Of a stretch of DNA of 64,000 bases, positions 1-64,000 are shown one piece after another; within the stretch, counting starts at the first letter, position 1; each line of letters opens with the position of its first letter. Location: positions 1-64,000 of the forward strand of contig NZ_JAVDDV010000009.1 of NCBI RefSeq assembly GCF_030848565.1. Direction: 5' to 3'. Position numbers and translations under genes: made by a program. Source of the stretch: Natronolimnohabitans sp. A-GB9. Its GTDB lineage: Archaea; Halobacteriota; Halobacteria; Halobacteriales; Natrialbaceae. The notes beneath the pieces were generated by a model. It was not told where the DNA came from. It saw only the letters and a program-made list of their open reading frames with translations, and did no database searches.

Positions 1-125
1 ATTCCAACGATACCCATGAGACCGGGGAGTTCCGGCGGTGCGGGGATCGGAACGTCGAACAGGCCGAAGAAGGCACCCGTCGCCGCACCCGTCAGGAGTC
101 CCAGCAGGATGAGTTCGTAATTCAT
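1..125 (-). CDS. XapX domain small membrane protein (C terminus outside window)
   Basis: The first 41 codons of a minus-strand gene are visible, starting at the ATG complement at 123-125. They encode a short hydrophobic segment followed by the signature FGLFDVPIPAPPELPG and LMGIVG, which is the pattern of the XapX (DUF1427) family of small two-helix membrane proteins. The family has no established biochemical role. The rest of the gene lies to the left of the window, so its length and partner genes cannot be judged. Confidence 0.72.
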   Translation of the reverse strand, partial: MNYELILLGLLTGAATGAFFGLFDVPIPAPPELPGLMGIVG

Positions 126-267
126 ATCGATACACGGGCCGGGACGAACGGGAAGCCTTTGATACGGACCGCCTCAGTGCCGACGCGACTGTGACCCGTC
201 CTGCGGTCGCATCGAGCCGTCGACCGTCGTCCCGTCCCCGATATTTCGACGATCGTCGACGCGTAGA

Positions 268-275
268 TTTATTAT
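268..275 (+). promoter_or_regulatory. TATA-like box for the winged-helix gene
   Basis: The AT-rich stretch TTTATTAT lies 24-31 bases before the ATG at 299, the usual spacing for a leaderless haloarchaeal transcript. It supports starting the gene at 299 rather than at the upstream in-frame codon. Confidence 0.5.
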
Positions 276-298
276 CGTCGAAAAGAAGAGTGTCCGGT

Positions 299-523
299 AT
301 GCAGTCGGAGATGGATTCGACGCCGAACGTATCGCTACCGGCGGACCTCGAGTCCCCACGTGCGAAACTCGTCTATCTGTACGTCGCGGTCAGTGCTGGC
401 ACGACACTCGACCAGCTCCGCGACGATCTCGGTGTCAGAAAAGGAACCGCGCTCTCGATCACCAGCACACTTCGCGAGCGAGGCTATCTCGAGCGAACGG
501 AGGCGGGATTCGAACTCGCCTGA
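299..523 (+). CDS. Small winged-helix (MarR/TrmB-like) DNA-binding protein
   Basis: A 74-residue protein that is almost entirely one winged helix-turn-helix: helix 1 (SPRAKLVYLYVAV), the HTH pair (TTLDQLRDDLGVRKGTALSI) and a wing ending GYLERTEAGFEL. This fits haloarchaeal stand-alone transcription regulators with no ligand domain. The start at 299 is chosen because a TATA-like box lies at the correct distance and the upstream extension is Arg/Ser-rich out-of-character sequence. The TGA stop at 521-523 forms the first bases of a palindromic repeat element, so the 3' end of the transcript probably lies in that repeat. Targets are unknown. Confidence 0.72.
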   Translation: MQSEMDSTPNVSLPADLESPRAKLVYLYVAVSAGTTLDQLRDDLGVRKGTALSITSTLRERGYLERTEAGFELA

Positions 524-606
524 TACGGATTGCTGTACCGATTTCCCGACACAACCGCGACCCGGGCAGCGGTCGCGCCGGCAATAACGTACAGGAAACC
601 GTATGA
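521..606. repeat. Palindromic repeat element, type A, copy 1
   Basis: An 86-base element running from TGATACGGATTGCTGTACC to ACGTACAGGAAACCGTATGA. The ends are imperfect inverted repeats (TxATACGGxTTxCTGTAC). It is the same length as, and clearly similar to, the copy at 1504-1589. Its first three bases are the stop codon of the winged-helix gene. Confidence 0.85.
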
Positions 607-620
607 GGACGCTTTGACTC

Positions 621-1433
621 CTACAGTTCGATCCGTTCGACCAACTGTTCGTGGTTCTCGTTGGTGTTGACCGCGACGATCCGGATGTGGTCCTCGAGAC
701 CCGATCCCTTCAGTTTCGCCTTGAGCAGGTTGTCGACCTGGTAGACGCCGGCGGCGTTGGTCATGGCGATCTCGACCATGACGGGGACGCTCTGGCCTTC
801 CTGAAGCGAGACGCGACTGATCGCCTGACTCGAGAGCGTATTGATACCCCGACCACCGTGTTCGTAGGGGATCCGCGAGCGGCCACTCTCCATGTCCAGG
901 GCGTCGGCCACGCGGATAACGCCCGCTTCGGTCGTCAGCGGCGTTTCGGCCGTGTGATGACAGAGGATTGCGTGCAGAATTTCACCTTTCATCCGGACCG
1001 TCTCGGCGAGATCGTAAAACTCCGGAAGAACGCGATCGAGAATGTCGGCGGCCAGCGGGATCGAGTAGTAGACGTGCTCGTCGCGGTGGACGACGTGGCC
1101 GACGTCGTGTAACGTCGCCGCCAGCGCGATGATGACCGATTCGTCTTCTTCCGCCAGCCCCTGCTGGCGTGCGCCGTTGAAATCGACGTCGCCGGCCTTG
1201 AGCAGATCGTAGAGACAGAGTGCGCGGTTGCGGACGATCTCGATGTGTTTCTCCCCGTGGTCGTTGTACTGCATCCGGTCGACAGCGTTGACGTTCTGGG
1301 CCTCGAGATAGGTCTGGATCTCCTCGTCCTCGGTGATGAACTCGAGGACGCGGTTTAGTTTCTCGTCGGGGAACTGATGATCGGCGTCAGGACGGTAGAT
1401 ACGACGAGAGTCCTCGTCAGTAGAATCGCTCAT
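621..1433 (-). CDS. HD-domain metal-dependent phosphohydrolase
   Basis: A 270-residue HD-superfamily protein. The central signature ATLHDVGHVVHRDEH holds the metal-binding His109-Asp110 pair; an upstream DHGEKHIEIVRNRA supplies the first histidine and ILCHHTAE plus VIRVADALDME supply later ligands. HD proteins hydrolyse phosphate esters or nucleotides, but the substrate is not evident here. The gene stands alone between two palindromic repeats, so context gives no pathway. An A/T-rich TATA-like box at 1452-1463 supports the ATG at 1433. The C-terminal third (from about residue 195) has no recognisable motif. Confidence 0.85.
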   Translation of the reverse strand: MSDSTDEDSRRIYRPDADHQFPDEKLNRVLEFITEDEEIQTYLEAQNVNAVDRMQYNDHGEKHIEIVRNRALCLYDLLKAGDVDFNGARQQGLAEEDESVIIALAATLHDVGHVVHRDEHVYYSIPLAADILDRVLPEFYDLAETVRMKGEILHAILCHHTAETPLTTEAGVIRVADALDMESGRSRIPYEHGGRGINTLSSQAISRVSLQEGQSVPVMVEIAMTNAAGVYQVDNLLKAKLKGSGLEDHIRIVAVNTNENHEQLVERIEL

Positions 1434-1451
1434 ACCGGAGCATCGCCTGCG

Positions 1452-1463
1452 TCATAAAAAAGC
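1452..1463 (-). promoter_or_regulatory. TATA-like box of the HD-domain gene
   Basis: On the minus strand this reads GCTTTTTTATGA and lies 19-30 bases before the ATG at 1433. It is the only AT-rich tract in an otherwise GC-rich gap. Confidence 0.5.
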
Positions 1464-1503
1464 CCTGCGGCGATGGGGGCAGTCGGCGGTAGTTCGCGGT
1501 GAC

Positions 1504-1605
1504 TGATACGGATTGCTGTACCGATTTCCCGGCGTAACCGCCGCCCGGGTCGCGGTTACGCCGGCAATGACGTACAGTAAACCGTATGACTGCTGTCCGG
1601 CAGTC
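1504..1605. repeat. Palindromic repeat element, type A copy 2, joined to a type B end
   Basis: Bases 1504-1589 are a type A element with the same 86-base length as copy 1 and about 85 percent identity by eye. The central arms (GGCGTAACCG and CGCGGTTACGCC) are also complementary, so the whole unit can fold. It runs directly into ACTGCTGTCCGGCAGT (1589-1604), which is the end sequence of the type B elements found elsewhere in this window. Confidence 0.82.
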
Positions 1606-1659
1606 TGACCGACGTCCTCGGGTGTTTCGATCGGACGTGGACCGCGTTGGCTGGCAGTG

Positions 1660-2139
1660 TTAGGCAGCGTCCTCGACGGCGGCCTCGACGTCGTCGTAGT
1701 CGGGTTCGACGCCGGGATCGTCGCTGACCCACTCGTAGGTAATTTCGCCGTCGTCGTCGACGACGAACACCGAGCGCTTGGCGACGCCGTAGACGCCGAG
1801 ATCGTCGAAGTCCATCTCGATGCCGTAATCGTCGATGATCTCCTCGTTGAGGTCGCTGATGAGACCGAACTCGAGTTCGTTCTGTGCGCGGAACTCGTTG
1901 AGCGTAAACGGCGAGTCCCGACTGACGCCGTAGACGCTGGCGTCTACGTCGTCGAAGGCGGCCAGTCGATCCTGGAACTCGCACATCTCGGTCGTACAGA
2001 CGCTGGTAAAGGCACCGGGGAAGAACGCGAGGACGATCGGTGCCTCGTCCTCGAGGCGGTCAGAGAGCGTAAACTCCTCGATGTCGCCGTTTGCAAGCGG
2101 TGCGGTAAAATCAGGTGCTTCGTCTCCAGTTTCGGGCAT
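1660..2139 (-). CDS. Peroxiredoxin (AhpC/TSA, BCP-like)
   Basis: A 159-residue thiol peroxidase that reduces hydrogen peroxide or alkyl hydroperoxides in the cytoplasm. The active-site stretch FFPGAFTSVCTTEMCEF contains the peroxidatic cysteine at about residue 48, with a second cysteine five residues later that can act as the resolving residue. The N-terminal GDEAPDFTAPL and the VYGVSRDSPF segment are typical of the family. ATG at 2139 is preferred over the in-frame GTG at 2142. A repeat element begins about 55 bases beyond the stop. No partner reductase is adjacent. Confidence 0.93.
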   Translation of the reverse strand: MPETGDEAPDFTAPLANGDIEEFTLSDRLEDEAPIVLAFFPGAFTSVCTTEMCEFQDRLAAFDDVDASVYGVSRDSPFTLNEFRAQNELEFGLISDLNEEIIDDYGIEMDFDDLGVYGVAKRSVFVVDDDGEITYEWVSDDPGVEPDYDDVEAAVEDAA

Positions 2140-2363
2140 CACCCGACGTTTGACGGTATGCCGGAAAGACAGTTTCGTTCGCGGAACGGATCGCTGGAGT
2201 CTGCCGATTCGACTCGCCGTCGCTGGTGGTCGTCTTCCTCGAGTGGAGCCTTATACTCGAGTAGATAGGCTTTACAATAACTAACTCAGAAGCGTATTTA
2301 GGTCAATAGTCCGTCTCAAGCGGACTTTCGCCGATACTTGCTCTACTAAGTGGTCCAAAAAGG

Positions 2364-2371
2364 TTATAATT
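2364..2371 (+). promoter_or_regulatory. TATA-like box of tatA
   Basis: TTATAATT lies 26-33 bases before the ATG at 2397, and supports that start over the upstream in-frame TTG at 2370. Confidence 0.55.
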
Positions 2372-2396
2372 GCCAGTGGCCAAGCAATGGATAGAG

Positions 2397-2702
2397 ATGG
2401 TAGCCGACATCGCACCGCTGTTCATCCCCGGCGCACCCGGGGGTCCGGAACTACTGATCATCCTTTTCATCGCCATCCTGCTGTTCGGGGCGAACAAGAT
2501 CCCGAAGCTGGCCCGTTCGACCGGCGAGGCCATGGGCGAGTTCCAGAAGGGGCGTGAAAAGGTCGAAACGGAGCTCGAGGAGATGCGCGAGGGCGGCTTC
2601 GAAGAAGACGACTTCGACGAGGACGACGACGAATTCGTCGACACCGAGCCTGTCACCCAGGACGACGAGTCCGAAACGGAAACCGAAACCGAAACCAACT
2701 AA
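2397..2702 (+). CDS. tatA: Twin-arginine translocase subunit TatA/E
   Basis: A 101-residue protein with the TatA/E plan: a short N terminus, one transmembrane helix (ELLIILFIAILLFGANKIP), the FGANKIPKLAR hinge, an amphipathic helix (STGEAMGEFQKGREKVETEL) and a long acidic tail rich in Glu, Asp and Thr. TatA oligomers form the translocation path for folded Tat substrates, the main export route in haloarchaea. One Tat-type signal is visible in this window, on the GLUG-repeat protein near 36450. The start at 2397 matches the TATA-like box. The gene sits 15 bases before a tRNA gene, with no tatC nearby. Confidence 0.95.
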   Translation: MVADIAPLFIPGAPGGPELLIILFIAILLFGANKIPKLARSTGEAMGEFQKGREKVETELEEMREGGFEEDDFDEDDDEFVDTEPVTQDDESETETETETN

Positions 2703-2717
2703 CGGGTTTTTCTCGAG

Positions 2718-2790
2718 GGGCGTGTGGCCTAGCGGAGAGGGCAGAAGGTTCCTAACCTTCTGATCGCGGGTTCAAATCCCGTCACGCCCG
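2718..2790 (+). tRNA. tRNA-Arg (anticodon CCU)
   Basis: A 73-base cloverleaf. The acceptor arms GGGCGTG and CACGCCC pair, with G as discriminator base. The anticodon stem GAAGG/CCTTC encloses the 7-base loop TTCCTAA, giving anticodon CCU for AGG codons. The T arm is GCGGG-TTCAAAT-CCCGT. No intron is visible and CCA is not encoded. A degraded copy of its 3' end lies about 95 bases downstream. Confidence 0.95.
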
Positions 2791-3250
2791 CTTACCGGCG
2801 AACGACAGTGAGCCGTGTAAGCGGGATTGACAGATTCGAACGAGACCGAGGTTCTGCGAACGCAGTGAGCAGGTTCTCGGACGTGGTTCGGATCCCGCCA
2901 CGCCCGCCCGTTCGGTCCGATCGCTCGACTCGAGCGAGTTCGATTTCGAACCCGACCTCGAGATGGCCAGATCAGTCCTACTGTCGAGGATCCACGGCTA
3001 TTCTCATGACCGGCGTCGACCGGTCGGATACGACCCCTGAATAGTTAGAAAAACAGAATGTGGTGCTACATTATAAGTAATATCGGGATGCAAGTAGGGG
3101 TGATCAACGGGAGTGACAATATAGTGTTCAAATCCGTAAATTTACCACAAAGTGTTTTGAGAAAATCATCTCAGCGCGCTGTACGGCAGATTATCAGATG
3201 TGGTAATGTGCGGATGAACTTTTTGAAGGGTGAGGGATTCGGTGATATCA
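2791..3250. other. Intergenic region: tRNA-end remnant and AT-rich leader of the pilus operon
   Basis: No convincing gene is seen in these 460 bases. Bases 2886-2907 repeat the last 22 bases of the tRNA-Arg region (2770-2791) with three differences. From about 3040 to 3245 the sequence becomes much richer in A and T than its surroundings, with tracts such as ACATTATAAGTAATAT and GTAAATTTACC. This second part probably holds regulatory sites for the following operon. A TATA-like AACTTTTTGA lies about 25-35 bases before the ATG at 3251. Confidence 0.55.
2886..2907 (+). repeat. Degraded duplicate of tRNA-Arg 3' end (possible att remnant)
   Basis: GTTCGGATCCCGCCACGCCC followed by GC matches the T-loop to acceptor end of the tRNA at 2770-2791 with 19 of 22 bases identical. 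Partial tRNA copies of this kind are left when integrative elements use the tRNA 3' end as an attachment site. No integrase is present nearby, so an old excised or decayed element is only an inference. Confidence 0.4.
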
Positions 3251-6200
3251 ATGGCTATTGACGAGGCCGATCAGTCGGGTGCCGGGGATTTTTCTGAGGG
3301 TGAGGCATCCGACCCTGCATCGGTGGACGATCGGGGGCACGAATCGGACGCCGATTCGGACTCGAGAAGCGAGGTCCGCGTCGGCGAGTACACGTGGGAA
3401 ACGTTCATGGAGGAGTACGGATACGGCGACGAGATTTCGACGCTGTATCCCGACGAACCCATCGAGAAAACGGGTGACGATCAACTCGGTCTCGACACCG
3501 ACGAGGAGCCAGAACACACGGTTCCGACCGGCGACGACTGGGAGCAGGTCGAGTTCGATCCCGAGTCCTATCTGGGCTATCATCCCGACGATATCGCGAC
3601 GACGGTCATCCCGACCGCCGGCGACAACGCCGAGGAGCTGTGGGAGGTCTTCCGTGAGTACGCTGACCCGGAGACGACACCCGTTACCAAAGACGTCTGG
3701 ACCTGGGAACACTACAAGTGGGAGTACTACTACGAGGACGACGGCTCCCGACCGCGCGACAGCGACGGGGAGGTCATCCACCACGACGAGGAAGAAGCGC
3801 TCGGATTCGACCCGGAGACGATCGAACAGCGACTGTTCGACGCCGATCAGGCCGCGACGGAACTGGACGAACTCGTCGAGGAGCGAACCGTCAACGTCCA
3901 GGACGACATCGACGAAGACGAGTTCTTCTCGACGGCGGCGGGCAACACCACCGTCTCGAATCGGTACGATCTCGAGAAGGCCGTCCCGATGGACAAGAAG
4001 ACCCACTTTCGCGAGGTCGAGCGCTACTGGGTGAACAAACCCTACGCCTACGTCGTCATCTTCCACTCCGAGAAGGAAAACGAGAAGAAATACTATCTGG
4101 TCGAGCCGTACTTAAACGAGATCGAGACGGAACTCCAGGAGTTCCTCTCCGGGAAGCTGCGAACGGCGATCAAGTACTCCGAAGACGGGATCAAGGAGAA
4201 GGCCTCCGAGGACGGTCGCCGGACGGTCATCGAGGACGAGACGCGCCAACTCCTGAAGCGATACGACCTCTTCGAGAAGACCTCGGGGAGTACGACGGAA
4301 GGCATCCTCGAGACGGTCAGGAACCTACTCGACGACGAGGACGACGCCGTAGACGACGCGAATTCAGGTCCGGCCCCGCTCGAGGGGATCTCCGTCCGAC
4401 CCGAGCCGGCGATCCTCGCGGACGATCCGGACACGCTAACCGAGTACCAGGTCGAGAAGCTGTTGTACCTGCTCAAGCGAAATTTCATCGGCTACGAGCG
4501 GATCGACGGCATCAAACACGACATCAACGTCGAGGACATCTCCTGTGACGGGTACAACTCGCCGGTGTTCGTCTACCACTCCGAGTACGAACAGATCATC
4601 ACGAACGTCTACCACGGCGAGGACGAACTCGACGACTTCGTGGTCAAACTCGCCCAGCGCTCGGGGAAGGGGATCAGCAAGCGACTGCCGCAGGTCGACG
4701 CGACCCTCCCCGACGGCTCGCGTGCCCAGTTGACCCTCGGAAAGGAGGTCTCCGACCACGGGACGAACTACACCATCCGTCAGTTCAAAGACGTCCCCTT
4801 TACACCGATCGACCTCATCAACTGGAACACCTTCTCGCTCGACGAAATGGCGTTTCTCTGGCTCTGTATCGAGAACCACAAGAGCCTGATCTTCGCCGGC
4901 GGTACCGCATCGGGGAAGACGACGTCGCTGAACGCCGTCTCGCTGTTTATCCCCAGCAGCGCGAAGATCGTCTCCATCGAGGACACCCGCGAGGTCGAAC
5001 TTCCACAGCGAAACTGGATCGCAAGCGTCACCCGTCCCTCCTTCGCCGACGACGAACAGGGCGACGTCGACGAGTTCGATCTGCTGGAAGCCGCACTGCG
5101 CCAGCGCCCTGATTACATCGTAATGGGCGAGATCCGCGGTGAGGAGGGCCGGACGCTGTTCCAGGTCATGTCGACGGGCCACACCACGTATACTACGTTC
5201 CACGCCGACTCCGTCGACGAGGTCCTCAAGCGGTTCACGACGGACCCGATCAACGTCTCGAAGACGATGTTCACCGCGCTGGATCTGGTCTCGATTCAGA
5301 CCCAGACCCGCGTCCAGGGACGGAAGGTCCGCCGGAACAAATCGCTGACCGAGATCAACCACTACGAGGCCGAACACGACGAGATAAACGTTCAGGACGT
5401 CTACCAGTGGCAGGCCGAGACCGACGAGTTCCTCAAGATGGGGGACTCGAACACCTTAGAGGAGATCAAGTTCGACCGTGGCTGGAGCACGGAAAAACTC
5501 GAAGAAGAGTTGTTCAAACGTGAGGTTATCCTCGCCTACCTCATCAAGAACGAACTGAACACGTACGCGGAGGTCGCGGCGACGGTTCAGGCCTTTATCA
5601 ACGATCCGGATACGATCCTTACGCTGATCGCAAACGGCCAACTCGAGGACAGCCTCGAGGACCTCCGGGAGATGGAGAGCGTCCTTATCGACGTCGACCA
5701 GGAGAAAGAGGAACTCGTTCCGCGGCCGGAGGCGACGACCGAGACCTACAACACCTCGATGGACATCCTCGAGCGAGCCGAGGAGTCACTGTTCGAGGAG
5801 TATCGCGGTCGGGTGCCGAGTGGACTCGCAAGCGCACTCGGTGACGTCGAGGAGGCAGAGTCGGTCGAGACCGATCGCGGAGAAACCGAGACGTTCGATT
5901 TCGGTGGCGATGTTAGTGACGACGAGTGGGAGTTCGGCGACAGTACGGACGGCTTCGGCGTCGATACGGACGACGACGAACCGGCGTGGTTACGCGACGA
6001 CACCGGCTTCGATGTCGGCAGTGCCGATACCGACGGTGCCACGGGGCACGCAGCCAACGGAGACGACACGACGGATGCCAAAGCGGAACCGGCTGCGGAC
6101 GTCGCGACCGCAGACGAGGTCGGCGGTCCACCGGCTCCGACGTCGGACGAGGAGTCAGAGACGCCACAGCTGGCCGAACCTGATCCGGACGCGGCGACGA

Positions 6201-6778
6201 CCGAGACGGACGCGGAAACGCCAGCAGCCCAAGAAGGAGACAGCGATGCGGAGACGACGGTCGTGCCGTCGGACGAGCCCGACGAAGCGAAGCTGGGGGG
6301 ACTGTTCGACGACATGAGCGAGACGATCGACGAACTCGACGACGGCAGCGAATCGAAGGGTTCGGAGATGGACGCAGCGTCGACGGCCACGACCACACCG
6401 GACACCTCCGGATTCGACTCGATGTTTCCGGACGACGACCTCGAGTCGATCTTCGACCCCGACGGTGCCGACGACGCTGCCGCGGATTTCAGCGACGACT
6501 TCGAGCCGGCGACCGAGAGCACCGGGACCGTTTCGGCAGGCGAGCAGCCGAGTTCGGAGACGACTGCCACCGAAACCGACGAGACGGAGCCACGGTCGAT
6601 CTTCGATGACGACTCGTCGTCAGTCTTCGACGACGAGCCTGGCGATGACGACGCCGACGGATCGCTGTTCGGCGACGAATCGAACCAGGCCGAAACTGAC
6701 GACTCGATCTTCGAGCGATCCGACGAGGACGAACAGGCCGACGACCGTGACGCTACCGACGAGGAGACCAACGGATGA
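3251..6778 (+). CDS. Type II/IV secretion system (PilB/TadA-type) ATPase with long acidic C-terminal tail
   Basis: A 1175-residue motor ATPase of the archaeal type IV pilus and archaellum family. The catalytic core holds the Walker A motif GGTASGKTT (about residue 550), an Asp-box segment, and Walker B with GEIRGEEGRT followed by STGHTTYTTFHAD (about 620-645). Before it come an acidic N-terminal region and an N2-type domain. After about residue 860 the protein continues for roughly 315 residues of Asp/Glu/Thr/Ser-rich low-complexity sequence with repeated SIFDDD/SVFDDE/LFGDE motifs, far beyond the usual end of the family. ATG 3251 is preferred to GTG 3230. The stop overlaps the platform gene by four bases (ATGA), so the two are co-translated and should form the pilus motor and base. 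Confidence 0.93.
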   Translation: MAIDEADQSGAGDFSEGEASDPASVDDRGHESDADSDSRSEVRVGEYTWETFMEEYGYGDEISTLYPDEPIEKTGDDQLGLDTDEEPEHTVPTGDDWEQVEFDPESYLGYHPDDIATTVIPTAGDNAEELWEVFREYADPETTPVTKDVWTWEHYKWEYYYEDDGSRPRDSDGEVIHHDEEEALGFDPETIEQRLFDADQAATELDELVEERTVNVQDDIDEDEFFSTAAGNTTVSNRYDLEKAVPMDKKTHFREVERYWVNKPYAYVVIFHSEKENEKKYYLVEPYLNEIETELQEFLSGKLRTAIKYSEDGIKEKASEDGRRTVIEDETRQLLKRYDLFEKTSGSTTEGILETVRNLLDDEDDAVDDANSGPAPLEGISVRPEPAILADDPDTLTEYQVEKLLYLLKRNFIGYERIDGIKHDINVEDISCDGYNSPVFVYHSEYEQIITNVYHGEDELDDFVVKLAQRSGKGISKRLPQVDATLPDGSRAQLTLGKEVSDHGTNYTIRQFKDVPFTPIDLINWNTFSLDEMAFLWLCIENHKSLIFAGGTASGKTTSLNAVSLFIPSSAKIVSIEDTREVELPQRNWIASVTRPSFADDEQGDVDEFDLLEAALRQRPDYIVMGEIRGEEGRTLFQVMSTGHTTYTTFHADSVDEVLKRFTTDPINVSKTMFTALDLVSIQTQTRVQGRKVRRNKSLTEINHYEAEHDEINVQDVYQWQAETDEFLKMGDSNTLEEIKFDRGWSTEKLEEELFKREVILAYLIKNELNTYAEVAATVQAFINDPDTILTLIANGQLEDSLEDLREMESVLIDVDQEKEELVPRPEATTETYNTSMDILERAEESLFEEYRGRVPSGLASALGDVEEAESVETDRGETETFDFGGDVSDDEWEFGDSTDGFGVDTDDDEPAWLRDDTGFDVGSADTDGATGHAANGDDTTDAKAEPAADVATADEVGGPPAPTSDEESETPQLAEPDPDAATTETDAETPAAQEGDSDAETTVVPSDEPDEAKLGGLFDDMSETIDELDDGSESKGSEMDAASTATTTPDTSGFDSMFPDDDLESIFDPDGADDAAADFSDDFEPATESTGTVSAGEQPSSETTATETDETEPRSIFDDDSSSVFDDEPGDDDADGSLFGDESNQAETDDSIFERSDEDEQADDRDATDEETNG

Positions 6779-8850
6779 GTCTACAGACCGACAGCAGCGG
6801 TGGTGGAGGTTCCGGGGGCCTCTCGAGTGGCGGCTCGGACGTCCTCGGCGAGACGTTCTATCCGCTGTACGACCGGCTGTTCAGCGAGGACAGCGAGTTC
6901 GTCGGCGACGTCGAGACGAAACTCGCACAAGCCCGAATGACCGAGACGGTCGAACTCTACCTCTCGCGGGCGCTTGGGATCGGATTTATCAGTGGGCTCG
7001 TGCTGTGGTTGCTCGGGCTCGCCCTCGGCTATGGACTGTTCGCGACCGGGCTCATACAGGTCGAAGAACTCATCGGCTTCCCCGTCAGCAGCCAGACGGT
7101 CCTCGAGCTCATCGAAACGCTTCGAGTGCCGGCGCTGGTCTTCGTCACCGGACTCGTCTTCGGTTCGATCGGCTTCGCGATCGGCTTCGGCTCGCTGGTG
7201 GCGATTCCCTACTCGCGGGCCTCGGCGCGCAAACGCGAGATCAACATGCTGCTGACCGACTCGGTTTCTTTCATGTACGCGCTGTCGGTCGGTGGACTGA
7301 ACCAACTCGAAATCATCGAGGCGATGGCCGAGGCCGACGACACCTACGGCGAGGTCGCAAAGGAGTTCCAGAGCATCGTCAAAGAGACCGAGTACTTCGA
7401 CGTCGACTACCGAACGGCGATCCGGAAACAGGCACTCGAGACGCCAAGCGACGAGCTCTCGCAGTTCCTGACGGACATGCTGTCGATCGTCAACAGCGGC
7501 GGTGACATGGAGAGCTTCCTCGAGGACAAGAAAGAAAAGCACATGCGCACCGCAAAGCAGGAACAGGAACTCACCCTCGAAACTCTCGAACTGTTCGGCG
7601 AGATGTACATGACGCTGTCGCTGTTCCCGCTGTTGTTGATCATCATCATGGTCGTGATGCAGATGATCCCGCAGGCGGAGGTGACGAACATGATGCTGTA
7701 CATGACCGTCTACGCGCTGATTCCGTTGATCGGGATCGGCTTCCTTATCATGGTCTCGACGGTCAAACACGACGAGCCGGGTGACGGCTACCTCTCGATG
7801 GGAGCCGACGACGACCGCATCGAAACCCAGCGCGACCAGGGACTGCTCGATCTGGGCCTCGTCGAGACGTTCACGGGCGAACACAGCGTCTTCGATCGGA
7901 TCAAGAACCGCGAGGGGACCTACGAGACGATGGAAGTGCTCCGAAAGCCCCACGTCTTCTTCCGGGACAACCCGCTGTATACCCTCGCGCTGACGGTCCC
8001 CGCGTCGCTGGTGATCGTCACCACGGCGATGATGAACGGCTCGGTCCCGACCTCCTGGGACGGACTCCTCGAGAACGCCATCTGGGGGACGTTCGTCTAC
8101 GTCTACGTCCCGCTGTACGTCATCGCGATCCCGCTTGCGGTCTTCCGCGAGTGGAACGTCCGCCACCGCACGGCCGTCGTCAGCCAACTCTCCGAGGACC
8201 TGCGTAAACTCTCGAGTTCGAACGACACCGGATTAACCTTACTCGAGTCGCTCAAAGCCGTCTCCGATACGACCAGCGGGAAACTCGCCCGCGAGTTCGA
8301 GGTGATGCACACGAAAGTCAACTACGGGACGAGTCTGAAGGAGGCGCTGATCGAGTTCAACAACAAGTACCACATCCCGCGGCTGGCCCGGACGACCCGG
8401 CTGATCACCGAGGCCCAGGAGGCCTCGAACCAGATTTCGGACGTCCTTCGGACGGCCGCCCGCGCAAGCGAGAACCACGACGATATCGAACGCGAGCGCA
8501 AGTCCCGCACCCGGATGCAGGTCGTGATCATCATCATGACGTTCATGACCGTCCTCGCGGTGATCGCGATCCTCAAAACACAGTTCATCGATACGATGGC
8601 CGGACTCGAGGCCGGCGCCAGCGAGACCGACGCGGGCGGTGCCGGTGGTGGTGAACTCGCCGAGGCCGACTTGAGCGACAACATCCAGGTCGATATGCTC
8701 TCGGTGTTGTTCTTCCACGCGGTGACGATGCAGGCGATCCTCTCGGGGATTATCTGTGGCTACATCCGCGATGCGGACGTACTGAGCGGGCTGAAATACG
8801 CGATCGCTCTGGCGACGATCGCACTCGTCGGCTGGACACTGGTGGCATAA
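6775..8850 (+). CDS. Type II secretion F / TadC-like pilus membrane platform protein
   Basis: A 691-residue polytopic membrane protein with two T2SF-type cytoplasmic domains, as is usual for archaeal TadC/PilC/ArlJ proteins. Membrane segments are seen near residues 65-90, 115-145, 280-325, 405-465, 580-600 and 645-690. The cytoplasmic parts contain ALSVGGLNQLEIIEAMAEA and LRKLSSSNDTGLTLLESL, which align with each other as the repeated F-domain core. The N terminus is a Gly/Ser-rich stretch. It is the partner of the ATPase directly upstream and anchors assembly of the filament. The gene ends two bases before the first pilin-like gene. Confidence 0.92.
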   Translation: MSLQTDSSGGGGSGGLSSGGSDVLGETFYPLYDRLFSEDSEFVGDVETKLAQARMTETVELYLSRALGIGFISGLVLWLLGLALGYGLFATGLIQVEELIGFPVSSQTVLELIETLRVPALVFVTGLVFGSIGFAIGFGSLVAIPYSRASARKREINMLLTDSVSFMYALSVGGLNQLEIIEAMAEADDTYGEVAKEFQSIVKETEYFDVDYRTAIRKQALETPSDELSQFLTDMLSIVNSGGDMESFLEDKKEKHMRTAKQEQELTLETLELFGEMYMTLSLFPLLLIIIMVVMQMIPQAEVTNMMLYMTVYALIPLIGIGFLIMVSTVKHDEPGDGYLSMGADDDRIETQRDQGLLDLGLVETFTGEHSVFDRIKNREGTYETMEVLRKPHVFFRDNPLYTLALTVPASLVIVTTAMMNGSVPTSWDGLLENAIWGTFVYVYVPLYVIAIPLAVFREWNVRHRTAVVSQLSEDLRKLSSSNDTGLTLLESLKAVSDTTSGKLAREFEVMHTKVNYGTSLKEALIEFNNKYHIPRLARTTRLITEAQEASNQISDVLRTAARASENHDDIERERKSRTRMQVVIIIMTFMTVLAVIAILKTQFIDTMAGLEAGASETDAGGAGGGELAEADLSDNIQVDMLSVLFFHAVTMQAILSGIICGYIRDADVLSGLKYAIALATIALVGWTLVA

Positions 8851-8851
8851 C

Positions 8852-9400
8852 ATGACTCGCAAACACAACCGACCTCGAACCGAAACGGAGCAGAATCGGC
8901 GCCCGCGGACAGTGTCGGTCTCGCTGCGTGATCGCGGCCAGACGACTCAGGATTTCGCCGTCGGGATCGGCGTGTTCATCCTGGCTGTCGCGTTCGTCTT
9001 CTCGTTCCTGCCGACGATCCTGACACCGTTCGATTCGTCGGTCAGCGGCGGAGAGACGGCACAGGCAGACCGTATCGCGGATCGGGTCGTCGACGATCTG
9101 TCCGCGTCGACGGACGATCCAAACGAGATCGACGTCGAGGAGTTCGAAAGCTACGGCGACGGTGACCTGGCGACCAAGGTCGGCCTTCGGAGCACCGATC
9201 GAGTGAACGTCCGACTCGAGCCACTCGACGGAACGAGCGAGGAGATCGATGAGTACACGTCCGTCGACGGCAGTGACGACTACGACGGGCAGTCAGCAGC
9301 CAGCGCCGCACGACTCGTCGTGCTCGCCGATGACGATGGTCCGGACTACTGTACCGATGAGGGCTTTGAAACCTGCCGACTCGTCGTGAGGGTCTGGTGA
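8852..9400 (+). CDS. Pilin-like protein 1 of the pilus operon
   Basis: A 182-residue protein. After a basic N terminus it carries DRGQTTQDFAVGIGVFILAV, a single hydrophobic helix preceded by an R-G-Q motif resembling an archaeal type III (class III) signal peptide, then an acidic extracellular domain with a Cys pair near the end (DYCTDEGFETC). It is the first of five consecutive small proteins that share this plan, so they are likely minor pilins or pseudopilins assembled by the upstream ATPase and platform. From memory they match haloarchaeal DUF72xx families (this one DUF7287), but I could not check this. Prepilin peptidase cleavage is inferred. Confidence 0.78.
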   Translation: MTRKHNRPRTETEQNRRPRTVSVSLRDRGQTTQDFAVGIGVFILAVAFVFSFLPTILTPFDSSVSGGETAQADRIADRVVDDLSASTDDPNEIDVEEFESYGDGDLATKVGLRSTDRVNVRLEPLDGTSEEIDEYTSVDGSDDYDGQSAASAARLVVLADDDGPDYCTDEGFETCRLVVRVW

Positions 9401-9404
9401 GACG

Positions 9405-10070
9405 ATGCGCGAGCAACGACAACCACGGACGGACCGCGGCCAGGCTTACACCCTCGAGGGGTTCGTCTCGGCGATGATCGTCCTGCTGGCGGTCCTGTTT
9501 GCGATGCAGGCGGTCGTCATCACGCCGACGACCGGCGGGCTGGCGGATCGAACGACACAAGCCCAGGTAGAACAAGAGGGCCAAGACGCGCTGGTAATCA
9601 GTGCGACGGCGGAGGACGGCGATCTGTCGGAACTCGTCCGCTACTGGGACGAGGAGGAGGGTGAGTTCTATAATGCGAGTGAGAGCCACGGCGACTTCTA
9701 CTACGACGCGTCGAACGACACGGAGTTCTACGACAATTTCGTCCTCGGAGAGACCCTCTCAGACCGGTTCACCGAGCGCGGGTTGAGCTACAACGTCGAA
9801 CTCGTCTATCAGGACGACAGCGGCGAGTTCGACTCCGAGTACCTCGTCTATCAGGGTGAATCCGAGGCCGTGACGGCGAGTTACATGGTGACTCTATACG
9901 AGTCAGACACCGTGACAGCACCCAACGGCGACGAGGGGGAGGAACAGACGCTTCGACAGGCCCACTGTGATGAAGATGAAAATAACGAGCATTGCTATCC
10001 GATCCCACCAGCGACCGACGACACCAGCGAGATCTACAACGTCGTGGAGGTGCGTATCGCAGTATGGTAA
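9405..10070 (+). CDS. Pilin-like protein 2 of the pilus operon
   Basis: A 221-residue protein starting with a charged N terminus, then DRGQAYTLEGFVSAMIVLLA, one hydrophobic helix with a Glu five residues into it, as in type IV pilins. The exported part is acidic, with aromatic-rich stretches (ESHGDFYYDASNDTEFYDNF) and two Cys near the C terminus. The gene begins four bases after its upstream neighbour and overlaps the next gene by seven bases, so it is translated as part of the operon. From memory it may be DUF7288. Function is inferred from context. Confidence 0.77.
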   Translation: MREQRQPRTDRGQAYTLEGFVSAMIVLLAVLFAMQAVVITPTTGGLADRTTQAQVEQEGQDALVISATAEDGDLSELVRYWDEEEGEFYNASESHGDFYYDASNDTEFYDNFVLGETLSDRFTERGLSYNVELVYQDDSGEFDSEYLVYQGESEAVTASYMVTLYESDTVTAPNGDEGEEQTLRQAHCDEDENNEHCYPIPPATDDTSEIYNVVEVRIAVW

Positions 10071-10846
10071 CCGATAGGACTCGAGGTCGACGCTCCGACG
10101 ACCGGTCGGCCGACGATCGACCTGACAGAGGCCAGGTCATCCTCATCGGTGCGATCGCACTCGCGTTCATCATCCTCGGCGTCGTCGTCGTCTTCAACGG
10201 CGTCGTCTACACCGAGACGCTGTCCTCAGGTGAGACGGGACAGAGTGCGAGCAGCGCGGAGACGACCGAACTCGAGGTCAGACAGGGGATCGCCTGTTTG
10301 CTCGACGGGGAAACCGGAGATGACGATCTCGAAGAGACGTATACTGGACTGTATCAGAATGCGACGGCACATTCCCAGCCAGCAGCGGTCGACATCGAGG
10401 TCGAGGGTAGCGACCGAGTCACGATCACGTACGATACCACCGACCTCAGCTACGAACGAACGGTAGAGATCAGTGCCGAGTGTACAGAGACTGATGAGAG
10501 CGATGAGGGCAACGAGAGCAATGAGGGTGATGGGGGCGACGAGAGCGATGAGGGTGACACTAAAGAGATGACTATCAATACATTTGAAATTACGCCTGAA
10601 GATAATGGCGACCATTCTGTGGAATGGGATATTAGCGGCGACGAGATATCGACCGCAACTCTCACTATTACCTACACACCGCATCAAGGGAACGACGATA
10701 CAGAATCACAGTCAATAGATATAACTGAAGACCATTCTGGAGACCATACATTCAGCTTAAATCCGAATGACGACGTGCAAATCGTCGAAATAGTTGTCAC
10801 AGATGAAAATGGGCGTACAGAGTCTGATGAGTGGCCAGAAGAGTAG
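10064..10846 (+). CDS. Pilin-like protein 3, with AT-rich variable C-terminal module
   Basis: A 260-residue protein. The N terminus ends PDRGQVILIGAIALAFIILG, a single membrane or pilin-type helix. Residues about 145-165 are coded by 18-base tandem repeats (10496-10558) giving ESDEGN/ESNEGD/ESDEGD. The following ~95 residues, with alternating beta-type sequence (STATLTITYTPHQG, VQIVEIVVTDENGRT), resemble an extracellular beta-sandwich and are encoded by DNA much richer in A and T than the rest of the operon. This suggests that the C-terminal module was acquired or is under different selection. The ATG at 10064 overlaps the end of the preceding gene. From memory, DUF7261. Confidence 0.75.
   Translation: MVTDRTRGRRSDDRSADDRPDRGQVILIGAIALAFIILGVVVVFNGVVYTETLSSGETGQSASSAETTELEVRQGIACLLDGETGDDDLEETYTGLYQNATAHSQPAAVDIEVEGSDRVTITYDTTDLSYERTVEISAECTETDESDEGNESNEGDGGDESDEGDTKEMTINTFEITPEDNGDHSVEWDISGDEISTATLTITYTPHQGNDDTESQSIDITEDHSGDHTFSLNPNDDVQIVEIVVTDENGRTESDEWPEE
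10496..10558 (+). repeat. 18-base tandem repeat inside pilin-like protein 3
   Basis: Three units resembling GAGAGCGATGAGGGTGAC, with a 9-base half unit between the second and third. They encode an acidic hinge between the N-terminal helix domain and the AT-rich C-terminal module. Confidence 0.8.
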
Positions 10847-10858
10847 AACAATAGAATA

Positions 10859-11374
10859 ATGCTACACAAAGATACGAGAGCCGATTCCGATCGCGGCCTC
10901 TCGGTCGCACTCACACACGTCCTGACGATCGGGATCACGACGATCCTCATCGCGATGCTGTTGGTGTCCGGCAGCGCGATGCTGGATTCGGAGACCGAAC
11001 GGTCGACACAGACCGCCCTCGAGACCGTCGGCGAGCGACTCGCAGGCGAGATCGACAACGTCGATCGGATCGCAGACGAGGACGGAGACGACGAAACGGT
11101 AACGCTCGTCGCGGAGCATCCACAAACGGTCGCGAACTCGGGGTACACTGTCGAGTTACAACCGGAGAGTGACTGCGACGGTCCCCTGATCGACGAGTCG
11201 AGTCCGTGTCTCGAGCTCTCGGCTCACGACACGGACGTGACGGTGTACGTTCCAGTGAGAATCGATGCGGACGTTTCCGACGATCAGAATCCGGTGAGCG
11301 GTGGGACGATCGAAATCGAGTATATCGATGACGGGGATGACGGAACGATCGAACTCACGGAGGCGGACCGATGA
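10859..11374 (+). CDS. Pilin-like protein 4 of the pilus operon
   Basis: A 171-residue protein. The N terminus SDRGLSVALTHVLTIGITTI leads into one hydrophobic helix, followed by SETERSTQTALETVGERLAG and an acidic beta-rich domain with two Cys (SDCDGPL, SPCLEL). The RGLS..LTHVLTIGI pattern is shared by many haloarchaeal pilin-like proteins. It starts 12 bases after the preceding gene, and its last four bases overlap the next start. From memory, DUF7266. Role as a minor pilin is inferred. Confidence 0.77.
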   Translation: MLHKDTRADSDRGLSVALTHVLTIGITTILIAMLLVSGSAMLDSETERSTQTALETVGERLAGEIDNVDRIADEDGDDETVTLVAEHPQTVANSGYTVELQPESDCDGPLIDESSPCLELSAHDTDVTVYVPVRIDADVSDDQNPVSGGTIEIEYIDDGDDGTIELTEADR

Positions 11375-12195
11375 TCGACCGCCGAACTACATCGAAAGCG
11401 GGTACAGAGAGCACTGACCGCGGCGTCTCCGAAGTCGTCGCCTTCGTCCTCGTCTTCGGGATCATTCTCGGTTCGGTCGGCCTGCTGTACGTGACCGGGA
11501 TCGGCGGGATGGCCGATTACCAGGAGACCGAACAGCAGGTCAACGCCGAGCGAGCGATGGTGTCGCTGACGGACAACTTCAACGACGTCATCCGGGACAA
11601 TGGCGTCAATCAGCGTTACGGCGAGCTCGCCCTGCGAGAAGGGCAGATCACGACCGGTGACGACGGCACCGAGATCAGAGTGTCGGTCGATGGCGATCCG
11701 ATCGCCGAGAACGAATCGTTCGAACAGTATCACGGCGACGACGAGTACCTCGACCTCGGGGAGTTCACCTATCGACACGAAGGGAGGACGATCGCGTACG
11801 AAGGTGGCGGCCTCGTTCGAGGAGACGAGTCCGGCGACTGGAGTTCCGTACTCAGACAGCCACAGCTGACGTGTAACGACGATCACGGGACGGCGGTCGT
11901 GTCGCTCGTTCAGGTCAACGCCGACGATCGAGCCGTCCAGAGCGGGGGCGGACTCGGGGTGACGATGTCCGTCGAAAACCGGAGCAGCATGGTGTATTCG
12001 AACGCCGAAGAGGTTTCGATAACTGTCGACGAGGATACCGAGTACGACGATGCCTGGGAGACGATACTCGATAGCGATGACGAAGTCGGCTGGAGCTGGG
12101 ACGAGAACACGGACACGGGAACGTGTGATGGGGGAGATGACGACGACCTCGAGCGTGTCGTCGTCACGATCGTCGAGGTCGACGTCGAGTACTGA
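11371..12195 (+). CDS. Pilin-like protein 5 of the pilus operon
   Basis: A 274-residue protein with DRGVSEVVAFVLVFGIILGS near the N terminus. This closely resembles the archaeal pilin signal (RAVSPVIG-type followed by a hydrophobic helix). The domain beyond it contains NAERAMVSLTDNFNDVIRDN and is otherwise acidic, with two Cys (LTCNDDH, TGTCDGG). It is the last gene of the operon. Its TGA stop (12193-12195) is the first three bases of a palindromic type B repeat, which may act as terminator. From memory, DUF7289. Confidence 0.78.
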   Translation: MIDRRTTSKAGTESTDRGVSEVVAFVLVFGIILGSVGLLYVTGIGGMADYQETEQQVNAERAMVSLTDNFNDVIRDNGVNQRYGELALREGQITTGDDGTEIRVSVDGDPIAENESFEQYHGDDEYLDLGEFTYRHEGRTIAYEGGGLVRGDESGDWSSVLRQPQLTCNDDHGTAVVSLVQVNADDRAVQSGGGLGVTMSVENRSSMVYSNAEEVSITVDEDTEYDDAWETILDSDDEVGWSWDENTDTGTCDGGDDDDLERVVVTIVEVDVEY

Positions 12196-12248
12196 TACTG
12201 CCGGACAGCATGATCCACCGATTTATTGACTGCTGTCTGTCAGTATGA
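12193..12248. repeat. Palindromic repeat element, type B (short form)
   Basis: A 56-base element from TGATACTGCCGGACAGCATG to GACTGCTGTCTGTCAGTATGA. Its ends are inverted repeats (ATACTGCCGGACAGCA against TGCTGTCTGTCAGTAT). It begins on the stop codon of the last pilus gene and ends six bases before the stop of the convergent gene, so it may end both transcripts. Confidence 0.85.
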
Positions 12249-12254
12249 CCATCG

Positions 12255-13514
12255 CTACGTCGACTCCCAGTCGCCGGTAAGCATCGCTCGGAGTCCGGCT
12301 CGAGCTGCAAGCGCCTCGAGGCGGTCGGCACGCGTCTCGACGTCGCCGGCGGTCTCGAGGTAGAGGCCGTTCGAGAGCTGGTGTGGCGCAGTCATCGACG
12401 TCCCGTCGGGGTGGGTCGGCGACTCGTTTAGGACGGCTCGAGTGTCGGTGTCGTCTGGGTGCCACGGAACCCGTACCCCTGAGAGACCGCGCTCGAAGAG
12501 GTACTCGGCGGCGCCGACGAGTGCCCGACTGGAGGTCGAGTGGCCGATCGCGCCGATCGAACCGCGATCGTTGAAAAAGCGAACGACGTACTCCCCGTTG
12601 TCGGTCTCCCCGTCGGTCTCGTCGGCGTCCGCTGGTGACTCACTCGAGCGGGTGGGGTCGTCGCTGTCGACGTCCGTCGAGGTCGCCGTCTCGTCGTCCG
12701 GCGATCGTCGTGTGTCGGCGTTCTCGTTCTCGGACTCGGTAACGGTGGAGTCGGGAGTGCCGGGCTCGGGTCGTTCCGTGTTTCGGTCACGTCTCGATCG
12801 ACGATCGTCGTCCGAAACCGTCGTTTCGGAGAACTCGATGGAGACGTCGGCCTCGGGAGCGGCCTCGAGTTCCATGGTCGATTGCTCTCTCTCCGCAGCG
12901 AAGGACGCGACGAGTCGCTCGAGGAAGCGGTCGGCCGCGGATTCAAACTCCGTGCGGTAGGCGTCGCCCCCACCTGTCGCGGCCGTCAGTTCTGTGACGA
13001 TCGCCTCGAGGAGGCGTTCGCGTTCGATGGCGAGCTGGCGGGCGACGAACGGGCGGGCGTGGCGCGCGAGTTGCTGGCCGATGGTCTCGCGGGTGTAGTG
13101 GGAGATAGCCGACTCGTGGTCGGGGAGTTCGGGAAGCCGGCAGGCCAGTCGATCGACGTCGGTCGTCCCGGCGAGCAACAACACGTCGCGTCCGTCGGTG
13201 TAGATCGCTCGGTCGACGCCCGTCCAGGCCATCGTCTCGAGGAGGGCGATGGCGCGGTCTTTCGTCAGTGAGTCACCGTAGCGTTCGACGGCGACGAACA
13301 GCGCGGGGACGTCGTCGATCGTACAGACGTACTCGAGGGCAGTGTCGTCGACGGTCCGGTCGGTCAGACACGACTCGGCGTGGACGTCCCAGCCCAGCGT
13401 CTCGAGAAAGGGGTCGACGAGCCAGGCCCGTGTCTCCCGGATCGTCGTCGGCAGCGAGGAGTCGACGAGCGCTTGCGAGCGCTCGACGAACGCGTCGAGG
13501 TCGAACGTACTCAT
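12255..13514 (-). CDS. Conserved haloarchaeal protein with restriction-enzyme-like N-terminal domain
   Basis: A 419-residue protein starting MSTFDLDAFVERSQ. The N-terminal ~200 residues resemble the HsdR N-terminal or nuclease-like fold used in type I restriction subunits and solo relatives: an ETRAWLVDPFLETLGWDV segment, then a beta-strand/helix series ending ALFVAVERYG, where a nuclease would have E-x-K. The expected lysine is not obvious, so activity is doubtful. A ~110-residue Ser/Thr/Asp/Glu linker separates it from a C-terminal domain (VRFFNDRGSIGAIGHSTS onward). The reading frame stays open further upstream through cheR, but that part is antisense shadow. The gene lies between the pilus and che operons, with no modification gene. 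Confidence 0.6.
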   Translation of the reverse strand: MSTFDLDAFVERSQALVDSSLPTTIRETRAWLVDPFLETLGWDVHAESCLTDRTVDDTALEYVCTIDDVPALFVAVERYGDSLTKDRAIALLETMAWTGVDRAIYTDGRDVLLLAGTTDVDRLACRLPELPDHESAISHYTRETIGQQLARHARPFVARQLAIERERLLEAIVTELTAATGGGDAYRTEFESAADRFLERLVASFAAEREQSTMELEAAPEADVSIEFSETTVSDDDRRSRRDRNTERPEPGTPDSTVTESENENADTRRSPDDETATSTDVDSDDPTRSSESPADADETDGETDNGEYVVRFFNDRGSIGAIGHSTSSRALVGAAEYLFERGLSGVRVPWHPDDTDTRAVLNESPTHPDGTSMTAPHQLSNGLYLETAGDVETRADRLEALAARAGLRAMLTGDWEST

Positions 13515-13573
13515 CGCTGAACAGTATTCGGAGCAAGCGTATGTAAGCTGTTGTGCGTCGCAGTGACCGGGTA

Positions 13574-14425
13574 TTAGCGGTTCCGGTCCGATTTCGACCG
13601 CCGTCCCGTCAGACTCGCGGTTTCTACTGTCTCCCGGCGGTAGATTCGAAGCCGAGAATCGAGGACGGTAAACGCGGACTTGAGAGACGGTGGGATCGTC
13701 TCGGCCTTTCCGATGACGAGATATCCCTGTCGGCGAAGCGAACCGGCGATCGTCCGCAGCATCGAGCGCTTGTACTCGTTGTCGATGTAGATAAACAGGT
13801 TGCGGCAGATGACGAGGTCGAAGCCGGTCTTGGGCTCGTCGTTGATCAGGTCGTGGCGTTCGAATGTAACGTTTCGTTTGACATCGTCGCCGATCCGGTA
13901 GACCCGCCCGTCGCGGTCGACGTAGTCGGTGTAGTCCTCGAGGAAGCCGAGCTGGTCGTCGAGATTGACCGTGCGTGATGCCTCGTAGACGCCGCTGCGT
14001 GCCGTCTCGAGTGCGGGCTCGCTGATGTCGGTTCCGAGGATCCGTATCGACGACTCGTCGATCTCGGGGTCGTCGTGGGAGAGCATCGACACCGAGTACG
14101 GTTCGCGCCCGTCGGCACACGCAGCACTCCAGACGCGGACGGTGTCGTTGGCCCCACTGAGTCGCCTGAGCACCTCGCGGATCCCTTCCCAGACGTCGGG
14201 ATTGCGAAAGAAGCCCGTCACGTTGATACTCATCGCCTCGAGCAACGCCTCCTGTTCGTCGGAATCGGACCGGAGCGTCTCGAGGTACGCCGCATACGTG
14301 TCGTTCTGTGTCCGACGCATACGCGAGGAGACGCGTCGGTCGAGATAGCTATCGTTGTAGTGACTCGTTGCGAAGGCGAGTTCGTCCTCGACGAAGGCAA
14401 GCAACTCGTCGAACGCGTCGGTCAC
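13574..14425 (-). CDS. cheR: Chemotaxis methyltransferase CheR
   Basis: A 283-residue SAM-dependent methyltransferase that adds methyl groups to glutamates of transducer (MCP) signalling domains. The N-terminal helical domain (YLDRRVSSRMRR) is followed by the SAM-binding fold with VWSAACADGREPYS, RILGTDISEPAL and FDLVICRNLFIYID. CheB, its opposing methylesterase, is encoded in the same block. The start overlaps the stop of cheD by four bases. No transducer gene is in the window. Confidence 0.95.
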   Translation of the reverse strand: MTDAFDELLAFVEDELAFATSHYNDSYLDRRVSSRMRRTQNDTYAAYLETLRSDSDEQEALLEAMSINVTGFFRNPDVWEGIREVLRRLSGANDTVRVWSAACADGREPYSVSMLSHDDPEIDESSIRILGTDISEPALETARSGVYEASRTVNLDDQLGFLEDYTDYVDRDGRVYRIGDDVKRNVTFERHDLINDEPKTGFDLVICRNLFIYIDNEYKRSMLRTIAGSLRRQGYLVIGKAETIPPSLKSAFTVLDSRLRIYRRETVETASLTGRRSKSDRNR

Positions 14426-14943
14426 AGTTCCGTCACTCCGTTGTCGGCGCTTTCGTCGGCCGTCTTGACGACGAGCCGTCCCGATCCGGGTGTGAACTCG
14501 ACGGTACGGCCGTACTCGCCGCCGACATCTTCAGCAACCAGCGGAACGCCGAGTTTCTCGAGTTCGGCTCTGGCGGCGGCGATGTTGCGCTGGCCGATGC
14601 CGTCGCCGAAGCTTTCGAACTCGAACATATCGCTCCCGCCGGCGATCTTCGCCTCGACACTGGTGTAGCTGGCTCCTTGCTCGACCATCCGTCGTAACAG
14701 GGCCCGGATCGCAGTGTCGGCGTACTTGCCGGGCTTGCGGTCGCTGTTGTCGGCAGCGTCGCCGTCGGGGAGCATGGCGTGGGCCAGCCCTCCGATGGCA
14801 CTGTCGGGGTCGTAGAGGGCGATCGCGAGACACGAGCCCAGGCCGTAGGATTTGAGGGTGTCGTCGCCGTCGCTGACGACCAGTTCGGAGATTCCGACCT
14901 GGACCGACGTCGGCGCGCCCGGTTCGGTTCCGTACGTCTTCAT
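14422..14943 (-). CDS. cheD: Chemoreceptor glutamine deamidase CheD
   Basis: A 173-residue CheD. The signature LKSYGLGSCLAIALYDP holds the catalytic cysteine, and GGLAHAMLPDGD supplies the conserved histidine. The family deamidates receptor glutamines to glutamates and also binds CheC, which is encoded directly upstream here. ATG at 14943 overlaps the tandem cheC gene by four bases, so the two are translationally coupled. Confidence 0.95.
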   Translation of the reverse strand: MKTYGTEPGAPTSVQVGISELVVSDGDDTLKSYGLGSCLAIALYDPDSAIGGLAHAMLPDGDAADNSDRKPGKYADTAIRALLRRMVEQGASYTSVEAKIAGGSDMFEFESFGDGIGQRNIAAARAELEKLGVPLVAEDVGGEYGRTVEFTPGSGRLVVKTADESADNGVTEL

Positions 14944-16208
14944 GTGTTGGTGACGTCTTGAAATTCGGCGGTCGTTGGCGTCCCTTCGATTCGGTCGACG
15001 TCGAGGTCGTTGAGCGCACGCTCGAGATCGTCTTCGTCGGGAATGGCGTAGATTTCGCAGTCGAACTCCTGTCCATCGGCGACGACGACGGTATCGAAGA
15101 CGAACGCGAACTCCTGGGTTTCCCCGAGCTGGATGATCACGGGATCGACGGCTGCGGTCCCCATGTCGTGGACGAACTCCGGCGGCGAGTGGTCGATCGT
15201 CGTATCGAGGACGTTGGCCCACCCGTCCAGAAATCCGCTGGCCATGATGTTGCCCAGCTCCGTGATTGCACTCGTTTCCATCTCGCCGAAGCCGTCTCCG
15301 TCCCCGTCGACGTCCATAGGGACCATCGCGTCGGCGATCTCGTGGGCCGAGTCCTCGTCGAACAAAAAGAGGAGATACCCGCTTGGCAGCCCGTCGAACT
15401 CGAAGGCGACGCCGACGAGTTTCTCGTCGGCGACCTGTTCGGGGATGGCCTCGAGCGAGACGAAGTTTAGCCGGCGGATCTCGACACTGGTGTCGATGCC
15501 GGTCATCGTCGTCGCCGCCTGTGCAACCTCCTCGGCGCCGCGTTCGGCCATGCGGTCGAAGCCGTCGAGTTTGTCGTACTCGATCCCGCCGCTGGTTCGC
15601 AGGCGATCGAGCAGTGACGCCATCGAGTCACGGCGGGGGAACAGATAGTGGCTGAAGCCGACTTCCGTATCGACGGTCTCGATCCGGCTCTGGAAGAGCA
15701 AGGCGAGGTCGTCGTCGTCGGGCGCCGCCTCGATGTCGGCGAAAAACGGTTGTGCCGTCTCACCTTGGACGAACTCCGGCGTCGAGACGTCGATCACCGT
15801 CTCGAGGACGTCGGCCCAGCCGTCGATGAAGCCGCTGTTCATGATGTGTCCGACCTCGGTCGCGGCACTTCTGGCCATCTCGTCGAACTCGCCGTCGTCG
15901 GTCTCGGCGCCGGCGTCGATCTCGTCGGAGTCCCCACGCAGAGTCTCGACGATTCGAAGCGCACTCTCGCGTTCGAAGACGATCATCGAGTAGCCCTCGA
16001 TAGCCCCGGACAGTTGTACGCGAACGGCGACGGTCTCGGTCGCGTCTTCGAAGTCCCGCTGGATCTCCTGGCCGCGCATGAAATTGAGTTTGGTGACGCC
16101 GACTTGCGTTTCGACGTCGGTCATGTGGGTCAACCGACCGGCGGCCAGCCCGGCGCCCTCTCGAGCCATCCGGTAGAACGTTCCGAGTGCGTTGACGTCG
16201 AGTTTCAT
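14940..16208 (-). CDS. cheC: Tandem CheC phosphatase-family protein (two CheC units fused)
   Basis: A 422-residue protein made of two CheC-like units of about 200 residues. Unit 1 has EMARSAATEVGHIMNSGFID; unit 2 has EMETSAITELGNIMASGFLD. Each carries the E-x2-N pattern of the CheY-P phosphatase site, with unit 1 showing E-V-G-H-I-M-N and unit 2 E-L-G-N-I-M. Typical CheC has about 200 residues with two active-site helices. Members dephosphorylate CheY-P and bind CheD. Both flanking junctions overlap by four bases. Confidence 0.92.
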   Translation of the reverse strand: MKLDVNALGTFYRMAREGAGLAAGRLTHMTDVETQVGVTKLNFMRGQEIQRDFEDATETVAVRVQLSGAIEGYSMIVFERESALRIVETLRGDSDEIDAGAETDDGEFDEMARSAATEVGHIMNSGFIDGWADVLETVIDVSTPEFVQGETAQPFFADIEAAPDDDDLALLFQSRIETVDTEVGFSHYLFPRRDSMASLLDRLRTSGGIEYDKLDGFDRMAERGAEEVAQAATTMTGIDTSVEIRRLNFVSLEAIPEQVADEKLVGVAFEFDGLPSGYLLFLFDEDSAHEIADAMVPMDVDGDGDGFGEMETSAITELGNIMASGFLDGWANVLDTTIDHSPPEFVHDMGTAAVDPVIIQLGETQEFAFVFDTVVVADGQEFDCEIYAIPDEDDLERALNDLDVDRIEGTPTTAEFQDVTNT

Positions 16209-16810
16209 GTTTGCTCGAGTTCGATGTCGTTGACCATCCCGACGAACTCCGCCAAGTCGGGGAACGCATAGATTTCGGCTTCGATCTGGTAGCTCGGGAC
16301 GGTCAGATCCGAGTCGAAAAACAGCGCGAGGTCGTCGCCGCCGAGTCCGGCCGTCCGGGAGACGACGTCCTCGGCCTGGGCGTAGACGAGTTGCGGCGCT
16401 GCGGTGTCGATCGCCCGCTCGAGGACGTCGGCCCAGCCGTCGATGAAGCCACTGGCCATCATGTTGCCCATCTCCTCGACGGCACTGCGGGCCATCTTGC
16501 CCGAGACGTCGCTCATATCGTCGACGACGTCGCGAAGCATGATCGCGGTGATCTTCTTCGCACTCGCCTCGGGGAAGAGCACGAGGATGTGCCCGTGGGG
16601 TGGATCGAGAAGCCGAACGCGAACGCCGACGCGTTTGCCGGGATCGAGCTGTGACTCGATGTCGTCGACGTCGATGAAGTTCGTCTTCGTCACCTCCATT
16701 CGAGTGTCTTCGCCGGTCAGTTTGCTCATGTTGTCGGCGACGCCGTTCGTCCCGACCTTCGCCATCTCGTTGATGAAGCTCAGCTTTCGAATATCGACCT
16801 GTAGCGTCAT
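16205..16810 (-). CDS. cheC: CheC family chemotaxis protein
   Basis: A 201-residue single CheC unit. The conserved segment KMARSAVEEMGNMMASGFID carries E-x2-N, expected for CheY-P phosphatase activity, followed by GWADVLERAIDTAAPQL. It is separated from the downstream tandem paralog by a four-base overlap and lies 34 bases after cheA. With three CheC units in two genes, this strain probably has several CheY-P or CheD interaction surfaces; division of labour is unknown. Confidence 0.93.
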   Translation of the reverse strand: MTLQVDIRKLSFINEMAKVGTNGVADNMSKLTGEDTRMEVTKTNFIDVDDIESQLDPGKRVGVRVRLLDPPHGHILVLFPEASAKKITAIMLRDVVDDMSDVSGKMARSAVEEMGNMMASGFIDGWADVLERAIDTAAPQLVYAQAEDVVSRTAGLGGDDLALFFDSDLTVPSYQIEAEIYAFPDLAEFVGMVNDIELEQT

Positions 16811-16844
16811 AGATTCCTCCGTAGCTGTGAATGTTCGATCGTTG

Positions 16845-19800
16845 TCATAGTGTCGTCACATCGAGAATGTTGACTACCTTCCCCCGACCGCGGACCGTTG
16901 CACCGCTGAGTCCCGGAACGCCGCTCATGAAGCCCTCGAACGGTTTGACGACGACCTCCTGCTGGCCGTGGACGTGGTCACAGTAGAGCGCGATCGGACG
17001 GACATCGTCTCGAATCTGGACGAGCATGCCGTCGTCGTCGCCTGCCTTCGGCGTCTCGAGTTCCTCGTCCAGACGAACGACCGCGTCGTCGGCTGCCTCG
17101 GACGCGTCGACGGATTCGATGTCCTGGACGGCCTTCGTCGGCACGCCGAACTCCTCGCCGCCACACTCGACGAACAGAACGTCGTCGATCGCGACGGAGA
17201 CCGGCACGCTCATCGTCACGGACGTTCCCTCGCCAACGTCGCTGTCGATCGAAACCGTACCGTCGAGGTCTTCGATCGTTCGTTTGACGACGTCCATCCC
17301 GACGCCGCGGCCGCTGACGTCGGTCACTTCGTCGGCCGTCGAGAGACCGGGATGGAAGATGAGGTCGTAAACCTCCTCGTCCGATAGCTCGGCCGCCTCG
17401 GCGTCGGCGAGAACGTCTGCCTCGACGGCCTCGGATCTGAGTCGGTCGGGGTCGAGACCACTCCCGTCGTCCTCGACGGTGATCGTCACGCGGTCGCGCT
17501 CGCGTTCGGCCCGAAACTCGACCGTTCCCTCACGGGGCTTGTCCGCCTTCTCCCTCGTTTCGGGCGGTTCGATGCCGTGATCGACGGCGTTTCGAACCAG
17601 GTGAATCAGCGGATCACCGATCCGATCGAGGATGCTGCGGTCGAGTTCGACGTCTTCGCCGATCATCTCGAAGGCGACCGCTTTGTCCTGTTCCCGTGCA
17701 ATATCGCGGACGATACGGGGCAGACGGTTCGTCACCGTCTCGAGGGGCACGAGGCGGATGTCCATCACCGTCTCCTGAAGTTCGGACGTCAGTTCTCCCA
17801 GATCGTCGAGTTCCGTCTCGAGCGCGTCGGTCTCGGCACCGTCGGTCTCGGTGACTGCGTGCCGGAGGCGAACGCGGGACGTGACCAGCCCCTCGACGAG
17901 GGTCAACAGTGAATCGACCTGTTCGACGTCGACCCGCACCGACTGGATCTCGTCGCTCCCCTGGTCGTCGGTCGATCGGTCGACCGTCTCCGGAATCGTC
18001 AGCGCCGGGCTCTCGAGGGTCGGTTCGTCGACCCGCGTGACGACTTCGTCCCCGTCGCCGTCGGCCTCGGCGTCGGTGCCGATAGCCTCGTCATCGAACG
18101 CGGACGGTTCCGTACTCGAGGCTGTGGTCGGAGAGGACTCGATATCGAAGCCGTCGTCGGCCAAGGCATCGTCGGCGTCGTCGTCATCGAACGGATCGTC
18201 GAACGCGTCCGCATCGAACGTCGCCTCCTCCATTCCATCGTCGCCAAACTCGTCGACAGTGACCTCGTCGGCATCGAACTCGTCGACGCTGACCTCGTCG
18301 GCATCGAACTCGTCGGCACCGGCCTCGTCGTCGAACTCGTCGACGAACGACTCTTCGGGCTCGACAGCAGTGTCGTCGAACGTATCGTCGGACGCCGCGA
18401 GTTCGGCGTTTCCGAACTCCTCGTCCGCGAAGTCGTCGGTATCGGCATCGTCGAACGCGTCGTCGACCGAGTTCGTGGTGACCGACGCGTCGTCCGATTC
18501 GTCGGTCGGCTCGTCGGCGATCGTATCGTCGTCGGCCCTCGATCCAACCTCCTCTTCGAACGACGGCGCGGGATCGGTCTCGACGGTCTGGTCCGGCGAT
18601 TCCTCGGCCGCCGTCCCGTCGTCGGCATCTTCGGTGTCGTCCTCGACGGATTCTTCGGCATCGAAGGCGACGACGTCGTCGGCCGGATCGGACTCGGTCT
18701 CCGACGGGAGTTCCTCGTCGGTCGACTCGAGGGAGACGTCCGACTCGAGATCGTCTGCCGCGTCACCGTCTCCGAGATCGTCTGCCGCGTCGGCAGCGAA
18801 AGCGACCTCCGACTCACGTTCGTCCGCCGCGAGTTCGTCCGACACGTCGGGATCGGCGTCGCCCTCGAGATCCGCCGGGTCGGAGGCCGTCTCGTCTTCG
18901 GGGGCGATCGAATCGGTGTCCTCGGCGTCGATCGGCTCGGCCTCGGCCTGCGTTCCGTCAGCGTCGTGCCGCGTCCCGTCAGCGTCGTCCGGCTCGTCCT
19001 CGAGGAACGAATCGTCGTCGGCGGCGTCGCCGATGAGTTCGTCCATCCCGACCTCGTCGTCGTCGAACTCGTCGAACTCGAGTTCGTCGAGTTCGTCCTG
19101 AAGTTCGTCGAAGCCGACCATCTCGACCTCGTCTTTGAGTTCGTTGAAGACGGCGTTGGCGTCCTCGACGTCCTCCTCGGTGTCGGCCGCCTGTTCGGGA
19201 TCGCCGGCCGTCGCCGTCGCTTCGTCGTCGCCCCCGTCGTCGTCGCCCCCGTCGTCGACGTCCTCGAGTGAGTCGACGGCCGGTTCACCCGGCTCGACGT
19301 CCGTCTCCAGTTCGTCGTCGTCGAAGAGGTCGTCGAACGAGCCCGCATCACCCATCTCCTCGAAGGGCTCGAGTTCGTCGTCGTCGACGTCCTCGACCAT
19401 CGCGTCCAGGTCGTCGAACTCGTCGAACTCGTCTAACAGCTCGTCGACCTCGAGATCTGCGGCGTCCGCACTCGAGAGATCGTCAGTGTCCGATTCAGCC
19501 GTCTCGTCTCCCGTCTCGGAACGCGCTTCGAATCGATCGGAGACGGTGACGAGTTCGAAATCGCGGACCTCCTCGACCGGCTCGAGGCCGGAGGTGATCG
19601 CGGCGTCGCCGACCGCGCTACCGAAGACGGCATCGAACTGGTCGCCGTAGTCGCCGGCCTCGATCTCGTCCCGTGGAGGATCGGTCCCGATCAGATCGAA
19701 CGCGTCGATCAAAGCGTCGACCACGAGCTTCCCGGTGTTGACACCGTCGCGGTCGGCGACCGCGAGACGCACCAGATACGCCTCGTGGTCGTCGTCGGCC

Positions 19801-20252
19801 GGCGGATCGAACCGCTCGAGGATGGCGTCGATCTCGTCGGTCGACGGCGGGGAGACCGTGGCTGGCACGTCCCCGGTTCCGTCCTCGAGATGCTCGCGAA
19901 GTGCCTCGATCGTCGCCGAGGGATCGGTGTCGACCTCACCGTCGGCTGCGACCTCATCGACCATCGCCTCGAGTTCGTCGACGGCATCGAAGATGACGTC
20001 CATCAGTTCGGGCGTCACCTCGAGGTCGCCGCCGCGAACGGCGTCGAGAAGGTCCTCGATCGCGTGTGCGAGGTCACTCGCCGACTCGAATCCCATCGCT
20101 CCACAGTTCCCCTTGAGCGTGTGTGCGACGCGGAAGATCTCCTCCATCGCCTCGTCGTCGGTCGGATCACGCTCTAGGGTGAGCAACGCGTTGTTCAGTT
20201 CCGTAATTCGTTCCTCGCTCTCCTGAACGAAGTCGGTTAGATACTCAGTCAT
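16845..20252 (-). CDS. cheA: Chemotaxis histidine kinase CheA with very long acidic linker
   Basis: A 1135-residue CheA. The P1 (HPt) domain has phosphoacceptor His44 in RVAHTLKGNCGAMGF. A P2-like domain lies near 160-255. From about 265 to 745 there is an Asp/Glu/Ser-rich linker with repeated motifs such as FDADEVTVDEF. Then come the dimerization domain, the ATPase domain (LVRNAVDHGIEPPETR, VEDDGSGLDPDRL, DVSGRGVGMDVV) and the CheW-like P5 domain to the C terminus. Bacterial CheA is usually 650-700 residues, so the linker accounts for the extra length. Phosphate goes to CheY and CheB, both encoded next. Start at 20252 (MTEYLTDF) overlaps cheB by eight bases. Confidence 0.95.
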   Translation of the reverse strand: MTEYLTDFVQESEERITELNNALLTLERDPTDDEAMEEIFRVAHTLKGNCGAMGFESASDLAHAIEDLLDAVRGGDLEVTPELMDVIFDAVDELEAMVDEVAADGEVDTDPSATIEALREHLEDGTGDVPATVSPPSTDEIDAILERFDPPADDDHEAYLVRLAVADRDGVNTGKLVVDALIDAFDLIGTDPPRDEIEAGDYGDQFDAVFGSAVGDAAITSGLEPVEEVRDFELVTVSDRFEARSETGDETAESDTDDLSSADAADLEVDELLDEFDEFDDLDAMVEDVDDDELEPFEEMGDAGSFDDLFDDDELETDVEPGEPAVDSLEDVDDGGDDDGGDDEATATAGDPEQAADTEEDVEDANAVFNELKDEVEMVGFDELQDELDELEFDEFDDDEVGMDELIGDAADDDSFLEDEPDDADGTRHDADGTQAEAEPIDAEDTDSIAPEDETASDPADLEGDADPDVSDELAADERESEVAFAADAADDLGDGDAADDLESDVSLESTDEELPSETESDPADDVVAFDAEESVEDDTEDADDGTAAEESPDQTVETDPAPSFEEEVGSRADDDTIADEPTDESDDASVTTNSVDDAFDDADTDDFADEEFGNAELAASDDTFDDTAVEPEESFVDEFDDEAGADEFDADEVSVDEFDADEVTVDEFGDDGMEEATFDADAFDDPFDDDDADDALADDGFDIESSPTTASSTEPSAFDDEAIGTDAEADGDGDEVVTRVDEPTLESPALTIPETVDRSTDDQGSDEIQSVRVDVEQVDSLLTLVEGLVTSRVRLRHAVTETDGAETDALETELDDLGELTSELQETVMDIRLVPLETVTNRLPRIVRDIAREQDKAVAFEMIGEDVELDRSILDRIGDPLIHLVRNAVDHGIEPPETREKADKPREGTVEFRAERERDRVTITVEDDGSGLDPDRLRSEAVEADVLADAEAAELSDEEVYDLIFHPGLSTADEVTDVSGRGVGMDVVKRTIEDLDGTVSIDSDVGEGTSVTMSVPVSVAIDDVLFVECGGEEFGVPTKAVQDIESVDASEAADDAVVRLDEELETPKAGDDDGMLVQIRDDVRPIALYCDHVHGQQEVVVKPFEGFMSGVPGLSGATVRGRGKVVNILDVTTL

Positions 20253-21501
20253 CGGTCTCACCGTCCGTATCGAACGCGTCGACGATCGCCTCGACGAGGC
20301 CCGTTGCGGGTGCGACGACGTCGACACAGCCCGTTTCTATCGCCTGACAGGGGATGCCAAAGACAGGGCTCGTCGCCTCGTCCTGTGCGATGGTGTGTCC
20401 GCCCGCGGCGCTGATTGCCTCGATACCGGCCGCACCGTCGCGGCCCATACCGGTCAGTACGACGCCACAGAGCGGTCCGTCGACCTGCTCGGCGGCCGTC
20501 TCCATCGTCACGTCGATCGCCGGCCGAACGCCGTGGATCCGATCGCTGTCGTCGAGTCGAACGCGGAGCCGGCCACCGTCGTCGTCGTCGACCGCGAGGT
20601 GGCTATCTCCCGGCGCAACGACCGCCTCGCCAGGGACAACCGACTCGCCGTCGGTCGCCTCCCGGACGTCGTACTCGCTTCGCGCGTCGAGACGCTTTGC
20701 GAACCGATCCGTAAACTCCGCGGGCATGTGTTGGACGACGAGAACCGTCGCATCGAGGCCGATTGGGAGCCGTTCGAACAGTTCCTCGACGATCTTCGGA
20801 CCGCCGGTCGAGGCCCCGATGACGACGGTCGGTGCGATCGCATCCTCGCTTTCGAGTTCGATATCGCCGAGATCGAACTCGGCTGCTGGACGAGCGCCGG
20901 CGTGGTCGGCCGTCTCGTCGATCTCGAGGTCGATCCCGACATCGGAACCGGAGCCACCCTGGCGCGTCCGCGTCCCCCCGGGCCCTCCCGAGCCGACCGC
21001 CGGTTCGGGCCCGGTTTCGCCACCGGCGACTGCTCGATCCGTGACGTCGCTTGTGGTCGTTCGGGTCGCATGCACCGACGCAGCCGCACGGGCGAGGGCG
21101 ATCGACGAGGAGTTGGCGTCCGCGAGTTCGTCGACCTTCTCGACAACCTCGTTGCTCAGGTCGGCGACGGTCCGTGAATCCGAGCCGTCGGGTTTGTGGA
21201 GAAAATCGACGGCGCCACGCTCTAAGGCATCGAGCGTGGCCTCCGCTCCGTCTTCGGTGTGGACGCTCAACATGAGAATCAACGCCGGATTCGTCGCCAT
21301 GATGCGCTCGACGGCGTCGATACCGCCGAGTTCGGGCATCTCGACGTCCATCGTGACGACGTCGGGATCGTACGTCGTGGCGGCTTCGATCGCTTCCGTG
21401 CCGTTCGTGGCCGTCTCGACGTCGTAATCGGCCTCGCTGAGTGCGTTGCCGATGACTGTCCGCATAAACTGCGAGTCGTCGACAACGAGTACTCGCGTCA
21501 T
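20245..21501 (-). CDS. cheB: Chemotaxis response regulator protein-glutamate methylesterase CheB
   Basis: A 418-residue protein. The receiver domain (residues 1-120) has VVDDSQFMR and the phosphoacceptor in VVTMDVEMPELGG. After a Gly/Ser/Thr-rich linker the methylesterase domain carries the catalytic Ser in VIGASTGGPKI, His in VVQHMPAEFTDRFA and Asp in LTGMGRDGAAG. It removes methyl groups from, and deamidates, transducers. The linker of about 90 residues is longer than in enteric CheB. The gene overlaps cheY by four bases and cheA by eight. Confidence 0.95.
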   Translation of the reverse strand: MTRVLVVDDSQFMRTVIGNALSEADYDVETATNGTEAIEAATTYDPDVVTMDVEMPELGGIDAVERIMATNPALILMLSVHTEDGAEATLDALERGAVDFLHKPDGSDSRTVADLSNEVVEKVDELADANSSSIALARAAASVHATRTTTSDVTDRAVAGGETGPEPAVGSGGPGGTRTRQGGSGSDVGIDLEIDETADHAGARPAAEFDLGDIELESEDAIAPTVVIGASTGGPKIVEELFERLPIGLDATVLVVQHMPAEFTDRFAKRLDARSEYDVREATDGESVVPGEAVVAPGDSHLAVDDDDGGRLRVRLDDSDRIHGVRPAIDVTMETAAEQVDGPLCGVVLTGMGRDGAAGIEAISAAGGHTIAQDEATSPVFGIPCQAIETGCVDVVAPATGLVEAIVDAFDTDGETDD

Positions 21502-21860
21502 GCCGCAGCGACGTCGGACAGGGCCTTTCTGACGCTGGGTTCCTCGAACGGTTTGGTTACGTAGCCGTCCGCACCAGCCTTCACGGCGAGTTTCATCTTC
21601 TCACGCTGTCCGACGCTCGTACACATGATGACCTGCGCGTCCGGGTCGATCTTCTTGATCGCCGCGGTTGCCTTGATCCCGTTTGCTTTCGGCATCACGA
21701 TGTCCATCATGACGATATCGGGGTCGTGTTCTTTGTACAGTTTGACTGCTTCGGCGCCGTTGGACGCCTCTCCGACGATGCGGTAATCCTGTTCCAAAAT
21801 CTGGCGCAGTAAATTCCGCATAAAATGAGAGTCGTCCACGATGAGCACCCCTGTCGACAT
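21498..21860 (-). CDS. cheY: Chemotaxis response regulator CheY
   Basis: A 120-residue single receiver domain. It has the acidic pair in LIVDDSHFMR, the phosphoacceptor Asp in DIVMMDIVMPKANG, the switch Thr/Ser in MCTSVGQ and Lys in YVTKPFEEP. In archaea CheY-P acts on the archaellum through CheF, which is not in this window. A TATA-like ATTTATGG (21898-21905) lies about 40 bases upstream and GGTGGTG about 12 bases before the ATG could serve as ribosome site, so this transcript probably has a short leader. Confidence 0.95.
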   Translation of the reverse strand: MSTGVLIVDDSHFMRNLLRQILEQDYRIVGEASNGAEAVKLYKEHDPDIVMMDIVMPKANGIKATAAIKKIDPDAQVIMCTSVGQREKMKLAVKAGADGYVTKPFEEPSVRKALSDVAAA

Positions 21861-21897
21861 TCAGTAGTACACCACCCGCTGATAGCAATACGACTAC

Positions 21898-21905
21898 CAT
21901 AAATG
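21898..21905 (-). promoter_or_regulatory. TATA-like box upstream of cheY
   Basis: On the minus strand this reads ATTTATGG, 38-45 bases before the cheY ATG, which is further than for leaderless genes. This agrees with a short leader carrying the GGTGGTG ribosome-binding-like site. The cheY-cheB-cheA-cheC-cheC-cheD-cheR genes have no comparable gap between them. Confidence 0.4.
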
Positions 21906-22017
21906 CTGTCTCCCGATTATCAGTTTTGATAAATGACAGGTGCGAGCGGAGATCCAGTTTCCCTGACGGCTTCCGGACCGGCGGATGAAGCGAACCGAGA
22001 CGGTTTACGATAGAGGG

Positions 22018-22716
22018 TTACACACGCTGTTCTTGCGGTCCCGAGGCGAGGAGGAGCTTCCCGACGTCCAGCAGCGGCGTTCCCTCGACGACGACCTCTC
22101 GAGGCTCGTCACCGGCGTCCGATTCGTCGAACGCGCCCAGTTCGTCCGTACCGGACGTCGGCGCGTCCGTCTCCGTCTCGAGGGCGAGCGACACGTCGTC
22201 GTCGGGGCGGTGCTCCTGTTCGCGTTCGATGAGCGCGTCGACGAGTGGGTGGGTAAGCGCGTCCCCGGAGAGACGTCGCTCCTCGACGCTCGAGTCGTCG
22301 AGTACGTCGCTTACGGGGATCGCCTCGACGCCGATGACGTCGTCGACACGGAGCGCAACGGACTGCTCGTCGGTCGGTCGATCCAGCACCAGCAGCCGTT
22401 CGCGGCGACGATCCTCGCTCGAGTCGATGCTCGGGAAGTGGACACAGGGATCGACGACGGCGATGACCTCACCGCGTAAGTCCATCATCCCCTCGATCGC
22501 GTCCGGCGTCCGGGGCACGCGTGTCACCGCCTCGGGGACTTCCGCGAGCGTCCGGACGTCTTCGACGTGGACTGCAAAGCGGTCGTCGCCGAGTCGGAAG
22601 AAGACGAACCGCTCACGTTCTTCCTGTTCGTCTTCGTCGTCAGCCGCCCGGCGCTCGCGGTCGTCGGCGTCATCGATGTCGATGCCGAGAAGTTTCTCGG
22701 AGAGATCCGGAGCCAT
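22018..22716 (-). CDS. cheW: Chemotaxis adaptor CheW
   Basis: A 232-residue CheW that couples transducers to CheA. The core runs from ERFVFFRLGDDRFAVHVEDV through GMMDLRGEVIAVVDP and VALRVDDVIGVEAI. Between about residues 155 and 210 an acidic insertion (REQEHRPDDDVSLALE and beyond) separates the last core strand, making it longer than the usual ~160 residues. It lies about 157 bases from cheY with its own upstream region, divergent from a second CheW-like gene. Confidence 0.92.
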   Translation of the reverse strand: MAPDLSEKLLGIDIDDADDRERRAADDEDEQEERERFVFFRLGDDRFAVHVEDVRTLAEVPEAVTRVPRTPDAIEGMMDLRGEVIAVVDPCVHFPSIDSSEDRRRERLLVLDRPTDEQSVALRVDDVIGVEAIPVSDVLDDSSVEERRLSGDALTHPLVDALIEREQEHRPDDDVSLALETETDAPTSGTDELGAFDESDAGDEPREVVVEGTPLLDVGKLLLASGPQEQRV

Positions 22717-22816
22717 GTTCCTGGTCGAGTATCACATTCCAACACTAAAACGTTGACTCCGCAGCGACCGCCTGCGGGCTCGAGCCGGCGTCACCGTCGT
22801 TGTACATTCACAAAAC

Positions 22817-22826
22817 TTATTTTATC
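22817..22826 (+). promoter_or_regulatory. TATA-like box of the second CheW-like gene
   Basis: TTATTTTATC lies 22-31 bases before the ATG at 22848 and supports that start over the upstream in-frame codon at 22800, which would place the box inside the gene. Confidence 0.55.
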
Positions 22827-22847
22827 GTGACTGGATCCCGAATCGAT

Positions 22848-23300
22848 ATGGAATCGGCCGCGAGCGGCGATGGAGGCGAGCGAGCGACCGTACTGACGTT
22901 CTCACTCGAGGAGCGACGGTACTGCGTTCGTGTCGATTCGGTCGCTTCCGTTCTCGGAGTCTCGAGCGACGAGTCCGTCGCGTCGGCGGCCGATCCGTGG
23001 AACGCGGGTACCGTCTCGATCGCCGGCGGCCGCGTCCGTGTCGTCGATCTCGCGCGTGCGTTCAACTCGGCGGACCGAACGACGGCACGGGTCGACGATC
23101 CGAAGCTGCTCGTGTTCAGGCTGACGGCTCCCGACGGCGCCTACTACGGCTGGCTCGTCGACGCGGTCGATGTCACGCGGACGGTCCGAGAGAGCGATCT
23201 CGAGGCGACCCGAAGTAGCCGACTGGCCCACGTCAGGGGCCGGCTCGAGATCGACGGCGAGAGCGTCGTCTGGCTCGACGAGGGGGCGATACACGGTTGA
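22848..23300 (+). CDS. Second CheW-like chemotaxis adaptor
   Basis: A 150-residue protein close to the minimal CheW size. VLTFSLEERRYCVRVDSVAS, AGTVSIAGGRVRVVDLARAF and YYGWLVDAVDVTRTV match the beginning, the R-G-x-hhP-hhDL core and the second subdomain of CheW, although the usual 'LRG' is replaced by 'IAGG'. It lies divergently from cheW, sharing its upstream region. It may be an alternative adaptor or a CheA-independent regulator of transducer arrays; the sequence does not decide. Start chosen at 22848 because of the TATA-like box. Confidence 0.82.
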   Translation: MESAASGDGGERATVLTFSLEERRYCVRVDSVASVLGVSSDESVASAADPWNAGTVSIAGGRVRVVDLARAFNSADRTTARVDDPKLLVFRLTAPDGAYYGWLVDAVDVTRTVRESDLEATRSSRLAHVRGRLEIDGESVVWLDEGAIHG

Positions 23301-23327
23301 GCGATGGAAAAGAGCGACCGGTCTCGC

Positions 23328-24101
23328 TTAGCGCATCCCGGGTGGCGGACCGTCGTTCGAGTCGTCGTCGATATCGACGTCCAGCCCGTGTTCTTCTCGT
23401 TTCTCCTGGAGGCGTTTGACCTGCCGGTAGTAGTAGGCGATTCCGACAGCGCCGATCAGAACGGCGCCACCGGCCAGACCGGCGAACAACGGCACGTCCC
23501 GGGTGAGGTAGTATCGGATTGAGATAGCGCTGTCGACGTCCTCCCAGTAGAGATGCTCCTGGTCGTCGACGATCTCGCGGTCGTAGCCGCTCGGACTGAC
23601 GTCGCCGAACAGGATGTTCGTCGTCCGATGCTCTTCGGGAAGCGTCACCTCGTAGGAGCCCTCGGCGAACGCCTGTATGCTGAACGTGGTTCGACCGGCG
23701 TCACCGGAGAACGCGATCGTGCCGTTCCCATCGGGGACACGAACCTCGGTACTCGACTGTCCTTGCTCGATGTCGAGTTCCGACCCGGTCACTTCGGTCC
23801 CGTTAGGGTACCAGTAGCGGACGCTGTGGATGTCCATCGCTTCATCGGTGTAGATATTCGAACGGTACAGCGACAGCTCGTCCTGGTCGTCGAGATCGTA
23901 GACGGCGCGGAACTCGCCGCTGCTGATCAAGCTGCCGTCCTCGACGTCGATAGCGACGTCAGCGTCGCTGTCACGCAGATCACCGTACTCCTGTTCGCGG
24001 TCGAGCTCTTCATCGTCGATCCCGCCGAAGAACGCTGTACAGCCGGCCAGACCGACGAGCAGTCCGACAGCGATCACTGCGAGAACGAGTCGTCGATTCA
24101 T
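23328..24101 (-). CDS. Membrane-anchored lipoprotein (DUF5803-like)
   Basis: A 257-residue protein starting MNRRLVLAVIAVGLLVGLAG followed by a lipobox Cys, so lipid-anchored export is expected. A beta-rich extracellular domain follows (SGEFRAVYDLDDQDELSLY, YWYPNGTEVTG). Near residues 205-225 is a second membrane helix (LFAGLAGGAVLIGAVGIAYY) and a short basic, then acidic, cytoplasmic tail ending PPPGMR. The architecture matches the haloarchaeal family I know as DUF5803; its function is unknown. It ends the tfe-DUF2110 gene group, with its start one base from the end of the DUF2110 gene. Confidence 0.78.
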   Translation of the reverse strand: MNRRLVLAVIAVGLLVGLAGCTAFFGGIDDEELDREQEYGDLRDSDADVAIDVEDGSLISSGEFRAVYDLDDQDELSLYRSNIYTDEAMDIHSVRYWYPNGTEVTGSELDIEQGQSSTEVRVPDGNGTIAFSGDAGRTTFSIQAFAEGSYEVTLPEEHRTTNILFGDVSPSGYDREIVDDQEHLYWEDVDSAISIRYYLTRDVPLFAGLAGGAVLIGAVGIAYYYRQVKRLQEKREEHGLDVDIDDDSNDGPPPGMR

Positions 24102-24102
24102 A

Positions 24103-24786
24103 TCAGGGAACGACACAGCGCAGTTCCGCCGGGAGGTACTCCCCGACGCTTGCGAGCAGGCCCGGTGGATCGGTGTCTTCGGTACAAACCACGCTCTGCT
24201 CTAAGAGCCCGAGGCGCTCGACGGTGACGTAATCCTGTGCGTGGCCGGCGCGGTTGAGCGTCGCCCGCACCTCCGCACGGGTCGCGCTGTTGACGTTGAG
24301 CCGTCCGTTACCACGCGTCCAGTCGTAGAGACGATCCTGCTCCGCGCCGGCGAGACGCGACGGCTCGTCGTCGGCTCGGTCACCGCCGTAGACGAACCGC
24401 AGCGGCAGATGCTGGACCAGCCCGTATCGCTCACGGATCTGTTCGGGCGAACCCGGCCCGAGACCGAGTTCGTCGGCCGGAATCCGGACCGGCTGGCCGG
24501 CGTCGAGGACGATCCCCTCCTCGTCCCACGAGTCGAACGTACCGACGTAGGTCTCGCCGGCCTCGAGGTCGGGGACGATCTCGCCGAACTCCTCGCGGAG
24601 AACGTTGCGTGCGACCGTCGCGTCGTCGCCCTCGATCGTTACCGAGGGGAAGTCGTCGTGGCGGACACCGACCTCATACTCGACTGCGAGTTCGCCGATC
24701 TCGTTGCCGACCAGCGACCGCAGCGAGTCGAGTGCCCGCTTGCGAGCATCACCGTCGACGTAGAGTTTGGTTGCGAGTACGACCAT
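24103..24786 (-). CDS. DUF2110 family protein (TFE-linked)
   Basis: A 227-residue cytoplasmic protein. Its first part (VVLATKLYVDGDARKRALDS) is followed by a region with an S1- or OB-like look (AGETYVGTFDSWDEEGIVLD) and a C-terminal segment with HAQDYVTVERLGLLEQSVVC. This matches archaeal DUF2110, widely found next to tfe. The start codon shares one base with the tfe stop (TGATG), so the two are translationally coupled. Its constant linkage to TFE suggests a role near transcription or RNA, but this is inference. Confidence 0.85.
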   Translation of the reverse strand: MVVLATKLYVDGDARKRALDSLRSLVGNEIGELAVEYEVGVRHDDFPSVTIEGDDATVARNVLREEFGEIVPDLEAGETYVGTFDSWDEEGIVLDAGQPVRIPADELGLGPGSPEQIRERYGLVQHLPLRFVYGGDRADDEPSRLAGAEQDRLYDWTRGNGRLNVNSATRAEVRATLNRAGHAQDYVTVERLGLLEQSVVCTEDTDPPGLLASVGEYLPAELRCVVP

Positions 24787-25304
24787 CAGGCCTCGATGTT
24801 CAGTTCTTCCTCGAGTGCCTCGAGGCGGTCGTCCATTGCGTTGACGAGCCGATCGTTGTCCATCGATTCCAGCGGCGAGCCGCATTCGGGACACTCGAAC
24901 CCGAAGTCCATCGCTTCGCCGAACTCGAACCGAATGGAACAGATTTCACAGAGATAGAACTCGTGGTTGCGCTCGTACTCTCGGCGCTGCTCGAGTGCGT
25001 CGTGGAGTCGGTACATCTCCTCTTCTAGGTTCTCCGGAATGTTGTCGTACTCGAACGTCCAGAGATACGTCAGCCAGCCCGAATCCTCGTCGCGTAGCCG
25101 TCGATAGCTGGCCAGATCGTTCTCGTACAGGATAAACAGCGCGCGCCGCACGTCGTTCAACTCGAGATCCAGCTCTTCTGCGAGCTCCTCGTCGGTCACT
25201 TCCCCGTCCGGCGGCGCCGCCGCGACGGGCATCCCCTTGGGACCGACCAGCTCGTGTAAGTACTTCTGGATGACTGGATCTTCGAGCAGGTCCTCAAAAG
25301 CCAT
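24786..25304 (-). CDS. tfe: Archaeal transcription initiation factor TFE (alpha subunit)
   Basis: A 172-residue homolog of TFIIE-alpha. The N-terminal extended winged helix (DPVIQKYLHELVGPKGMPV, VTDEELAEELDLELNDVRRA) is followed by a helical linker (YRLHDALEQRREYERNHEF) and a zinc ribbon with CEIC and CPEC Cys pairs. TFE stabilises the open RNA polymerase-promoter complex. A TATA-like box at 25329-25337 lies 25-33 bases before the ATG. It heads a three-gene group with DUF2110 and the lipoprotein. Confidence 0.96.
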   Translation of the reverse strand: MAFEDLLEDPVIQKYLHELVGPKGMPVAAAPPDGEVTDEELAEELDLELNDVRRALFILYENDLASYRRLRDEDSGWLTYLWTFEYDNIPENLEEEMYRLHDALEQRREYERNHEFYLCEICSIRFEFGEAMDFGFECPECGSPLESMDNDRLVNAMDDRLEALEEELNIEA

Positions 25305-25328
25305 TACCTACGTGTAGTGGCATGGAGC

Positions 25329-25337
25329 CATTAAAGC
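25329..25337 (-). promoter_or_regulatory. TATA-like box of tfe
   Basis: The minus strand reads GCTTTAATG, 25-33 bases before the tfe ATG at 25304, consistent with a leaderless transcript. Confidence 0.5.
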
Positions 25338-25415
25338 TTGTCAACTACTCCGCGCCCGTCTCGATAGCGGACAGTCCGGATTTGTGAATCGCGACCCCTC
25401 GAGCGATCGACGACC

Positions 25416-25631
25416 CTAGTTCGACGTGTTGTCGCCACGGAACGCCTCCCAGCCGACGGCGAGGAACACGAGCACCAGCGCGAGACCGAGCCCGTAGAAC
25501 AGTCCCATCGCGATCGCCTCGACGATCGTATGTCCCGTCGCCAGTAACACGACGACGGTCAGAAAGACGAGGACACCCCCGAGCATGTACCACTCGATTG
25601 CGGTCCGCGGTAGTGACGCACCCGAAGCCAT
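25416..25631 (-). CDS. Small two-helix membrane protein
   Basis: A 71-residue protein with two hydrophobic segments (MLGGVLVFLTVVVLLATG and IAMGLFYGLGLALVLVFLAV), a short exposed N terminus and a charged end (EAFRGDNTSN). I do not recognise a named family. It lies between tfe and a divergent membrane gene. A weak TATA-like CTAGCTTTT lies about 27-36 bases upstream. Confidence 0.65.
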   Translation of the reverse strand: MASGASLPRTAIEWYMLGGVLVFLTVVVLLATGHTIVEAIAMGLFYGLGLALVLVFLAVGWEAFRGDNTSN

Positions 25632-25715
25632 ACCGACATTCCGTCACCGAGCGCCGAAAAGCTAGCCCTTCGTCCCGACAGTATCGTTTTGTACTGGGAC
25701 GTCGAACCGAACGGT

Positions 25716-26369
25716 ATGGGCCGGTCGTTCGTCCAGTCGCTTCGGACGGAACTCGAGTCGAGAAACCCGATCGCGCTCGGTACCGTTCTCATCGCACTCT
25801 ACGTGCTCACCGAGACGACGTGGACGACACTCGCGGGGATACTGATCGCGGTGGCCGGACTGGCCGTCCTCGAGGCTGGCCGGTCGTCGGTCGACGCCCC
25901 CCAGTACGTCTCCGGGATCATCCTCGGCGGGGTCGTCGCGACCGTCGCCGGTACCGTCGCGGTCCTCGAGTCGTCGTGGCTACTCGCCGCAATCGCGATC
26001 GTTGGGGGCTGGCTCTGTCTCGACTCACTTTACGATCGTCGCCATGGGATCGACCGGTCGGAGCCGATCGAGGATCCCCTAGACGAACTCACGTTCCGCG
26101 AGAGCATGCAAACCATGTCGGACGCGCGGGAAATCGTCGAGACGTTGCGGGACGCACCCGTCGCACTGACGCCGGCGCAGATCGCCGACCGCACCACGTT
26201 CTCGAGCGACGAGGTCAAACAGCTTCTCGAGACACTGGACGACGGCCCGATCGAACGGGTCGACGACCGCCGCTACACCGTCGACGAGTCGGAGATGGGC
26301 GCATCGTCGGCCGCTCGAGACGCAATACGACGACTCGTTCGGCCGTTTACGGTGCTTACCGGTCGCTGA
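25716..26369 (+). CDS. Membrane protein with C-terminal winged-helix domain
   Basis: A 217-residue protein. The first half has three or four membrane helices (IALGTVLIALYVLTET, LAGILIAVAGLAVLEAG, VSGIILGGVVATVAGTVAVL, LLAAIAIVGGWLCL). The second half is a winged helix-turn-helix (PVALTPAQIADRTTF, SSDEVKQLLETLDDGPIERV, RRYTV). A membrane-tethered transcription regulator is the simplest reading; its signal and targets are unknown. ATG 25716 is preferred over the start at 25689, as the extra residues are not typical of the family. Confidence 0.72.
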   Translation: MGRSFVQSLRTELESRNPIALGTVLIALYVLTETTWTTLAGILIAVAGLAVLEAGRSSVDAPQYVSGIILGGVVATVAGTVAVLESSWLLAAIAIVGGWLCLDSLYDRRHGIDRSEPIEDPLDELTFRESMQTMSDAREIVETLRDAPVALTPAQIADRTTFSSDEVKQLLETLDDGPIERVDDRRYTVDESEMGASSAARDAIRRLVRPFTVLTGR

Positions 26370-26400
26370 AACTGTCGGCCGTCAACCTCGAGCCGATCGA

Positions 26401-27564
26401 CTATCCGGGTATCCGTTCGACAGTCGATCCGGCCACGTCGTCCGCGAGCACGTCGGCACAGAGCGCCGCGAGTTGAGCGGCCTGTTCGTCCCACGAGAAC
26501 TCGCGGGCTCGGCGTCTCGCCTGCGATCCGAGTTCCCGTCGGCGCTCGGGGTCGGCGAGCAGTTCGCCGAGCGCCGTCGCGAGCGCGTTCGGCGATTCGG
26601 GCGGGACGACGACGCCGTTTTCCCCCGGCGTCAGGTAGGTCTTGATCCCCTCGAGATCCGTCGTGACCACCGGCGTTCCACAGCCCATCGCCTCGAGGTT
26701 GACCATGGCGAAGCTGTCGACGTGTGTCGGAAGGGAGAAGACGTCGGCGGCGGCGTAGTAGCCGGGGAGGTCCTCGTGGTCGACCTCGCCTTCCAGGCGG
26801 ACGTCATCGACGATTCCGAGCTCCCGACAGCGGCGACGGACGGCGTCCTCGGCTTCGCCCTCGCCGACGATTCGGAGATGGACGTCGTCCTCGAGCATCG
26901 CCGTCGCCTCGAGGAGGTCGAAGATCCCTTTCGCCTCGATGAGGCGGCCGACGAAAAGGATGGTCGGCTCGTCGCGGACGAACGCCGGATCGGCGTCCGG
27001 ATGGAACGCATCGACGTCGAGACCGGGCAACACGACATCTGCGACCTCGTAGCCAAGCGAGTCGCTGACGTGATCGGCAAGATACGGCGAGATCGCGAAG
27101 TTCGTCTCGGTCCGGGTGAATCGCCGATGAACCGTCGTTCCGATACCGCCGCTCTCGTCGCTGAGAAAGCCACAGACGGTCGGCACGTCGACGAGGTTCG
27201 AGAGGAACAGATCGTCGGGGAGCTGATACGTTATCAGGACGTCGACGGTGTCGTCGATGTGATCGATCACGTCAGTGTACTTCGACCAGGCGATCATCGC
27301 CAGTTTGGACACCGGCTGTATGCCGAAGGGGAGCGACGACTTGATCGTCGCGGAGAGTCGGCCATCGAACTCGTCCAGGTCGAAACTCGGTGTCGTCACG
27401 ACTTCGACGTCGGACGCTGCCAGCTCCGTCGCCATCTCGCCGTCTTGGGTATAGACGTAGACCTCGTGTGAAGACGACAACGCGACTGCCAACTGTCGTG
27501 CGTAGACGGCGATACCACCCGCGTGTTGTGTCCCGATGTTGTCGTGGTAGACACCGATTTTCAT
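26401..27564 (-). CDS. Glycosyltransferase family 4 (GT-B fold)
   Basis: A 387-residue glycosyltransferase. The N-terminal half begins MKIGVYHDNIGTQHAGGIAV, with the glycine-rich acceptor loop. The C-terminal half has ILFVGRLIEAKGIFDLLEA and the nucleotide-sugar binding E-x7-E region around SFAMVNLEAMGCGTPVV. It transfers a sugar from a nucleotide donor, probably to an S-layer or lipid-linked glycan, given the flippase and sugar-dehydratase genes that follow. Acceptor and sugar cannot be read from sequence. A TATA-like box at 27586-27595 supports the start at 27564. Confidence 0.92.
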   Translation of the reverse strand: MKIGVYHDNIGTQHAGGIAVYARQLAVALSSSHEVYVYTQDGEMATELAASDVEVVTTPSFDLDEFDGRLSATIKSSLPFGIQPVSKLAMIAWSKYTDVIDHIDDTVDVLITYQLPDDLFLSNLVDVPTVCGFLSDESGGIGTTVHRRFTRTETNFAISPYLADHVSDSLGYEVADVVLPGLDVDAFHPDADPAFVRDEPTILFVGRLIEAKGIFDLLEATAMLEDDVHLRIVGEGEAEDAVRRRCRELGIVDDVRLEGEVDHEDLPGYYAAADVFSLPTHVDSFAMVNLEAMGCGTPVVTTDLEGIKTYLTPGENGVVVPPESPNALATALGELLADPERRRELGSQARRRAREFSWDEQAAQLAALCADVLADDVAGSTVERIPG

Positions 27565-27897
27565 ACCCCCGTCCAGACTCGTCCCGGATAAAGCCATTTG
27601 CAGCGAACAGACGTCCAATACTCGTGGAAAGTGGATGTAGCGTTGACATACCTTCCGAAGGTCGCGATTACAGGCTCGGCTTACGTATCACGAGGGAATT
27701 ACTTCGGCGAGACGAAACCGGCACCGCCGATCAGCGCCGGTCAGCGAGGTGTTCTCGACAACCAGTTCGTCAACGGAAAATTACCCGGCGTCACCAACGG
27801 TGGTCGGAGCCGGTCGATCGGTGGTCTCGGATTCATCAATCATCTGTGTCCCCAGCAGGACCACGTACGGTGCATCTCTCATACTACCGGACAACAG
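27565..27897. other. Intergenic region with promoter and start of a repeat element
   Basis: GGATAAAGCC at 27586-27595 is a TATA-like box for the leftward glycosyltransferase gene. The remainder to 27879 shows no gene I can support: the plus-strand frame that is open here has no recognisable domain and runs into repeat sequence. A type B repeat begins at 27880. Confidence 0.5.
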
Positions 27898-27991
27898 TCA
27901 GTAAACACCCGATCGCGTCTCGACGTCTGTCGCGTTCCGCGACAGCGTCTCGAGTGCGATCGGTGTGTGCATCGTTTTGTCCGGAAGTATC
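27880..27991. repeat. Palindromic repeat element, type B (long form with insert)
   Basis: A 112-base element with ends CATACTACCGGACAACAGTC and TTTTGTCCGGAAGTATC that are inverted repeats. The inner arms CCGATCGC and GCGATCGG also pair. It matches the element at 46404-46483 almost base for base, but carries about 30 extra bases in the centre that form their own hairpin (CTGTCGCG/CGCGACAG). The insert is flanked by repeated GTCTCGA. Confidence 0.85.
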
Positions 27992-28227
27992 AGGGGCCCC
28001 ATCCAGTCTTCCGGAACGCCGGCTAGCACGAGATACTCCGTCTCGGTGCCGTTGCAGGCGTACCAGAACTGCGCTCGGTACACGTAGCCACCGATTTCGG
28101 TGGTCGTACGGCCGGCGTCGGCACAGTCGGCGCGGAAATCGCCGTACTCGTCGAGGATCCGATCCAGGTCCGGCTCGAGCGAGAGCGAAACGGAGAACAC
28201 ACGCTGCCGAGGGCGACCCGTCGCCAC
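27898..28227 (-). CDS. Small conserved-looking protein whose C terminus is repeat-encoded
   Basis: A 109-residue frame with a GTG start, seven bases after the PfkB kinase stop. The N-terminal ~78 residues look like coding sequence with their own codon use (FSVSLSLEPDLDRILDEYGD, GGYVYRAQFWYACNGTETEY). The last ~30 residues are read from the type B repeat element and end TRSGVY. So the native C terminus has probably been replaced by insertion of the repeat. I do not recognise the family. It could also be a decaying gene. Confidence 0.5.
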   Translation of the reverse strand: MATGRPRQRVFSVSLSLEPDLDRILDEYGDFRADCADAGRTTTEIGGYVYRAQFWYACNGTETEYLVLAGVPEDWMGPLILPDKTMHTPIALETLSRNATDVETRSGVY

Positions 28228-28233
28228 ACGACG

Positions 28234-29178
28234 TCACTGAACGAGGTCCGTTCGCAGGACGGCCTCGATCCGGTCCGCACCGACCATTCCGCCGCGGGCG
28301 CTCGGCTCAGTGCAGTTGTACCCCGCTGCGGCGGTCGCGAATCGGCCGGCCGCGCGCAGCGACTCGTCTGCCAGCAGCCATCGATGGAGCAGGCCGCTGA
28401 CGAACGCGTCGCCCGCGCCCGTCGTATCGACGACGTCGACGTCGAGTGCTGGTATTTCGACAGTCGATGCGTCGTTCCAGAGGATCGCACCGCGCTCACC
28501 GCGAGTGAGCGCACCGCGTTGGACGCCGCGAGCACGCAGCCTCTCGACGGCGTCCATTCCGTCGGTGCCGAGATACGAGCGGATAGAAGCCTCGTTGGCG
28601 ACGAACAGGTCGAGATGCGGGAGCAACTCGTCGACTGTCTCGCGTTCGGTGCCACGGTCTTTCAGTCCCTCGAGCGGACTGGCGAGGTCGAACGCCAGGC
28701 TGATCGCACTCTCGGCGGCCAGTTCGCCGACCGTCTGTGTGACGCGGTCGGGACAGAACCCGTTGGCGAACACGACGTCGGCTGATCGGAGGTACGCCTC
28801 GTCGCGGTCGGTCAATCGCAGGTTTTTCGCGGCGCCGCCGCTGGTGACGATCGTCCGCTCGCCGTCGGCGTCGCGAAAGACCATACAGTACGTCGATCGC
28901 TCGTCGTCGCTTCGTCTGACTCGATCGAGCGCGACGCCTTCCTCGCGGAGGTCGGCCGCGACCGCGTCGGCGACGTCGTCGTTACCGAGTCGGACGACGA
29001 CGCCGGTCGATCGGCCGAGCCGCGAGAGCGCCACCGCGACGTTCGCGGCGACGCCGCCGAACGCGACCGACTCGTCGTATGCGAACGCGCCGCCGTCGGG
29101 TTTCGGGATGTTCGAGACGTGGTACTGTTCGTCCAGCAGCGCACTGCCAACTGCCACGACGTCGGGTGTCTCTGCCAT
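28234..29178 (-). CDS. PfkB-family carbohydrate kinase
   Basis: A 314-residue ribokinase/PfkB-type kinase. Signature 1 is seen in AFGGVAANVAVALSRLG, and the catalytic anion-hole motif in VVDTTGAGDAFVSGLLHRWL, where the last Asp of GAGD is the base. It phosphorylates a sugar or nucleoside; substrate specificity is not clear from the motifs. It follows the methyltransferase gene by 82 bases and precedes a small gene by seven. It could feed the neighbouring glycan genes, but ordinary central metabolism is as likely. Confidence 0.9.
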   Translation of the reverse strand: MAETPDVVAVGSALLDEQYHVSNIPKPDGGAFAYDESVAFGGVAANVAVALSRLGRSTGVVVRLGNDDVADAVAADLREEGVALDRVRRSDDERSTYCMVFRDADGERTIVTSGGAAKNLRLTDRDEAYLRSADVVFANGFCPDRVTQTVGELAAESAISLAFDLASPLEGLKDRGTERETVDELLPHLDLFVANEASIRSYLGTDGMDAVERLRARGVQRGALTRGERGAILWNDASTVEIPALDVDVVDTTGAGDAFVSGLLHRWLLADESLRAAGRFATAAAGYNCTEPSARGGMVGADRIEAVLRTDLVQ

Positions 29179-29260
29179 GGATATTACCTCGGTATCGGTC
29201 GCTGATCGCTTGGTCTCACACTCGAGTGACGGGTACGTGTAGACGGGACGGAGGCGAGAG

Positions 29261-30025
29261 TCATCGGTTGTCAGACCAGTCGCGATCCCGGGTTCGTTTC
29301 TCGGCGTAGAGCCGGATACACCCCGAGTCGCCACTGAGGAGTCGTCTCGCCGGTGATCGGTTCGGTCCGGTTTCGATCTCCTCGTCGACGATCCGCGTCC
29401 CCGACTGACGGAGCAACTCGCTCAGTTCGTCGCGGGTGTAAAACGAGACCAACAATCCGGGAAGCGCCTGGTCGTCGAGCTTCGATGCGATCCCTTCGAG
29501 GTGTTTGAGCCCGTAGAAGATCAGGTGAGACGTCAGCGTGTCGGGTCCGAGGGGGCTCTCGTAGTAGATGTCTTTCACGATCAGATAGCCACCCGGCCGG
29601 AGGAGAGTCGTCGCCGCGACCAACGCGGCCTGTGCCTTCCGTTTCGACTCCGACCGATGCGTCCCGACGAGATGGTGAAGCACGTCGCTCATCACGACGA
29701 AATCGAACGTTTCGGGGCGAAACGGTAACGGCAGGTCCGTCGCCGAGGCGTGGAGATACTGGGCGCGTGTGTCGTCGTCCGGCCCGGGAAGCATCTCCGT
29801 CGAAATATCGACGCCGTAGGCGTCGGTGACGGCAGTGTGTTCGAGCGTATACTCGAGCAACAGGCCGTCACCACAGCCGATTTCGAGTATTCGGTCGCCT
29901 TCCGTGCAGTGGCAGTCGACGAACTCGTCGACGATGGGCGAACCGTCCATCTCGTCGACCGCGGCGTCGTGAGTGTACTCGTCGGCCCTCGCGTCGAAGT
30001 ATCGGCCGACAGCTGATTCGTCCAT
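29261..30025 (-). CDS. Class I SAM-dependent methyltransferase
   Basis: A 254-residue methyltransferase. The SAM-binding motif I is ILEIGCGDGLLLEYTL, followed by DAYGVDISTEML (motif II) and FDFVVMSDVLHHLVG (motif IV region). The C-terminal part (LIVKDIYYESPLGPDTLTSH) is similar to UbiE/Methyltransf_11 enzymes acting on small molecules or lipids. Substrate unknown. It lies in a row of surface-polysaccharide genes. ATG 30025 is used; an in-frame start exists five codons upstream. Confidence 0.88.
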   Translation of the reverse strand: MDESAVGRYFDARADEYTHDAAVDEMDGSPIVDEFVDCHCTEGDRILEIGCGDGLLLEYTLEHTAVTDAYGVDISTEMLPGPDDDTRAQYLHASATDLPLPFRPETFDFVVMSDVLHHLVGTHRSESKRKAQAALVAATTLLRPGGYLIVKDIYYESPLGPDTLTSHLIFYGLKHLEGIASKLDDQALPGLLVSFYTRDELSELLRQSGTRIVDEEIETGPNRSPARRLLSGDSGCIRLYAEKRTRDRDWSDNR

Positions 30026-30156
30026 GGTACCGACTGCCACAGACGAGTCCCGCTCGTATTAGTATTGTTCAGGAGAAGTACACTATGATCGAAGTCTGAA
30101 ACACGAAACACCGCATTAGAGAGCGTGAGTGAGCCAGAAGCTATCGGATCCGGCGT

Positions 30157-31647
30157 TCAATCTATCATATTTATGTAATCGCCTGCGAGCTCACGATCGC
30201 GTTCGTCGAGCCCGAACCAGTACAACGTTGCGAGAAACGCCGAGACGCCGATACTGCTCCCGACGATCACGAGTGGGAGTCCGCCGACGTACAGGCCGAC
30301 GAACGACATCAACGCGGCAGCGACCGCCCCGGCCACGAGTGGCTTCCAAAGCTCCGTGGAGTAGGCGAACAGTCCCTCGAGATACCAGACTTCGACGACG
30401 CGGACAGCGTTCATCGCGGCGAGGACACCCGCCGTCGCCAGCGCCGCCCCGACCAGCCCGAACTCGAGGATGAGATAGTAGTTCAAAACGACGTTGAGGC
30501 CGCCGAAGACGAGGTGGTTCACCATGACGACGTACTGGTGGCCGGTCATCGTCAGCAGGTCGTTGGCCGGTCCGGCAGCGGCGTTGAACAGCTGTCCGGC
30601 GACGAACAGGAGCACGACGCTCGTTCCGGCGACGAACTCCGGACCGAACAGCGCGAGGACCTCGGTCCGATAGATCACGACCGGAAGCGCCAGTACGACG
30701 GACGCGGTGATCGACCAGCGGGTCACCGTCGCGTACACCGACTCGAGTTCGTCGACCTCGTCGTCGGCGTGGAGCCGGGAGGCCACCGGCGGAAACAGCT
30801 GGTTGATTCCTATAAGCGGCATCGCGAGGATCGTCGCGAGCAACACGGCGACGTTGTAGATACCGACGTCGGCGGCGGCGAGAAAGATCCCGACCATGAA
30901 CACGTCGACGCGCTTGAACAGGAAGTTCCCCGCTTCCGACAGCGTCAGTGGGGCCGAGTAGTCATAGAAGTCAAGCGCCTCGCGCCGCGAGATCCCCAGT
31001 TCGGGTCGCAGATCGGTTCGGGAGAGGACATACCAGAAGACGGCCGAAAACGCCACGAGACAGGCGATCGCGTACGCCGCGGCAACCCCGAGCACCGAAT
31101 ACCCGATCGCCACTGCGATGACGACGGCGACCAGTTGCGCGACGGGGCCGACGACCATGACGACCGTCTTCCCGACGGCCATCTCGAGGCCGCGAAACGT
31201 ACTCGAGACGACGTAGGTAAGCGCCTGAAACGGCAACGCAAGCGCAAACACCTGCATGGCCGGCTCGAACAGCGGCTCCTCGAGAGTGTAGGCGTTGATC
31301 GTCGGTGCAGCTACGAAGAGAACGACCGCGACGAGGAGGCTGACGGCGAGCGTCGTCGCGTAGGCGAGTCCGAGAATCCGGTTCTGGTAGGCCCTGTCGC
31401 CGCGGTTCGCGGAGAGATATCGCGTCGCGGAGACGTCGGTTCCGAAGTTCGAGACGGTCAACACCGACTGGAGCACCATCGTTCCGTAGGCGTAGATTCC
31501 GTAGATGGTCGCCCCGAGCGTGCGGGTCAACACGAGAGTCAGGAGGAATCCGGCGAGGTTGACGACGAGCGTACCGACATAGTGAAGCGTCGCCCCGTCA
31601 GCAACCGATCGCAACGAGCGAAACTCCGAGGACGATTCGTCCGACAT
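30157..31647 (-). CDS. Oligosaccharide flippase (Wzx/polysaccharide biosynthesis family)
   Basis: A 496-residue membrane protein with about 12-14 hydrophobic helices and the MOP-superfamily look (TLGATIYGIYAYGTMVLQSV, SAPLTLSEAGNFLFKRVDVF). Flippases of this group move lipid-linked oligosaccharides to the outer face for S-layer or surface glycosylation. The glycosyltransferase and sugar-dehydratase genes nearby fit that role. An in-frame MSDESSSEF start at 31647 is preceded by a TATA-like CTACTAAACC about 24-35 bases upstream. Confidence 0.92.
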   Translation of the reverse strand: MSDESSSEFRSLRSVADGATLHYVGTLVVNLAGFLLTLVLTRTLGATIYGIYAYGTMVLQSVLTVSNFGTDVSATRYLSANRGDRAYQNRILGLAYATTLAVSLLVAVVLFVAAPTINAYTLEEPLFEPAMQVFALALPFQALTYVVSSTFRGLEMAVGKTVVMVVGPVAQLVAVVIAVAIGYSVLGVAAAYAIACLVAFSAVFWYVLSRTDLRPELGISRREALDFYDYSAPLTLSEAGNFLFKRVDVFMVGIFLAAADVGIYNVAVLLATILAMPLIGINQLFPPVASRLHADDEVDELESVYATVTRWSITASVVLALPVVIYRTEVLALFGPEFVAGTSVVLLFVAGQLFNAAAGPANDLLTMTGHQYVVMVNHLVFGGLNVVLNYYLILEFGLVGAALATAGVLAAMNAVRVVEVWYLEGLFAYSTELWKPLVAGAVAAALMSFVGLYVGGLPLVIVGSSIGVSAFLATLYWFGLDERDRELAGDYINMID

Positions 31648-32167
31648 TCGGCGGCGATTCCAGTATCATCGGTTTAGTAGTGCGGCCGTTACAGCCCATT
31701 GACCGTCCGTAACGCGGCTGTGGTGGTAACGATCCGGAGCCATCGTCGGTGGTCGCGATACGCCACCCTCGCCGTCGGATCGTCCTCGAGGTGTTAATAG
31801 TCAGTAGCCGCTCGATCCCGTCTCACGGCCCGCTACCGGAGGCGATGGCGTTCGTCTGTGATCGGCCCGAGGATCATATCGTCCGGCAGTACGACCGAGA
31901 CGGCCCTCCGTCTCGATCTTCCGGCACACACCCAGCCAGATCGTGGCGCTGTCGGTACCGACGGACAACAGTCCATCTGATACGAACTGCTGTACCGAGT
32001 TCCCGCCGCTCACCACACGGGGGCGGCGATAGGCGGACAGTGACGACAGGAGACCGTATGACAGTCGGTCGTCGCCGACCGTAACGCGATCTGTTGTCCG
32101 TGTAACGTAGCGCTATCTGCCTGTTCCGGGGCCATAACAATACGCCGATATCCGCTTGACGAGTCAC
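31648..32167. other. Gene-free region with composite palindromic repeats
   Basis: No gene is supported in these 520 bases. It holds a diverged type B-like segment (about 31878-31972, including the perfect palindrome GTCGGTACCGAC), a type A element (31978-32061), and a further hairpin (CGGTC/GACCG at about 32065-32080). A TATA-like CATAACAATAC near 32131-32141 precedes the alkaline-phosphatase-fold gene. Confidence 0.6.
31978..32061. repeat. Palindromic repeat element, type A, copy 3
   Basis: An 84-base element from TGATACGAACTGCTGTACCG to AGGAGACCGTATGA, with the same ends as the copies at 521 and 1504 but a different centre. It directly follows a segment with a type B-like end (CGGACAACAGTC). 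Confidence 0.75.
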
Positions 32168-33139
32168 ATGACACCGTCGATTCTACCTGAGCGCTACTCC
32201 CTCGAGAACGTCCGCCGGGTGCTCGAGAATCCCGGGCTCCTCCGTCGAGAGCTCTTCCATCTCACACTGCGGATAAACTCCCGAGCGCGGCGCGTCGGAA
32301 CCGCCCTCGAGGGAAAAAGCGAGGGCGTCGACGTGATCGCCGCCGACTGGGACAACCTCGTCATTCTCGACGCCTGCCGGTACGACCTCTTCGAGGCGCG
32401 GAACCGACTCGAGGGCGATCTCCGGGCGGTCCGCTCGAAGGGCAGCGACAGCTGGGAGTTCATGGAGCGAAACTTCGAGGGACGAACGCTTCACGACACC
32501 GTCTACGTCACGGCGAATCCACACGTCTACGAACTCTCCGATGGGACCTTCCACGCCGTCGAGAACGTACTCGAGAGCCGCTGGGACGAAGAAACGGGGA
32601 CGGTACGTCCGGAAGCTGTCGTCGAGGAGGCGATCGCTGCCCACGAGCGCTACCCCGACAAGCGGTTGATCGTCCACTTCATGCAGCCTCACTTCCCGTT
32701 TCTCGGCCCGACCGGCCGAACGTTCGATCACATGGGAATCGAGAGCCTCGACAGCGACGAGCGCGACGCGCCCAACCCCTGGTTCGGCCTGATCTACGAG
32801 GGGGCCGTCGACGCCGAGACGGTGCTCACCGCCTATCGGGAGAACCTCGATCTCGCCTTCCCGCACGTCGAGGAACTGCTCGAGGCGCTGTCCGGAAAGA
32901 GCGTCGTCACCGCCGACCACGGCAACCTGATCGGCGAGCGCGGGTTCCCGATTCCGATGCGGATGTACGGCCACCCACGCGGGCTCGACCGCGAGGAGGT
33001 CCGTACCGTCCCGTGGCTCGAGGTCGACGCCGTCGACCGCAGGAAGGTCGTCGCGGAACCGCCACGCGAGGCCACAGAGGACGAGACGACCGACGAGGAC
33101 GTCGTCGAGGATCGGTTGAGTGCGCTGGGATACGTGTGA
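32168..33139 (+). CDS. Alkaline-phosphatase-fold (sulfatase-like) hydrolase
   Basis: A 323-residue protein of the AlkP superfamily. LVILDACRYDLFEARNRLEG near residue 65 is the first metal-binding/nucleophile region, VHFMQPHFPFLGPTG the central histidine region, and VVTADHGNLIGERG the second metal-binding Asp-His pair. Haloarchaeal members of this group are common in surface-glycan clusters and may transfer or remove phosphate or sulfate groups. The nucleophile is not fully clear. No signal peptide is seen, so action is cytoplasmic or membrane-associated. ATG 32168 is preferred to 32156. Confidence 0.85.
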   Translation: MTPSILPERYSLENVRRVLENPGLLRRELFHLTLRINSRARRVGTALEGKSEGVDVIAADWDNLVILDACRYDLFEARNRLEGDLRAVRSKGSDSWEFMERNFEGRTLHDTVYVTANPHVYELSDGTFHAVENVLESRWDEETGTVRPEAVVEEAIAAHERYPDKRLIVHFMQPHFPFLGPTGRTFDHMGIESLDSDERDAPNPWFGLIYEGAVDAETVLTAYRENLDLAFPHVEELLEALSGKSVVTADHGNLIGERGFPIPMRMYGHPRGLDREEVRTVPWLEVDAVDRRKVVAEPPREATEDETTDEDVVEDRLSALGYV

Positions 33140-33146
33140 CTGCTTT

Positions 33147-33163
33147 CCCGTCTGAAAGACGGG
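33147..33163 (+). terminator. Hairpin downstream of the AlkP-fold gene
   Basis: A perfect 7-base stem CCCGTCT/AGACGGG with loop GAA starts eight bases after the stop codon. It lies between convergent genes and may end one or both transcripts. Archaeal termination usually needs T tracts, which are weak here, so this is a candidate only. Confidence 0.4.
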
Positions 33164-33208
33164 ACCCCGTGCAGAAGGGTAACTGTCGACAGTGGCCGGG
33201 AACGCTCG

Positions 33209-34246
33209 CTACGCTTCGACTGGATGTGTCGCGGCGGACTCGTCTTCTCCCCCTGCCTCGGAGAGCAACGAGACGATCTCGTCCGTGCTCAGCTTCTCGG
33301 CGTCCGCCGACGAGCGGACGACGTCCGTCGCGGTGACGAACTCATCGGGCGCCGCCGAGTCCTCGCCCGCCATCTCCGGCTGAACCGCGTACAGCGACTC
33401 CGTTTCGTACGCTCGTCGCTCCTCTCGAGCCGTCATGATCTCCTCGTGGAAGGTTTCTCCGGGTCGGCGACCGATCAGTTCGACGTCGATATCGGCCGGC
33501 TCGTACCCGTACTGGGGCGCGACCGTTTCGATCATCGCGTCCGCAAGATCCGGGATTCGAATCGCAGGCATCTTGTAGACGAAGATCTCCCCGCTGTGGG
33601 CGTGTTCCAGCGCACCGGTTACCAGATCGAACACGTCGTCGTACGTGAGGAAAAATCGCATCATTCGCTCGTCGGTCAGTGTAAGCGGGCCACCCTCGCG
33701 GATCTGCTCCGTGAACCGCGGAATTACCGATTGGGACGAGTTGATGACGTTACCAAACCGGACGGACGCGAGACGGAGGTCGTCACGGGCCTGGCTGTGA
33801 CGGCCCGCCGTGAGTAACTGCTCACCGAGGAGTTTGGTCGTCCCCATCGCGTTCGCGGGATTGACCGCCTTGTCACTGCTCGTGAACACGACTCGCTCGA
33901 CGCTCGAGTCGGCCGCCGCGTCGACGACGTTTTGCAGGCCGACGACGTTCGTCTTGACGGCTTCGTACGGGTTCGACTGACAGACGTCGACGTGTTTCAT
34001 CGCCGCGGTATGGATCACGACGTCGACGTTCTCTACTGCCCGTTCGACGCAACTGCTGTCTCGAACGTTGCCGACGAGAAACTGGAGCCGGTCGTCGTCG
34101 TCGAACCGGGTTCCCAGTTCGGCGAGTCCGGACTCGTCGTTGTCGAGAACGCGCAGTTCTGCCGGTTCCTGCGCGAGGAGCCGCGGAATCAGTGACCGTC
34201 CGACCGAGCCGGCTCCCGTGAGGAGTATCTGTTGTTCAGTAATCAC
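33209..34246 (-). CDS. Sugar 4,6-dehydratase of the short-chain dehydrogenase family (CapD/FlaA1-like)
   Basis: A 345-residue NAD(P)-binding enzyme. The Rossmann motif is LLTGAGSVGRSLI. The active region TSSDKAVNPANAMGTTKLL has Met in place of the usual Tyr of YxxxK, which is the hallmark of UDP-N-acetylglucosamine 4,6-dehydratases (PglF/FlaA1 group). VRFGNVINSSQSVIPRF and YKMPAIRIPDLADAM also fit. It makes a 4-keto-6-deoxy sugar nucleotide for surface glycans. Its length lacks the N-terminal membrane domain of PglF, so it is the soluble FlaA1-like form. Confidence 0.9.
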   Translation of the reverse strand: MITEQQILLTGAGSVGRSLIPRLLAQEPAELRVLDNDESGLAELGTRFDDDDRLQFLVGNVRDSSCVERAVENVDVVIHTAAMKHVDVCQSNPYEAVKTNVVGLQNVVDAAADSSVERVVFTSSDKAVNPANAMGTTKLLGEQLLTAGRHSQARDDLRLASVRFGNVINSSQSVIPRFTEQIREGGPLTLTDERMMRFFLTYDDVFDLVTGALEHAHSGEIFVYKMPAIRIPDLADAMIETVAPQYGYEPADIDVELIGRRPGETFHEEIMTAREERRAYETESLYAVQPEMAGEDSAAPDEFVTATDVVRSSADAEKLSTDEIVSLLSEAGGEDESAATHPVEA

Positions 34247-34565
34247 ATGCCACGCCTCGAGAATACGAGCATTAGTTAATCCGGCCTAAGACTCCTCCCT
34301 GACACGTTTAACCAACAATGATCGTGTATGACTGATTCGACGGAACATCTGGTGAAACTGATAGTTCCGTCGAATCGGATCTCGAAAGCGAGGTTCAACA
34401 TCGAGGACCGGTTCCGAAACCCGAACTCGAGGTTCGATGGTCGGTCACGAGACGTGATACGTTCCGCGGTCAGTGTCTCCTACGGCAGTCCTCACCGTGG
34501 TCGTGGGGAACGACACCGACAGGCGGTCGAGTTACCGGACAGGAGCCAGTGGTCGTCCGGCAGGA
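34247..34565. other. Gene-free region with a strong inverted repeat
   Basis: No coding sequence is supported. The region between 34266 and 34330 is AT-richer than its surroundings. Bases 34334-34346 and 34364-34376 form a perfect 13-base inverted repeat with a 17-base loop. Confidence 0.55.
34334..34376. repeat. Perfect 13-base inverted repeat
   Basis: GATTCGACGGAAC and GTTCCGTCGAATC are exact reverse complements separated by 17 bases. The structure does not share sequence with the type A or B repeats. It could be an operator, RNA hairpin or terminator. Confidence 0.7.
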
Positions 34566-35114
34566 TCACTCCTCGTCGGCCGGTTCGACGCGTTTGCCCG
34601 TCTCCATCGGAATCACGCGTCGATCCGCGTCCTCCCAGTCGCGCTCGAGTTCCCGTCCGTCGAACAGTCGATCGAGGAAGACGGCCAGTCCCGCGACCTC
34701 GGAGTGGGGTTGGTTGGTAACGCCGACGTTCCAGTCCGCTTCCTCGTAGACGTCGAAGGGGACCTTCTCGGCGCCGACGACGATCAGGATCGGTTCCTCG
34801 GCGGTTCGATGAGCGTCTCGAATCTCGTCTTCGACGTCCTGGACGCGTTCGCCGTACATCGTGAGGTGAACGACCCGTCCCTCCCAGTTGCGGATAATCG
34901 CCTGTGGCGAGTCGGTGAGTTCGACGTCGAAGGGGCCACCGAAGCGGTCGGTGATATCTTCGACCGTCTCGAGGGACTGGCCGGCGTTGTCAGGGAACCA
35001 GACGCGATCGGCGCCCAGCGCCCGCGCGGTCAGGCCGACGTGGGTCGTCATCCGCTCGTCGCGGCCGGGGCGGTGGCCGAGCCGGAGGACGGCGACCTCG
35101 CTGTCGTCGTGCAT
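34566..35114 (-). CDS. trm56: tRNA (cytidine(56)-2'-O)-methyltransferase
   Basis: A 182-residue SPOUT-class RNA methyltransferase. VLRLGHRPGRDERMTTHVGL at the start, ADRVWFPDN, PILIVVGAEKVPFDVYEEAD and VTNQPHSEVAGLAVFLDRLF are diagnostic of archaeal aTrm56, which methylates the ribose of C56 in the T loop of most tRNAs using SAM bound in a trefoil knot. No accompanying gene. Size is normal for the family. Confidence 0.95.
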   Translation of the reverse strand: MHDDSEVAVLRLGHRPGRDERMTTHVGLTARALGADRVWFPDNAGQSLETVEDITDRFGGPFDVELTDSPQAIIRNWEGRVVHLTMYGERVQDVEDEIRDAHRTAEEPILIVVGAEKVPFDVYEEADWNVGVTNQPHSEVAGLAVFLDRLFDGRELERDWEDADRRVIPMETGKRVEPADEE

Positions 35115-35268
35115 GCTCGAGGGGACGCTCGGGCGCGGTTAGGGGGTTTCGGTACGAATCGGGTGGGACGGGAGGAGGAGTAAGTAGCAACCCGTATCGT
35201 CGCTGCTGTAAACCACTAGTCAGCACCGAGTCGGGAGTGACGTCGGGCAAGAGTGGCGTACGGCGAAT

Positions 35269-36486
35269 CTACTCGAAGTTGGGACGACGACGTGCCAGGG
35301 CGTATGCTACGCTCCCGATGCCAACGAGGGCGCTTCCGATACCGTAGCCGGGTAGACCGTCGGCAGTGTCTTCGTCTGGAGCGCCCGCGCCGGCAGCGTC
35401 CCCCTCGTCGGAATCGTCCGCGTCGGCACTGTCATCGTCGTCGGAGTCATCAGTCGCTTGCCACTGCAACGTCGGATAGTCATCGGGACCTGTCTGGACG
35501 CTCCACGTCTCCTCGAAGTCCAGGGCCGACATGGAGTCTCTCGCCGATTCGCCTTGCATCTCGTCAGTGGACAGTCCCGTGACGTCCGTCCCGGAACCGT
35601 CCTCAGTTCCGACCCCCTCGGATTGTCCACTCCTCGCTTCGTCCCAGTACGACGCCGTCACCTCTCCACGGGCAGCGTTCATCCCGACGAGGCCGCCGAT
35701 TCGAGTGTCGCCAGTGACGTCGCCGTCTGTCCAGCACCCCCACACCTCACCGCCGTTCAGTCCGACGAGGCCGCCGACTCGAGTGTCGCCAGTGACGTCG
35801 CCGCGTGCCCAGGACGCACTCACCACGCCAATGCTTTGCCCCACGAGGCCGCCGACCCACCACTCGCCAGTGACGTCGCTGTGCGCCCACGACTCACGTA
35901 CCTCCGGACTATCGCTCTGCTTCCCGTTCAGTCCGACGAGGCCGCCAACCCATCCATCGCCGGAGACAGCACCACTCGCCCGTGACTTGCTCACTGTCGA
36001 GTGGCCATTGTTCAACCCGACGAGGCCGCCGACCCCCTCGTTACCAGTGACATCTAGTTCGGTGAGTGTGACATCGGTGACCGTCCCCCCATCGACCACT
36101 CCGAACAGTCCAACGAAGTGTTCGTCGGGCCGATCGGTTTGTAACCCCGTAATCTCGTGGCCATCCCCGTCGAACGTTCCGCTGAACGCTTCGTCCTGGC
36201 CCCGATCCAAATCCCCGATCGGGTTCCAGCCCCCTGTGGGAGTCCCGACGTGGTCGTCGTAACCTGCCGTGGTTTCGTCGACGTCGGCGACCATGACGTA
36301 GTCGTCGTCGGGAGCCTCACGGACGGCATCGAGGTCGTTCCAGTCTTCGATCTCGGTCGGTTCCTGACCCTGTGCCGACCGAACGCCGACGATACACGCA
36401 GCGCCGATCCCTGCCGTGGCCTGCAGAAACCGCCGCCGATCGCTTGCCATCTTCGGTGATCCAGTATGTACGGTTCCTTCTCTCAT
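35269..36486 (-). CDS. Exported GLUG-repeat protein with Tat signal and PGF-CTERM-like anchor
   Basis: A 405-residue surface protein. The N terminus has a twin-arginine signal (SDRRRFLQATAGIGAACIVG). The middle carries five or more GLUG-type repeats (GGLVGLNNGHS, GGLVGLNGKQS, GGLVGQSIGVV, GGLVGLNGGEV, GGLVGMNAARG), typical of adhesin- or peptidase-linked surface repeats. An acidic Asp/Ser stretch follows, and the end is DGLPGYGIGSALVGIGSVAY plus ALARRR, resembling an archaeosortase-processed PGF-CTERM. A TATA-like box 26-34 bases before 36486 favours that start over ATG 36450, giving 12 extra residues before the signal. Confidence 0.85.
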   Translation of the reverse strand: MREGTVHTGSPKMASDRRRFLQATAGIGAACIVGVRSAQGQEPTEIEDWNDLDAVREAPDDDYVMVADVDETTAGYDDHVGTPTGGWNPIGDLDRGQDEAFSGTFDGDGHEITGLQTDRPDEHFVGLFGVVDGGTVTDVTLTELDVTGNEGVGGLVGLNNGHSTVSKSRASGAVSGDGWVGGLVGLNGKQSDSPEVRESWAHSDVTGEWWVGGLVGQSIGVVSASWARGDVTGDTRVGGLVGLNGGEVWGCWTDGDVTGDTRIGGLVGMNAARGEVTASYWDEARSGQSEGVGTEDGSGTDVTGLSTDEMQGESARDSMSALDFEETWSVQTGPDDYPTLQWQATDDSDDDDSADADDSDEGDAAGAGAPDEDTADGLPGYGIGSALVGIGSVAYALARRRPNFE

Positions 36487-36511
36487 TCTATCGAGTGAAT
36501 TATCAGTACAC

Positions 36512-36520
36512 TATAAATTT
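36512..36520 (-). promoter_or_regulatory. TATA-like box of the GLUG-repeat gene
   Basis: The minus strand reads AAATTTATA, 26-34 bases before the ATG at 36486. It is the clearest box in this gap and decides the start codon. Confidence 0.6.
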
Positions 36521-36655
36521 ATTCTGCTAGGATGTGGCTGGACGACGAGACCGTCCGTCGAAAGGAACTCTCGAGTCTCGTCGATAGGCTCTTGGGGTCA
36601 CCCTGAGAAACGATCACGTAATGATCGAGTCAGGAGACAAACTGGTGATCGTTCG

Positions 36656-36871
36656 ATGACGGGGCTGCGAGAGTGGATCGAAACCGCACGCGAAGACCGG
36701 TGGGGTCTGCTGATCGACCTCGTCTTCGCGATCGTCTGGGTGACGGCGATCGATCTCCTCTTTCAGATTCTCGATGGGCCCGACTGGGCCTACTACATGT
36801 TCATGCTCGCGGGCATCGCCGCGTACTTCCTCTTTTTCGCGAACCTCGAGTTAGCGACCTCCGAGAAGTAG
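36656..36871 (+). CDS. Small two-helix membrane protein
   Basis: A 71-residue protein. A charged N terminus (MTGLREWIETAREDRW) precedes two hydrophobic segments (LVFAIVWVTAIDLLFQIL and YYMFMLAGIAAYFLFFANLE). It has the length and two-helix layout of the gene at 49997-50212, though the sequences are not obviously related. Function unknown. It converges on the uspA gene at 36958. Confidence 0.72.
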   Translation: MTGLREWIETAREDRWGLLIDLVFAIVWVTAIDLLFQILDGPDWAYYMFMLAGIAAYFLFFANLELATSEK

Positions 36872-36957
36872 TCAGTGCGGTCGCTCGTCGGACGGATCTC
36901 GAGCGAAAAGCGGCGAAACCGCGTGTCACAGGAGGAACGGCTCCGCCTGCGTCGCGA

Positions 36958-37416
36958 TCAGTCCTCGCGGATGTCGACCACGAGCACCGGGATGTTCGTC
37001 GTTCGGAGCGTCCGTTCGGCGACGCTGCCAAGCAGAACGCGTTTGACACCGCCACGGCCAGCCGATCCCATCACGATGAGATCGGCGTCGTGGTCCTCGG
37101 CGTAGCCGGCGATCCGGTCGTGTGGCTGACCGGCGACGACCGATTCGGTTACCTCGAGGCCAGCCTCGCTGGCACGGTCGGCGACGGACCCGGTCGCCTT
37201 GTTCGCTCGCTCCTGGACCTCGGGCATCTCGTCGTACTGTCCCTGTCTGATGCGATCGACCTGTTCGGTGCCGAGACCGACGTCCATGGCGCTAGTGTCG
37301 ATGACGTACAGCGCGTGGACGGCGGCATCGTACTGTTCGGCGATGTCGAGCGCGTGCTCGACGGCGTTCTCTGCGACCTCACTGCCGTCGGTCGGGACGA
37401 GTATTTTCTCGTACAT
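36958..37416 (-). CDS. Universal stress protein UspA family
   Basis: A 152-residue single Usp domain. It starts MYEKILVPTDGSEVAENAVE and has the ATP-binding motif IVMGSAGRGGVKRVLLGSVA near the end (G-x2-G-x9-G-S). It is separated by two bases from the symporter gene and so is co-transcribed with the transporter subunits, a common arrangement in haloarchaeal solute:sodium symporters, where Usp proteins may sense energy state. Confidence 0.92.
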   Translation of the reverse strand: MYEKILVPTDGSEVAENAVEHALDIAEQYDAAVHALYVIDTSAMDVGLGTEQVDRIRQGQYDEMPEVQERANKATGSVADRASEAGLEVTESVVAGQPHDRIAGYAEDHDADLIVMGSAGRGGVKRVLLGSVAERTLRTTNIPVLVVDIRED

Positions 37417-37418
37417 GA

Positions 37419-39116
37419 TCAGTTGTCCTCCGTGGTGGTGTCGTCGTCAGCTTCGACGTCGGTACCGCCGTCGGTCGCGACGTCTTCGGCCGATTCCATC
37501 TGACTCATCGGTTCGGGGCTGTGACACTGGCGGACCAGTCGCTTGACGTCCTCCGGTGGGTCGTCGGTAAGCACCGAGACGACGATGATGATGGCGAAGA
37601 CGACTGGGACACCGATCAGCGCCGAGGAGGTTCCCGGCAGCCAGGCTGCAAGCGACGGGATCACGGCGTCTTCGACGCCTGTGTACATCGGAATCGCGGT
37701 ATCGTTCAGGATCGCCCCGAACGAGATCACAATCCCCGACAGCATCCCGGCGAGGGCACCTTCTCGCGTCGTGTGCTCCCACCAGAGACCGAGGAAGAAC
37801 ACCGGGAAGAAGACGGTCCCGGCGATCGCGAACGACATCGCGACGAGTTCGCCGATCAGAGCCGGCGGGTTCAGGCCGACGATGGTCACCAGGATACCGA
37901 TCCCGAGGATCGTCGAGCGGCCGACGATCATCTGTTCGCGCTGGGTCGCGTCTTCCTTGTAGAGGTTGGTGTAGATGTCGTGGGCGGCCGCCGAGGAGGC
38001 CGAGATGAACAGCCCCGCGGTGGTCGCAAGCGCTGCTGCGACTGCACCTGCTGCGACCAGTCCGACGAGCCACGTCGGCAGTTCGGCGAGCTGGGTCGTC
38101 AGCACGACAAGGGCGTCCGCTTCCACGCCAGCCATGTCGGTGAAGGTGCCGTCACCGGGGCCGTCGGCGTACAGCAGTCCGCCGAACGCGGCGTAGGTCG
38201 CGGTCCCCCAGTACAGTATGCAGATGAAGAACAGGCCCCAGACGGTCGACCAGCGGGCGGTCCGCTCGTTGTCGACCGTGTAGAATCGCACGAGCACGTG
38301 TGGGAGGCCACAGGTACCGACGATCAGGCTAAAGGCCAGCGCGATCCAGGCGTAGTAGCTGGCGTTCGCGAACGGCTCGACGAACTGGGCCTCGAGACTC
38401 GCAGCGTCGGCGACCTCCGACCCAGCCTCGAGGTACGGTAGTGCGGTCGACCATCCCTGCGTCCAGCCGGTAGCGTAGAGACCGAGCGTGAACGCGATGA
38501 TGAGGATGATGTACTGGATGGCCATGTTCTTGGTCGTCCCCAGCATCCCCGAGAGAGCGACGTAGCCGATGGTGACGGCCATCAGCAGGATAACGCCGGC
38601 TTCGTAGGACATCCCGAAGATGTACTGGGCCATCAGTCCCATGCCACTGGCCTGGCCGATCGCGTAGACGAAGGCGATCGCGAGCGTGGTGAACGCGGCG
38701 ATACCGCGTGCCCAGTCGGAGTAGAACCGGTCACCGACGAAGTCGGGTGCGGTGTACTTCCCGAACCGGCGGAACTGCGCGGCCATGAAGATAAGCAGGA
38801 TGAAGTATCCCGTCGTCCAGCCGACGACGTACGCGAGTCCGAAGTAACCGAGCGTCGCGATCAGTGCTGCCACACCGAGGTAGGATGCGGCACTCATCCA
38901 GTTGGCACCGATCGCCATCCCGTTCTCGATCGGCCCGATCGACCGGCCGGCGACCCACAGCTCGTCGACAGCGGCGACACGGAAGAAGTAGCCGACGCCG
39001 AGGAACAGCGCCAGCATCGCGATCACCGTCAGCGCCGGGACCAGTTTGAACTCACCGACGTCGAGGGCGGTTTCCTGGAGAACGACGGGTTCCATCGCAG
39101 CGAGTGCGCCGATCAT
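37419..39116 (-). CDS. Solute:sodium symporter, large subunit (acetate/monocarboxylate type)
   Basis: A 565-residue membrane protein with about 13 helices. GRSIGPIENGMAIGANWMSA near residue 65 is the SSS-family signature, and VGTCGLPHVLVRFYTVDNER is typical of ActP/VC_2705-type carriers. The C terminus is acidic. It pairs with the DUF4212 small subunit (four-base ATGA overlap). The acetate-CoA ligase beside it makes acetate or another short acid the likely substrate. Confidence 0.92.
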   Translation of the reverse strand: MIGALAAMEPVVLQETALDVGEFKLVPALTVIAMLALFLGVGYFFRVAAVDELWVAGRSIGPIENGMAIGANWMSAASYLGVAALIATLGYFGLAYVVGWTTGYFILLIFMAAQFRRFGKYTAPDFVGDRFYSDWARGIAAFTTLAIAFVYAIGQASGMGLMAQYIFGMSYEAGVILLMAVTIGYVALSGMLGTTKNMAIQYIILIIAFTLGLYATGWTQGWSTALPYLEAGSEVADAASLEAQFVEPFANASYYAWIALAFSLIVGTCGLPHVLVRFYTVDNERTARWSTVWGLFFICILYWGTATYAAFGGLLYADGPGDGTFTDMAGVEADALVVLTTQLAELPTWLVGLVAAGAVAAALATTAGLFISASSAAAHDIYTNLYKEDATQREQMIVGRSTILGIGILVTIVGLNPPALIGELVAMSFAIAGTVFFPVFFLGLWWEHTTREGALAGMLSGIVISFGAILNDTAIPMYTGVEDAVIPSLAAWLPGTSSALIGVPVVFAIIIVVSVLTDDPPEDVKRLVRQCHSPEPMSQMESAEDVATDGGTDVEADDDTTTEDN

Positions 39117-39526
39117 TGCTTCTCACCACCGTCGGCAGCGACCCCGCTTCCGGCTTCCGTATCCTCCTCTTGATCGTGGGAGATTCCGTACTTGCTGTCG
39201 AGTCGGTCCCGCTGCATCGCGTAGGCGACCGACAGCAACAACGCAGCAAGCGGGGTGAAGATCGCTGCCAGGAAGAAGTGCAGCGGGAAGCCGCCCAGGA
39301 CCTCCGTTCCGGTCATCAGATCGGGGGCAAGCAACGTTGCCGTCGTCGGTCCGAAGACGACGATGATCCACGCGATAAACGAGGCCCATATCATCCGCAG
39401 GTGATCGCGCATGAACGGCGTTGCCGGCTTGAATATGTTTATTTCCTTATCGAGGTACGCTTCCGTCGCCACACCGCCGTCAGTCTCGGCGGTATGTTCC
39501 GAATCTTGAGTGTTATTGTCTGACAT
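39113..39526 (-). CDS. DUF4212 small subunit of the sodium symporter
   Basis: A 137-residue protein with two membrane helices (MIWASFIAWIIVVFGPTTAT and FFLAAIFTPLAALLLSVAYA) and the conserved AYAMQRDRLDSKYGI. DUF4212 proteins are the partner subunit of VC_2705-type symporters. The ATG at 39526 is chosen; the long open frame upstream lacks family similarity. It heads the transporter-uspA operon. Confidence 0.9.
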   Translation of the reverse strand: MSDNNTQDSEHTAETDGGVATEAYLDKEINIFKPATPFMRDHLRMIWASFIAWIIVVFGPTTATLLAPDLMTGTEVLGGFPLHFFLAAIFTPLAALLLSVAYAMQRDRLDSKYGISHDQEEDTEAGSGVAADGGEKQ

Positions 39527-39584
39527 GTGATGTAGTCTGCGATTATGGCTATCGTGTCGTGGTTTCTGAAAGAAGGCGGTCGAA

Positions 39585-41564
<1,980 letters not shown>

Positions 41565-41964
41565 GATACACCACACTCAAGAACAACTGGCATACTAAAA
41601 ACGCGCTCTAGTTGTGCAAAATCGAGCCATGGGCAAGGAGGATTCGAGGGGAGATATTGACAATACTAGGAGAATAGTGAGGGTTATATCCCGCCGAACG
41701 GTCCGGTCGACCGATCGTTCGACGGCCCGACGCGGCTCGATCGCGATCGATCACGACCGATCGCGCGTTCGATCCGGCAGTGAGCCGAACAGTATCTAGA
41801 AGCTTAGTATCGAATCGATCGAGGCGACGTCGACAGGACCGGATACGACACCGGTTATACTGTCGGACAGCAGTCAGTGAGCCGTCGGTCGCGAACTCGC
41901 GGCCATCATCCTTGGGTCGGCCGCAGTCGCGCGACCGATCGTCGAATCGTGCTGTCCAACAGTA
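41565..41964. other. Gene-free region between acs 1 and the Bat-like regulator
   Basis: Holds the acs 1 promoter region and, at 41857-41965, a type B repeat that touches the stop codon of the regulator gene. Between them are clusters of CGATCG-type self-complementary bases (around 41700-41770) but no convincing gene. Confidence 0.5.
41592..41601 (-). promoter_or_regulatory. TATA-like box of acs 1
   Basis: The minus strand reads TTTTTAGTAT, 28-37 bases before the acs ATG at 41564. Confidence 0.5.
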
Positions 41965-41965
41965 T
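41857..41965. repeat. Palindromic repeat element, type B (long form)
   Basis: A 109-base element with ends ATACTGTCGGACAGCAGTCA and GTGCTGTCCAACAGTAT. It matches the reverse complement of the element at 48788-48897 over much of its length. Its last base is the first base of the complement of the regulator's TAA stop. Confidence 0.85.
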
Positions 41966-44196
41966 TACTCGATCTCGGGCGACGGTTCCTCACCGTTCGG
42001 ATCGTCGAAGAACGTCCGCAGGAGTTCGTGCTGGCCCTTTCGGAGGTGGTTGTGGAGCGTCGGCGAAGAGATCCCCATCGCATCGGCGATCTCCTCGGCC
42101 GTGCTCTCGCGGGGCCAATCGTAGTAGCCGCCGAAGTATGCAGCCCGCAACGACGCCACCTGGCGGTCTGTCAGGCGGTCCTCGAGTCCCTCCCGGAACT
42201 CACGGGCAGTCTGGACGGTCCGTTCGGCCTCCCGTTTGCCGACCAGTTCGGAGTCGGGAAACGCCGACCGGAGTCCGGAGACGATCGTCCGCAGGTCGGC
42301 GTCGGCCGCACATTCGGCGGTCAGCGTCGTCACACCGCCGTCGGTGACCGCCTCGAGGACGGTGACGCCGTACTCGGTGAGTGTCAGCGCCGGCGAGGAG
42401 CCGCGGACGACGAACTCGATACGCCATCCCTCCTCGTCGGTCTCGACCAGTCGGTGGTCGTCGATGCCGGGATCGTCGGCGGCGAGATCGAAGACGTCAG
42501 CCGGGGACGCACCCTCGAGTCGCAGGTAGTAGAGCTGGGTCGACTCCGAAACGGGGACGATCGAGTCGAGTTCGAACCGACAGTCGAGGCGATTCGAGGC
42601 GTCGACGAAGAAGGAGTCGTCGTCGCGACAGGCCAGTTCGAGTTCGACGACACGGTCCGACAACAGGAGATTGCGCCGGCGGACGGCAGCGATCGCGTAG
42701 CCGATCTGCTGACCGATCGTCTCGAGCCAGCGCCGTTCCTCGTGGTCGAAGGCGTCGGCTCTGTCGGTTACGACAGTGAGCGTTCCGTAGACTGTATCGC
42801 CGTACCACAGTGATACGCGCGCGATGGCGCCGCGGCCGGCGCCGGTTTCGTCGCTGCCGTCGTCTCGATCGATCGGCACGTCGACGCCGCGTTCGGACAC
42901 CACCTTCGACTCGTCGGCGGCCGGCGGCTCGATCGCCGCTTCGGTCTGCCAGTCGTCGGGCACCAGTCGGTCGACGTCGCTGGGTTCGATCCCGCTTGCG
43001 GCGCGCCAGTTTGTGTGTCGACTCGAGTGGGTCGCACGGTCGATCCAAGCACACTCGTAGGCGCGGCTGCCCGTCAGGGCAGCACAGCTCTTCGTCTCGA
43101 TCTCCTCGTGGTCGGTCGACTCGAACAGCGATCGGGTGACCGCACGGTGGGCCTGTGACACTGCGTACTGTTCCTCGAGTTCGTCGCGACGCGAGCGGAC
43201 GGCCTCGAGTTCCTCGTGGGCTACCGAGACGTCACGGACGAAGACGGCGAACCCGCGGTGACGGCCCTGATCGTCCCGCAGCGGCGAGATGACTTCGGTC
43301 ACGCGAAACTCGGTGCCGTCTTTGTGGACGCGCCAGCCGTCGTGTTCGTGACCCGACTCCTCCAGGGCAGTCGAGAGCGCCCGTTCGGGAACGCCCTCTT
43401 CGACGGCCTCGTCGGTGTAGAACGTCGAGACGTGTGTCCCGACGATCGCGCCAGCCCGGTAGCCAAACATCGACGCGGCGCTGCGATTCCAGCGCTCGAC
43501 GTAGCCGTCGGCGTCGAGACGGAGCAACGCGTAGCGCTCGCTCGCCGCGAGCAACAGCCGAATAACGCTGTCGTCGCTCACGACGGGGCCGCCACTCGAG
43601 CGGGCGTGGCCGGGTCCGGACGGCCGCTCGACGTCCTCGAAGGCGTCGACGATCTCCGCGTCCGTCGGCTCGGGAAGGTAGGGCTCGAGGGCCTCGAAGC
43701 TCCCCCAGCCGCCGGCCGCCTTGACGACCCGGGGGTTGACCGCGTGCTCGACGAGTGCCGTCCGAGCGAAGTAGCTCCGGAGATCGCCCGTTGAGACGTC
43801 TGCCAGTCCCGGCTGATCGAACAGGTCGCTGGCCCGGTCGGCGACGTCCGAGACCAGCATCTGGAGCCGCCGTGGCGTGACGGGAAAGATCCGATCGTCG
43901 GTCGTCAGTCCGTTACTCCGGGCGTACCGGCGCAGTTCCCGTTCGACGCGGGTCGGCAGGTACGCCGTCCGTCCCGACCCACCGTCGGTGTCCGGCACCC
44001 GAATCAGATACCGCGGCGGATCGATCCGAACCTGGTCGATGTCGTCGACGGTGATCGCGGCCAACTCCGTCGGCCGGAGACCGACGTCGCCACAGAGCCG
44101 AACGACCAGCGCTTCCCGATACGTTTCGGCGGCGTCGAGGAGCAACTCGTACTCGTCGCGCGTGAGTTCCGACGGGTCGGTCTCCTCGAGACTCAT
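41965..44196 (-). CDS. Bat-type regulator: recombinase-like N terminus + PAS + GAF + HTH_10
   Basis: A 743-residue multidomain protein. Residues 1-185 follow the fold of the tyrosine recombinase catalytic domain (RLCGDVGLRPTELAAITVDD; STGDLRSYFARTALVEHAV), but positions expected to be catalytic His are changed. A PAS domain (about 215-325; RWNRSAASMFGYRAGAIVG) is followed by a coiled linker, a GAF-like domain (about 340-520), a Bat-type domain and a C-terminal HTH_10 (LTDRQVASLRAAYFGGYYDW, TAEEIADAMGISSPTLHNHL). Such proteins regulate metabolism or bacteriorhodopsin. Placement between two acs genes suggests acetate control. The TATA-like box at 44220 supports ATG 44196. Confidence 0.9.
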   Translation of the reverse strand: MSLEETDPSELTRDEYELLLDAAETYREALVVRLCGDVGLRPTELAAITVDDIDQVRIDPPRYLIRVPDTDGGSGRTAYLPTRVERELRRYARSNGLTTDDRIFPVTPRRLQMLVSDVADRASDLFDQPGLADVSTGDLRSYFARTALVEHAVNPRVVKAAGGWGSFEALEPYLPEPTDAEIVDAFEDVERPSGPGHARSSGGPVVSDDSVIRLLLAASERYALLRLDADGYVERWNRSAASMFGYRAGAIVGTHVSTFYTDEAVEEGVPERALSTALEESGHEHDGWRVHKDGTEFRVTEVISPLRDDQGRHRGFAVFVRDVSVAHEELEAVRSRRDELEEQYAVSQAHRAVTRSLFESTDHEEIETKSCAALTGSRAYECAWIDRATHSSRHTNWRAASGIEPSDVDRLVPDDWQTEAAIEPPAADESKVVSERGVDVPIDRDDGSDETGAGRGAIARVSLWYGDTVYGTLTVVTDRADAFDHEERRWLETIGQQIGYAIAAVRRRNLLLSDRVVELELACRDDDSFFVDASNRLDCRFELDSIVPVSESTQLYYLRLEGASPADVFDLAADDPGIDDHRLVETDEEGWRIEFVVRGSSPALTLTEYGVTVLEAVTDGGVTTLTAECAADADLRTIVSGLRSAFPDSELVGKREAERTVQTAREFREGLEDRLTDRQVASLRAAYFGGYYDWPRESTAEEIADAMGISSPTLHNHLRKGQHELLRTFFDDPNGEEPSPEIE

Positions 44197-44219
44197 GCTT
44201 CGCTCTTTCAAGCGGACCG

Positions 44220-44228
44220 AATATAATT
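44220..44228 (-). promoter_or_regulatory. TATA-like box of the Bat-type regulator
   Basis: The minus strand reads AATTATATT, 24-32 bases before the ATG at 44196, so the regulator has its own promoter although it follows acs 2. Confidence 0.55.
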
Positions 44229-44333
44229 GTGTCGCCCTCTCGGAGTACTTCGAGAAGATTAGCGGGAAGAATGGCTGTTGTCGGTCGAACTCGGATTTCG
44301 TTCTATTTGAATACCCGAAATAGCGAGGGATGA

Positions 44334-46310
<1,977 letters not shown>

Positions 46311-46338
46311 GTCTTGGTCGGACCGAAGGTAGTCAGGT

Positions 46339-46346
46339 GAATAAGC
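46339..46346 (-). promoter_or_regulatory. TATA-like box of acs 2
   Basis: The minus strand reads GCTTATTC, 29-36 bases before ATG 46310, consistent with a leaderless start. Confidence 0.45.
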
Positions 46347-46403
46347 GTTGCCTCCCGACTTGTACGTTCCCGCGAACCGCTCGTACTGGTGGCACCCACG
46401 ATT

Positions 46404-46483
46404 ATACTACCAGACAACAGTCAGTACACACCCGATCGCGTCTCGAGTGCGATCGGTGTGTGCATCGTGTTGTCCGGAAGTAT
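46404..46483. repeat. Palindromic repeat element, type B
   Basis: An 80-base element whose ends (ATACTACCAGACAACAGTC and GTTGTCCGGAAGTAT) and inner arms (CCGATCGC/GCGATCGG) pair, so it can form one long hairpin. It is the short version of the element at 27880-27991. It begins ten bases beyond the stop codon of the antiporter gene. Confidence 0.87.
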
Positions 46484-46493
46484 ACCCAGTCGT

Positions 46494-48530
46494 TCACTGG
46501 AACTGTAGGAATCGCCGATCGTCGCGGTCACCGACGGCCGGATAGCAGACGACGAAGTTGCCGTCGGTCGCTCGAGCCACCGTCGTCGGTACCCCTCGCA
46601 ACGCAGGGTCCCAGCCGACCGTCCCCCGACGAGCACTCACCGGAACGACGAGGTCGGTGTCGGCGACGGTTTCCTCGAGCACACGGCCAACGGCCTCCCA
46701 GTCGTCGACGCGTTCGAACGTCGCAGGGACGTCCGGCTCGACGAGGTCGAACAGCCGCTCGAACTGGTCAGGGTTGTCGTCGACGACGACGGCACGAATC
46801 GATGCGCCGACCTGCTCTGTGAGGTGTTCGATCGTATGGACTGCCCCGGGGAAGCCATCGTTGTGGTGGATCCTGGGCGGGAGAATCACGACGACCTCGC
46901 TCGTCGTATTCAGCGGCTGGTGGACCCGGGAGACGAGCACGAGTTGATTCGTCCGGATCAGCACTCGATCGATCACGTGGCCGAACACCCGCTGGTGGCG
47001 CGGCTCCCCGTCCCACCCGATGACCAGCGTCGTGATCCGATTCTCGAGGATCGCCCGGATGATCCCCGAAGCGACGTTGTCTTCGATGCGGGTCTGAGAG
47101 TCGACCGGCACCTCGGCACCGGCAGTGTAGGCTTCGGTCTCCTCGAGGGCGGCCTCGATCGCCGCGACGTCGGCCTCGGCTCGCGGCCCCGGACGGGCGA
47201 CGGTCAGCGTGTACAGCGGTTGCTCGTCGCCCGGTTCACGAACGAACAGCGCGAGGTCGAGCAGGTGATCCCGGTGTTGTGACCTACGGGAGAACGGAAC
47301 CAGAACGCGCTGTGGGGCCGTTCTGGTATCGTATTCGGTGTGTTCGGAGGTACGGACGACCGCCCGTCCGTATCGATCGACGATCGTCGGGCTGACGACG
47401 CTGACGACGAGGATCATCAACACGACGGCGTTGAGCATCGCCTCGCCGAGCAGGGCCGCCTCGAACCCGATGAGAACGATCGCAAGCGCCGCCGCAGCCT
47501 GGCCGACCGAGAGCCCGAACATCGTCATCGTCTCGTCGTGGGAGTAGTCGTACCGTCGTGCAGTCATCCAGGCCGCGGCGTACTTCGTCACGAGCACGAG
47601 GACGACGAAGGCGACGGTGAGCGTAACCGTCTCGAGGCCGTCGGTCAGGACCCTGACGTCGACGAGCATACCGACCGACAGCAGGAAGAAGGGGATAAAC
47701 AACGCGTTCCCGACGAACTCGATGCGGTTCATCAACGTCCCGTGTGCGGGCACGAGCCGATTGAGCACGAGTCCCGCGAGGAAGGCCCCGACGATGTACT
47801 CGATCCCCGCGAGATGGGCGAGGAAGGCACAGACGAACAACACCGCCATCACGAACAGGAACTCGAAGTAGCTCTCCTGGTCGATCGTCCGGAAGAACCA
47901 TCGCCCGAGTCGCGGCACGAGCAGCCAGACGCCCGCGAAGAAGACGACCAGTCCGACGGCCAACTCGAGCCAGAACGTCGGCCCAAGCGTTCCCTCAGCA
48001 CCCGCGATGACGACCGCGAGGACGAGCAACGCGAGCGTGTCGGTGATGATCGTTCCGCCGATCGTCGCCGTAACGCTCTCGGTCTTAGTGATTCCGAGAC
48101 GGCTAACAACGGGATACGCGAGCAGCGTATGCGAGGCGAAGATCGCCGCGAACAAGGCTGCGGCCCCGAAGGAAAGTCCCAGCAGGGTGTAGCCGACGAC
48201 GGTCCCGACGGCCTGGGGGATGACGAACGAGAGAAGTCCGAAGACGACGCTGCGGTCCCGGTACTCGATGAACTGGGAGAGATTGATCTCGAGGCCCGCA
48301 ACGAACATGAGGTAGACGATCCCGACTTCCCCGAGCAGGACGATCGTCTCGTCGCGCGATAAGACCCCGAGGCCGTTCGGACCGATTGCCGCACCGACGA
48401 CGATAACGCCGATGATTCCCGGCAGCCGATATCGAGCGAGAACGAGCGGCGCAACGAGGAAGACGAGCATCGCGATCCCGAAGATGAGGATCGGATCGTC
48501 GATCGGCAACCCCAACGCTAGTGGCCTCAT
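46494..48530 (-). CDS. Cation:proton antiporter (CPA2/KefB type) with C-terminal Usp-like domains
   Basis: A 678-residue protein. The first ~400 residues are a 12-13 helix CPA2 exchanger ([57 protein letters not shown]). The remaining ~270 residues are cytoplasmic, with two Usp-like lobes ([34 protein letters not shown]), a known haloarchaeal arrangement. It likely exchanges Na+ or K+ for protons. ATG 48530 is preceded by GAGGAG, a ribosome-binding-like site eight bases upstream. The open frame continues further upstream but without similarity. Confidence 0.9.
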
Positions 48531-48614
48531 ATCCTCGCTCCTCTGCGAGCCGAACCGCTGTCCGTCATTTCCGATGCAACCGCGATCCGTCCCGCGATTG
48601 CATCGGGACATCGG

Positions 48615-48640
48615 GACAGCAGCCCGTACGGGCTGTTGTC
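48615..48640. repeat. 26-base palindrome
   Basis: A centre of AGCCCGTACGGGCT extends outwards to 13 bases per arm with only one mismatch. The arms start GACAGCAG, the core sequence of the type B repeat ends. It is 85 bases upstream of the antiporter start, so it may be an operator or a reduced repeat. Confidence 0.75.
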
Positions 48641-48787
48641 GACACCGCTCGATGGCCCCGTCCGAACACGCTTCTACTCGAGCGAGCAACGGCCGCCTAT
48701 TAACGGCCTCGGGTCGCTTCGGTTTCTGCCGATTTCTGGACCGACAGGAGGATCATAAAAACACGAACAGTGGATCCGCGTCGGCTC

Positions 48788-48897
48788 ATACTGTCGGACA
48801 GCACGAGTCTCCGGTCGGTCGCCCGACTGCGGCCGTTGCCGACGGTGACGGCCGCGCGTTCGCGACCGACCGCGCACTGACTGCTGGCCGGCAGTAT
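48788..48897. repeat. Palindromic repeat element, type B (long form, inverted)
   Basis: A 110-base element with ends ATACTGTCGGACAGCACGAG and ACTGCTGGCCGGCAGTAT. Read on the minus strand it closely matches the 41857-41965 copy. It begins 13 bases beyond the stop codon of the uspA gene at 48911. Confidence 0.85.
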
Positions 48898-48910
48898 CAT
48901 AGGCCAGCGA

Positions 48911-49405
48911 TCAGTCGACCATCGAGTCAATATCGGAGACGTCCGCGGGGTCGACGTCGGCGTCCGGCTTGCGAACGACGTAGACGTCGTATCGCTGGTC
49001 GCTGGCGACCGGACTCCCGACGCTCGATTGCGGAGCGATCACCGAGCCGGCGTTCTCCGAGCCGATGAAGACCACTGACGCGCCGATATCGCCAGCGACC
49101 CGCCGAATCTCTCGAACGACGTTTTTCGTCGCAGTCGCGGTGGGTTCGTCGGAGCTGACGCGTTCGGTACGGAACGTCGCCTCCGGGGCGACCTCCTTCG
49201 CCCGCGTCTCCAGACCCGCTTCGATGGCTTCGTCGTCGAACGGTTCGCCCTCCGTGATCCAGCCTCGTTCGCGGGCATAGTCGGCATCGTCGGGAATAAC
49301 GGTCAGGACGACGAGTTCCTCGTCGAGCAGGTCACCGAAGTCGGAAGCTTTCTCGAGTGCGTTTCTAGCTAGTTCCGAGCCATCGAAGGGGACGAGTAGC
49401 GTCAT
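48911..49405 (-). CDS. Universal stress protein UspA family (divergent)
   Basis: A 164-residue protein. The start [20 protein letters not shown] is a Usp beginning. The typical C-terminal ATP motif G-x2-G-x9-G-S is degenerate here ([20 protein letters not shown]), and a further acidic tail follows, so it may belong to the non-ATP-binding branch. A TATA-like TTACTT-region lies 22-31 bases upstream of ATG 49405. It precedes the KefB-type antiporter. Confidence 0.85.
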
Positions 49406-49466
49406 ACATCTATTTCATACGACAGAGGAAGTAAATGTTCGCCCTCCAGAAATGGACAGCGCTCGA

Positions 49467-49898
49467 TCAGTCGTCGGTACCGACGACGAGCACCGGACGA
49501 TCTGCGAGTCTGACGACCCGATCGGCGGTACTGCCGAGGAGTTTTCGGCGGAACTCGGATCGTCCACGTGCTCCGACGACGATCACGTCTGCGTCGCAGT
49601 CGTCGGCCACCGCGAGGATTTCCGCGTGTGGAACGCCCGATCGGATCGCCGTCTCGACCGATATCGAGGCGTCCCGGGCCGACGCTTCGACGGTCTCGAG
49701 CGTTGTCTCCGCCTCGGCCCTGCGCCGGCGCTCGACTTCCTCGGGATCGACGATCGCGTTGTCGTAGTCGGTCCGGCTCTCGAGGACGGCGACCGCGTTC
49801 AGCGTGGCGTCGTACTGTCGAGCGAGATCGACCGCGTGGACAGTCGCGTCGCTTGCCGTCTCGCTGCCGTCGGTCGCAACGAGAATCGAATCGTACAT
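49467..49898 (-). CDS. Universal stress protein UspA family
   Basis: A 143-residue Usp with MYDSILVATDGSETASDATV and a complete ATP-binding motif (VIVVGARGRSEFRRKLLGST). It lies 61 bases upstream of the divergent Usp on the same strand. Both are next to the antiporter, so they may be co-regulated. Start at 49898 is chosen; extension to 49925 adds no family sequence. Confidence 0.92.
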   Translation of the reverse strand: MYDSILVATDGSETASDATVHAVDLARQYDATLNAVAVLESRTDYDNAIVDPEEVERRRRAEAETTLETVEASARDASISVETAIRSGVPHAEILAVADDCDADVIVVGARGRSEFRRKLLGSTADRVVRLADRPVLVVGTDD

Positions 49899-49968
49899 CG
49901 GTCGCAGTTCGCTCCAGGGGGACAAAACTCCGGGGGACGCGACCGGGTCGTCACGAAACCTCGAAAGC

Positions 49969-49976
49969 CTTTATGA
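49969..49976 (+). promoter_or_regulatory. TATA-like box of the small membrane gene
   Basis: CTTTATGA lies 21-28 bases before ATG 49997, supporting a leaderless start. Confidence 0.5.
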
Positions 49977-49996
49977 CACGGTTCGTAGCGACGGGT

Positions 49997-50212
49997 ATGT
50001 CCGACGAAGTTCCGGTCACGCGTACGGATCTCCTCGTCCTCATCGTCGTCTCGCTTACGGGCGGAACACTCATCGCCTCGCTAATGCTGACGCCAGCGAT
50101 CTCTCCCCAGTTCATCAACGCTATTTTCGTCGGCACGATGTTGCTCGCGTTCTTCCTGTTCATTCCGATTATGGGGGCGCGGCTGTTCATCGACGACTGG
50201 AACGACGAATAA
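49997..50212 (+). CDS. Small two-helix membrane protein
   Basis: A 71-residue protein with hydrophobic helices LLVLIVVSLTGGTLIASLML and FVGTMLLAFFLFIPIMGARL and a short acidic end (FIDDWNDE). Not assigned to a named family by me. Its TAA stop (50210-50212) overlaps the start of a short type B palindrome. Confidence 0.7.
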   Translation: MSDEVPVTRTDLLVLIVVSLTGGTLIASLMLTPAISPQFINAIFVGTMLLAFFLFIPIMGARLFIDDWNDE

Positions 50213-50228
50213 TACTGTCGGATAGTAT
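50212..50228. repeat. Minimal type B palindrome
   Basis: ATACTGTCGGATAGTAT, a 17-base near-palindrome that equals a type B end pair with nothing between. It starts on the last base of the upstream stop codon. Confidence 0.7.
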
Positions 50229-50270
50229 ACACAGTTGCGGGGCGTGTCGAGCGATCGGGAACGGGCCCTA

Positions 50271-51116
50271 TCAGTTTCTATCGGGCATCGTCGAGTGACG
50301 CGCGGTCCCCTTCATGTCGGCGCGATCGGACGGGGGTGGCGCCATCGTCGAATGGCGTGTCGGTCCGCCCGACGCCCCCTGATCGCCGGAACCGAGATCG
50401 GTCTCGAGGAGTCCGTCTTCGTCGTCTTCCGTTTCGCTCTCAGCATCGTCGTCTCCGACGGAGCTGGCACTCGCCTCCTGGAGACGCTGCTGGAGCCCCT
50501 CGAGGTCGTCACCGGCGTCGGCGAACGTCGACTCCACCGTCGATCGGAGCTGCTCGCCGAGGTCGTCGCTGCTCCCTTCGTCCCCGTTTCCGTCGCTTTC
50601 GTCTTCCGCCTCCGATTCGGACTCGGAGTCCCCGTCGTCCGCGAGGAGGTCGTCGAGCCCGCTGGCCTCGCTTGCGGTCTCGGCGACGGACTCGATCGCC
50701 GCTCGAGTGTCGCTGGTGTCGCTTTCGTCGCCGTCTTCGTCGGCCGCGTCGGCTCCGTCCGAACCGATCGAGTCACGTAATCCACCGACGGCGCTCTCGA
50801 GTTCCGCCTCCTCGTCCCGGTCGGCGAGATCCGAGAGCGTCAGCAGTCGACGCAACTCCTCGACCTGTTCGGGGTCGCCCTGTGCGATTGCCGCCGGGAT
50901 CGAGTCCGGCTCGCTGCCGTCAGGTAACTCGTCCAGGCCGACCGCCTCGAGCAGTGCGTCCGGTTCCGTCTCCTCGAGGAGCTCGTCCGCCCGCGCCGCG
51001 GTCTCGAGGAGGTCGGACTCGCCGTCGGCGTCCTCGAGCAGCGATCCGCTGGCGGTCTCTGCGTCGTGGAGGATCTCGTGGACTCGCTCGTGGAGCTCCT
51101 GATTTGCGTCGTTCAT
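50271..51116 (-). CDS. Acidic protein 4 of the acidic cluster
   Basis: A 281-residue, highly acidic protein. The N-terminal half is helical with leucine-rich segments (NQELHERVHEILHDAETASG, PEQVEELRRLLTLSDLADRD). The middle holds TASEASGLDDLLADDGDSES, a motif shared with the next protein upstream. The end contains a repeated TRHSTMAPPP/TARHSTMPDRN. No domain is recognised. It is last in a row of four acidic genes and 58 bases beyond the short palindrome at 50212. Confidence 0.7.
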   Translation of the reverse strand: MNDANQELHERVHEILHDAETASGSLLEDADGESDLLETAARADELLEETEPDALLEAVGLDELPDGSEPDSIPAAIAQGDPEQVEELRRLLTLSDLADRDEEAELESAVGGLRDSIGSDGADAADEDGDESDTSDTRAAIESVAETASEASGLDDLLADDGDSESESEAEDESDGNGDEGSSDDLGEQLRSTVESTFADAGDDLEGLQQRLQEASASSVGDDDAESETEDDEDGLLETDLGSGDQGASGGPTRHSTMAPPPSDRADMKGTARHSTMPDRN

Positions 51117-51232
51117 GGCATGGGGTGGATCGTGTCGTCGTTCGATCGCCGGGACGCCTGTTCCTGTCGCCGGCTGTTGCCGGCTTGAGTGTGACCCTCG
51201 TGCGCCTGAAGCGTGATTTTACGGTCGCTTTA

Positions 51233-52204
51233 TCAGTCGGCCTCGGCCTCCGCTTCCTCGCCGTCGTCTGCGTCCGGCTCGTCGTCGCCCTCGTCGGTCA
51301 CGGCTGCGATGATCTCCTCGGTCATCTCCTCGCGGCTGAGGTTGGCTTTCACGCCGACGTCTTTGGCCACCGACTGGAGGTCCTCGTAGGACATCACGCC
51401 GAGGAAGTCCTCGAGGGTCTCCGCCCGGAGGTCCGCGATATCGCCGACCGACGGTTCGGATTCGTCGTCGGCCTCGGTTTCGGTCCCTTCGTCGGTGTCG
51501 TCCGTCTCCTCGGCTGCTTCGGTCTCCTCGTCGGTAGATTCTTCCGCACCGTCCTCGACGCCTTCGTCCGTCGCTTCGTCTTCGACTTCGTCGTCGGTCT
51601 CCGCTGTTTCATCGTCCTCTTCTACTTCAGCCGCCTCGGCTTCCGCTTCGTCCTCCTCGCCTTCGGCGTCGTCCGTGAGCAACTCGTCGAGTCCGCTGGT
51701 CTCGCTCGCGCTCTCGGCAGTGTTGCTGACGCCTTCCGCGACCGACTCGGCCGTCTCTCGAGCGCTCTCGGTCGCGCTTTCGGACTCTTCGGCGTCGGTC
51801 TCGGGTTCGGTCTCGGCGTCTTCCTCGTCGGTATCGGTCTCGAGCAGTCCTTCGAGGTTACTCCCCTCGGTAGCGCTTCGAGCCAGCGACTGGACCGAAT
51901 CTTTCGCGTCGCTGTCCTCGATCGTCTCACGGAGTGCGTCTCGAATCGCCGTCTTGAGGTCCGCCTGGAGTTCGTTTCGGTTCTTGTTCTCCTCGATTCC
52001 CTGTGCGATTGTCTCGTGGACCGCACGGCCGATCGCGGCGCCGAGTTCGCGGCCGACTCGCTCGCCGAACTCGCGACCGACCGCAGCGCCGATATCGCCG
52101 CCGTCGATGCTGTCTTCGATGTTACCATCGCCGAAGAGATCGGCGACGTCGAGCTGGTTGTTGACCTCCTGGGTGACCAGTTCCGTGAGTCCGCTTTCAC
52201 TCAT
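51233..52204 (-). CDS. Acidic protein 3, glycine-zipper helix and SAP/Rho-N-like end
   Basis: A 323-residue protein. Residues about 35-60 form a Gly-x3-Gly helix (GGDIGAAVGREFGERVGREL), closely resembling the segment in the gene at 52259. Then come helices (QADLKTAIRDALRETIED), TAESASETSGLDELLTDDAE shared with the downstream protein, a long Glu/Asp/Ala/Thr stretch and a C-terminal helix pair (MSYEDLQSVAKDVGVKANLS) with the look of a SAP or Rho-N domain, which usually bind nucleic acid. Start ATG 52204. Family unknown to me. Confidence 0.7.
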   Translation of the reverse strand: MSESGLTELVTQEVNNQLDVADLFGDGNIEDSIDGGDIGAAVGREFGERVGRELGAAIGRAVHETIAQGIEENKNRNELQADLKTAIRDALRETIEDSDAKDSVQSLARSATEGSNLEGLLETDTDEEDAETEPETDAEESESATESARETAESVAEGVSNTAESASETSGLDELLTDDAEGEEDEAEAEAAEVEEDDETAETDDEVEDEATDEGVEDGAEESTDEETEAAEETDDTDEGTETEADDESEPSVGDIADLRAETLEDFLGVMSYEDLQSVAKDVGVKANLSREEMTEEIIAAVTDEGDDEPDADDGEEAEAEAD

Positions 52205-52258
52205 CGCGATCACCTCGAGTAGTGATCGGTGAGCTGGTTGGGTACGTTCGACGCATGA

Positions 52259-52798
52259 TTACTCCTCCTCGGATTCGCCGTCCGATTCGTCCTCGGCAGT
52301 CGATTCGGACTCGTCCGTCTCGTCACCGTCGTCGGCCTCGGACTCGCCTCCCGAGTCGTCTTCCGTTTCGTCCGTCTCCTCCGCTTCGGATTCCTCGTCG
52401 GCGTCGGTCTCCTCGTCTTCCACCTGTTCGTCCGGTTCGGCCGCTTCGTCTGTCGACTCGTCTGCCTCGTCCATGTCCTCCGTTTCGTCTTCCGGTTCTT
52501 CGACCGCTTCAGCGTCCGGTTCGTCGGGTGCGAGCAGTTCGTCGACGACCATCTCGCCGATCGTTCGGCCGATGGACTCGCCGACCTTTCGGCCAACGAG
52601 CGCGCCGATCTGTCCACCGAGGACCTCCCCGAGTGGCTGGTCGTCGTCGATCTCGTCTTCCCACTGCGTGCCCTCGACTAACTCGTCGATGTTGACATTC
52701 TCGGTTACCTTCTCGTAATCGATCCGCTGTGTTACGGTGCCGGCGTCCTCTCCTCCGTGTTCGGTCTCGGTTTCGGTCTCGCTTTGGCTCTCACTCAT
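52259..52798 (-). CDS. Acidic protein 2 with glycine-zipper helix
   Basis: A 179-residue protein. The ordered part (residues 20-90) contains TQRIDYEKVTENVNIDELVE and the glycine zipper GGQIGALVGRKVGESIGRTI; the rest is almost only Glu, Asp, Ser and Thr. The zipper pattern I-G-A-x-V-G-R-x-x-G-E-x-x-G-R is shared with the next gene, so the two are probably paralogs or partners packing helix to helix. It starts two bases before the end of the upstream gene region and is surely co-transcribed with it. Confidence 0.7.
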   Translation of the reverse strand: MSESQSETETETEHGGEDAGTVTQRIDYEKVTENVNIDELVEGTQWEDEIDDDQPLGEVLGGQIGALVGRKVGESIGRTIGEMVVDELLAPDEPDAEAVEEPEDETEDMDEADESTDEAAEPDEQVEDEETDADEESEAEETDETEDDSGGESEADDGDETDESESTAEDESDGESEEE

Positions 52799-52800
52799 AG

Positions 52801-54147
52801 TTAGGCGGCCTCCTGTGTCGCGTCGGGTTGCTCGCCTGTCTCGCCCTGTTCGGTCTCCGGCTCGAGTTGCTCGAGCAGCTGTCTGATCACCTGGCTGACG
52901 ACCGTCGCCACGAGGTCCTCGATCGGAAGTCCGGGAATGAGACCGACCAACCGTTCTTTCAGCCAGCTCGTGGCTCTGGCGATCGGACCGGGTGATTCGG
53001 AGTCAGTCTCCTCGTCAGCGTCGCCCTCGGTCTCCGCCTCATCGACGTCGGCTGCTTCCTCTTCGTCCGGAGCCGCCTCCTCGGCACCGCCGAAGAGTCC
53101 ACGGAGCCACTCGATCGGCTTCCCGAGGACGTCTTTCAGCCGGCCGACGAGCGAGGCGATCAGGCCACCGGACTCGGCCTCGTCCTCGGCTTCGCCTTCG
53201 GCCTCCTCACCGCCGATGCCCAACAACTGACCGAGCAGCTCCCTGGGCTTGCTCATCAGATCACTGAGGAGCTCTTTCGGCCGCTCGAGGAGCCCGCTGA
53301 GGAGCTCTTTTGCCTTCCCCGGGAGCTGTTTGAGCAGTTCCACTGGCTTGCTCAGCAGCGATTTGACCTTGTCCAGCATCGCACCGGGGCCGTCCAGCAG
53401 CCCCGTCACCGCGGACAGGAGGTTTCCAAGCAGGTTGTTCTCGCCTGGCCGCGCCGACACGTCGAGCTGGACCGGGTTCAGGTTGACCTCGAGGCCGAGC
53501 AGATCCAGAAAGAGCCCGTCTATATCGAGATGCAAGACTCCGGAGGCGTCGTCACCCTCGTAAACGTCTTCGGCGTCCGCGGCGTGGCCCTCCGCGCGGT
53601 CGTCCTCGACGAGATCACCCGTCTCGTCCCTGCTCTCTTCCGCTTCGGGCTCGTCCTCGTCTTCTTCGACTTCGGCTGCTTCTTCGTCCTCTTCTTCGAC
53701 TTCGGCTGCTTCTTCGTCCTCTTCTTCGACTTCGGCTGCTTCAGTCTCGTCCTCGAGTTCGTCGGCCGTTTCGTCCGACTCCGTTTCGGCCTCGTCCTCG
53801 GGGGCTTCGTCTTCGACCGCCTCGTCTTCGGCTTCTTCGAGTTCGTCGTCCGCGGCTTCGGACTCCGCCGTCGCTTCGTCTTCCTCGGCGTCTTTCTCGA
53901 GGCCGTCGGCTTCGGTTTCGTCCTCGAGTTCTCCTTCGGGTGCCGTTTCTTCGGTCTCCTCGTCGCCCTCGTCCGCAGCGTCGTCCGCCTCGTCTTCGTC
54001 GGCCATCTCCGCCTGGCCGCCGTCGGGCAGCACCCTGCGGTTCGGTCCCTCCGCGCGCTCACCGTCGTGATGATGGTCCGAGGGGTCCCCGACTGCCGTG
54101 GGGTCCGAACGCTCCTCGAGACCGTCGTCGTCCAGGCCCGGTGTCAT
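52801..54147 (-). CDS. Acidic protein 1 with 11-residue amphipathic repeats
   Basis: A 448-residue protein, first of the four acidic genes. Residues 1-205 are extremely acidic, with a repeated EEDEEAAEVE unit. A ~55-residue domain follows (GVLHLDIDGLFLDLLGLEVN, VQLDVSARPGENNLLGNLLS), which I have seen in bacterial secreted proteins as a conserved unnamed unit. Next is an 11-residue amphipathic repeat (KELLSGLLERP, KELLSDLMSKP, RELLGQLLGIG). After an acidic spacer there are more amphipathic helices (LVGRLKDVLGKPIEWLRGLF, IEDLVATVVSQVIRQLLEQL). ATG 54147 is used; ATG 54006 is the alternative. Confidence 0.72.
   Translation of the reverse strand: MTPGLDDDGLEERSDPTAVGDPSDHHHDGERAEGPNRRVLPDGGQAEMADEDEADDAADEGDEETEETAPEGELEDETEADGLEKDAEEDEATAESEAADDELEEAEDEAVEDEAPEDEAETESDETADELEDETEAAEVEEEDEEAAEVEEEDEEAAEVEEDEDEPEAEESRDETGDLVEDDRAEGHAADAEDVYEGDDASGVLHLDIDGLFLDLLGLEVNLNPVQLDVSARPGENNLLGNLLSAVTGLLDGPGAMLDKVKSLLSKPVELLKQLPGKAKELLSGLLERPKELLSDLMSKPRELLGQLLGIGGEEAEGEAEDEAESGGLIASLVGRLKDVLGKPIEWLRGLFGGAEEAAPDEEEAADVDEAETEGDADEETDSESPGPIARATSWLKERLVGLIPGLPIEDLVATVVSQVIRQLLEQLEPETEQGETGEQPDATQEAA
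53651..53740 (-). repeat. 30-base tandem repeat within acidic protein 1
   Basis: Three consecutive 30-base units, the last two identical and the first slightly diverged, ending CTTCGGCTGCT on the plus strand. They encode the repeated acidic decamer on the minus strand. Confidence 0.85.
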
Positions 54148-54290
54148 TATACGCGAAGATACACGAGAGTGAGCGTTGTGGTGATTTCCCTTGCGTGTGC
54201 GACTCTCGGGCCCTATCGGCCGTTCGTGGCGTATACAGGGTGTCGGAGCGAGAAATCGATAGCCGGAGTCAGGTCGAGTTAACACTCGAG

Positions 54291-55628
54291 TTAGCGATCC
54301 GACTCGAGATCGGTGACGTGGAGACGATACGCACCGCGGGTCACGCCGTCGTCGTGGTAGGCGACGGGCTCTTCGATCGCTGCTACGGTCCCGTCGTCGA
54401 TTGCGGCAGCGGTCGCGACTCCCTCGAGGCATTCGCTGACCGTCGGGCCCGACTCGCGGTCGAAGAAGCGAACGGCGTGGGTGTCCGGGTCGCGGACGCG
54501 GAAGTTCTGGGCACAGGGTGTGACGACCGTCGCGTCGTCGGTCGCGAGACCGTGGACGAAGCCCCGAACCGCGTCGTCCCACACCGGCTTGCCGTCGGCG
54601 TCGAACGTCGCGATGCGGTGTTCGTTCGGATGTCGGTTCTCGGTCTCGCGGCTCTCGACCGCGTAGGTGTTGCCGGTCACGAACGTCACGCGGCCGTCCT
54701 CGGCGGCCACGTGGTTCGGATAGGCATAAAGCGTCTCACCGTCGATCTCGGTTTCGACCGCCAGGTCGACGTGCCACCGCTCGGCACCGCCAGGGCCGAG
54801 CAGGTAGCCACGCTTGTCGCCGTGGCTCGCGACCGCGACCGTCTCGCCGTCGATTGCCACGTCGCCGACGCGGCGGTCGCCTTCCGTTCCGGGATCCCAG
54901 GTCCACTCGAGGTCGCCACCGTCAGCGGTTTCACCGCCGCCGTTTCGCGACGACGCAATCGTCGCGCTTCCGGCCTCGAGCACGACGAGACCGGTGTCGT
55001 GGTCGCCCATACAGCGGTTGTAGCCGACCGCGAGCCGTTCGCCGTCGGCGTCTATGTCCAAGGCGATCGGCGACGCGTCGGTCTCGTAGCGCCAGCGAAC
55101 GGTCCCGTCGGGCTCGAACGCGTAGACGGTACTGTACCACTGGCGCGTCTCGCCGTCGCGTTCGTATCGACGTGCAGCCGCGTAGCAGGTCTCACCGTGG
55201 GTCTCGAGGGCGACCACGTACGGCAGATAGAAGATCGAGTCCTCGGTGGGCTCGCCGAGGTCGTCGACCGTCTCGTAACACCAGCGCTGCTCGCCCGTCG
55301 TGGCGTCGTAGGCCGCGATCGTGCCCGTTTCGCCACGACCGGCGACGACGATCGCGTCCGGCTCGCCGCCGTCACTCCCGGCGTCGAGCGTCGCGATTCC
55401 GATCGCGTGGTCCGGGTGTGTCGCCGTCCAACGGGTCTCGAGAGAGTCGACCTCGCGGGCGGTGACGGTCCCGTCCCACTCGCCAGTAACGACGAGGTTG
55501 CCGCCTGCAGTAACGTGGACTGCCGAGCGGGTCCACATGTGCCGGCTACGGGCGACGTCGATCTCGCCGAGCGGGGCTGACCGGCGTTCGAATCCGCGTT
55601 CTCGGTCGACGTCAGCAGCGTCGCTCAT
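54291..55628 (-). CDS. PQQ-like beta-propeller protein of the cobalamin operon
   Basis: A 445-residue protein with repeated beta-propeller blades of the PQQ/BamB type, such as HVTAGGNLVVTGEWDGTVTA, TIAAYDATTGEQRWCYETVD, VYAFEPDGTVRWRYETDASP and IATFDADGKPVWDDAVRG. No signal peptide is visible, so it acts in the cytoplasm. It is the last gene of the cobalamin operon, two bases from the DUF3209 gene. It could be a scaffold or metal-delivery partner; the sequence gives no catalytic motif. The alternative start at 55634 adds two residues. Confidence 0.82.
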   Translation of the reverse strand: MSDAADVDRERGFERRSAPLGEIDVARSRHMWTRSAVHVTAGGNLVVTGEWDGTVTAREVDSLETRWTATHPDHAIGIATLDAGSDGGEPDAIVVAGRGETGTIAAYDATTGEQRWCYETVDDLGEPTEDSIFYLPYVVALETHGETCYAAARRYERDGETRQWYSTVYAFEPDGTVRWRYETDASPIALDIDADGERLAVGYNRCMGDHDTGLVVLEAGSATIASSRNGGGETADGGDLEWTWDPGTEGDRRVGDVAIDGETVAVASHGDKRGYLLGPGGAERWHVDLAVETEIDGETLYAYPNHVAAEDGRVTFVTGNTYAVESRETENRHPNEHRIATFDADGKPVWDDAVRGFVHGLATDDATVVTPCAQNFRVRDPDTHAVRFFDRESGPTVSECLEGVATAAAIDDGTVAAIEEPVAYHDDGVTRGAYRLHVTDLESDR

Positions 55629-55630
55629 CC

Positions 55631-56002
55631 TCACTCCTCGACCGGGAACGTTTCGTGGAGGGTGTCGTGGGCCTCGCCGAGCCCGTCGACGATGCTCCCG
55701 CCCTGGACGCGAAGCCGCTCGATCGCTCGCTCGGCGTTGCGGACCTCGAGCAGTCGACCCCGCGTGTAATCGTATTCGGGGTCGTCCGCGTCCATCGCGG
55801 CGACTTCCTCCTCTAGGTCGACCAATGTGGCGTCGAGGTGTCGCTCGAGTTCCGTCAGCGTCTCGGCCTCGACGAGCCCCTCGATCGGTCCATCGAGATG
55901 GCCCTCGAGTTCTTTCCGTGCGTGTTCGCGAGTGCTCTCGTCCCCGACGCCGAGGACGTTCATCAGTCCGAGTCGTAGTGCTTCGATTTCGTGACAGCTC
56001 AT
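55631..56002 (-). CDS. DUF3209 family protein
   Basis: A 123-residue, mainly helical acidic protein starting MSCHEIEALRLGLMNVLGVG. The family occurs in archaeal and bacterial cobalamin clusters next to cbiX, as here, but no activity is established. The gene lies 57 bases after cbiX and just before the beta-propeller gene. Confidence 0.85.
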   Translation of the reverse strand: MSCHEIEALRLGLMNVLGVGDESTREHARKELEGHLDGPIEGLVEAETLTELERHLDATLVDLEEEVAAMDADDPEYDYTRGRLLEVRNAERAIERLRVQGGSIVDGLGEAHDTLHETFPVEE

Positions 56003-56059
56003 GTCTGTTTGTGTTCGTTTTCGAGATGGGGTGGTAGTCGCTGGTTGGCGAGCGATACG

Positions 56060-57286
56060 TCAGAGGGTCTGATCGACGAGATCGCTAACGATGCGGTCCC
56101 GATCGAGGTGGTCGGAGACGATTCGTTCGGCATCCGACGCTTCGACGTCGCCGTACCAGATCCCGTCCGGATAGACGGCGACCATCGGTCCGTCGCCACA
56201 GCGTCCGAGACAGGACGACCGCGTGATGCGGGCGTCACAGTGCGCAGAATCTCTGGCTTCCTGGCGGAGTCGCTCGAGCACCGCCGGCGACCCCATGTCG
56301 GCACAGGTCCGGTTCGTACAGACCGCAACGTGTTTTGCCGGCGCGTCGTGAGTGTGGGGCTCGTCGTCGACGTTCTCGCGGTCCGCGTGGGCCTCCTGGT
56401 GGGCGAGCGCACGGAGCATGGCCCGCGCGCCGCCGACGTCCTCCTCGTAGCCCTCGAGGTCGACTTTGTACTTGCAGGTGTCACAGGACATCTCGACGCT
56501 ATCGCTGCGCGCTTCCTGCCAGCGGTCGGCGAGGACGTCGAACAGCCGCGAGTCGGTCCCAAGCGGTTCGCCGGCCAGCGCGGAGACGTAGGGATAGTCG
56601 TCGTCGAAGTCGACCGTCCAGTCGCGAACGCGCTGGGTGAGGACGCCGTCGCCGAGCATGTAGGGGAGGACGACGACCGCGTCGGGCCGGTGTTTCGAGA
56701 GTCCGTGGAGCGTCTCCTCGAGGGTCGGCTCGGTGACGCCGATAAACGAGGCGTCGACGCGATCGAACGCCCGCCCCTCGTAGAGTAACCGTGCGAGTTT
56801 GTGGACGTCGGCGTTTGCGTCCGGATCGCTCGAGCCCCGTCCACAGAGCACGACGGCGACGTCGTCGTCCGCGCGGTCGACGCCCAGTTCGGCCTCGACC
56901 GCGGCGGCCCGGTCGTCGAGGAGGTCCAAGATTGCGGGATGGATGCCCAGATGGGCACCGTTGTCGATCTCGAGGTCGTGGGTCGCGCGGGCCTGCTCGA
57001 TCGCCAGCGGCACGTCGTTTTTGACGTGGCTCGCGGCGAACAGCGAGCAGTGGACGACCGTCACCCGCGAAACGACCGCCGCGAGTTCGGCAAACGCCTC
57101 CTCGAGCGACGGTTTTGCGAGTTCGAGGAACGCGGCATCGACCGGGATCCCCAGTCGCGACTCGAGGCCGGCGGCCAGTTCCCGAACCTGTTCGTTCGAC
57201 TTCTCGCGACGGGAGCCGTGGCCGATCAGCAGGACGGCTTCGTCGTCGAACGCGGACGTGGAGGCGGTGTCATCGGGTGTGTGCAT
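56060..57286 (-). CDS. cbiX: Sirohydrochlorin cobaltochelatase CbiX fused to a [2Fe-2S] domain
   Basis: A 408-residue protein. LLIGHGSRREKSNEQVREL holds the metal-binding His of chelatase domain 1; domain 2 begins VVLCGRGSSDPDANADVHK. After about residue 265, CDTCKYK is followed by a ferredoxin-like thioredoxin-fold domain with cysteines in CTNRTC and SSCLGRCGDGP, the pattern for a [2Fe-2S] cluster. It inserts cobalt in the early (anaerobic-type) route. The fusion is known in haloarchaea. It directly precedes DUF3209. Confidence 0.93.
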   Translation of the reverse strand: MHTPDDTASTSAFDDEAVLLIGHGSRREKSNEQVRELAAGLESRLGIPVDAAFLELAKPSLEEAFAELAAVVSRVTVVHCSLFAASHVKNDVPLAIEQARATHDLEIDNGAHLGIHPAILDLLDDRAAAVEAELGVDRADDDVAVVLCGRGSSDPDANADVHKLARLLYEGRAFDRVDASFIGVTEPTLEETLHGLSKHRPDAVVVLPYMLGDGVLTQRVRDWTVDFDDDYPYVSALAGEPLGTDSRLFDVLADRWQEARSDSVEMSCDTCKYKVDLEGYEEDVGGARAMLRALAHQEAHADRENVDDEPHTHDAPAKHVAVCTNRTCADMGSPAVLERLRQEARDSAHCDARITRSSCLGRCGDGPMVAVYPDGIWYGDVEASDAERIVSDHLDRDRIVSDLVDQTL

Positions 57287-57301
57287 CGTGATCGTCTCGT
57301 C

Positions 57302-58012
57302 TTACGTGTCGTAGGCGTCGGCCTGTTCGAGGCTCCGCTCGAGTTTTCGGCGCCGACTGGGAGCGAACAGGCCAGTCGCCGTACAGTCCTCGTAGAGCCA
57401 CGTTCCGAACTCGGGGACGACGTCGTCGTCGACGCCGAACCAGTAGCCGCCCGAAGCGGTCTCCGAGAGCTCGCCACAGGGGGCGTCGACGGGACAACCG
57501 GCGATCAACTCCCGTGTCAGTTCGAGCAGCTGCCGGTCGTCGTGGACGAACGAGATCCCGACGGTGCCACTCGAGGACTTGAAGCAGATCGTGCCACAGC
57601 CCTCGAGCAAGCCCCGCAAGAGTTCCTGCTCGTAGCCCGCAAAGGCTTCGAAGCGATAGTTGCCGCGACCGTCGACCGGGAGACCGAGCACGCTGTTGCG
57701 GCCGAGTACCCCCGATTCGTCGCCGCCGATCGAGAGAGTGTACTCGTCTTCGGTCCGCGTGATCGACGTGTCGTGGGCGTAGTCGCGGCTGACCGTCTCC
57801 CGATCGAGATCGCCGCCGGCGACGGCCGCGAGGACTTCCGCCGAGGTCTCGTCTGTGGTCACCACGTCGATGCCGTCGGTGGAGACAGTCCCGCTGCCGG
57901 CGACGTGGCCCCAGAAGTACGCCGTCGCGGGGTGGCCCGCGAGCGGGTCGGCCGGGACGTCGACCTCGACGGATGCCGATCGCTCGTCGCGTGTCGGCTG
58001 TGTGTCGCTCAT
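57302..58012 (-). CDS. LAGLIDADG-fold protein of the cobalamin operon
   Basis: A 236-residue protein annotated elsewhere, from memory, only as a cobalamin biosynthesis protein. I see two LAGLIDADG-like helices: YFWGHVAGSGTV (residues 32-43) and LLRGLLEGCGTI (131-142), each followed by a beta-strand region and a helix with D-x-x-L-L (VHDDRQLLELTRELI). The end (FGTWLYEDCTATGLFAPSRRRKLERSL) matches the family's W-L-Y/R-K-closing segment. The catalytic Asp of each G-D-G is replaced by Ser or Cys. Cleavage activity is therefore unlikely. The gene overlaps the ferredoxin gene by four bases. Confidence 0.72.
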   Translation of the reverse strand: MSDTQPTRDERSASVEVDVPADPLAGHPATAYFWGHVAGSGTVSTDGIDVVTTDETSAEVLAAVAGGDLDRETVSRDYAHDTSITRTEDEYTLSIGGDESGVLGRNSVLGLPVDGRGNYRFEAFAGYEQELLRGLLEGCGTICFKSSSGTVGISFVHDDRQLLELTRELIAGCPVDAPCGELSETASGGYWFGVDDDVVPEFGTWLYEDCTATGLFAPSRRRKLERSLEQADAYDT

Positions 58013-58275
58013 TCGCCGACCTCCTCGACGACGATCGCGTCGGTCGGACAGGCCGCGGCGGCCTGTCTGGCCTCGTCGAGACGGTCGTCGTCGAACGTCG
58101 CGACGACGCGTGTCGCATCGTCGGTGACCTCGCCGTCGCAGTCGTAGACCGGATCCGCGTCCGGATCGATCGTCGCGAGGCCGTCTTCGCCTTCGACGAA
58201 TCTGGGATCGCGGGTCAGACAGGCGAAGATGCCGTCGCAGGCGTCTTTCTCGATAGTGATTTCGTATCGTGGCAT
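58009..58275 (-). CDS. Ferredoxin, probably [3Fe-4S] type
   Basis: An 88-residue ferredoxin. Cys13 and Cys19 form C-x5-C (CDGIFAC), and the closing ACPTDAI carries Cys76; the two middle Cys of a normal CxxCxxC are missing, so a [3Fe-4S] cluster (or a cluster with Cys46) is expected. It is encoded between the second cbiH and the LAGLIDADG-fold gene and probably supplies electrons for a corrin-ring step. Confidence 0.85.
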   Translation of the reverse strand: MPRYEITIEKDACDGIFACLTRDPRFVEGEDGLATIDPDADPVYDCDGEVTDDATRVVATFDDDRLDEARQAAAACPTDAIVVEEVGE

Positions 58276-58288
58276 GGTGGATTCGTGC

Positions 58289-59311
58289 TCAGTAGTCGTA
58301 CTTCGTCTCGTAGCCCCGGGGCGTGACCATCCGGTCGTCCCAGACGTAGGTATCCTCGGTGCCGACGACGATCGTCGTCGTCATGTCGATGATCTCGTGT
58401 TCGCCCAGCTCCTCGAGTTCGCCGAGTTCGGTGATCATCACCTGTTCGTCCTCGCGACCGGCGCCGTGAACGATCCCGACGGGCGTGTCGGGATCGCGGT
58501 GGGCCAGCAAGATCTCACAGCACTTCTGGAAGTTCTCCCGGCGCTTGCGGCTCCAGGGGTTGTAGATCGTAATCGTGAAGTTCTCGCTTGCGACCGCGTG
58601 GAGTCGGGACTCGATCTCGGGCATCGGGACGAGGTGGTCCGACAGCGAGACCGAGACGGTGTCGTTTACGAGCGGAGCGCCGAGTCGTGCCCCACAGGAC
58701 TGGGCCGCCGGCACGCCAGGAACGACTTCGAAGTCGACCATCGACGCCGTCGCGCCCTTGGACTCTAAGATCTCGAGTGCGAGTCCGGCAAGCGCATAGA
58801 CGTTTGGGTCGCCGCTCCCGACGATCGCCACGTCGTTGCCCGCGAGCGCACGATCGATCGACTCCTCGGTGCGGGAGACCTCGCCACACATCGGCGTGTC
58901 GTAGATGTCGTCGGCCTGCTCGGTGATCTCGTCGGGAATCAGTTCGATATACGTCGTGTAGCCGACGAGGTGGTCGGCCTCGAGCAGGGCGTTTTTGGCC
59001 CGTTCGGTCATCCCCTCGGGGTGGCCGGGGCCGAGCCCGACGGCGATCAGCTGCCCGGGTTCGGCGTCGAAGTCGTCGACCGTCGCGCCGACCTCCTGTT
59101 CGTTGCTCGAGTCGTCCGAACTCGAGGCCCCGCAGCTCGATCCCGACGATGAGGAACTGGACGTCGAGGCGCCGCACTTGGAACTCGAGTCGTCCGAACT
59201 CGAGGCACCACCACACTTCGACCCGCTCGAGGCATCGGTTTCGCTGGTGCTCGAGGCGCCACAGTTGGAAGTCGATTCGTCGTCAGCGTCTGCGTCAGTG
59301 TCCGTACTCAT
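58289..59311 (-). CDS. cbiH: Cobalt-precorrin-3 C17-methyltransferase CbiH, with Cys-rich N-terminal repeats
   Basis: A 340-residue tetrapyrrole methylase. GQLIAVGLGPGHPEGMTERA is the SAM-binding loop, with VAIVGSGDPNVYALAGLALE and DFEVVPGVPAAQSCGARLGA. The first ~75 residues form a Ser-rich leader with four CG[AG]S motifs at Cys17, 33, 46 and 60, which is not a part of the CbiH fold. Two CbiH paralogs are adjacent, a usual feature in haloarchaea; which one performs the C17 methylation-ring contraction is unclear. Confidence 0.9.
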   Translation of the reverse strand: MSTDTDADADDESTSNCGASSTSETDASSGSKCGGASSSDDSSSKCGASTSSSSSSGSSCGASSSDDSSNEQEVGATVDDFDAEPGQLIAVGLGPGHPEGMTERAKNALLEADHLVGYTTYIELIPDEITEQADDIYDTPMCGEVSRTEESIDRALAGNDVAIVGSGDPNVYALAGLALEILESKGATASMVDFEVVPGVPAAQSCGARLGAPLVNDTVSVSLSDHLVPMPEIESRLHAVASENFTITIYNPWSRKRRENFQKCCEILLAHRDPDTPVGIVHGAGREDEQVMITELGELEELGEHEIIDMTTTIVVGTEDTYVWDDRMVTPRGYETKYDY

Positions 59312-59330
59312 GGTTGTATCGTGGTATCGG

Positions 59331-60218
59331 TCAGAAATCGTCGACGTCACGCCCGCCGCGGGGCGTGACGAGGTACGTTCGGTCGTCGTTGCTCCAGGTC
59401 TCGGTCTCGTGGTTGCCGATGATCAACGAGGTACCCATTCCCGAGACCTTGTCGTCGTGGTCTGCGGCCTCGCCGAGGGTCGTGACGAACTCGCTTTCGC
59501 CGTTGCGGCCGGCGTCGGCACGACCGGCGTCGTTGACGATCGCCACGAGGGCGTCGTCAGTGCGCTCCTCGCGGACGATCTCGACGGCCTGCTCGTAGTT
59601 GCGCCAGCAGTTGTACAGCACGATCACGAAGTCACTGATCGCGGCCGCGCGCAGTTTCTCCTCGATCTCGTCCCAGCCACGCCACTTGTCCGACAGCGAG
59701 ACGGTACAGAAGTCGTTACACAGCGGCGCGCCGACGTTTGCCGCCCCGCCAAGCGCCGCGGTGAGACCGGGGACGATCTCGATCGGCACGTCCGTGGCGT
59801 CGTCCTCTTCGGCCATCTTGAAGATCAGGTCGGACTTGCCGTACACCGAGGGATCGCCGCCGGAGACGTGAGCGACGTCTCTGCCCTCCCGGACGTGATC
59901 GAACGCCGCGCGGGCGAGTTCGATCTGGCGACCCATCGTCGAACGAACGATCTCCTGTTCGAACCCGTCGTCGCGGGTCGCGATCCCGTCTTCGTCGACG
60001 GCGTCTTCCGGCGGCAGCGTTCCGTCATCGCGCAGGAACTCCTGGTAGAGACTCGAGGCGATGACGACGTCGGCCGACTCGATGACGCGCTTTGCCCTCG
60101 TGGTCATGTGTTCGGGCAGCCCGGGGCCGATGCCGACGACGTAGAGGGTGCCGTGGTCGTCTGGCGTCCCGCCGGCTCCGCTACTCGAGTCTGCAGTGTC
60201 GGATTCGCTTTCGCTCAT
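59331..60218 (-). CDS. cbiH: CbiH-like tetrapyrrole methyltransferase (paralog)
   Basis: A 295-residue enzyme. TLYVVGIGPGLPEHMTTRAK and VAHVSGGDPSVYGKSDLIF are the SAM-binding loops; IEIVPGLTAALGGAANVGAP is the third motif. It is clearly a CbiH/CobJ relative. It overlaps cbiG by four bases, and lies 19 bases before the other cbiH, so both are made from one transcript. Confidence 0.92.
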   Translation of the reverse strand: MSESESDTADSSSGAGGTPDDHGTLYVVGIGPGLPEHMTTRAKRVIESADVVIASSLYQEFLRDDGTLPPEDAVDEDGIATRDDGFEQEIVRSTMGRQIELARAAFDHVREGRDVAHVSGGDPSVYGKSDLIFKMAEEDDATDVPIEIVPGLTAALGGAANVGAPLCNDFCTVSLSDKWRGWDEIEEKLRAAAISDFVIVLYNCWRNYEQAVEIVREERTDDALVAIVNDAGRADAGRNGESEFVTTLGEAADHDDKVSGMGTSLIIGNHETETWSNDDRTYLVTPRGGRDVDDF

Positions 60219-61201
60219 TTGCCGATCGCCACCGTGACTTCGTCCTCGTAGCTGATCTTCTCGAGTACGAGTTCCTGCTCGCGGCCGCCGGCGATCGCCG
60301 ACGCCTCCGAGACACCGGGCCAGCCGATCAGCTCCTTCGATTTCGAGGGCGTCGGCCCCTCGTGGTCGAGCAGCGTCTCCTTGTCGAAGGCGACGACGCC
60401 CAGATCGAGTTCCTGGGCTGCCGCGAGCAGCCCCTCCTCGTCTTCCTTACGCGTCGCGGTGGCGACGAACTCGACGTCCTCGACGCCGTAGTCGGTCCGC
60501 TCGAGGGCTTCGTCCCAGGCCTCGAGGAAGGCCGCGGTGTCGGCACCGGAGACGCTGCCGGTGCCGATGACGACGCCGTCGTCTTTGTTTCGTTTGAGGA
60601 CGGTGACGTCGTCACCTACCAGGACGGCCTTCGGTCCCTCGAGTCGCTCGACGGGGCCGAGGGTGTCGTCCAGCACGGCGAGATTGGTTTTGACCGTCGA
60701 GTCGCCGTTGACGACGTGGGCGTCCATCGCCTTCGCCTTCGACTCGACACCTTGCTTGCCGGCGGCCTCCGAGGCCGTGGTCATCGCCGGGACGGCACCC
60801 ATCGTCGCCAGATCCTGTGCGACCTGGTTGGCGCCATGGTGGCCACCCGTGATCGGGATCGCCCACGTCAGTTCCTCGTCGACGACACAGATCGCAGGAT
60901 CGTCCCACTTGTCGTCCAACAGGTGGGCCGTCTTTCGCATCGCGATCCCCGAGGCCATCAGGCCGATAAAGCAGTCGTACTCGCCCCAGTGGGCCTCGAA
61001 GACGTCGCCGTGGTACTCGAGGATCTCGATCGACTCGTATCGATCCTCGAGTTCGGCTTTGATCTCCTCGGCGGTCTCCATCTTGCGCTCGAAGGAGACG
61101 ATCGCGATCTCCTCGGCGACTTCGCCGTCCGAGTCCGGCGTCGAACAGTGACCGCCGTCCGATCCGTCGTTCGTCTCCGTGTTCTCAGTTTCTGAACTCA
61201 T
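60215..61201 (-). CDS. cbiG: Cobalt-precorrin-5A hydrolase CbiG
   Basis: A 328-residue CbiG. The N-terminal domain (FIGLMASGIAMRKTAHLLDD) and TWAIPITGGHHGANQVAQDL are followed by a C-terminal CobE-like domain (VEFVATATRKEDEEGLLAAA). CbiG opens the ring lactone and releases C20 with acetaldehyde. The first ~25 residues carry one Cys (GGHCSTP). It follows cbiF after a 111-base gap that holds no gene. Confidence 0.94.
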   Translation of the reverse strand: MSSETENTETNDGSDGGHCSTPDSDGEVAEEIAIVSFERKMETAEEIKAELEDRYESIEILEYHGDVFEAHWGEYDCFIGLMASGIAMRKTAHLLDDKWDDPAICVVDEELTWAIPITGGHHGANQVAQDLATMGAVPAMTTASEAAGKQGVESKAKAMDAHVVNGDSTVKTNLAVLDDTLGPVERLEGPKAVLVGDDVTVLKRNKDDGVVIGTGSVSGADTAAFLEAWDEALERTDYGVEDVEFVATATRKEDEEGLLAAAQELDLGVVAFDKETLLDHEGPTPSKSKELIGWPGVSEASAIAGGREQELVLEKISYEDEVTVAIGK

Positions 61202-61312
61202 TGTCGAATCACTGTCGTCACGAATTCGTCCATTTCACGTGCTATCGACCCGTCTCGTCCACCGCGGGGCTGGGGGATTTCACCGTGTTTGCGGTCTCGA
61301 GTCCAAAGCGTC

Positions 61313-62254
61313 TCAGTCATCGCTCGCCTCCGGTTCGCTCGCGTTTTCCGCCGAACTGTCCGAAGAACCCCGGTTCGCCCAGTCGCCGTAGAGATAGGAG
61401 CGCTCGTAGCCCGCGCCGGTCACGGCGTCGCCGATGACGACCAGCGCCGAGGCCCGATAGCCGGCCTCCGCCACTTTATCGGCGATATCGCCGATCGAAC
61501 CGACAATGACGTCTTCGTCCGGCCAGGAGGCGTGGTAGACCACTGCAACTGGCGTCTCGGGATCGTGACCGTCCTCGAGGAGCCGATCCATCGTGTCCCG
61601 AACCGCGTGGGTCCCCAGGTAGATACAGGTCGTCACGTCGCCCATCTCCACGAAGTCGGAGATGTGGTCTTCCTCCTCGCTTAGGGTCTTCCCCTGGGGT
61701 CGAGTGAACGCGACGTGATTGGAGACCTCGTTGAGCGTCAGTTGGGTCCGCAGGGTCGCGCTGGCCGCAAACGCGGAAGTGACACCCGGCACGAAGTAGG
61801 TCGGGACCTCCTCGTGCTCTAGGGCATCCATCTGCTCTTTGGCCGCGCCGTAGATCGCCGGATCGCCGCTGTGAAGGCGGACGACGTTCCGGTCCTCCTC
61901 GTAGGCGTCGCGCATGAGCGGGATCAGCTCCTCTAGGTCCTTCCCGACGGAGTTGACGAGCTCCGCGTGGGCACAGTACTCCTCGAGGAGTTCGCTGTTG
62001 ACCAGCGAGCCCGCATGGACGACGAGATCCGCGTCCTCGAGCAGTTCCTTTCCGGCGACGGTCAACAGTCGCGGGTTGCCGGGACCGGCGCCGACGAAGG
62101 GGATCCCCGCCTGCTCGTCACCGGCGCTGTGCTCGAAGATCCGGTCGTCTAACTCCTCTCGCCGGCGGTCTCCCTGTGCATCGATCGCGTTTTGGGGGTC
62201 GCCGTCGTCTCCAGCTTCGTCTCCGTTGTCGTCCGTCTCGGTCGTGTCCACCAT
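61313..62254 (-). CDS. cbiF: Cobalt-precorrin-4 C11-methyltransferase CbiF
   Basis: A 313-residue tetrapyrrole methylase. IPFVGAGPGNPRLLTVAGKE, VVRLHSGDPAIYGAAKEQMD and TYFVPGVTSAFAASATLRTQ are the expected SAM-site motifs; LADLVVHAGSLVNSELL-type sequence marks the CbiF/CobM group. It methylates C11. Acidic extensions at both ends are haloarchaeal. Start shares one base with the end of cbiL. Confidence 0.94.
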   Translation of the reverse strand: MVDTTETDDNGDEAGDDGDPQNAIDAQGDRRREELDDRIFEHSAGDEQAGIPFVGAGPGNPRLLTVAGKELLEDADLVVHAGSLVNSELLEEYCAHAELVNSVGKDLEELIPLMRDAYEEDRNVVRLHSGDPAIYGAAKEQMDALEHEEVPTYFVPGVTSAFAASATLRTQLTLNEVSNHVAFTRPQGKTLSEEEDHISDFVEMGDVTTCIYLGTHAVRDTMDRLLEDGHDPETPVAVVYHASWPDEDVIVGSIGDIADKVAEAGYRASALVVIGDAVTGAGYERSYLYGDWANRGSSDSSAENASEPEASDD

Positions 62255-63183
62255 TAGTACCAGTGCTCGTTACAGTCGCCGTGTTCACAGCCCTCGGCAC
62301 GCTCGAGGTCGACGAGTTTGCCGTCGACGTCCGAATCCTCCGGTAAGGACCGAAACTCGACACCTCGCTCGCGTTCGGACGATAGTCCGTCTTCCGACAG
62401 TCGCTCCGTGACCGGCGACTCGCCGCCGTCTGCGATCGACTCGCCGCCTGCGGTCGCGTCGTCGGGCTCGGTATCGTCGTCGCTCGAGGTGTCGTCGGTC
62501 GTCGAAAACGCCGCCGTCGCCTGCTCGACCTCGAGGTCTTCCTTCTCGGCGTAGGCGAGGGTGTAGTAGTCGCGGTCGTCGACCGCCGCGGGATCGTCGG
62601 TGACGATCGTCTCGCCCTGCTCCATGAAGAGTCGCCGGCCGTAGGTCACCTCGTAGCCGGACTCGACGAGTCCCTCGTGGGTCGCCGGCGCGTCGGTAAC
62701 CTTAAAGAGGATCATCCGGTCGGGCCCCGTCGGACTGTGGCCGTCGGCAGCCTCGCGAAGCGAGAGCCCCGCGCCGGCCTCGATCTCGACGCCCAGCGCG
62801 GTCGCAAACGCCGTCACGGCGCTGACGCCGGGAACGATCTCGAGGTCGACGTCGGGATGGAACGCGTCGATCGTCCGCCGCAAGTGACCGAACGTCGAGT
62901 AGACGTTCGGATCGCCCAGCGTGACGAAGGCGACGTCGCCCTCGCGGGCGTTGGGCGCGATCTCCGCTGCGGCTTCTTTCCAGGCCGCACGCAGTTTCTC
63001 TTCGTCTCTGGTCATCGGGAAATCGAGGTCCCCGATCTTCGACTCGTCGACGTGTTCTACGGCGACGGACCGGGACAGTCGACCCGGCGAGTAGACCACG
63101 TCACAGTCCTCGAGAAGGCGCTTTCCGCGGACGGTCACCAGATCCGCCTCACCGGGACCGAGCCCGATGCCGTACAGCGTCAT
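62254..63183 (-). CDS. cbiL: Cobalt-precorrin-2 C20-methyltransferase CbiL
   Basis: A 309-residue methylase. LYGIGLGPGEADLVTVRGKR, VAFVTLGDPNVYSTFGHLRR and LEIVPGVSAVTAFATALGV are typical of CbiL/CobI. The fold ends near residue 225, and an acidic Ser/Thr stretch follows. The very end carries CEHGDCNEHWY, a compact Cys/His motif that could bind metal and is not a part of the methylase fold. It overlaps cbiT by four bases. Confidence 0.94.
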   Translation of the reverse strand: MTLYGIGLGPGEADLVTVRGKRLLEDCDVVYSPGRLSRSVAVEHVDESKIGDLDFPMTRDEEKLRAAWKEAAAEIAPNAREGDVAFVTLGDPNVYSTFGHLRRTIDAFHPDVDLEIVPGVSAVTAFATALGVEIEAGAGLSLREAADGHSPTGPDRMILFKVTDAPATHEGLVESGYEVTYGRRLFMEQGETIVTDDPAAVDDRDYYTLAYAEKEDLEVEQATAAFSTTDDTSSDDDTEPDDATAGGESIADGGESPVTERLSEDGLSSERERGVEFRSLPEDSDVDGKLVDLERAEGCEHGDCNEHWY

Positions 63184-63800
63184 TGTGGCTCACCTCCGCA
63201 TCCGTCGGCGGCGACGGTCGTCCCGTCTTCATCACCGTCTGCGTCCGAGTCGGGCGTCGCACTCCCGACCAGCATGTAGACCGGGTTGTCCGAATCGAAA
63301 CTCGTCGCACCGGCGAGTTCGTAGCCGTGGCTCACCTGGAACTGGACGACCTCCTCGAGGAGGTCGCGCTCCCGGAAGGCCTCCGTGGCTCGGCCGGCGA
63401 CCTCGAGTCGGGAGACGTTCATCACGATACGGTCGACCTCGGTCTCGACGGCGTGGTCGAGGACGGCCTCGAAGTTCCGGCTGCCGCCGAGAAAGAGGGC
63501 GTCGGCGTCGGCCGGCAGGCCATCGGGCGCTTCCGCGTTTCGCAACTCGACGTCGGCCTGTACCGTCGCTTCGTTCGCGGCGAGGTTCCGCTCGGTCGTC
63601 TCGAGCCGGCTGGCCTTGCGCTCGACGGCGGTCACCCGTCCGGCTCGCTGTGCGGCTTCGATAGTAACGGCCCCAGTACAGGAGCCGACCTCCGCGAAGT
63701 GGTCGTCGTCCTCGAGTGCCAACTTCGAGCGGACGACGGCCCGGACCTCGGGTTTGGTCGGGCCGGCCTTCGCGTCGTGTGGAAGCGCGATGGGTGGCAT
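63180..63800 (-). CDS. cbiT: Cobalt-precorrin-6B C15-methyltransferase (decarboxylating) CbiT
   Basis: A 206-residue class I methyltransferase. AKAGPTKPEVRAVVRSKLAL begins the family-typical start and HFAEVGSCTGAVTIEAAQRA is the SAM motif, then VTAVERKASRLETTERNLA. It methylates C15 and decarboxylates at C12. Stand-alone CbiT is common in archaea; CbiE is not in this window. First gene of the operon, with ATG 63800 (alternative GTG 63803). Confidence 0.94.
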   Translation of the reverse strand: MPPIALPHDAKAGPTKPEVRAVVRSKLALEDDDHFAEVGSCTGAVTIEAAQRAGRVTAVERKASRLETTERNLAANEATVQADVELRNAEAPDGLPADADALFLGGSRNFEAVLDHAVETEVDRIVMNVSRLEVAGRATEAFRERDLLEEVVQFQVSHGYELAGATSFDSDNPVYMLVGSATPDSDADGDEDGTTVAADGCGGEPQ

Positions 63801-63825
63801 CACCCGTGGAAACAGCCGCCTCCCC

Positions 63826-63876
63826 TAAAACAATTTTGTTTGGAGTAGAGAAACCATGGTTGCCCATGTGTGGTTT
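63826..63876 (-). promoter_or_regulatory. Promoter/operator region of the cobalamin operon
   Basis: AAACA-ATTT-TGTTT (63828-63841) is an inverted repeat centred on AT-rich sequence 28-41 bases before the cbiT ATG, so it overlaps the probable TATA box. Just upstream are a perfect 10-base palindrome AACCATGGTT (63852-63861) and a paired AAACCA/TGGTTT (63851-63856 and 63871-63876). Such symmetry suggests binding of a dimeric repressor or activator. No B12-riboswitch-like structure is seen. Confidence 0.5.
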
Positions 63877-63976
63877 CGATAAGCCAAACGTGGTTGTAAA
63901 ATCGTGCGTGACAGTTGTCTCGAGCGACTGATCTGTGGAGGACGACTCGGTTTCGAGCAAGAACCGACGGCGCCCC

Positions 63977-64000
63977 TCATACAGACTGCTGTAACGATGT
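63977..64000. repeat. Type A repeat element, cut by the window end
   Basis: TCATACAGACTGCTGTAACG and the next four bases match the first 24 bases of the type A elements at 521, 1504 and 31978 with a few differences. The rest lies outside the window. Confidence 0.55.

Follow-up and report, generated by a model that had tools for sequence, protein, structure and literature searches.

The window, a stretch of 64,000 nucleotides from Natronolimnohabitans sp. A-GB9, contains four adjacent genes, here called A to D, which lie, with all of their features described below, on the minus strand. Gene A (52801..54147) encodes 448 residues, comprising a conserved N-terminus, a long acidic linker, a conserved core, a run of 11-residue repeats, a second acidic linker and a conserved C-terminal helix. 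Its start at 54147 was backed by the N-termini of relatives, which read MTxGLEDDGSEE. Gene B (52259..52798) encodes 179 residues, with a short glycine-zipper domain followed by a long acidic tail, and gene C (51233..52204) encodes 323 residues, with a glycine zipper, an acidic linker and a small C-terminal helical domain. Gene D (50271..51116, 281 residues) encodes a protein related to the gas-vesicle protein GvpI. The open reading frames were found where the initial annotation had placed them, and the extreme acidity it described was confirmed, with aspartate and glutamate making up 34, 43, 36 and 31% of A, B, C and D, respectively, against a window median of 20%. Only 2 bases separate the end of A from the start of B, with 54 bases between B and C and 116 between C and D; an A-B-C-D operon is thus plausible.

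Analysis of relatives showed that the four genes travel together. The exact order A-B-C-D on one strand was found at 37 of 46 and at 50 of 63 loci, in surroundings that differ; the remainder were mostly cut by contig ends or had A and a B/C gene embedded in gvp operons. In the first neighbourhood set, A-B-C-D were consecutive and on the same strand wherever A was called, with or without cobalamin genes upstream. The objection that homologues might occur singly thus failed, and the absence of an enzyme gene from the cluster was borne out. The A core was present in 35 of the 61 genomes searched (the window's own and 60 relatives). In the genome carrying locus L083, which retains gvpA, the larger part of A and the D tail have disappeared together. 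For all four genes, dN/dS was between 0.18 and 0.49 in every computable pair, indicating purifying selection. A-D is therefore a real, conserved unit. Linkage to cobalamin or UspA genes was considered as a clue to function and rejected, because these flanks change while A-D remain together. Neither the whole proteins nor cut-out domains could be assigned to a Pfam or NCBIfam family above threshold.

Gas vesicles are buoyancy organelles that have been engineered as ultrasound reporters, with GvpC as a handle for tuning. A link to these structures came from protein D. Comparison of a D profile with a GvpI profile that included the annotated Halobacterium GvpI gave an hhalign probability of 99.6 (E = 1.7e-23, 121 columns). 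The conserved domain of D (50835..51089, ...LLEAVGLDELPDGSEPDSIPAAIAQGDPEQVEELRRLLTL), of the LPDAI type, is common to the N-terminal extension of GvpI in most haloarchaea examined. Its C-terminal tail (50274..50360, TRHSTMAPPPSDRADMKGTARHSTMPDRN) carries the HSTM/STVP motifs seen in the tail of Halobacterium GvpI (pNRC100, VNG_RS13760); the tails read ...RHSTMAPPPSDRADMKGTARHSTMPDRN in D and ...AAHSTMPPQKSNAENAVRNSHSTVPK in Halobacterium GvpI. Several differences were nevertheless evident: D lacks the RLYGQRL and RIYGRRFE ends, and it is acidic, unlike the basic Halobacterium GvpI. The D profile also recovered a second, distant gene in most genomes containing A. In the window genome this gene (L065:8374-9303) lies between gvpH- and gvpJ-like genes, the gvpI position, and D itself lies outside that slot and outside the gvp operon. 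Since the gvpI slot is occupied by another GvpI, D is, by profile comparison, a GvpI paralogue rather than GvpI itself.

Genes A, B and C were also found in gvp clusters. At 17 loci, from several families, A occurs within 8 genes of at least three gvp genes. Halocatena, for example, has gvpF-G-H-[A]-[B/C]-gvpI-J-K-L, Halalkalicoccus paucihalophilus has gvpA-gvpO-X-[A]-[B], and Halococcus thailandensis has gvpI-J-K-L-M-[C]-[A]. A and B/C lie between gvpH and gvpI at L073, L074, L138, L144 and L147, past gvpA-gvpO at L066-L069, L166 and L167, adjoining gvpO or gvpL at L070, L071 and L063, and after gvpM at L164. At the five loci of the gvpH-gvpI type, the sole GvpI/D protein sits inside the gvp operon. 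Operons with A and B/C embedded in them usually have a single GvpI; a second, dedicated GvpI (D) usually accompanies A and B/C when these are separate. The minimal unit may thus consist of A, a glycine-zipper protein and a GvpI. Neither in the window genome nor elsewhere in its family does the A-D module adjoin the gvp operon, which in the window genome is on another contig and comprises gvpA-N-O and F-G-H-I-J-K-L-M, without gvpC.

These arrangements would fit an assembly chaperone, in which A-D act early with GvpF-M in the manner of GvpH and GvpI, solubilising the hydrophobic GvpA/J/M and being absent from the finished vesicle. In addition to the relationship of D to GvpI, and the position of A and B/C between gvpH and gvpI in Halocatena-type clusters, GvpI and GvpH are known to bind each other and other accessory Gvp proteins (PMC7688916). 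A chaperone role would, however, leave the mutual exclusion of A and GvpC described below unexplained, though this may be historical, and we consider it fairly unlikely.

Protein A has a single strongly conserved part, its core (53377..53577, DAEDVYEGDDASGVLHLDIDGLFLDLLGLEVNLNPVQLDVSARPGENNLLGNLLSAVTGLLDG), which has a mean column identity of 86%, is also hydrophobic, and belongs to no Pfam or NCBIfam family. A further conserved segment at the C-terminal end (52864..52986, GLIPGLPIEDLVATVVSQVIRQLLEQLEP) is predicted to be helical, and the linkers are predicted to be disordered. The structure model was poor (pTM 0.26), too weak for a fold search, and a sequence search of the PDB gave no meaningful match to A. 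The initial annotation had also seen in A a conserved domain of bacterial secreted proteins. A pattern scan of 84,980 genomes found 63 loci, all of them archaeal and nearly all with haloarchaeal names, using patterns that were themselves derived from haloarchaeal sequences. No A was detected beyond the order among 247 genomes sampled across the phylum. One relative is carried on a plasmid of Haladaptatus halobius (L159). A tblastn search of plasmids with the A core gave no match, although the collection includes this plasmid; the BLAST low-complexity filter is a likely cause, and the negative result was set aside.

The 11-residue repeats of A (53209..53388) are cationic and amphipathic, of the form [KR]-P/x-[KE]-E-L-L..., and are predicted to be helical with moderate confidence (pLDDT about 75-80). 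The initial annotation had likened them to the repeats of proteins that coat lipid droplets or membranes. The periodicity is real: identity at offset 11 was 0.37, a value reached in 0 of 2000 shuffles. Strong periodicity was seen, though, at about 20 loci of the Natrialbaceae; divergent genera and almost all other families show it weakly or not at all. Since they are limited to some Natrialbaceae, the repeats do not define protein A, unlike those of synuclein, perilipin and apolipoproteins, where 11-residue amphipathic repeats form the conserved core of the family. The lipid analogy is not supported, because the repeats are lineage-specific and A-D have no linked gene related to lipids or membranes. 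A lipid- or membrane-surface coat unlinked to gas vesicles, for which the amphipathic repeats speak, is also at odds with the gvp linkage and with the restriction of A to genomes containing GvpA, and appears very improbable.

This restriction was observed in a sample of 194 haloarchaeal genomes (class), in which both PF00741 (GvpA/J/M) and the A core were sought. PF00741 was present in 79 genomes and the A core in 66, including one weak partial match (G070, E = 0.009) in a genome without GvpA. With this match discounted, A was found in 65 of 79 genomes with GvpA and in 0 of 115 without (Fisher P = 4e-38, phylogeny ignored); conversely, all 65 genomes with A contained PF00741. Outside the window's own family the corresponding counts were 19 of 32 and 0 of 112 (Fisher P = 1e-15, phylogeny again ignored). 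The vesicle is thus most likely to be a gas vesicle: D is a paralogue of GvpI, A, B and C occur in gvp clusters of several families, and A tracks GvpA. The initial proposal of one complex at a membrane, granule or vesicle surface is accordingly right in part: A-D may form such a complex, and a vesicle surface or its assembly machinery is the likely target, but the vesicle would be protein-walled and not lipid.

Protein A and GvpC, the outer-surface protein that strengthens the GvpA shell, were mutually exclusive in the same sample. Halo_GVPC (PF05465) linked to gvpA was found in 8 genomes, all containing GvpA and all 8 lacking A, and PF05465 was absent from the window genome and from every genome with A. 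The GvpC-type loci have the order gvpACNO and DEFGHIJKLM or close to it, and all fell into one clade of a GvpF and GvpL tree (bootstrap 100). Because they form one clade, the exclusion may reflect a single evolutionary event and says little on the replacement of function. GvpC-type and GvpC-less operons are both found within single families, and in one instance within a single genus. Neither protein is indispensable, as five genomes with GvpA lacked both A and GvpC. The two proteins are alike in that A is large and acidic, has amphipathic helical repeat units in some lineages, and is found with GvpA where GvpC is absent. They have no sequence similarity (hhalign probability 0.24%), and A lacks both the Halo_GVPC repeat of the Halobacterium type and the C-terminal zinc-finger motif. 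The units also differ, being 33 (cyanobacterial) or 32-40 residues in GvpC and 11 residues in A, in some lineages only.

Proteins B and C were found to share a G-x3-G helix, as had first been noted. The glycine zipper of B (52556..52630) has spacing-4 glycines from G38 to G62 of the aligned stretch, and that of C (52028..52090) lies within a predicted 37-residue helix, with pLDDT mostly above 90. Across 30 homologues of B and 24 of C these glycines vary little or not at all, and the two profiles matched with an hhalign probability of 97.7% (E = 1.5e-12); on this profile evidence, the helix is shared by homology. Regular G-x3-G spacing also occurs in proteins of the Pfam Gly-zipper_Omp type; B and C differ from these in being haloarchaeal, gvp-linked and without an outer-membrane context, and the match to PF13488 reached only 12.7 bits (E = 0.13), below the cut-off of 25. 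The motif S-G-L-D-[DE]-L-L, at residue 170 of C and residue 152 of D, is present as first reported but is not conserved. In relaxed form it occurs in only 5 of 32 C and 1 of 34 D relatives, and is thus a local oddity.

The long acidic low-complexity segments, the multivalent glycine zippers and the linkers of A and C, predicted to be disordered, would suit a role in spatial organisation. A-D would then make up a scaffold, acidic and in part disordered, whose effect would be to cluster or position gas vesicles and not to stiffen their shell. A clustering role of this kind has been reported for GvpU of Bacillus megaterium (PMC11445434), with which A-D would share a vesicle-organising role. A domain at the end of C could tether such an assembly. 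However, high acidity is common among haloarchaeal proteins, and the fact that A-D closely track the GvpC-less operon type does not favour clustering in particular. A scaffold of this type is thus possible, but rather unlikely.

The domain at the end of C (51293..51448) is predicted with pLDDT 93-96 to form three helices, with a resemblance to SAP and Rho_N that is suggestive only. Matches to Rho_N (E = 0.01-0.13) and SAP_new25 (E = 0.051) were not significant, the best Foldseek match, the SAP domain 2rno, had a probability of 0.82 but an E-value of 1.7, and a sequence search of the PDB returned only insignificant centrin matches. Were this fold to bind DNA, the A-D module might replace the regulators GvpD and GvpE. 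Most PF07088 (GvpD) matches in the sample were weak P-loop matches; the only 7 strong ones were all in genomes among the 8 with gvpA-linked GvpC, and genomes with A had no strong match. One genome (G068), however, has GvpC, no GvpD, and still no A, so that the exclusion follows GvpC slightly better than GvpD. With the SAP match not significant and no HTH or ATPase family recognised in A-D by the Pfam and NCBIfam scans, a regulatory role seems improbable.

Taken together, these data make it very likely that A-D constitute a previously unrecognised gas-vesicle accessory module of the haloarchaeal type that lacks GvpC, GvpD and GvpE, the commonest gas-vesicle type in our sample. A and B/C fall outside every known Gvp family with which they were compared, and would represent new gas-vesicle accessory proteins. 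The mechanism that we prefer is that the module takes the place of GvpC in a surface or organising role, the functional replacement being inferred. In such a role, A would bind the GvpA shell on its outside, or link one shell to another, by way of its hydrophobic core and its cationic amphipathic helices. Its acidic segments would face the cytoplasm, and A would thereby perform some of the functions of the missing GvpC. In a published model, cyanobacterial GvpC runs as a helix along the GvpA ribs, where arginine contacts glutamates of GvpA (PMC9994262); by analogy, the cationic amphipathic helix of A could bind GvpA as GvpC does, with no shared sequence. For A alone, we regard a GvpC-like surface role as a serious possibility, though somewhat short of an even chance. 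The glycine zippers of B and C would pack against one another or against hydrophobic Gvp proteins, and both proteins would display long acidic brushes. D, like GvpI, would tune assembly or vesicle length, and, to judge from the data for its paralogue GvpI (PMC7688916, PMC4390858), its expected binding partners are GvpH, GvpF or GvpL.

That many haloarchaea possess gvp genes without gvpC, gvpD and gvpE was noted in 2012, in the Natrialba magadii genome paper, and in a 2015 review (PMC3403918, PMC4390858). The latter listed five such gvpC-less species as Vac-, leaving the reason open, and these reports count against an accessory module of functional vesicles (PMC4390858). A table in a later review gives gvpACNO (PMC9501494), which the window genome's own cluster, without gvpC, does not support. 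No description of the A-C or second-GvpI module was found in open-access papers, the scope of our search, some parts of which were narrow.

Most gvp-bearing haloarchaea use a gas vesicle of which A-D are probably missing components. Four candidate missing genes, all under purifying selection, are now named, and the question of the GvpC-less Vac- species therefore becomes directly testable. More tentatively, the commonest haloarchaeal gas vesicle in the sample (65 of 79 genomes with GvpA) might have a different outer coat or organising layer, made of A, its glycine-zipper partners B and C and a dedicated GvpI, with the well-studied GvpC/GvpDE type of Halobacterium a derived minority. The findings likewise suggest that Halobacterium does not offer a representative system for the haloarchaea.

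Upstream of gene A, a member of the proposed four-gene gas-vesicle accessory module (A-D), the window carries cobalamin-synthesis-like genes, accompanied by one DUF3209-like and one beta-propeller-like gene (54291-63800). Among the Natrialbaceae loci, no more than roughly half have this neighbourhood.

The module of genome G216 is decaying, with only an 88-residue N-terminal remnant of gene A left (9932-10198 of locus L083) and the motif tail missing from the GvpI paralogue D; gvpA was retained. Three copies of gene A were found in Haladaptatus halobius, on the chromosome and two plasmids (L155, L156 and L159), and one of these plasmids also bears a gvp cluster (L105).

Some gvp clusters that do not adjoin gene A, including that one, contain divergent glycine-zipper/acidic proteins (L105, 8247-8864; L080, 6632-7042; L099, 7240-8145; and L180), several of which end in an LSxxELQxLAxxLxDELxQR-like stretch. 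These are probably distant relatives of the glycine-zipper proteins B and C. In many clusters without gvpC, gvpN was not found (L066-L071, L073, L074, L080, L081, L177-L179 and L181-L183), unlike the gvp cluster of the window genome (L065), which has it.

Many Natrialbaceae encode an additional, orphan GvpI-like gene distant from the gvp genes (at approximately 9-10 kb in L086, L087, L095 and L097), close to what appears to be pdxS; several of the products end in RIYGRRW or RIYARRW.

Between gvpO and gene A, or adjoining the latter, lies a small gene of approximately 111-121 codons with a zinc-ribbon-like CxxC...CxxC pattern (L066, 10458-10796; also L067-L069, L145, L162, L166 and L167). Seen beside A across several families, it is a further unassigned gene linked to gas vesicles, in addition to A-D.
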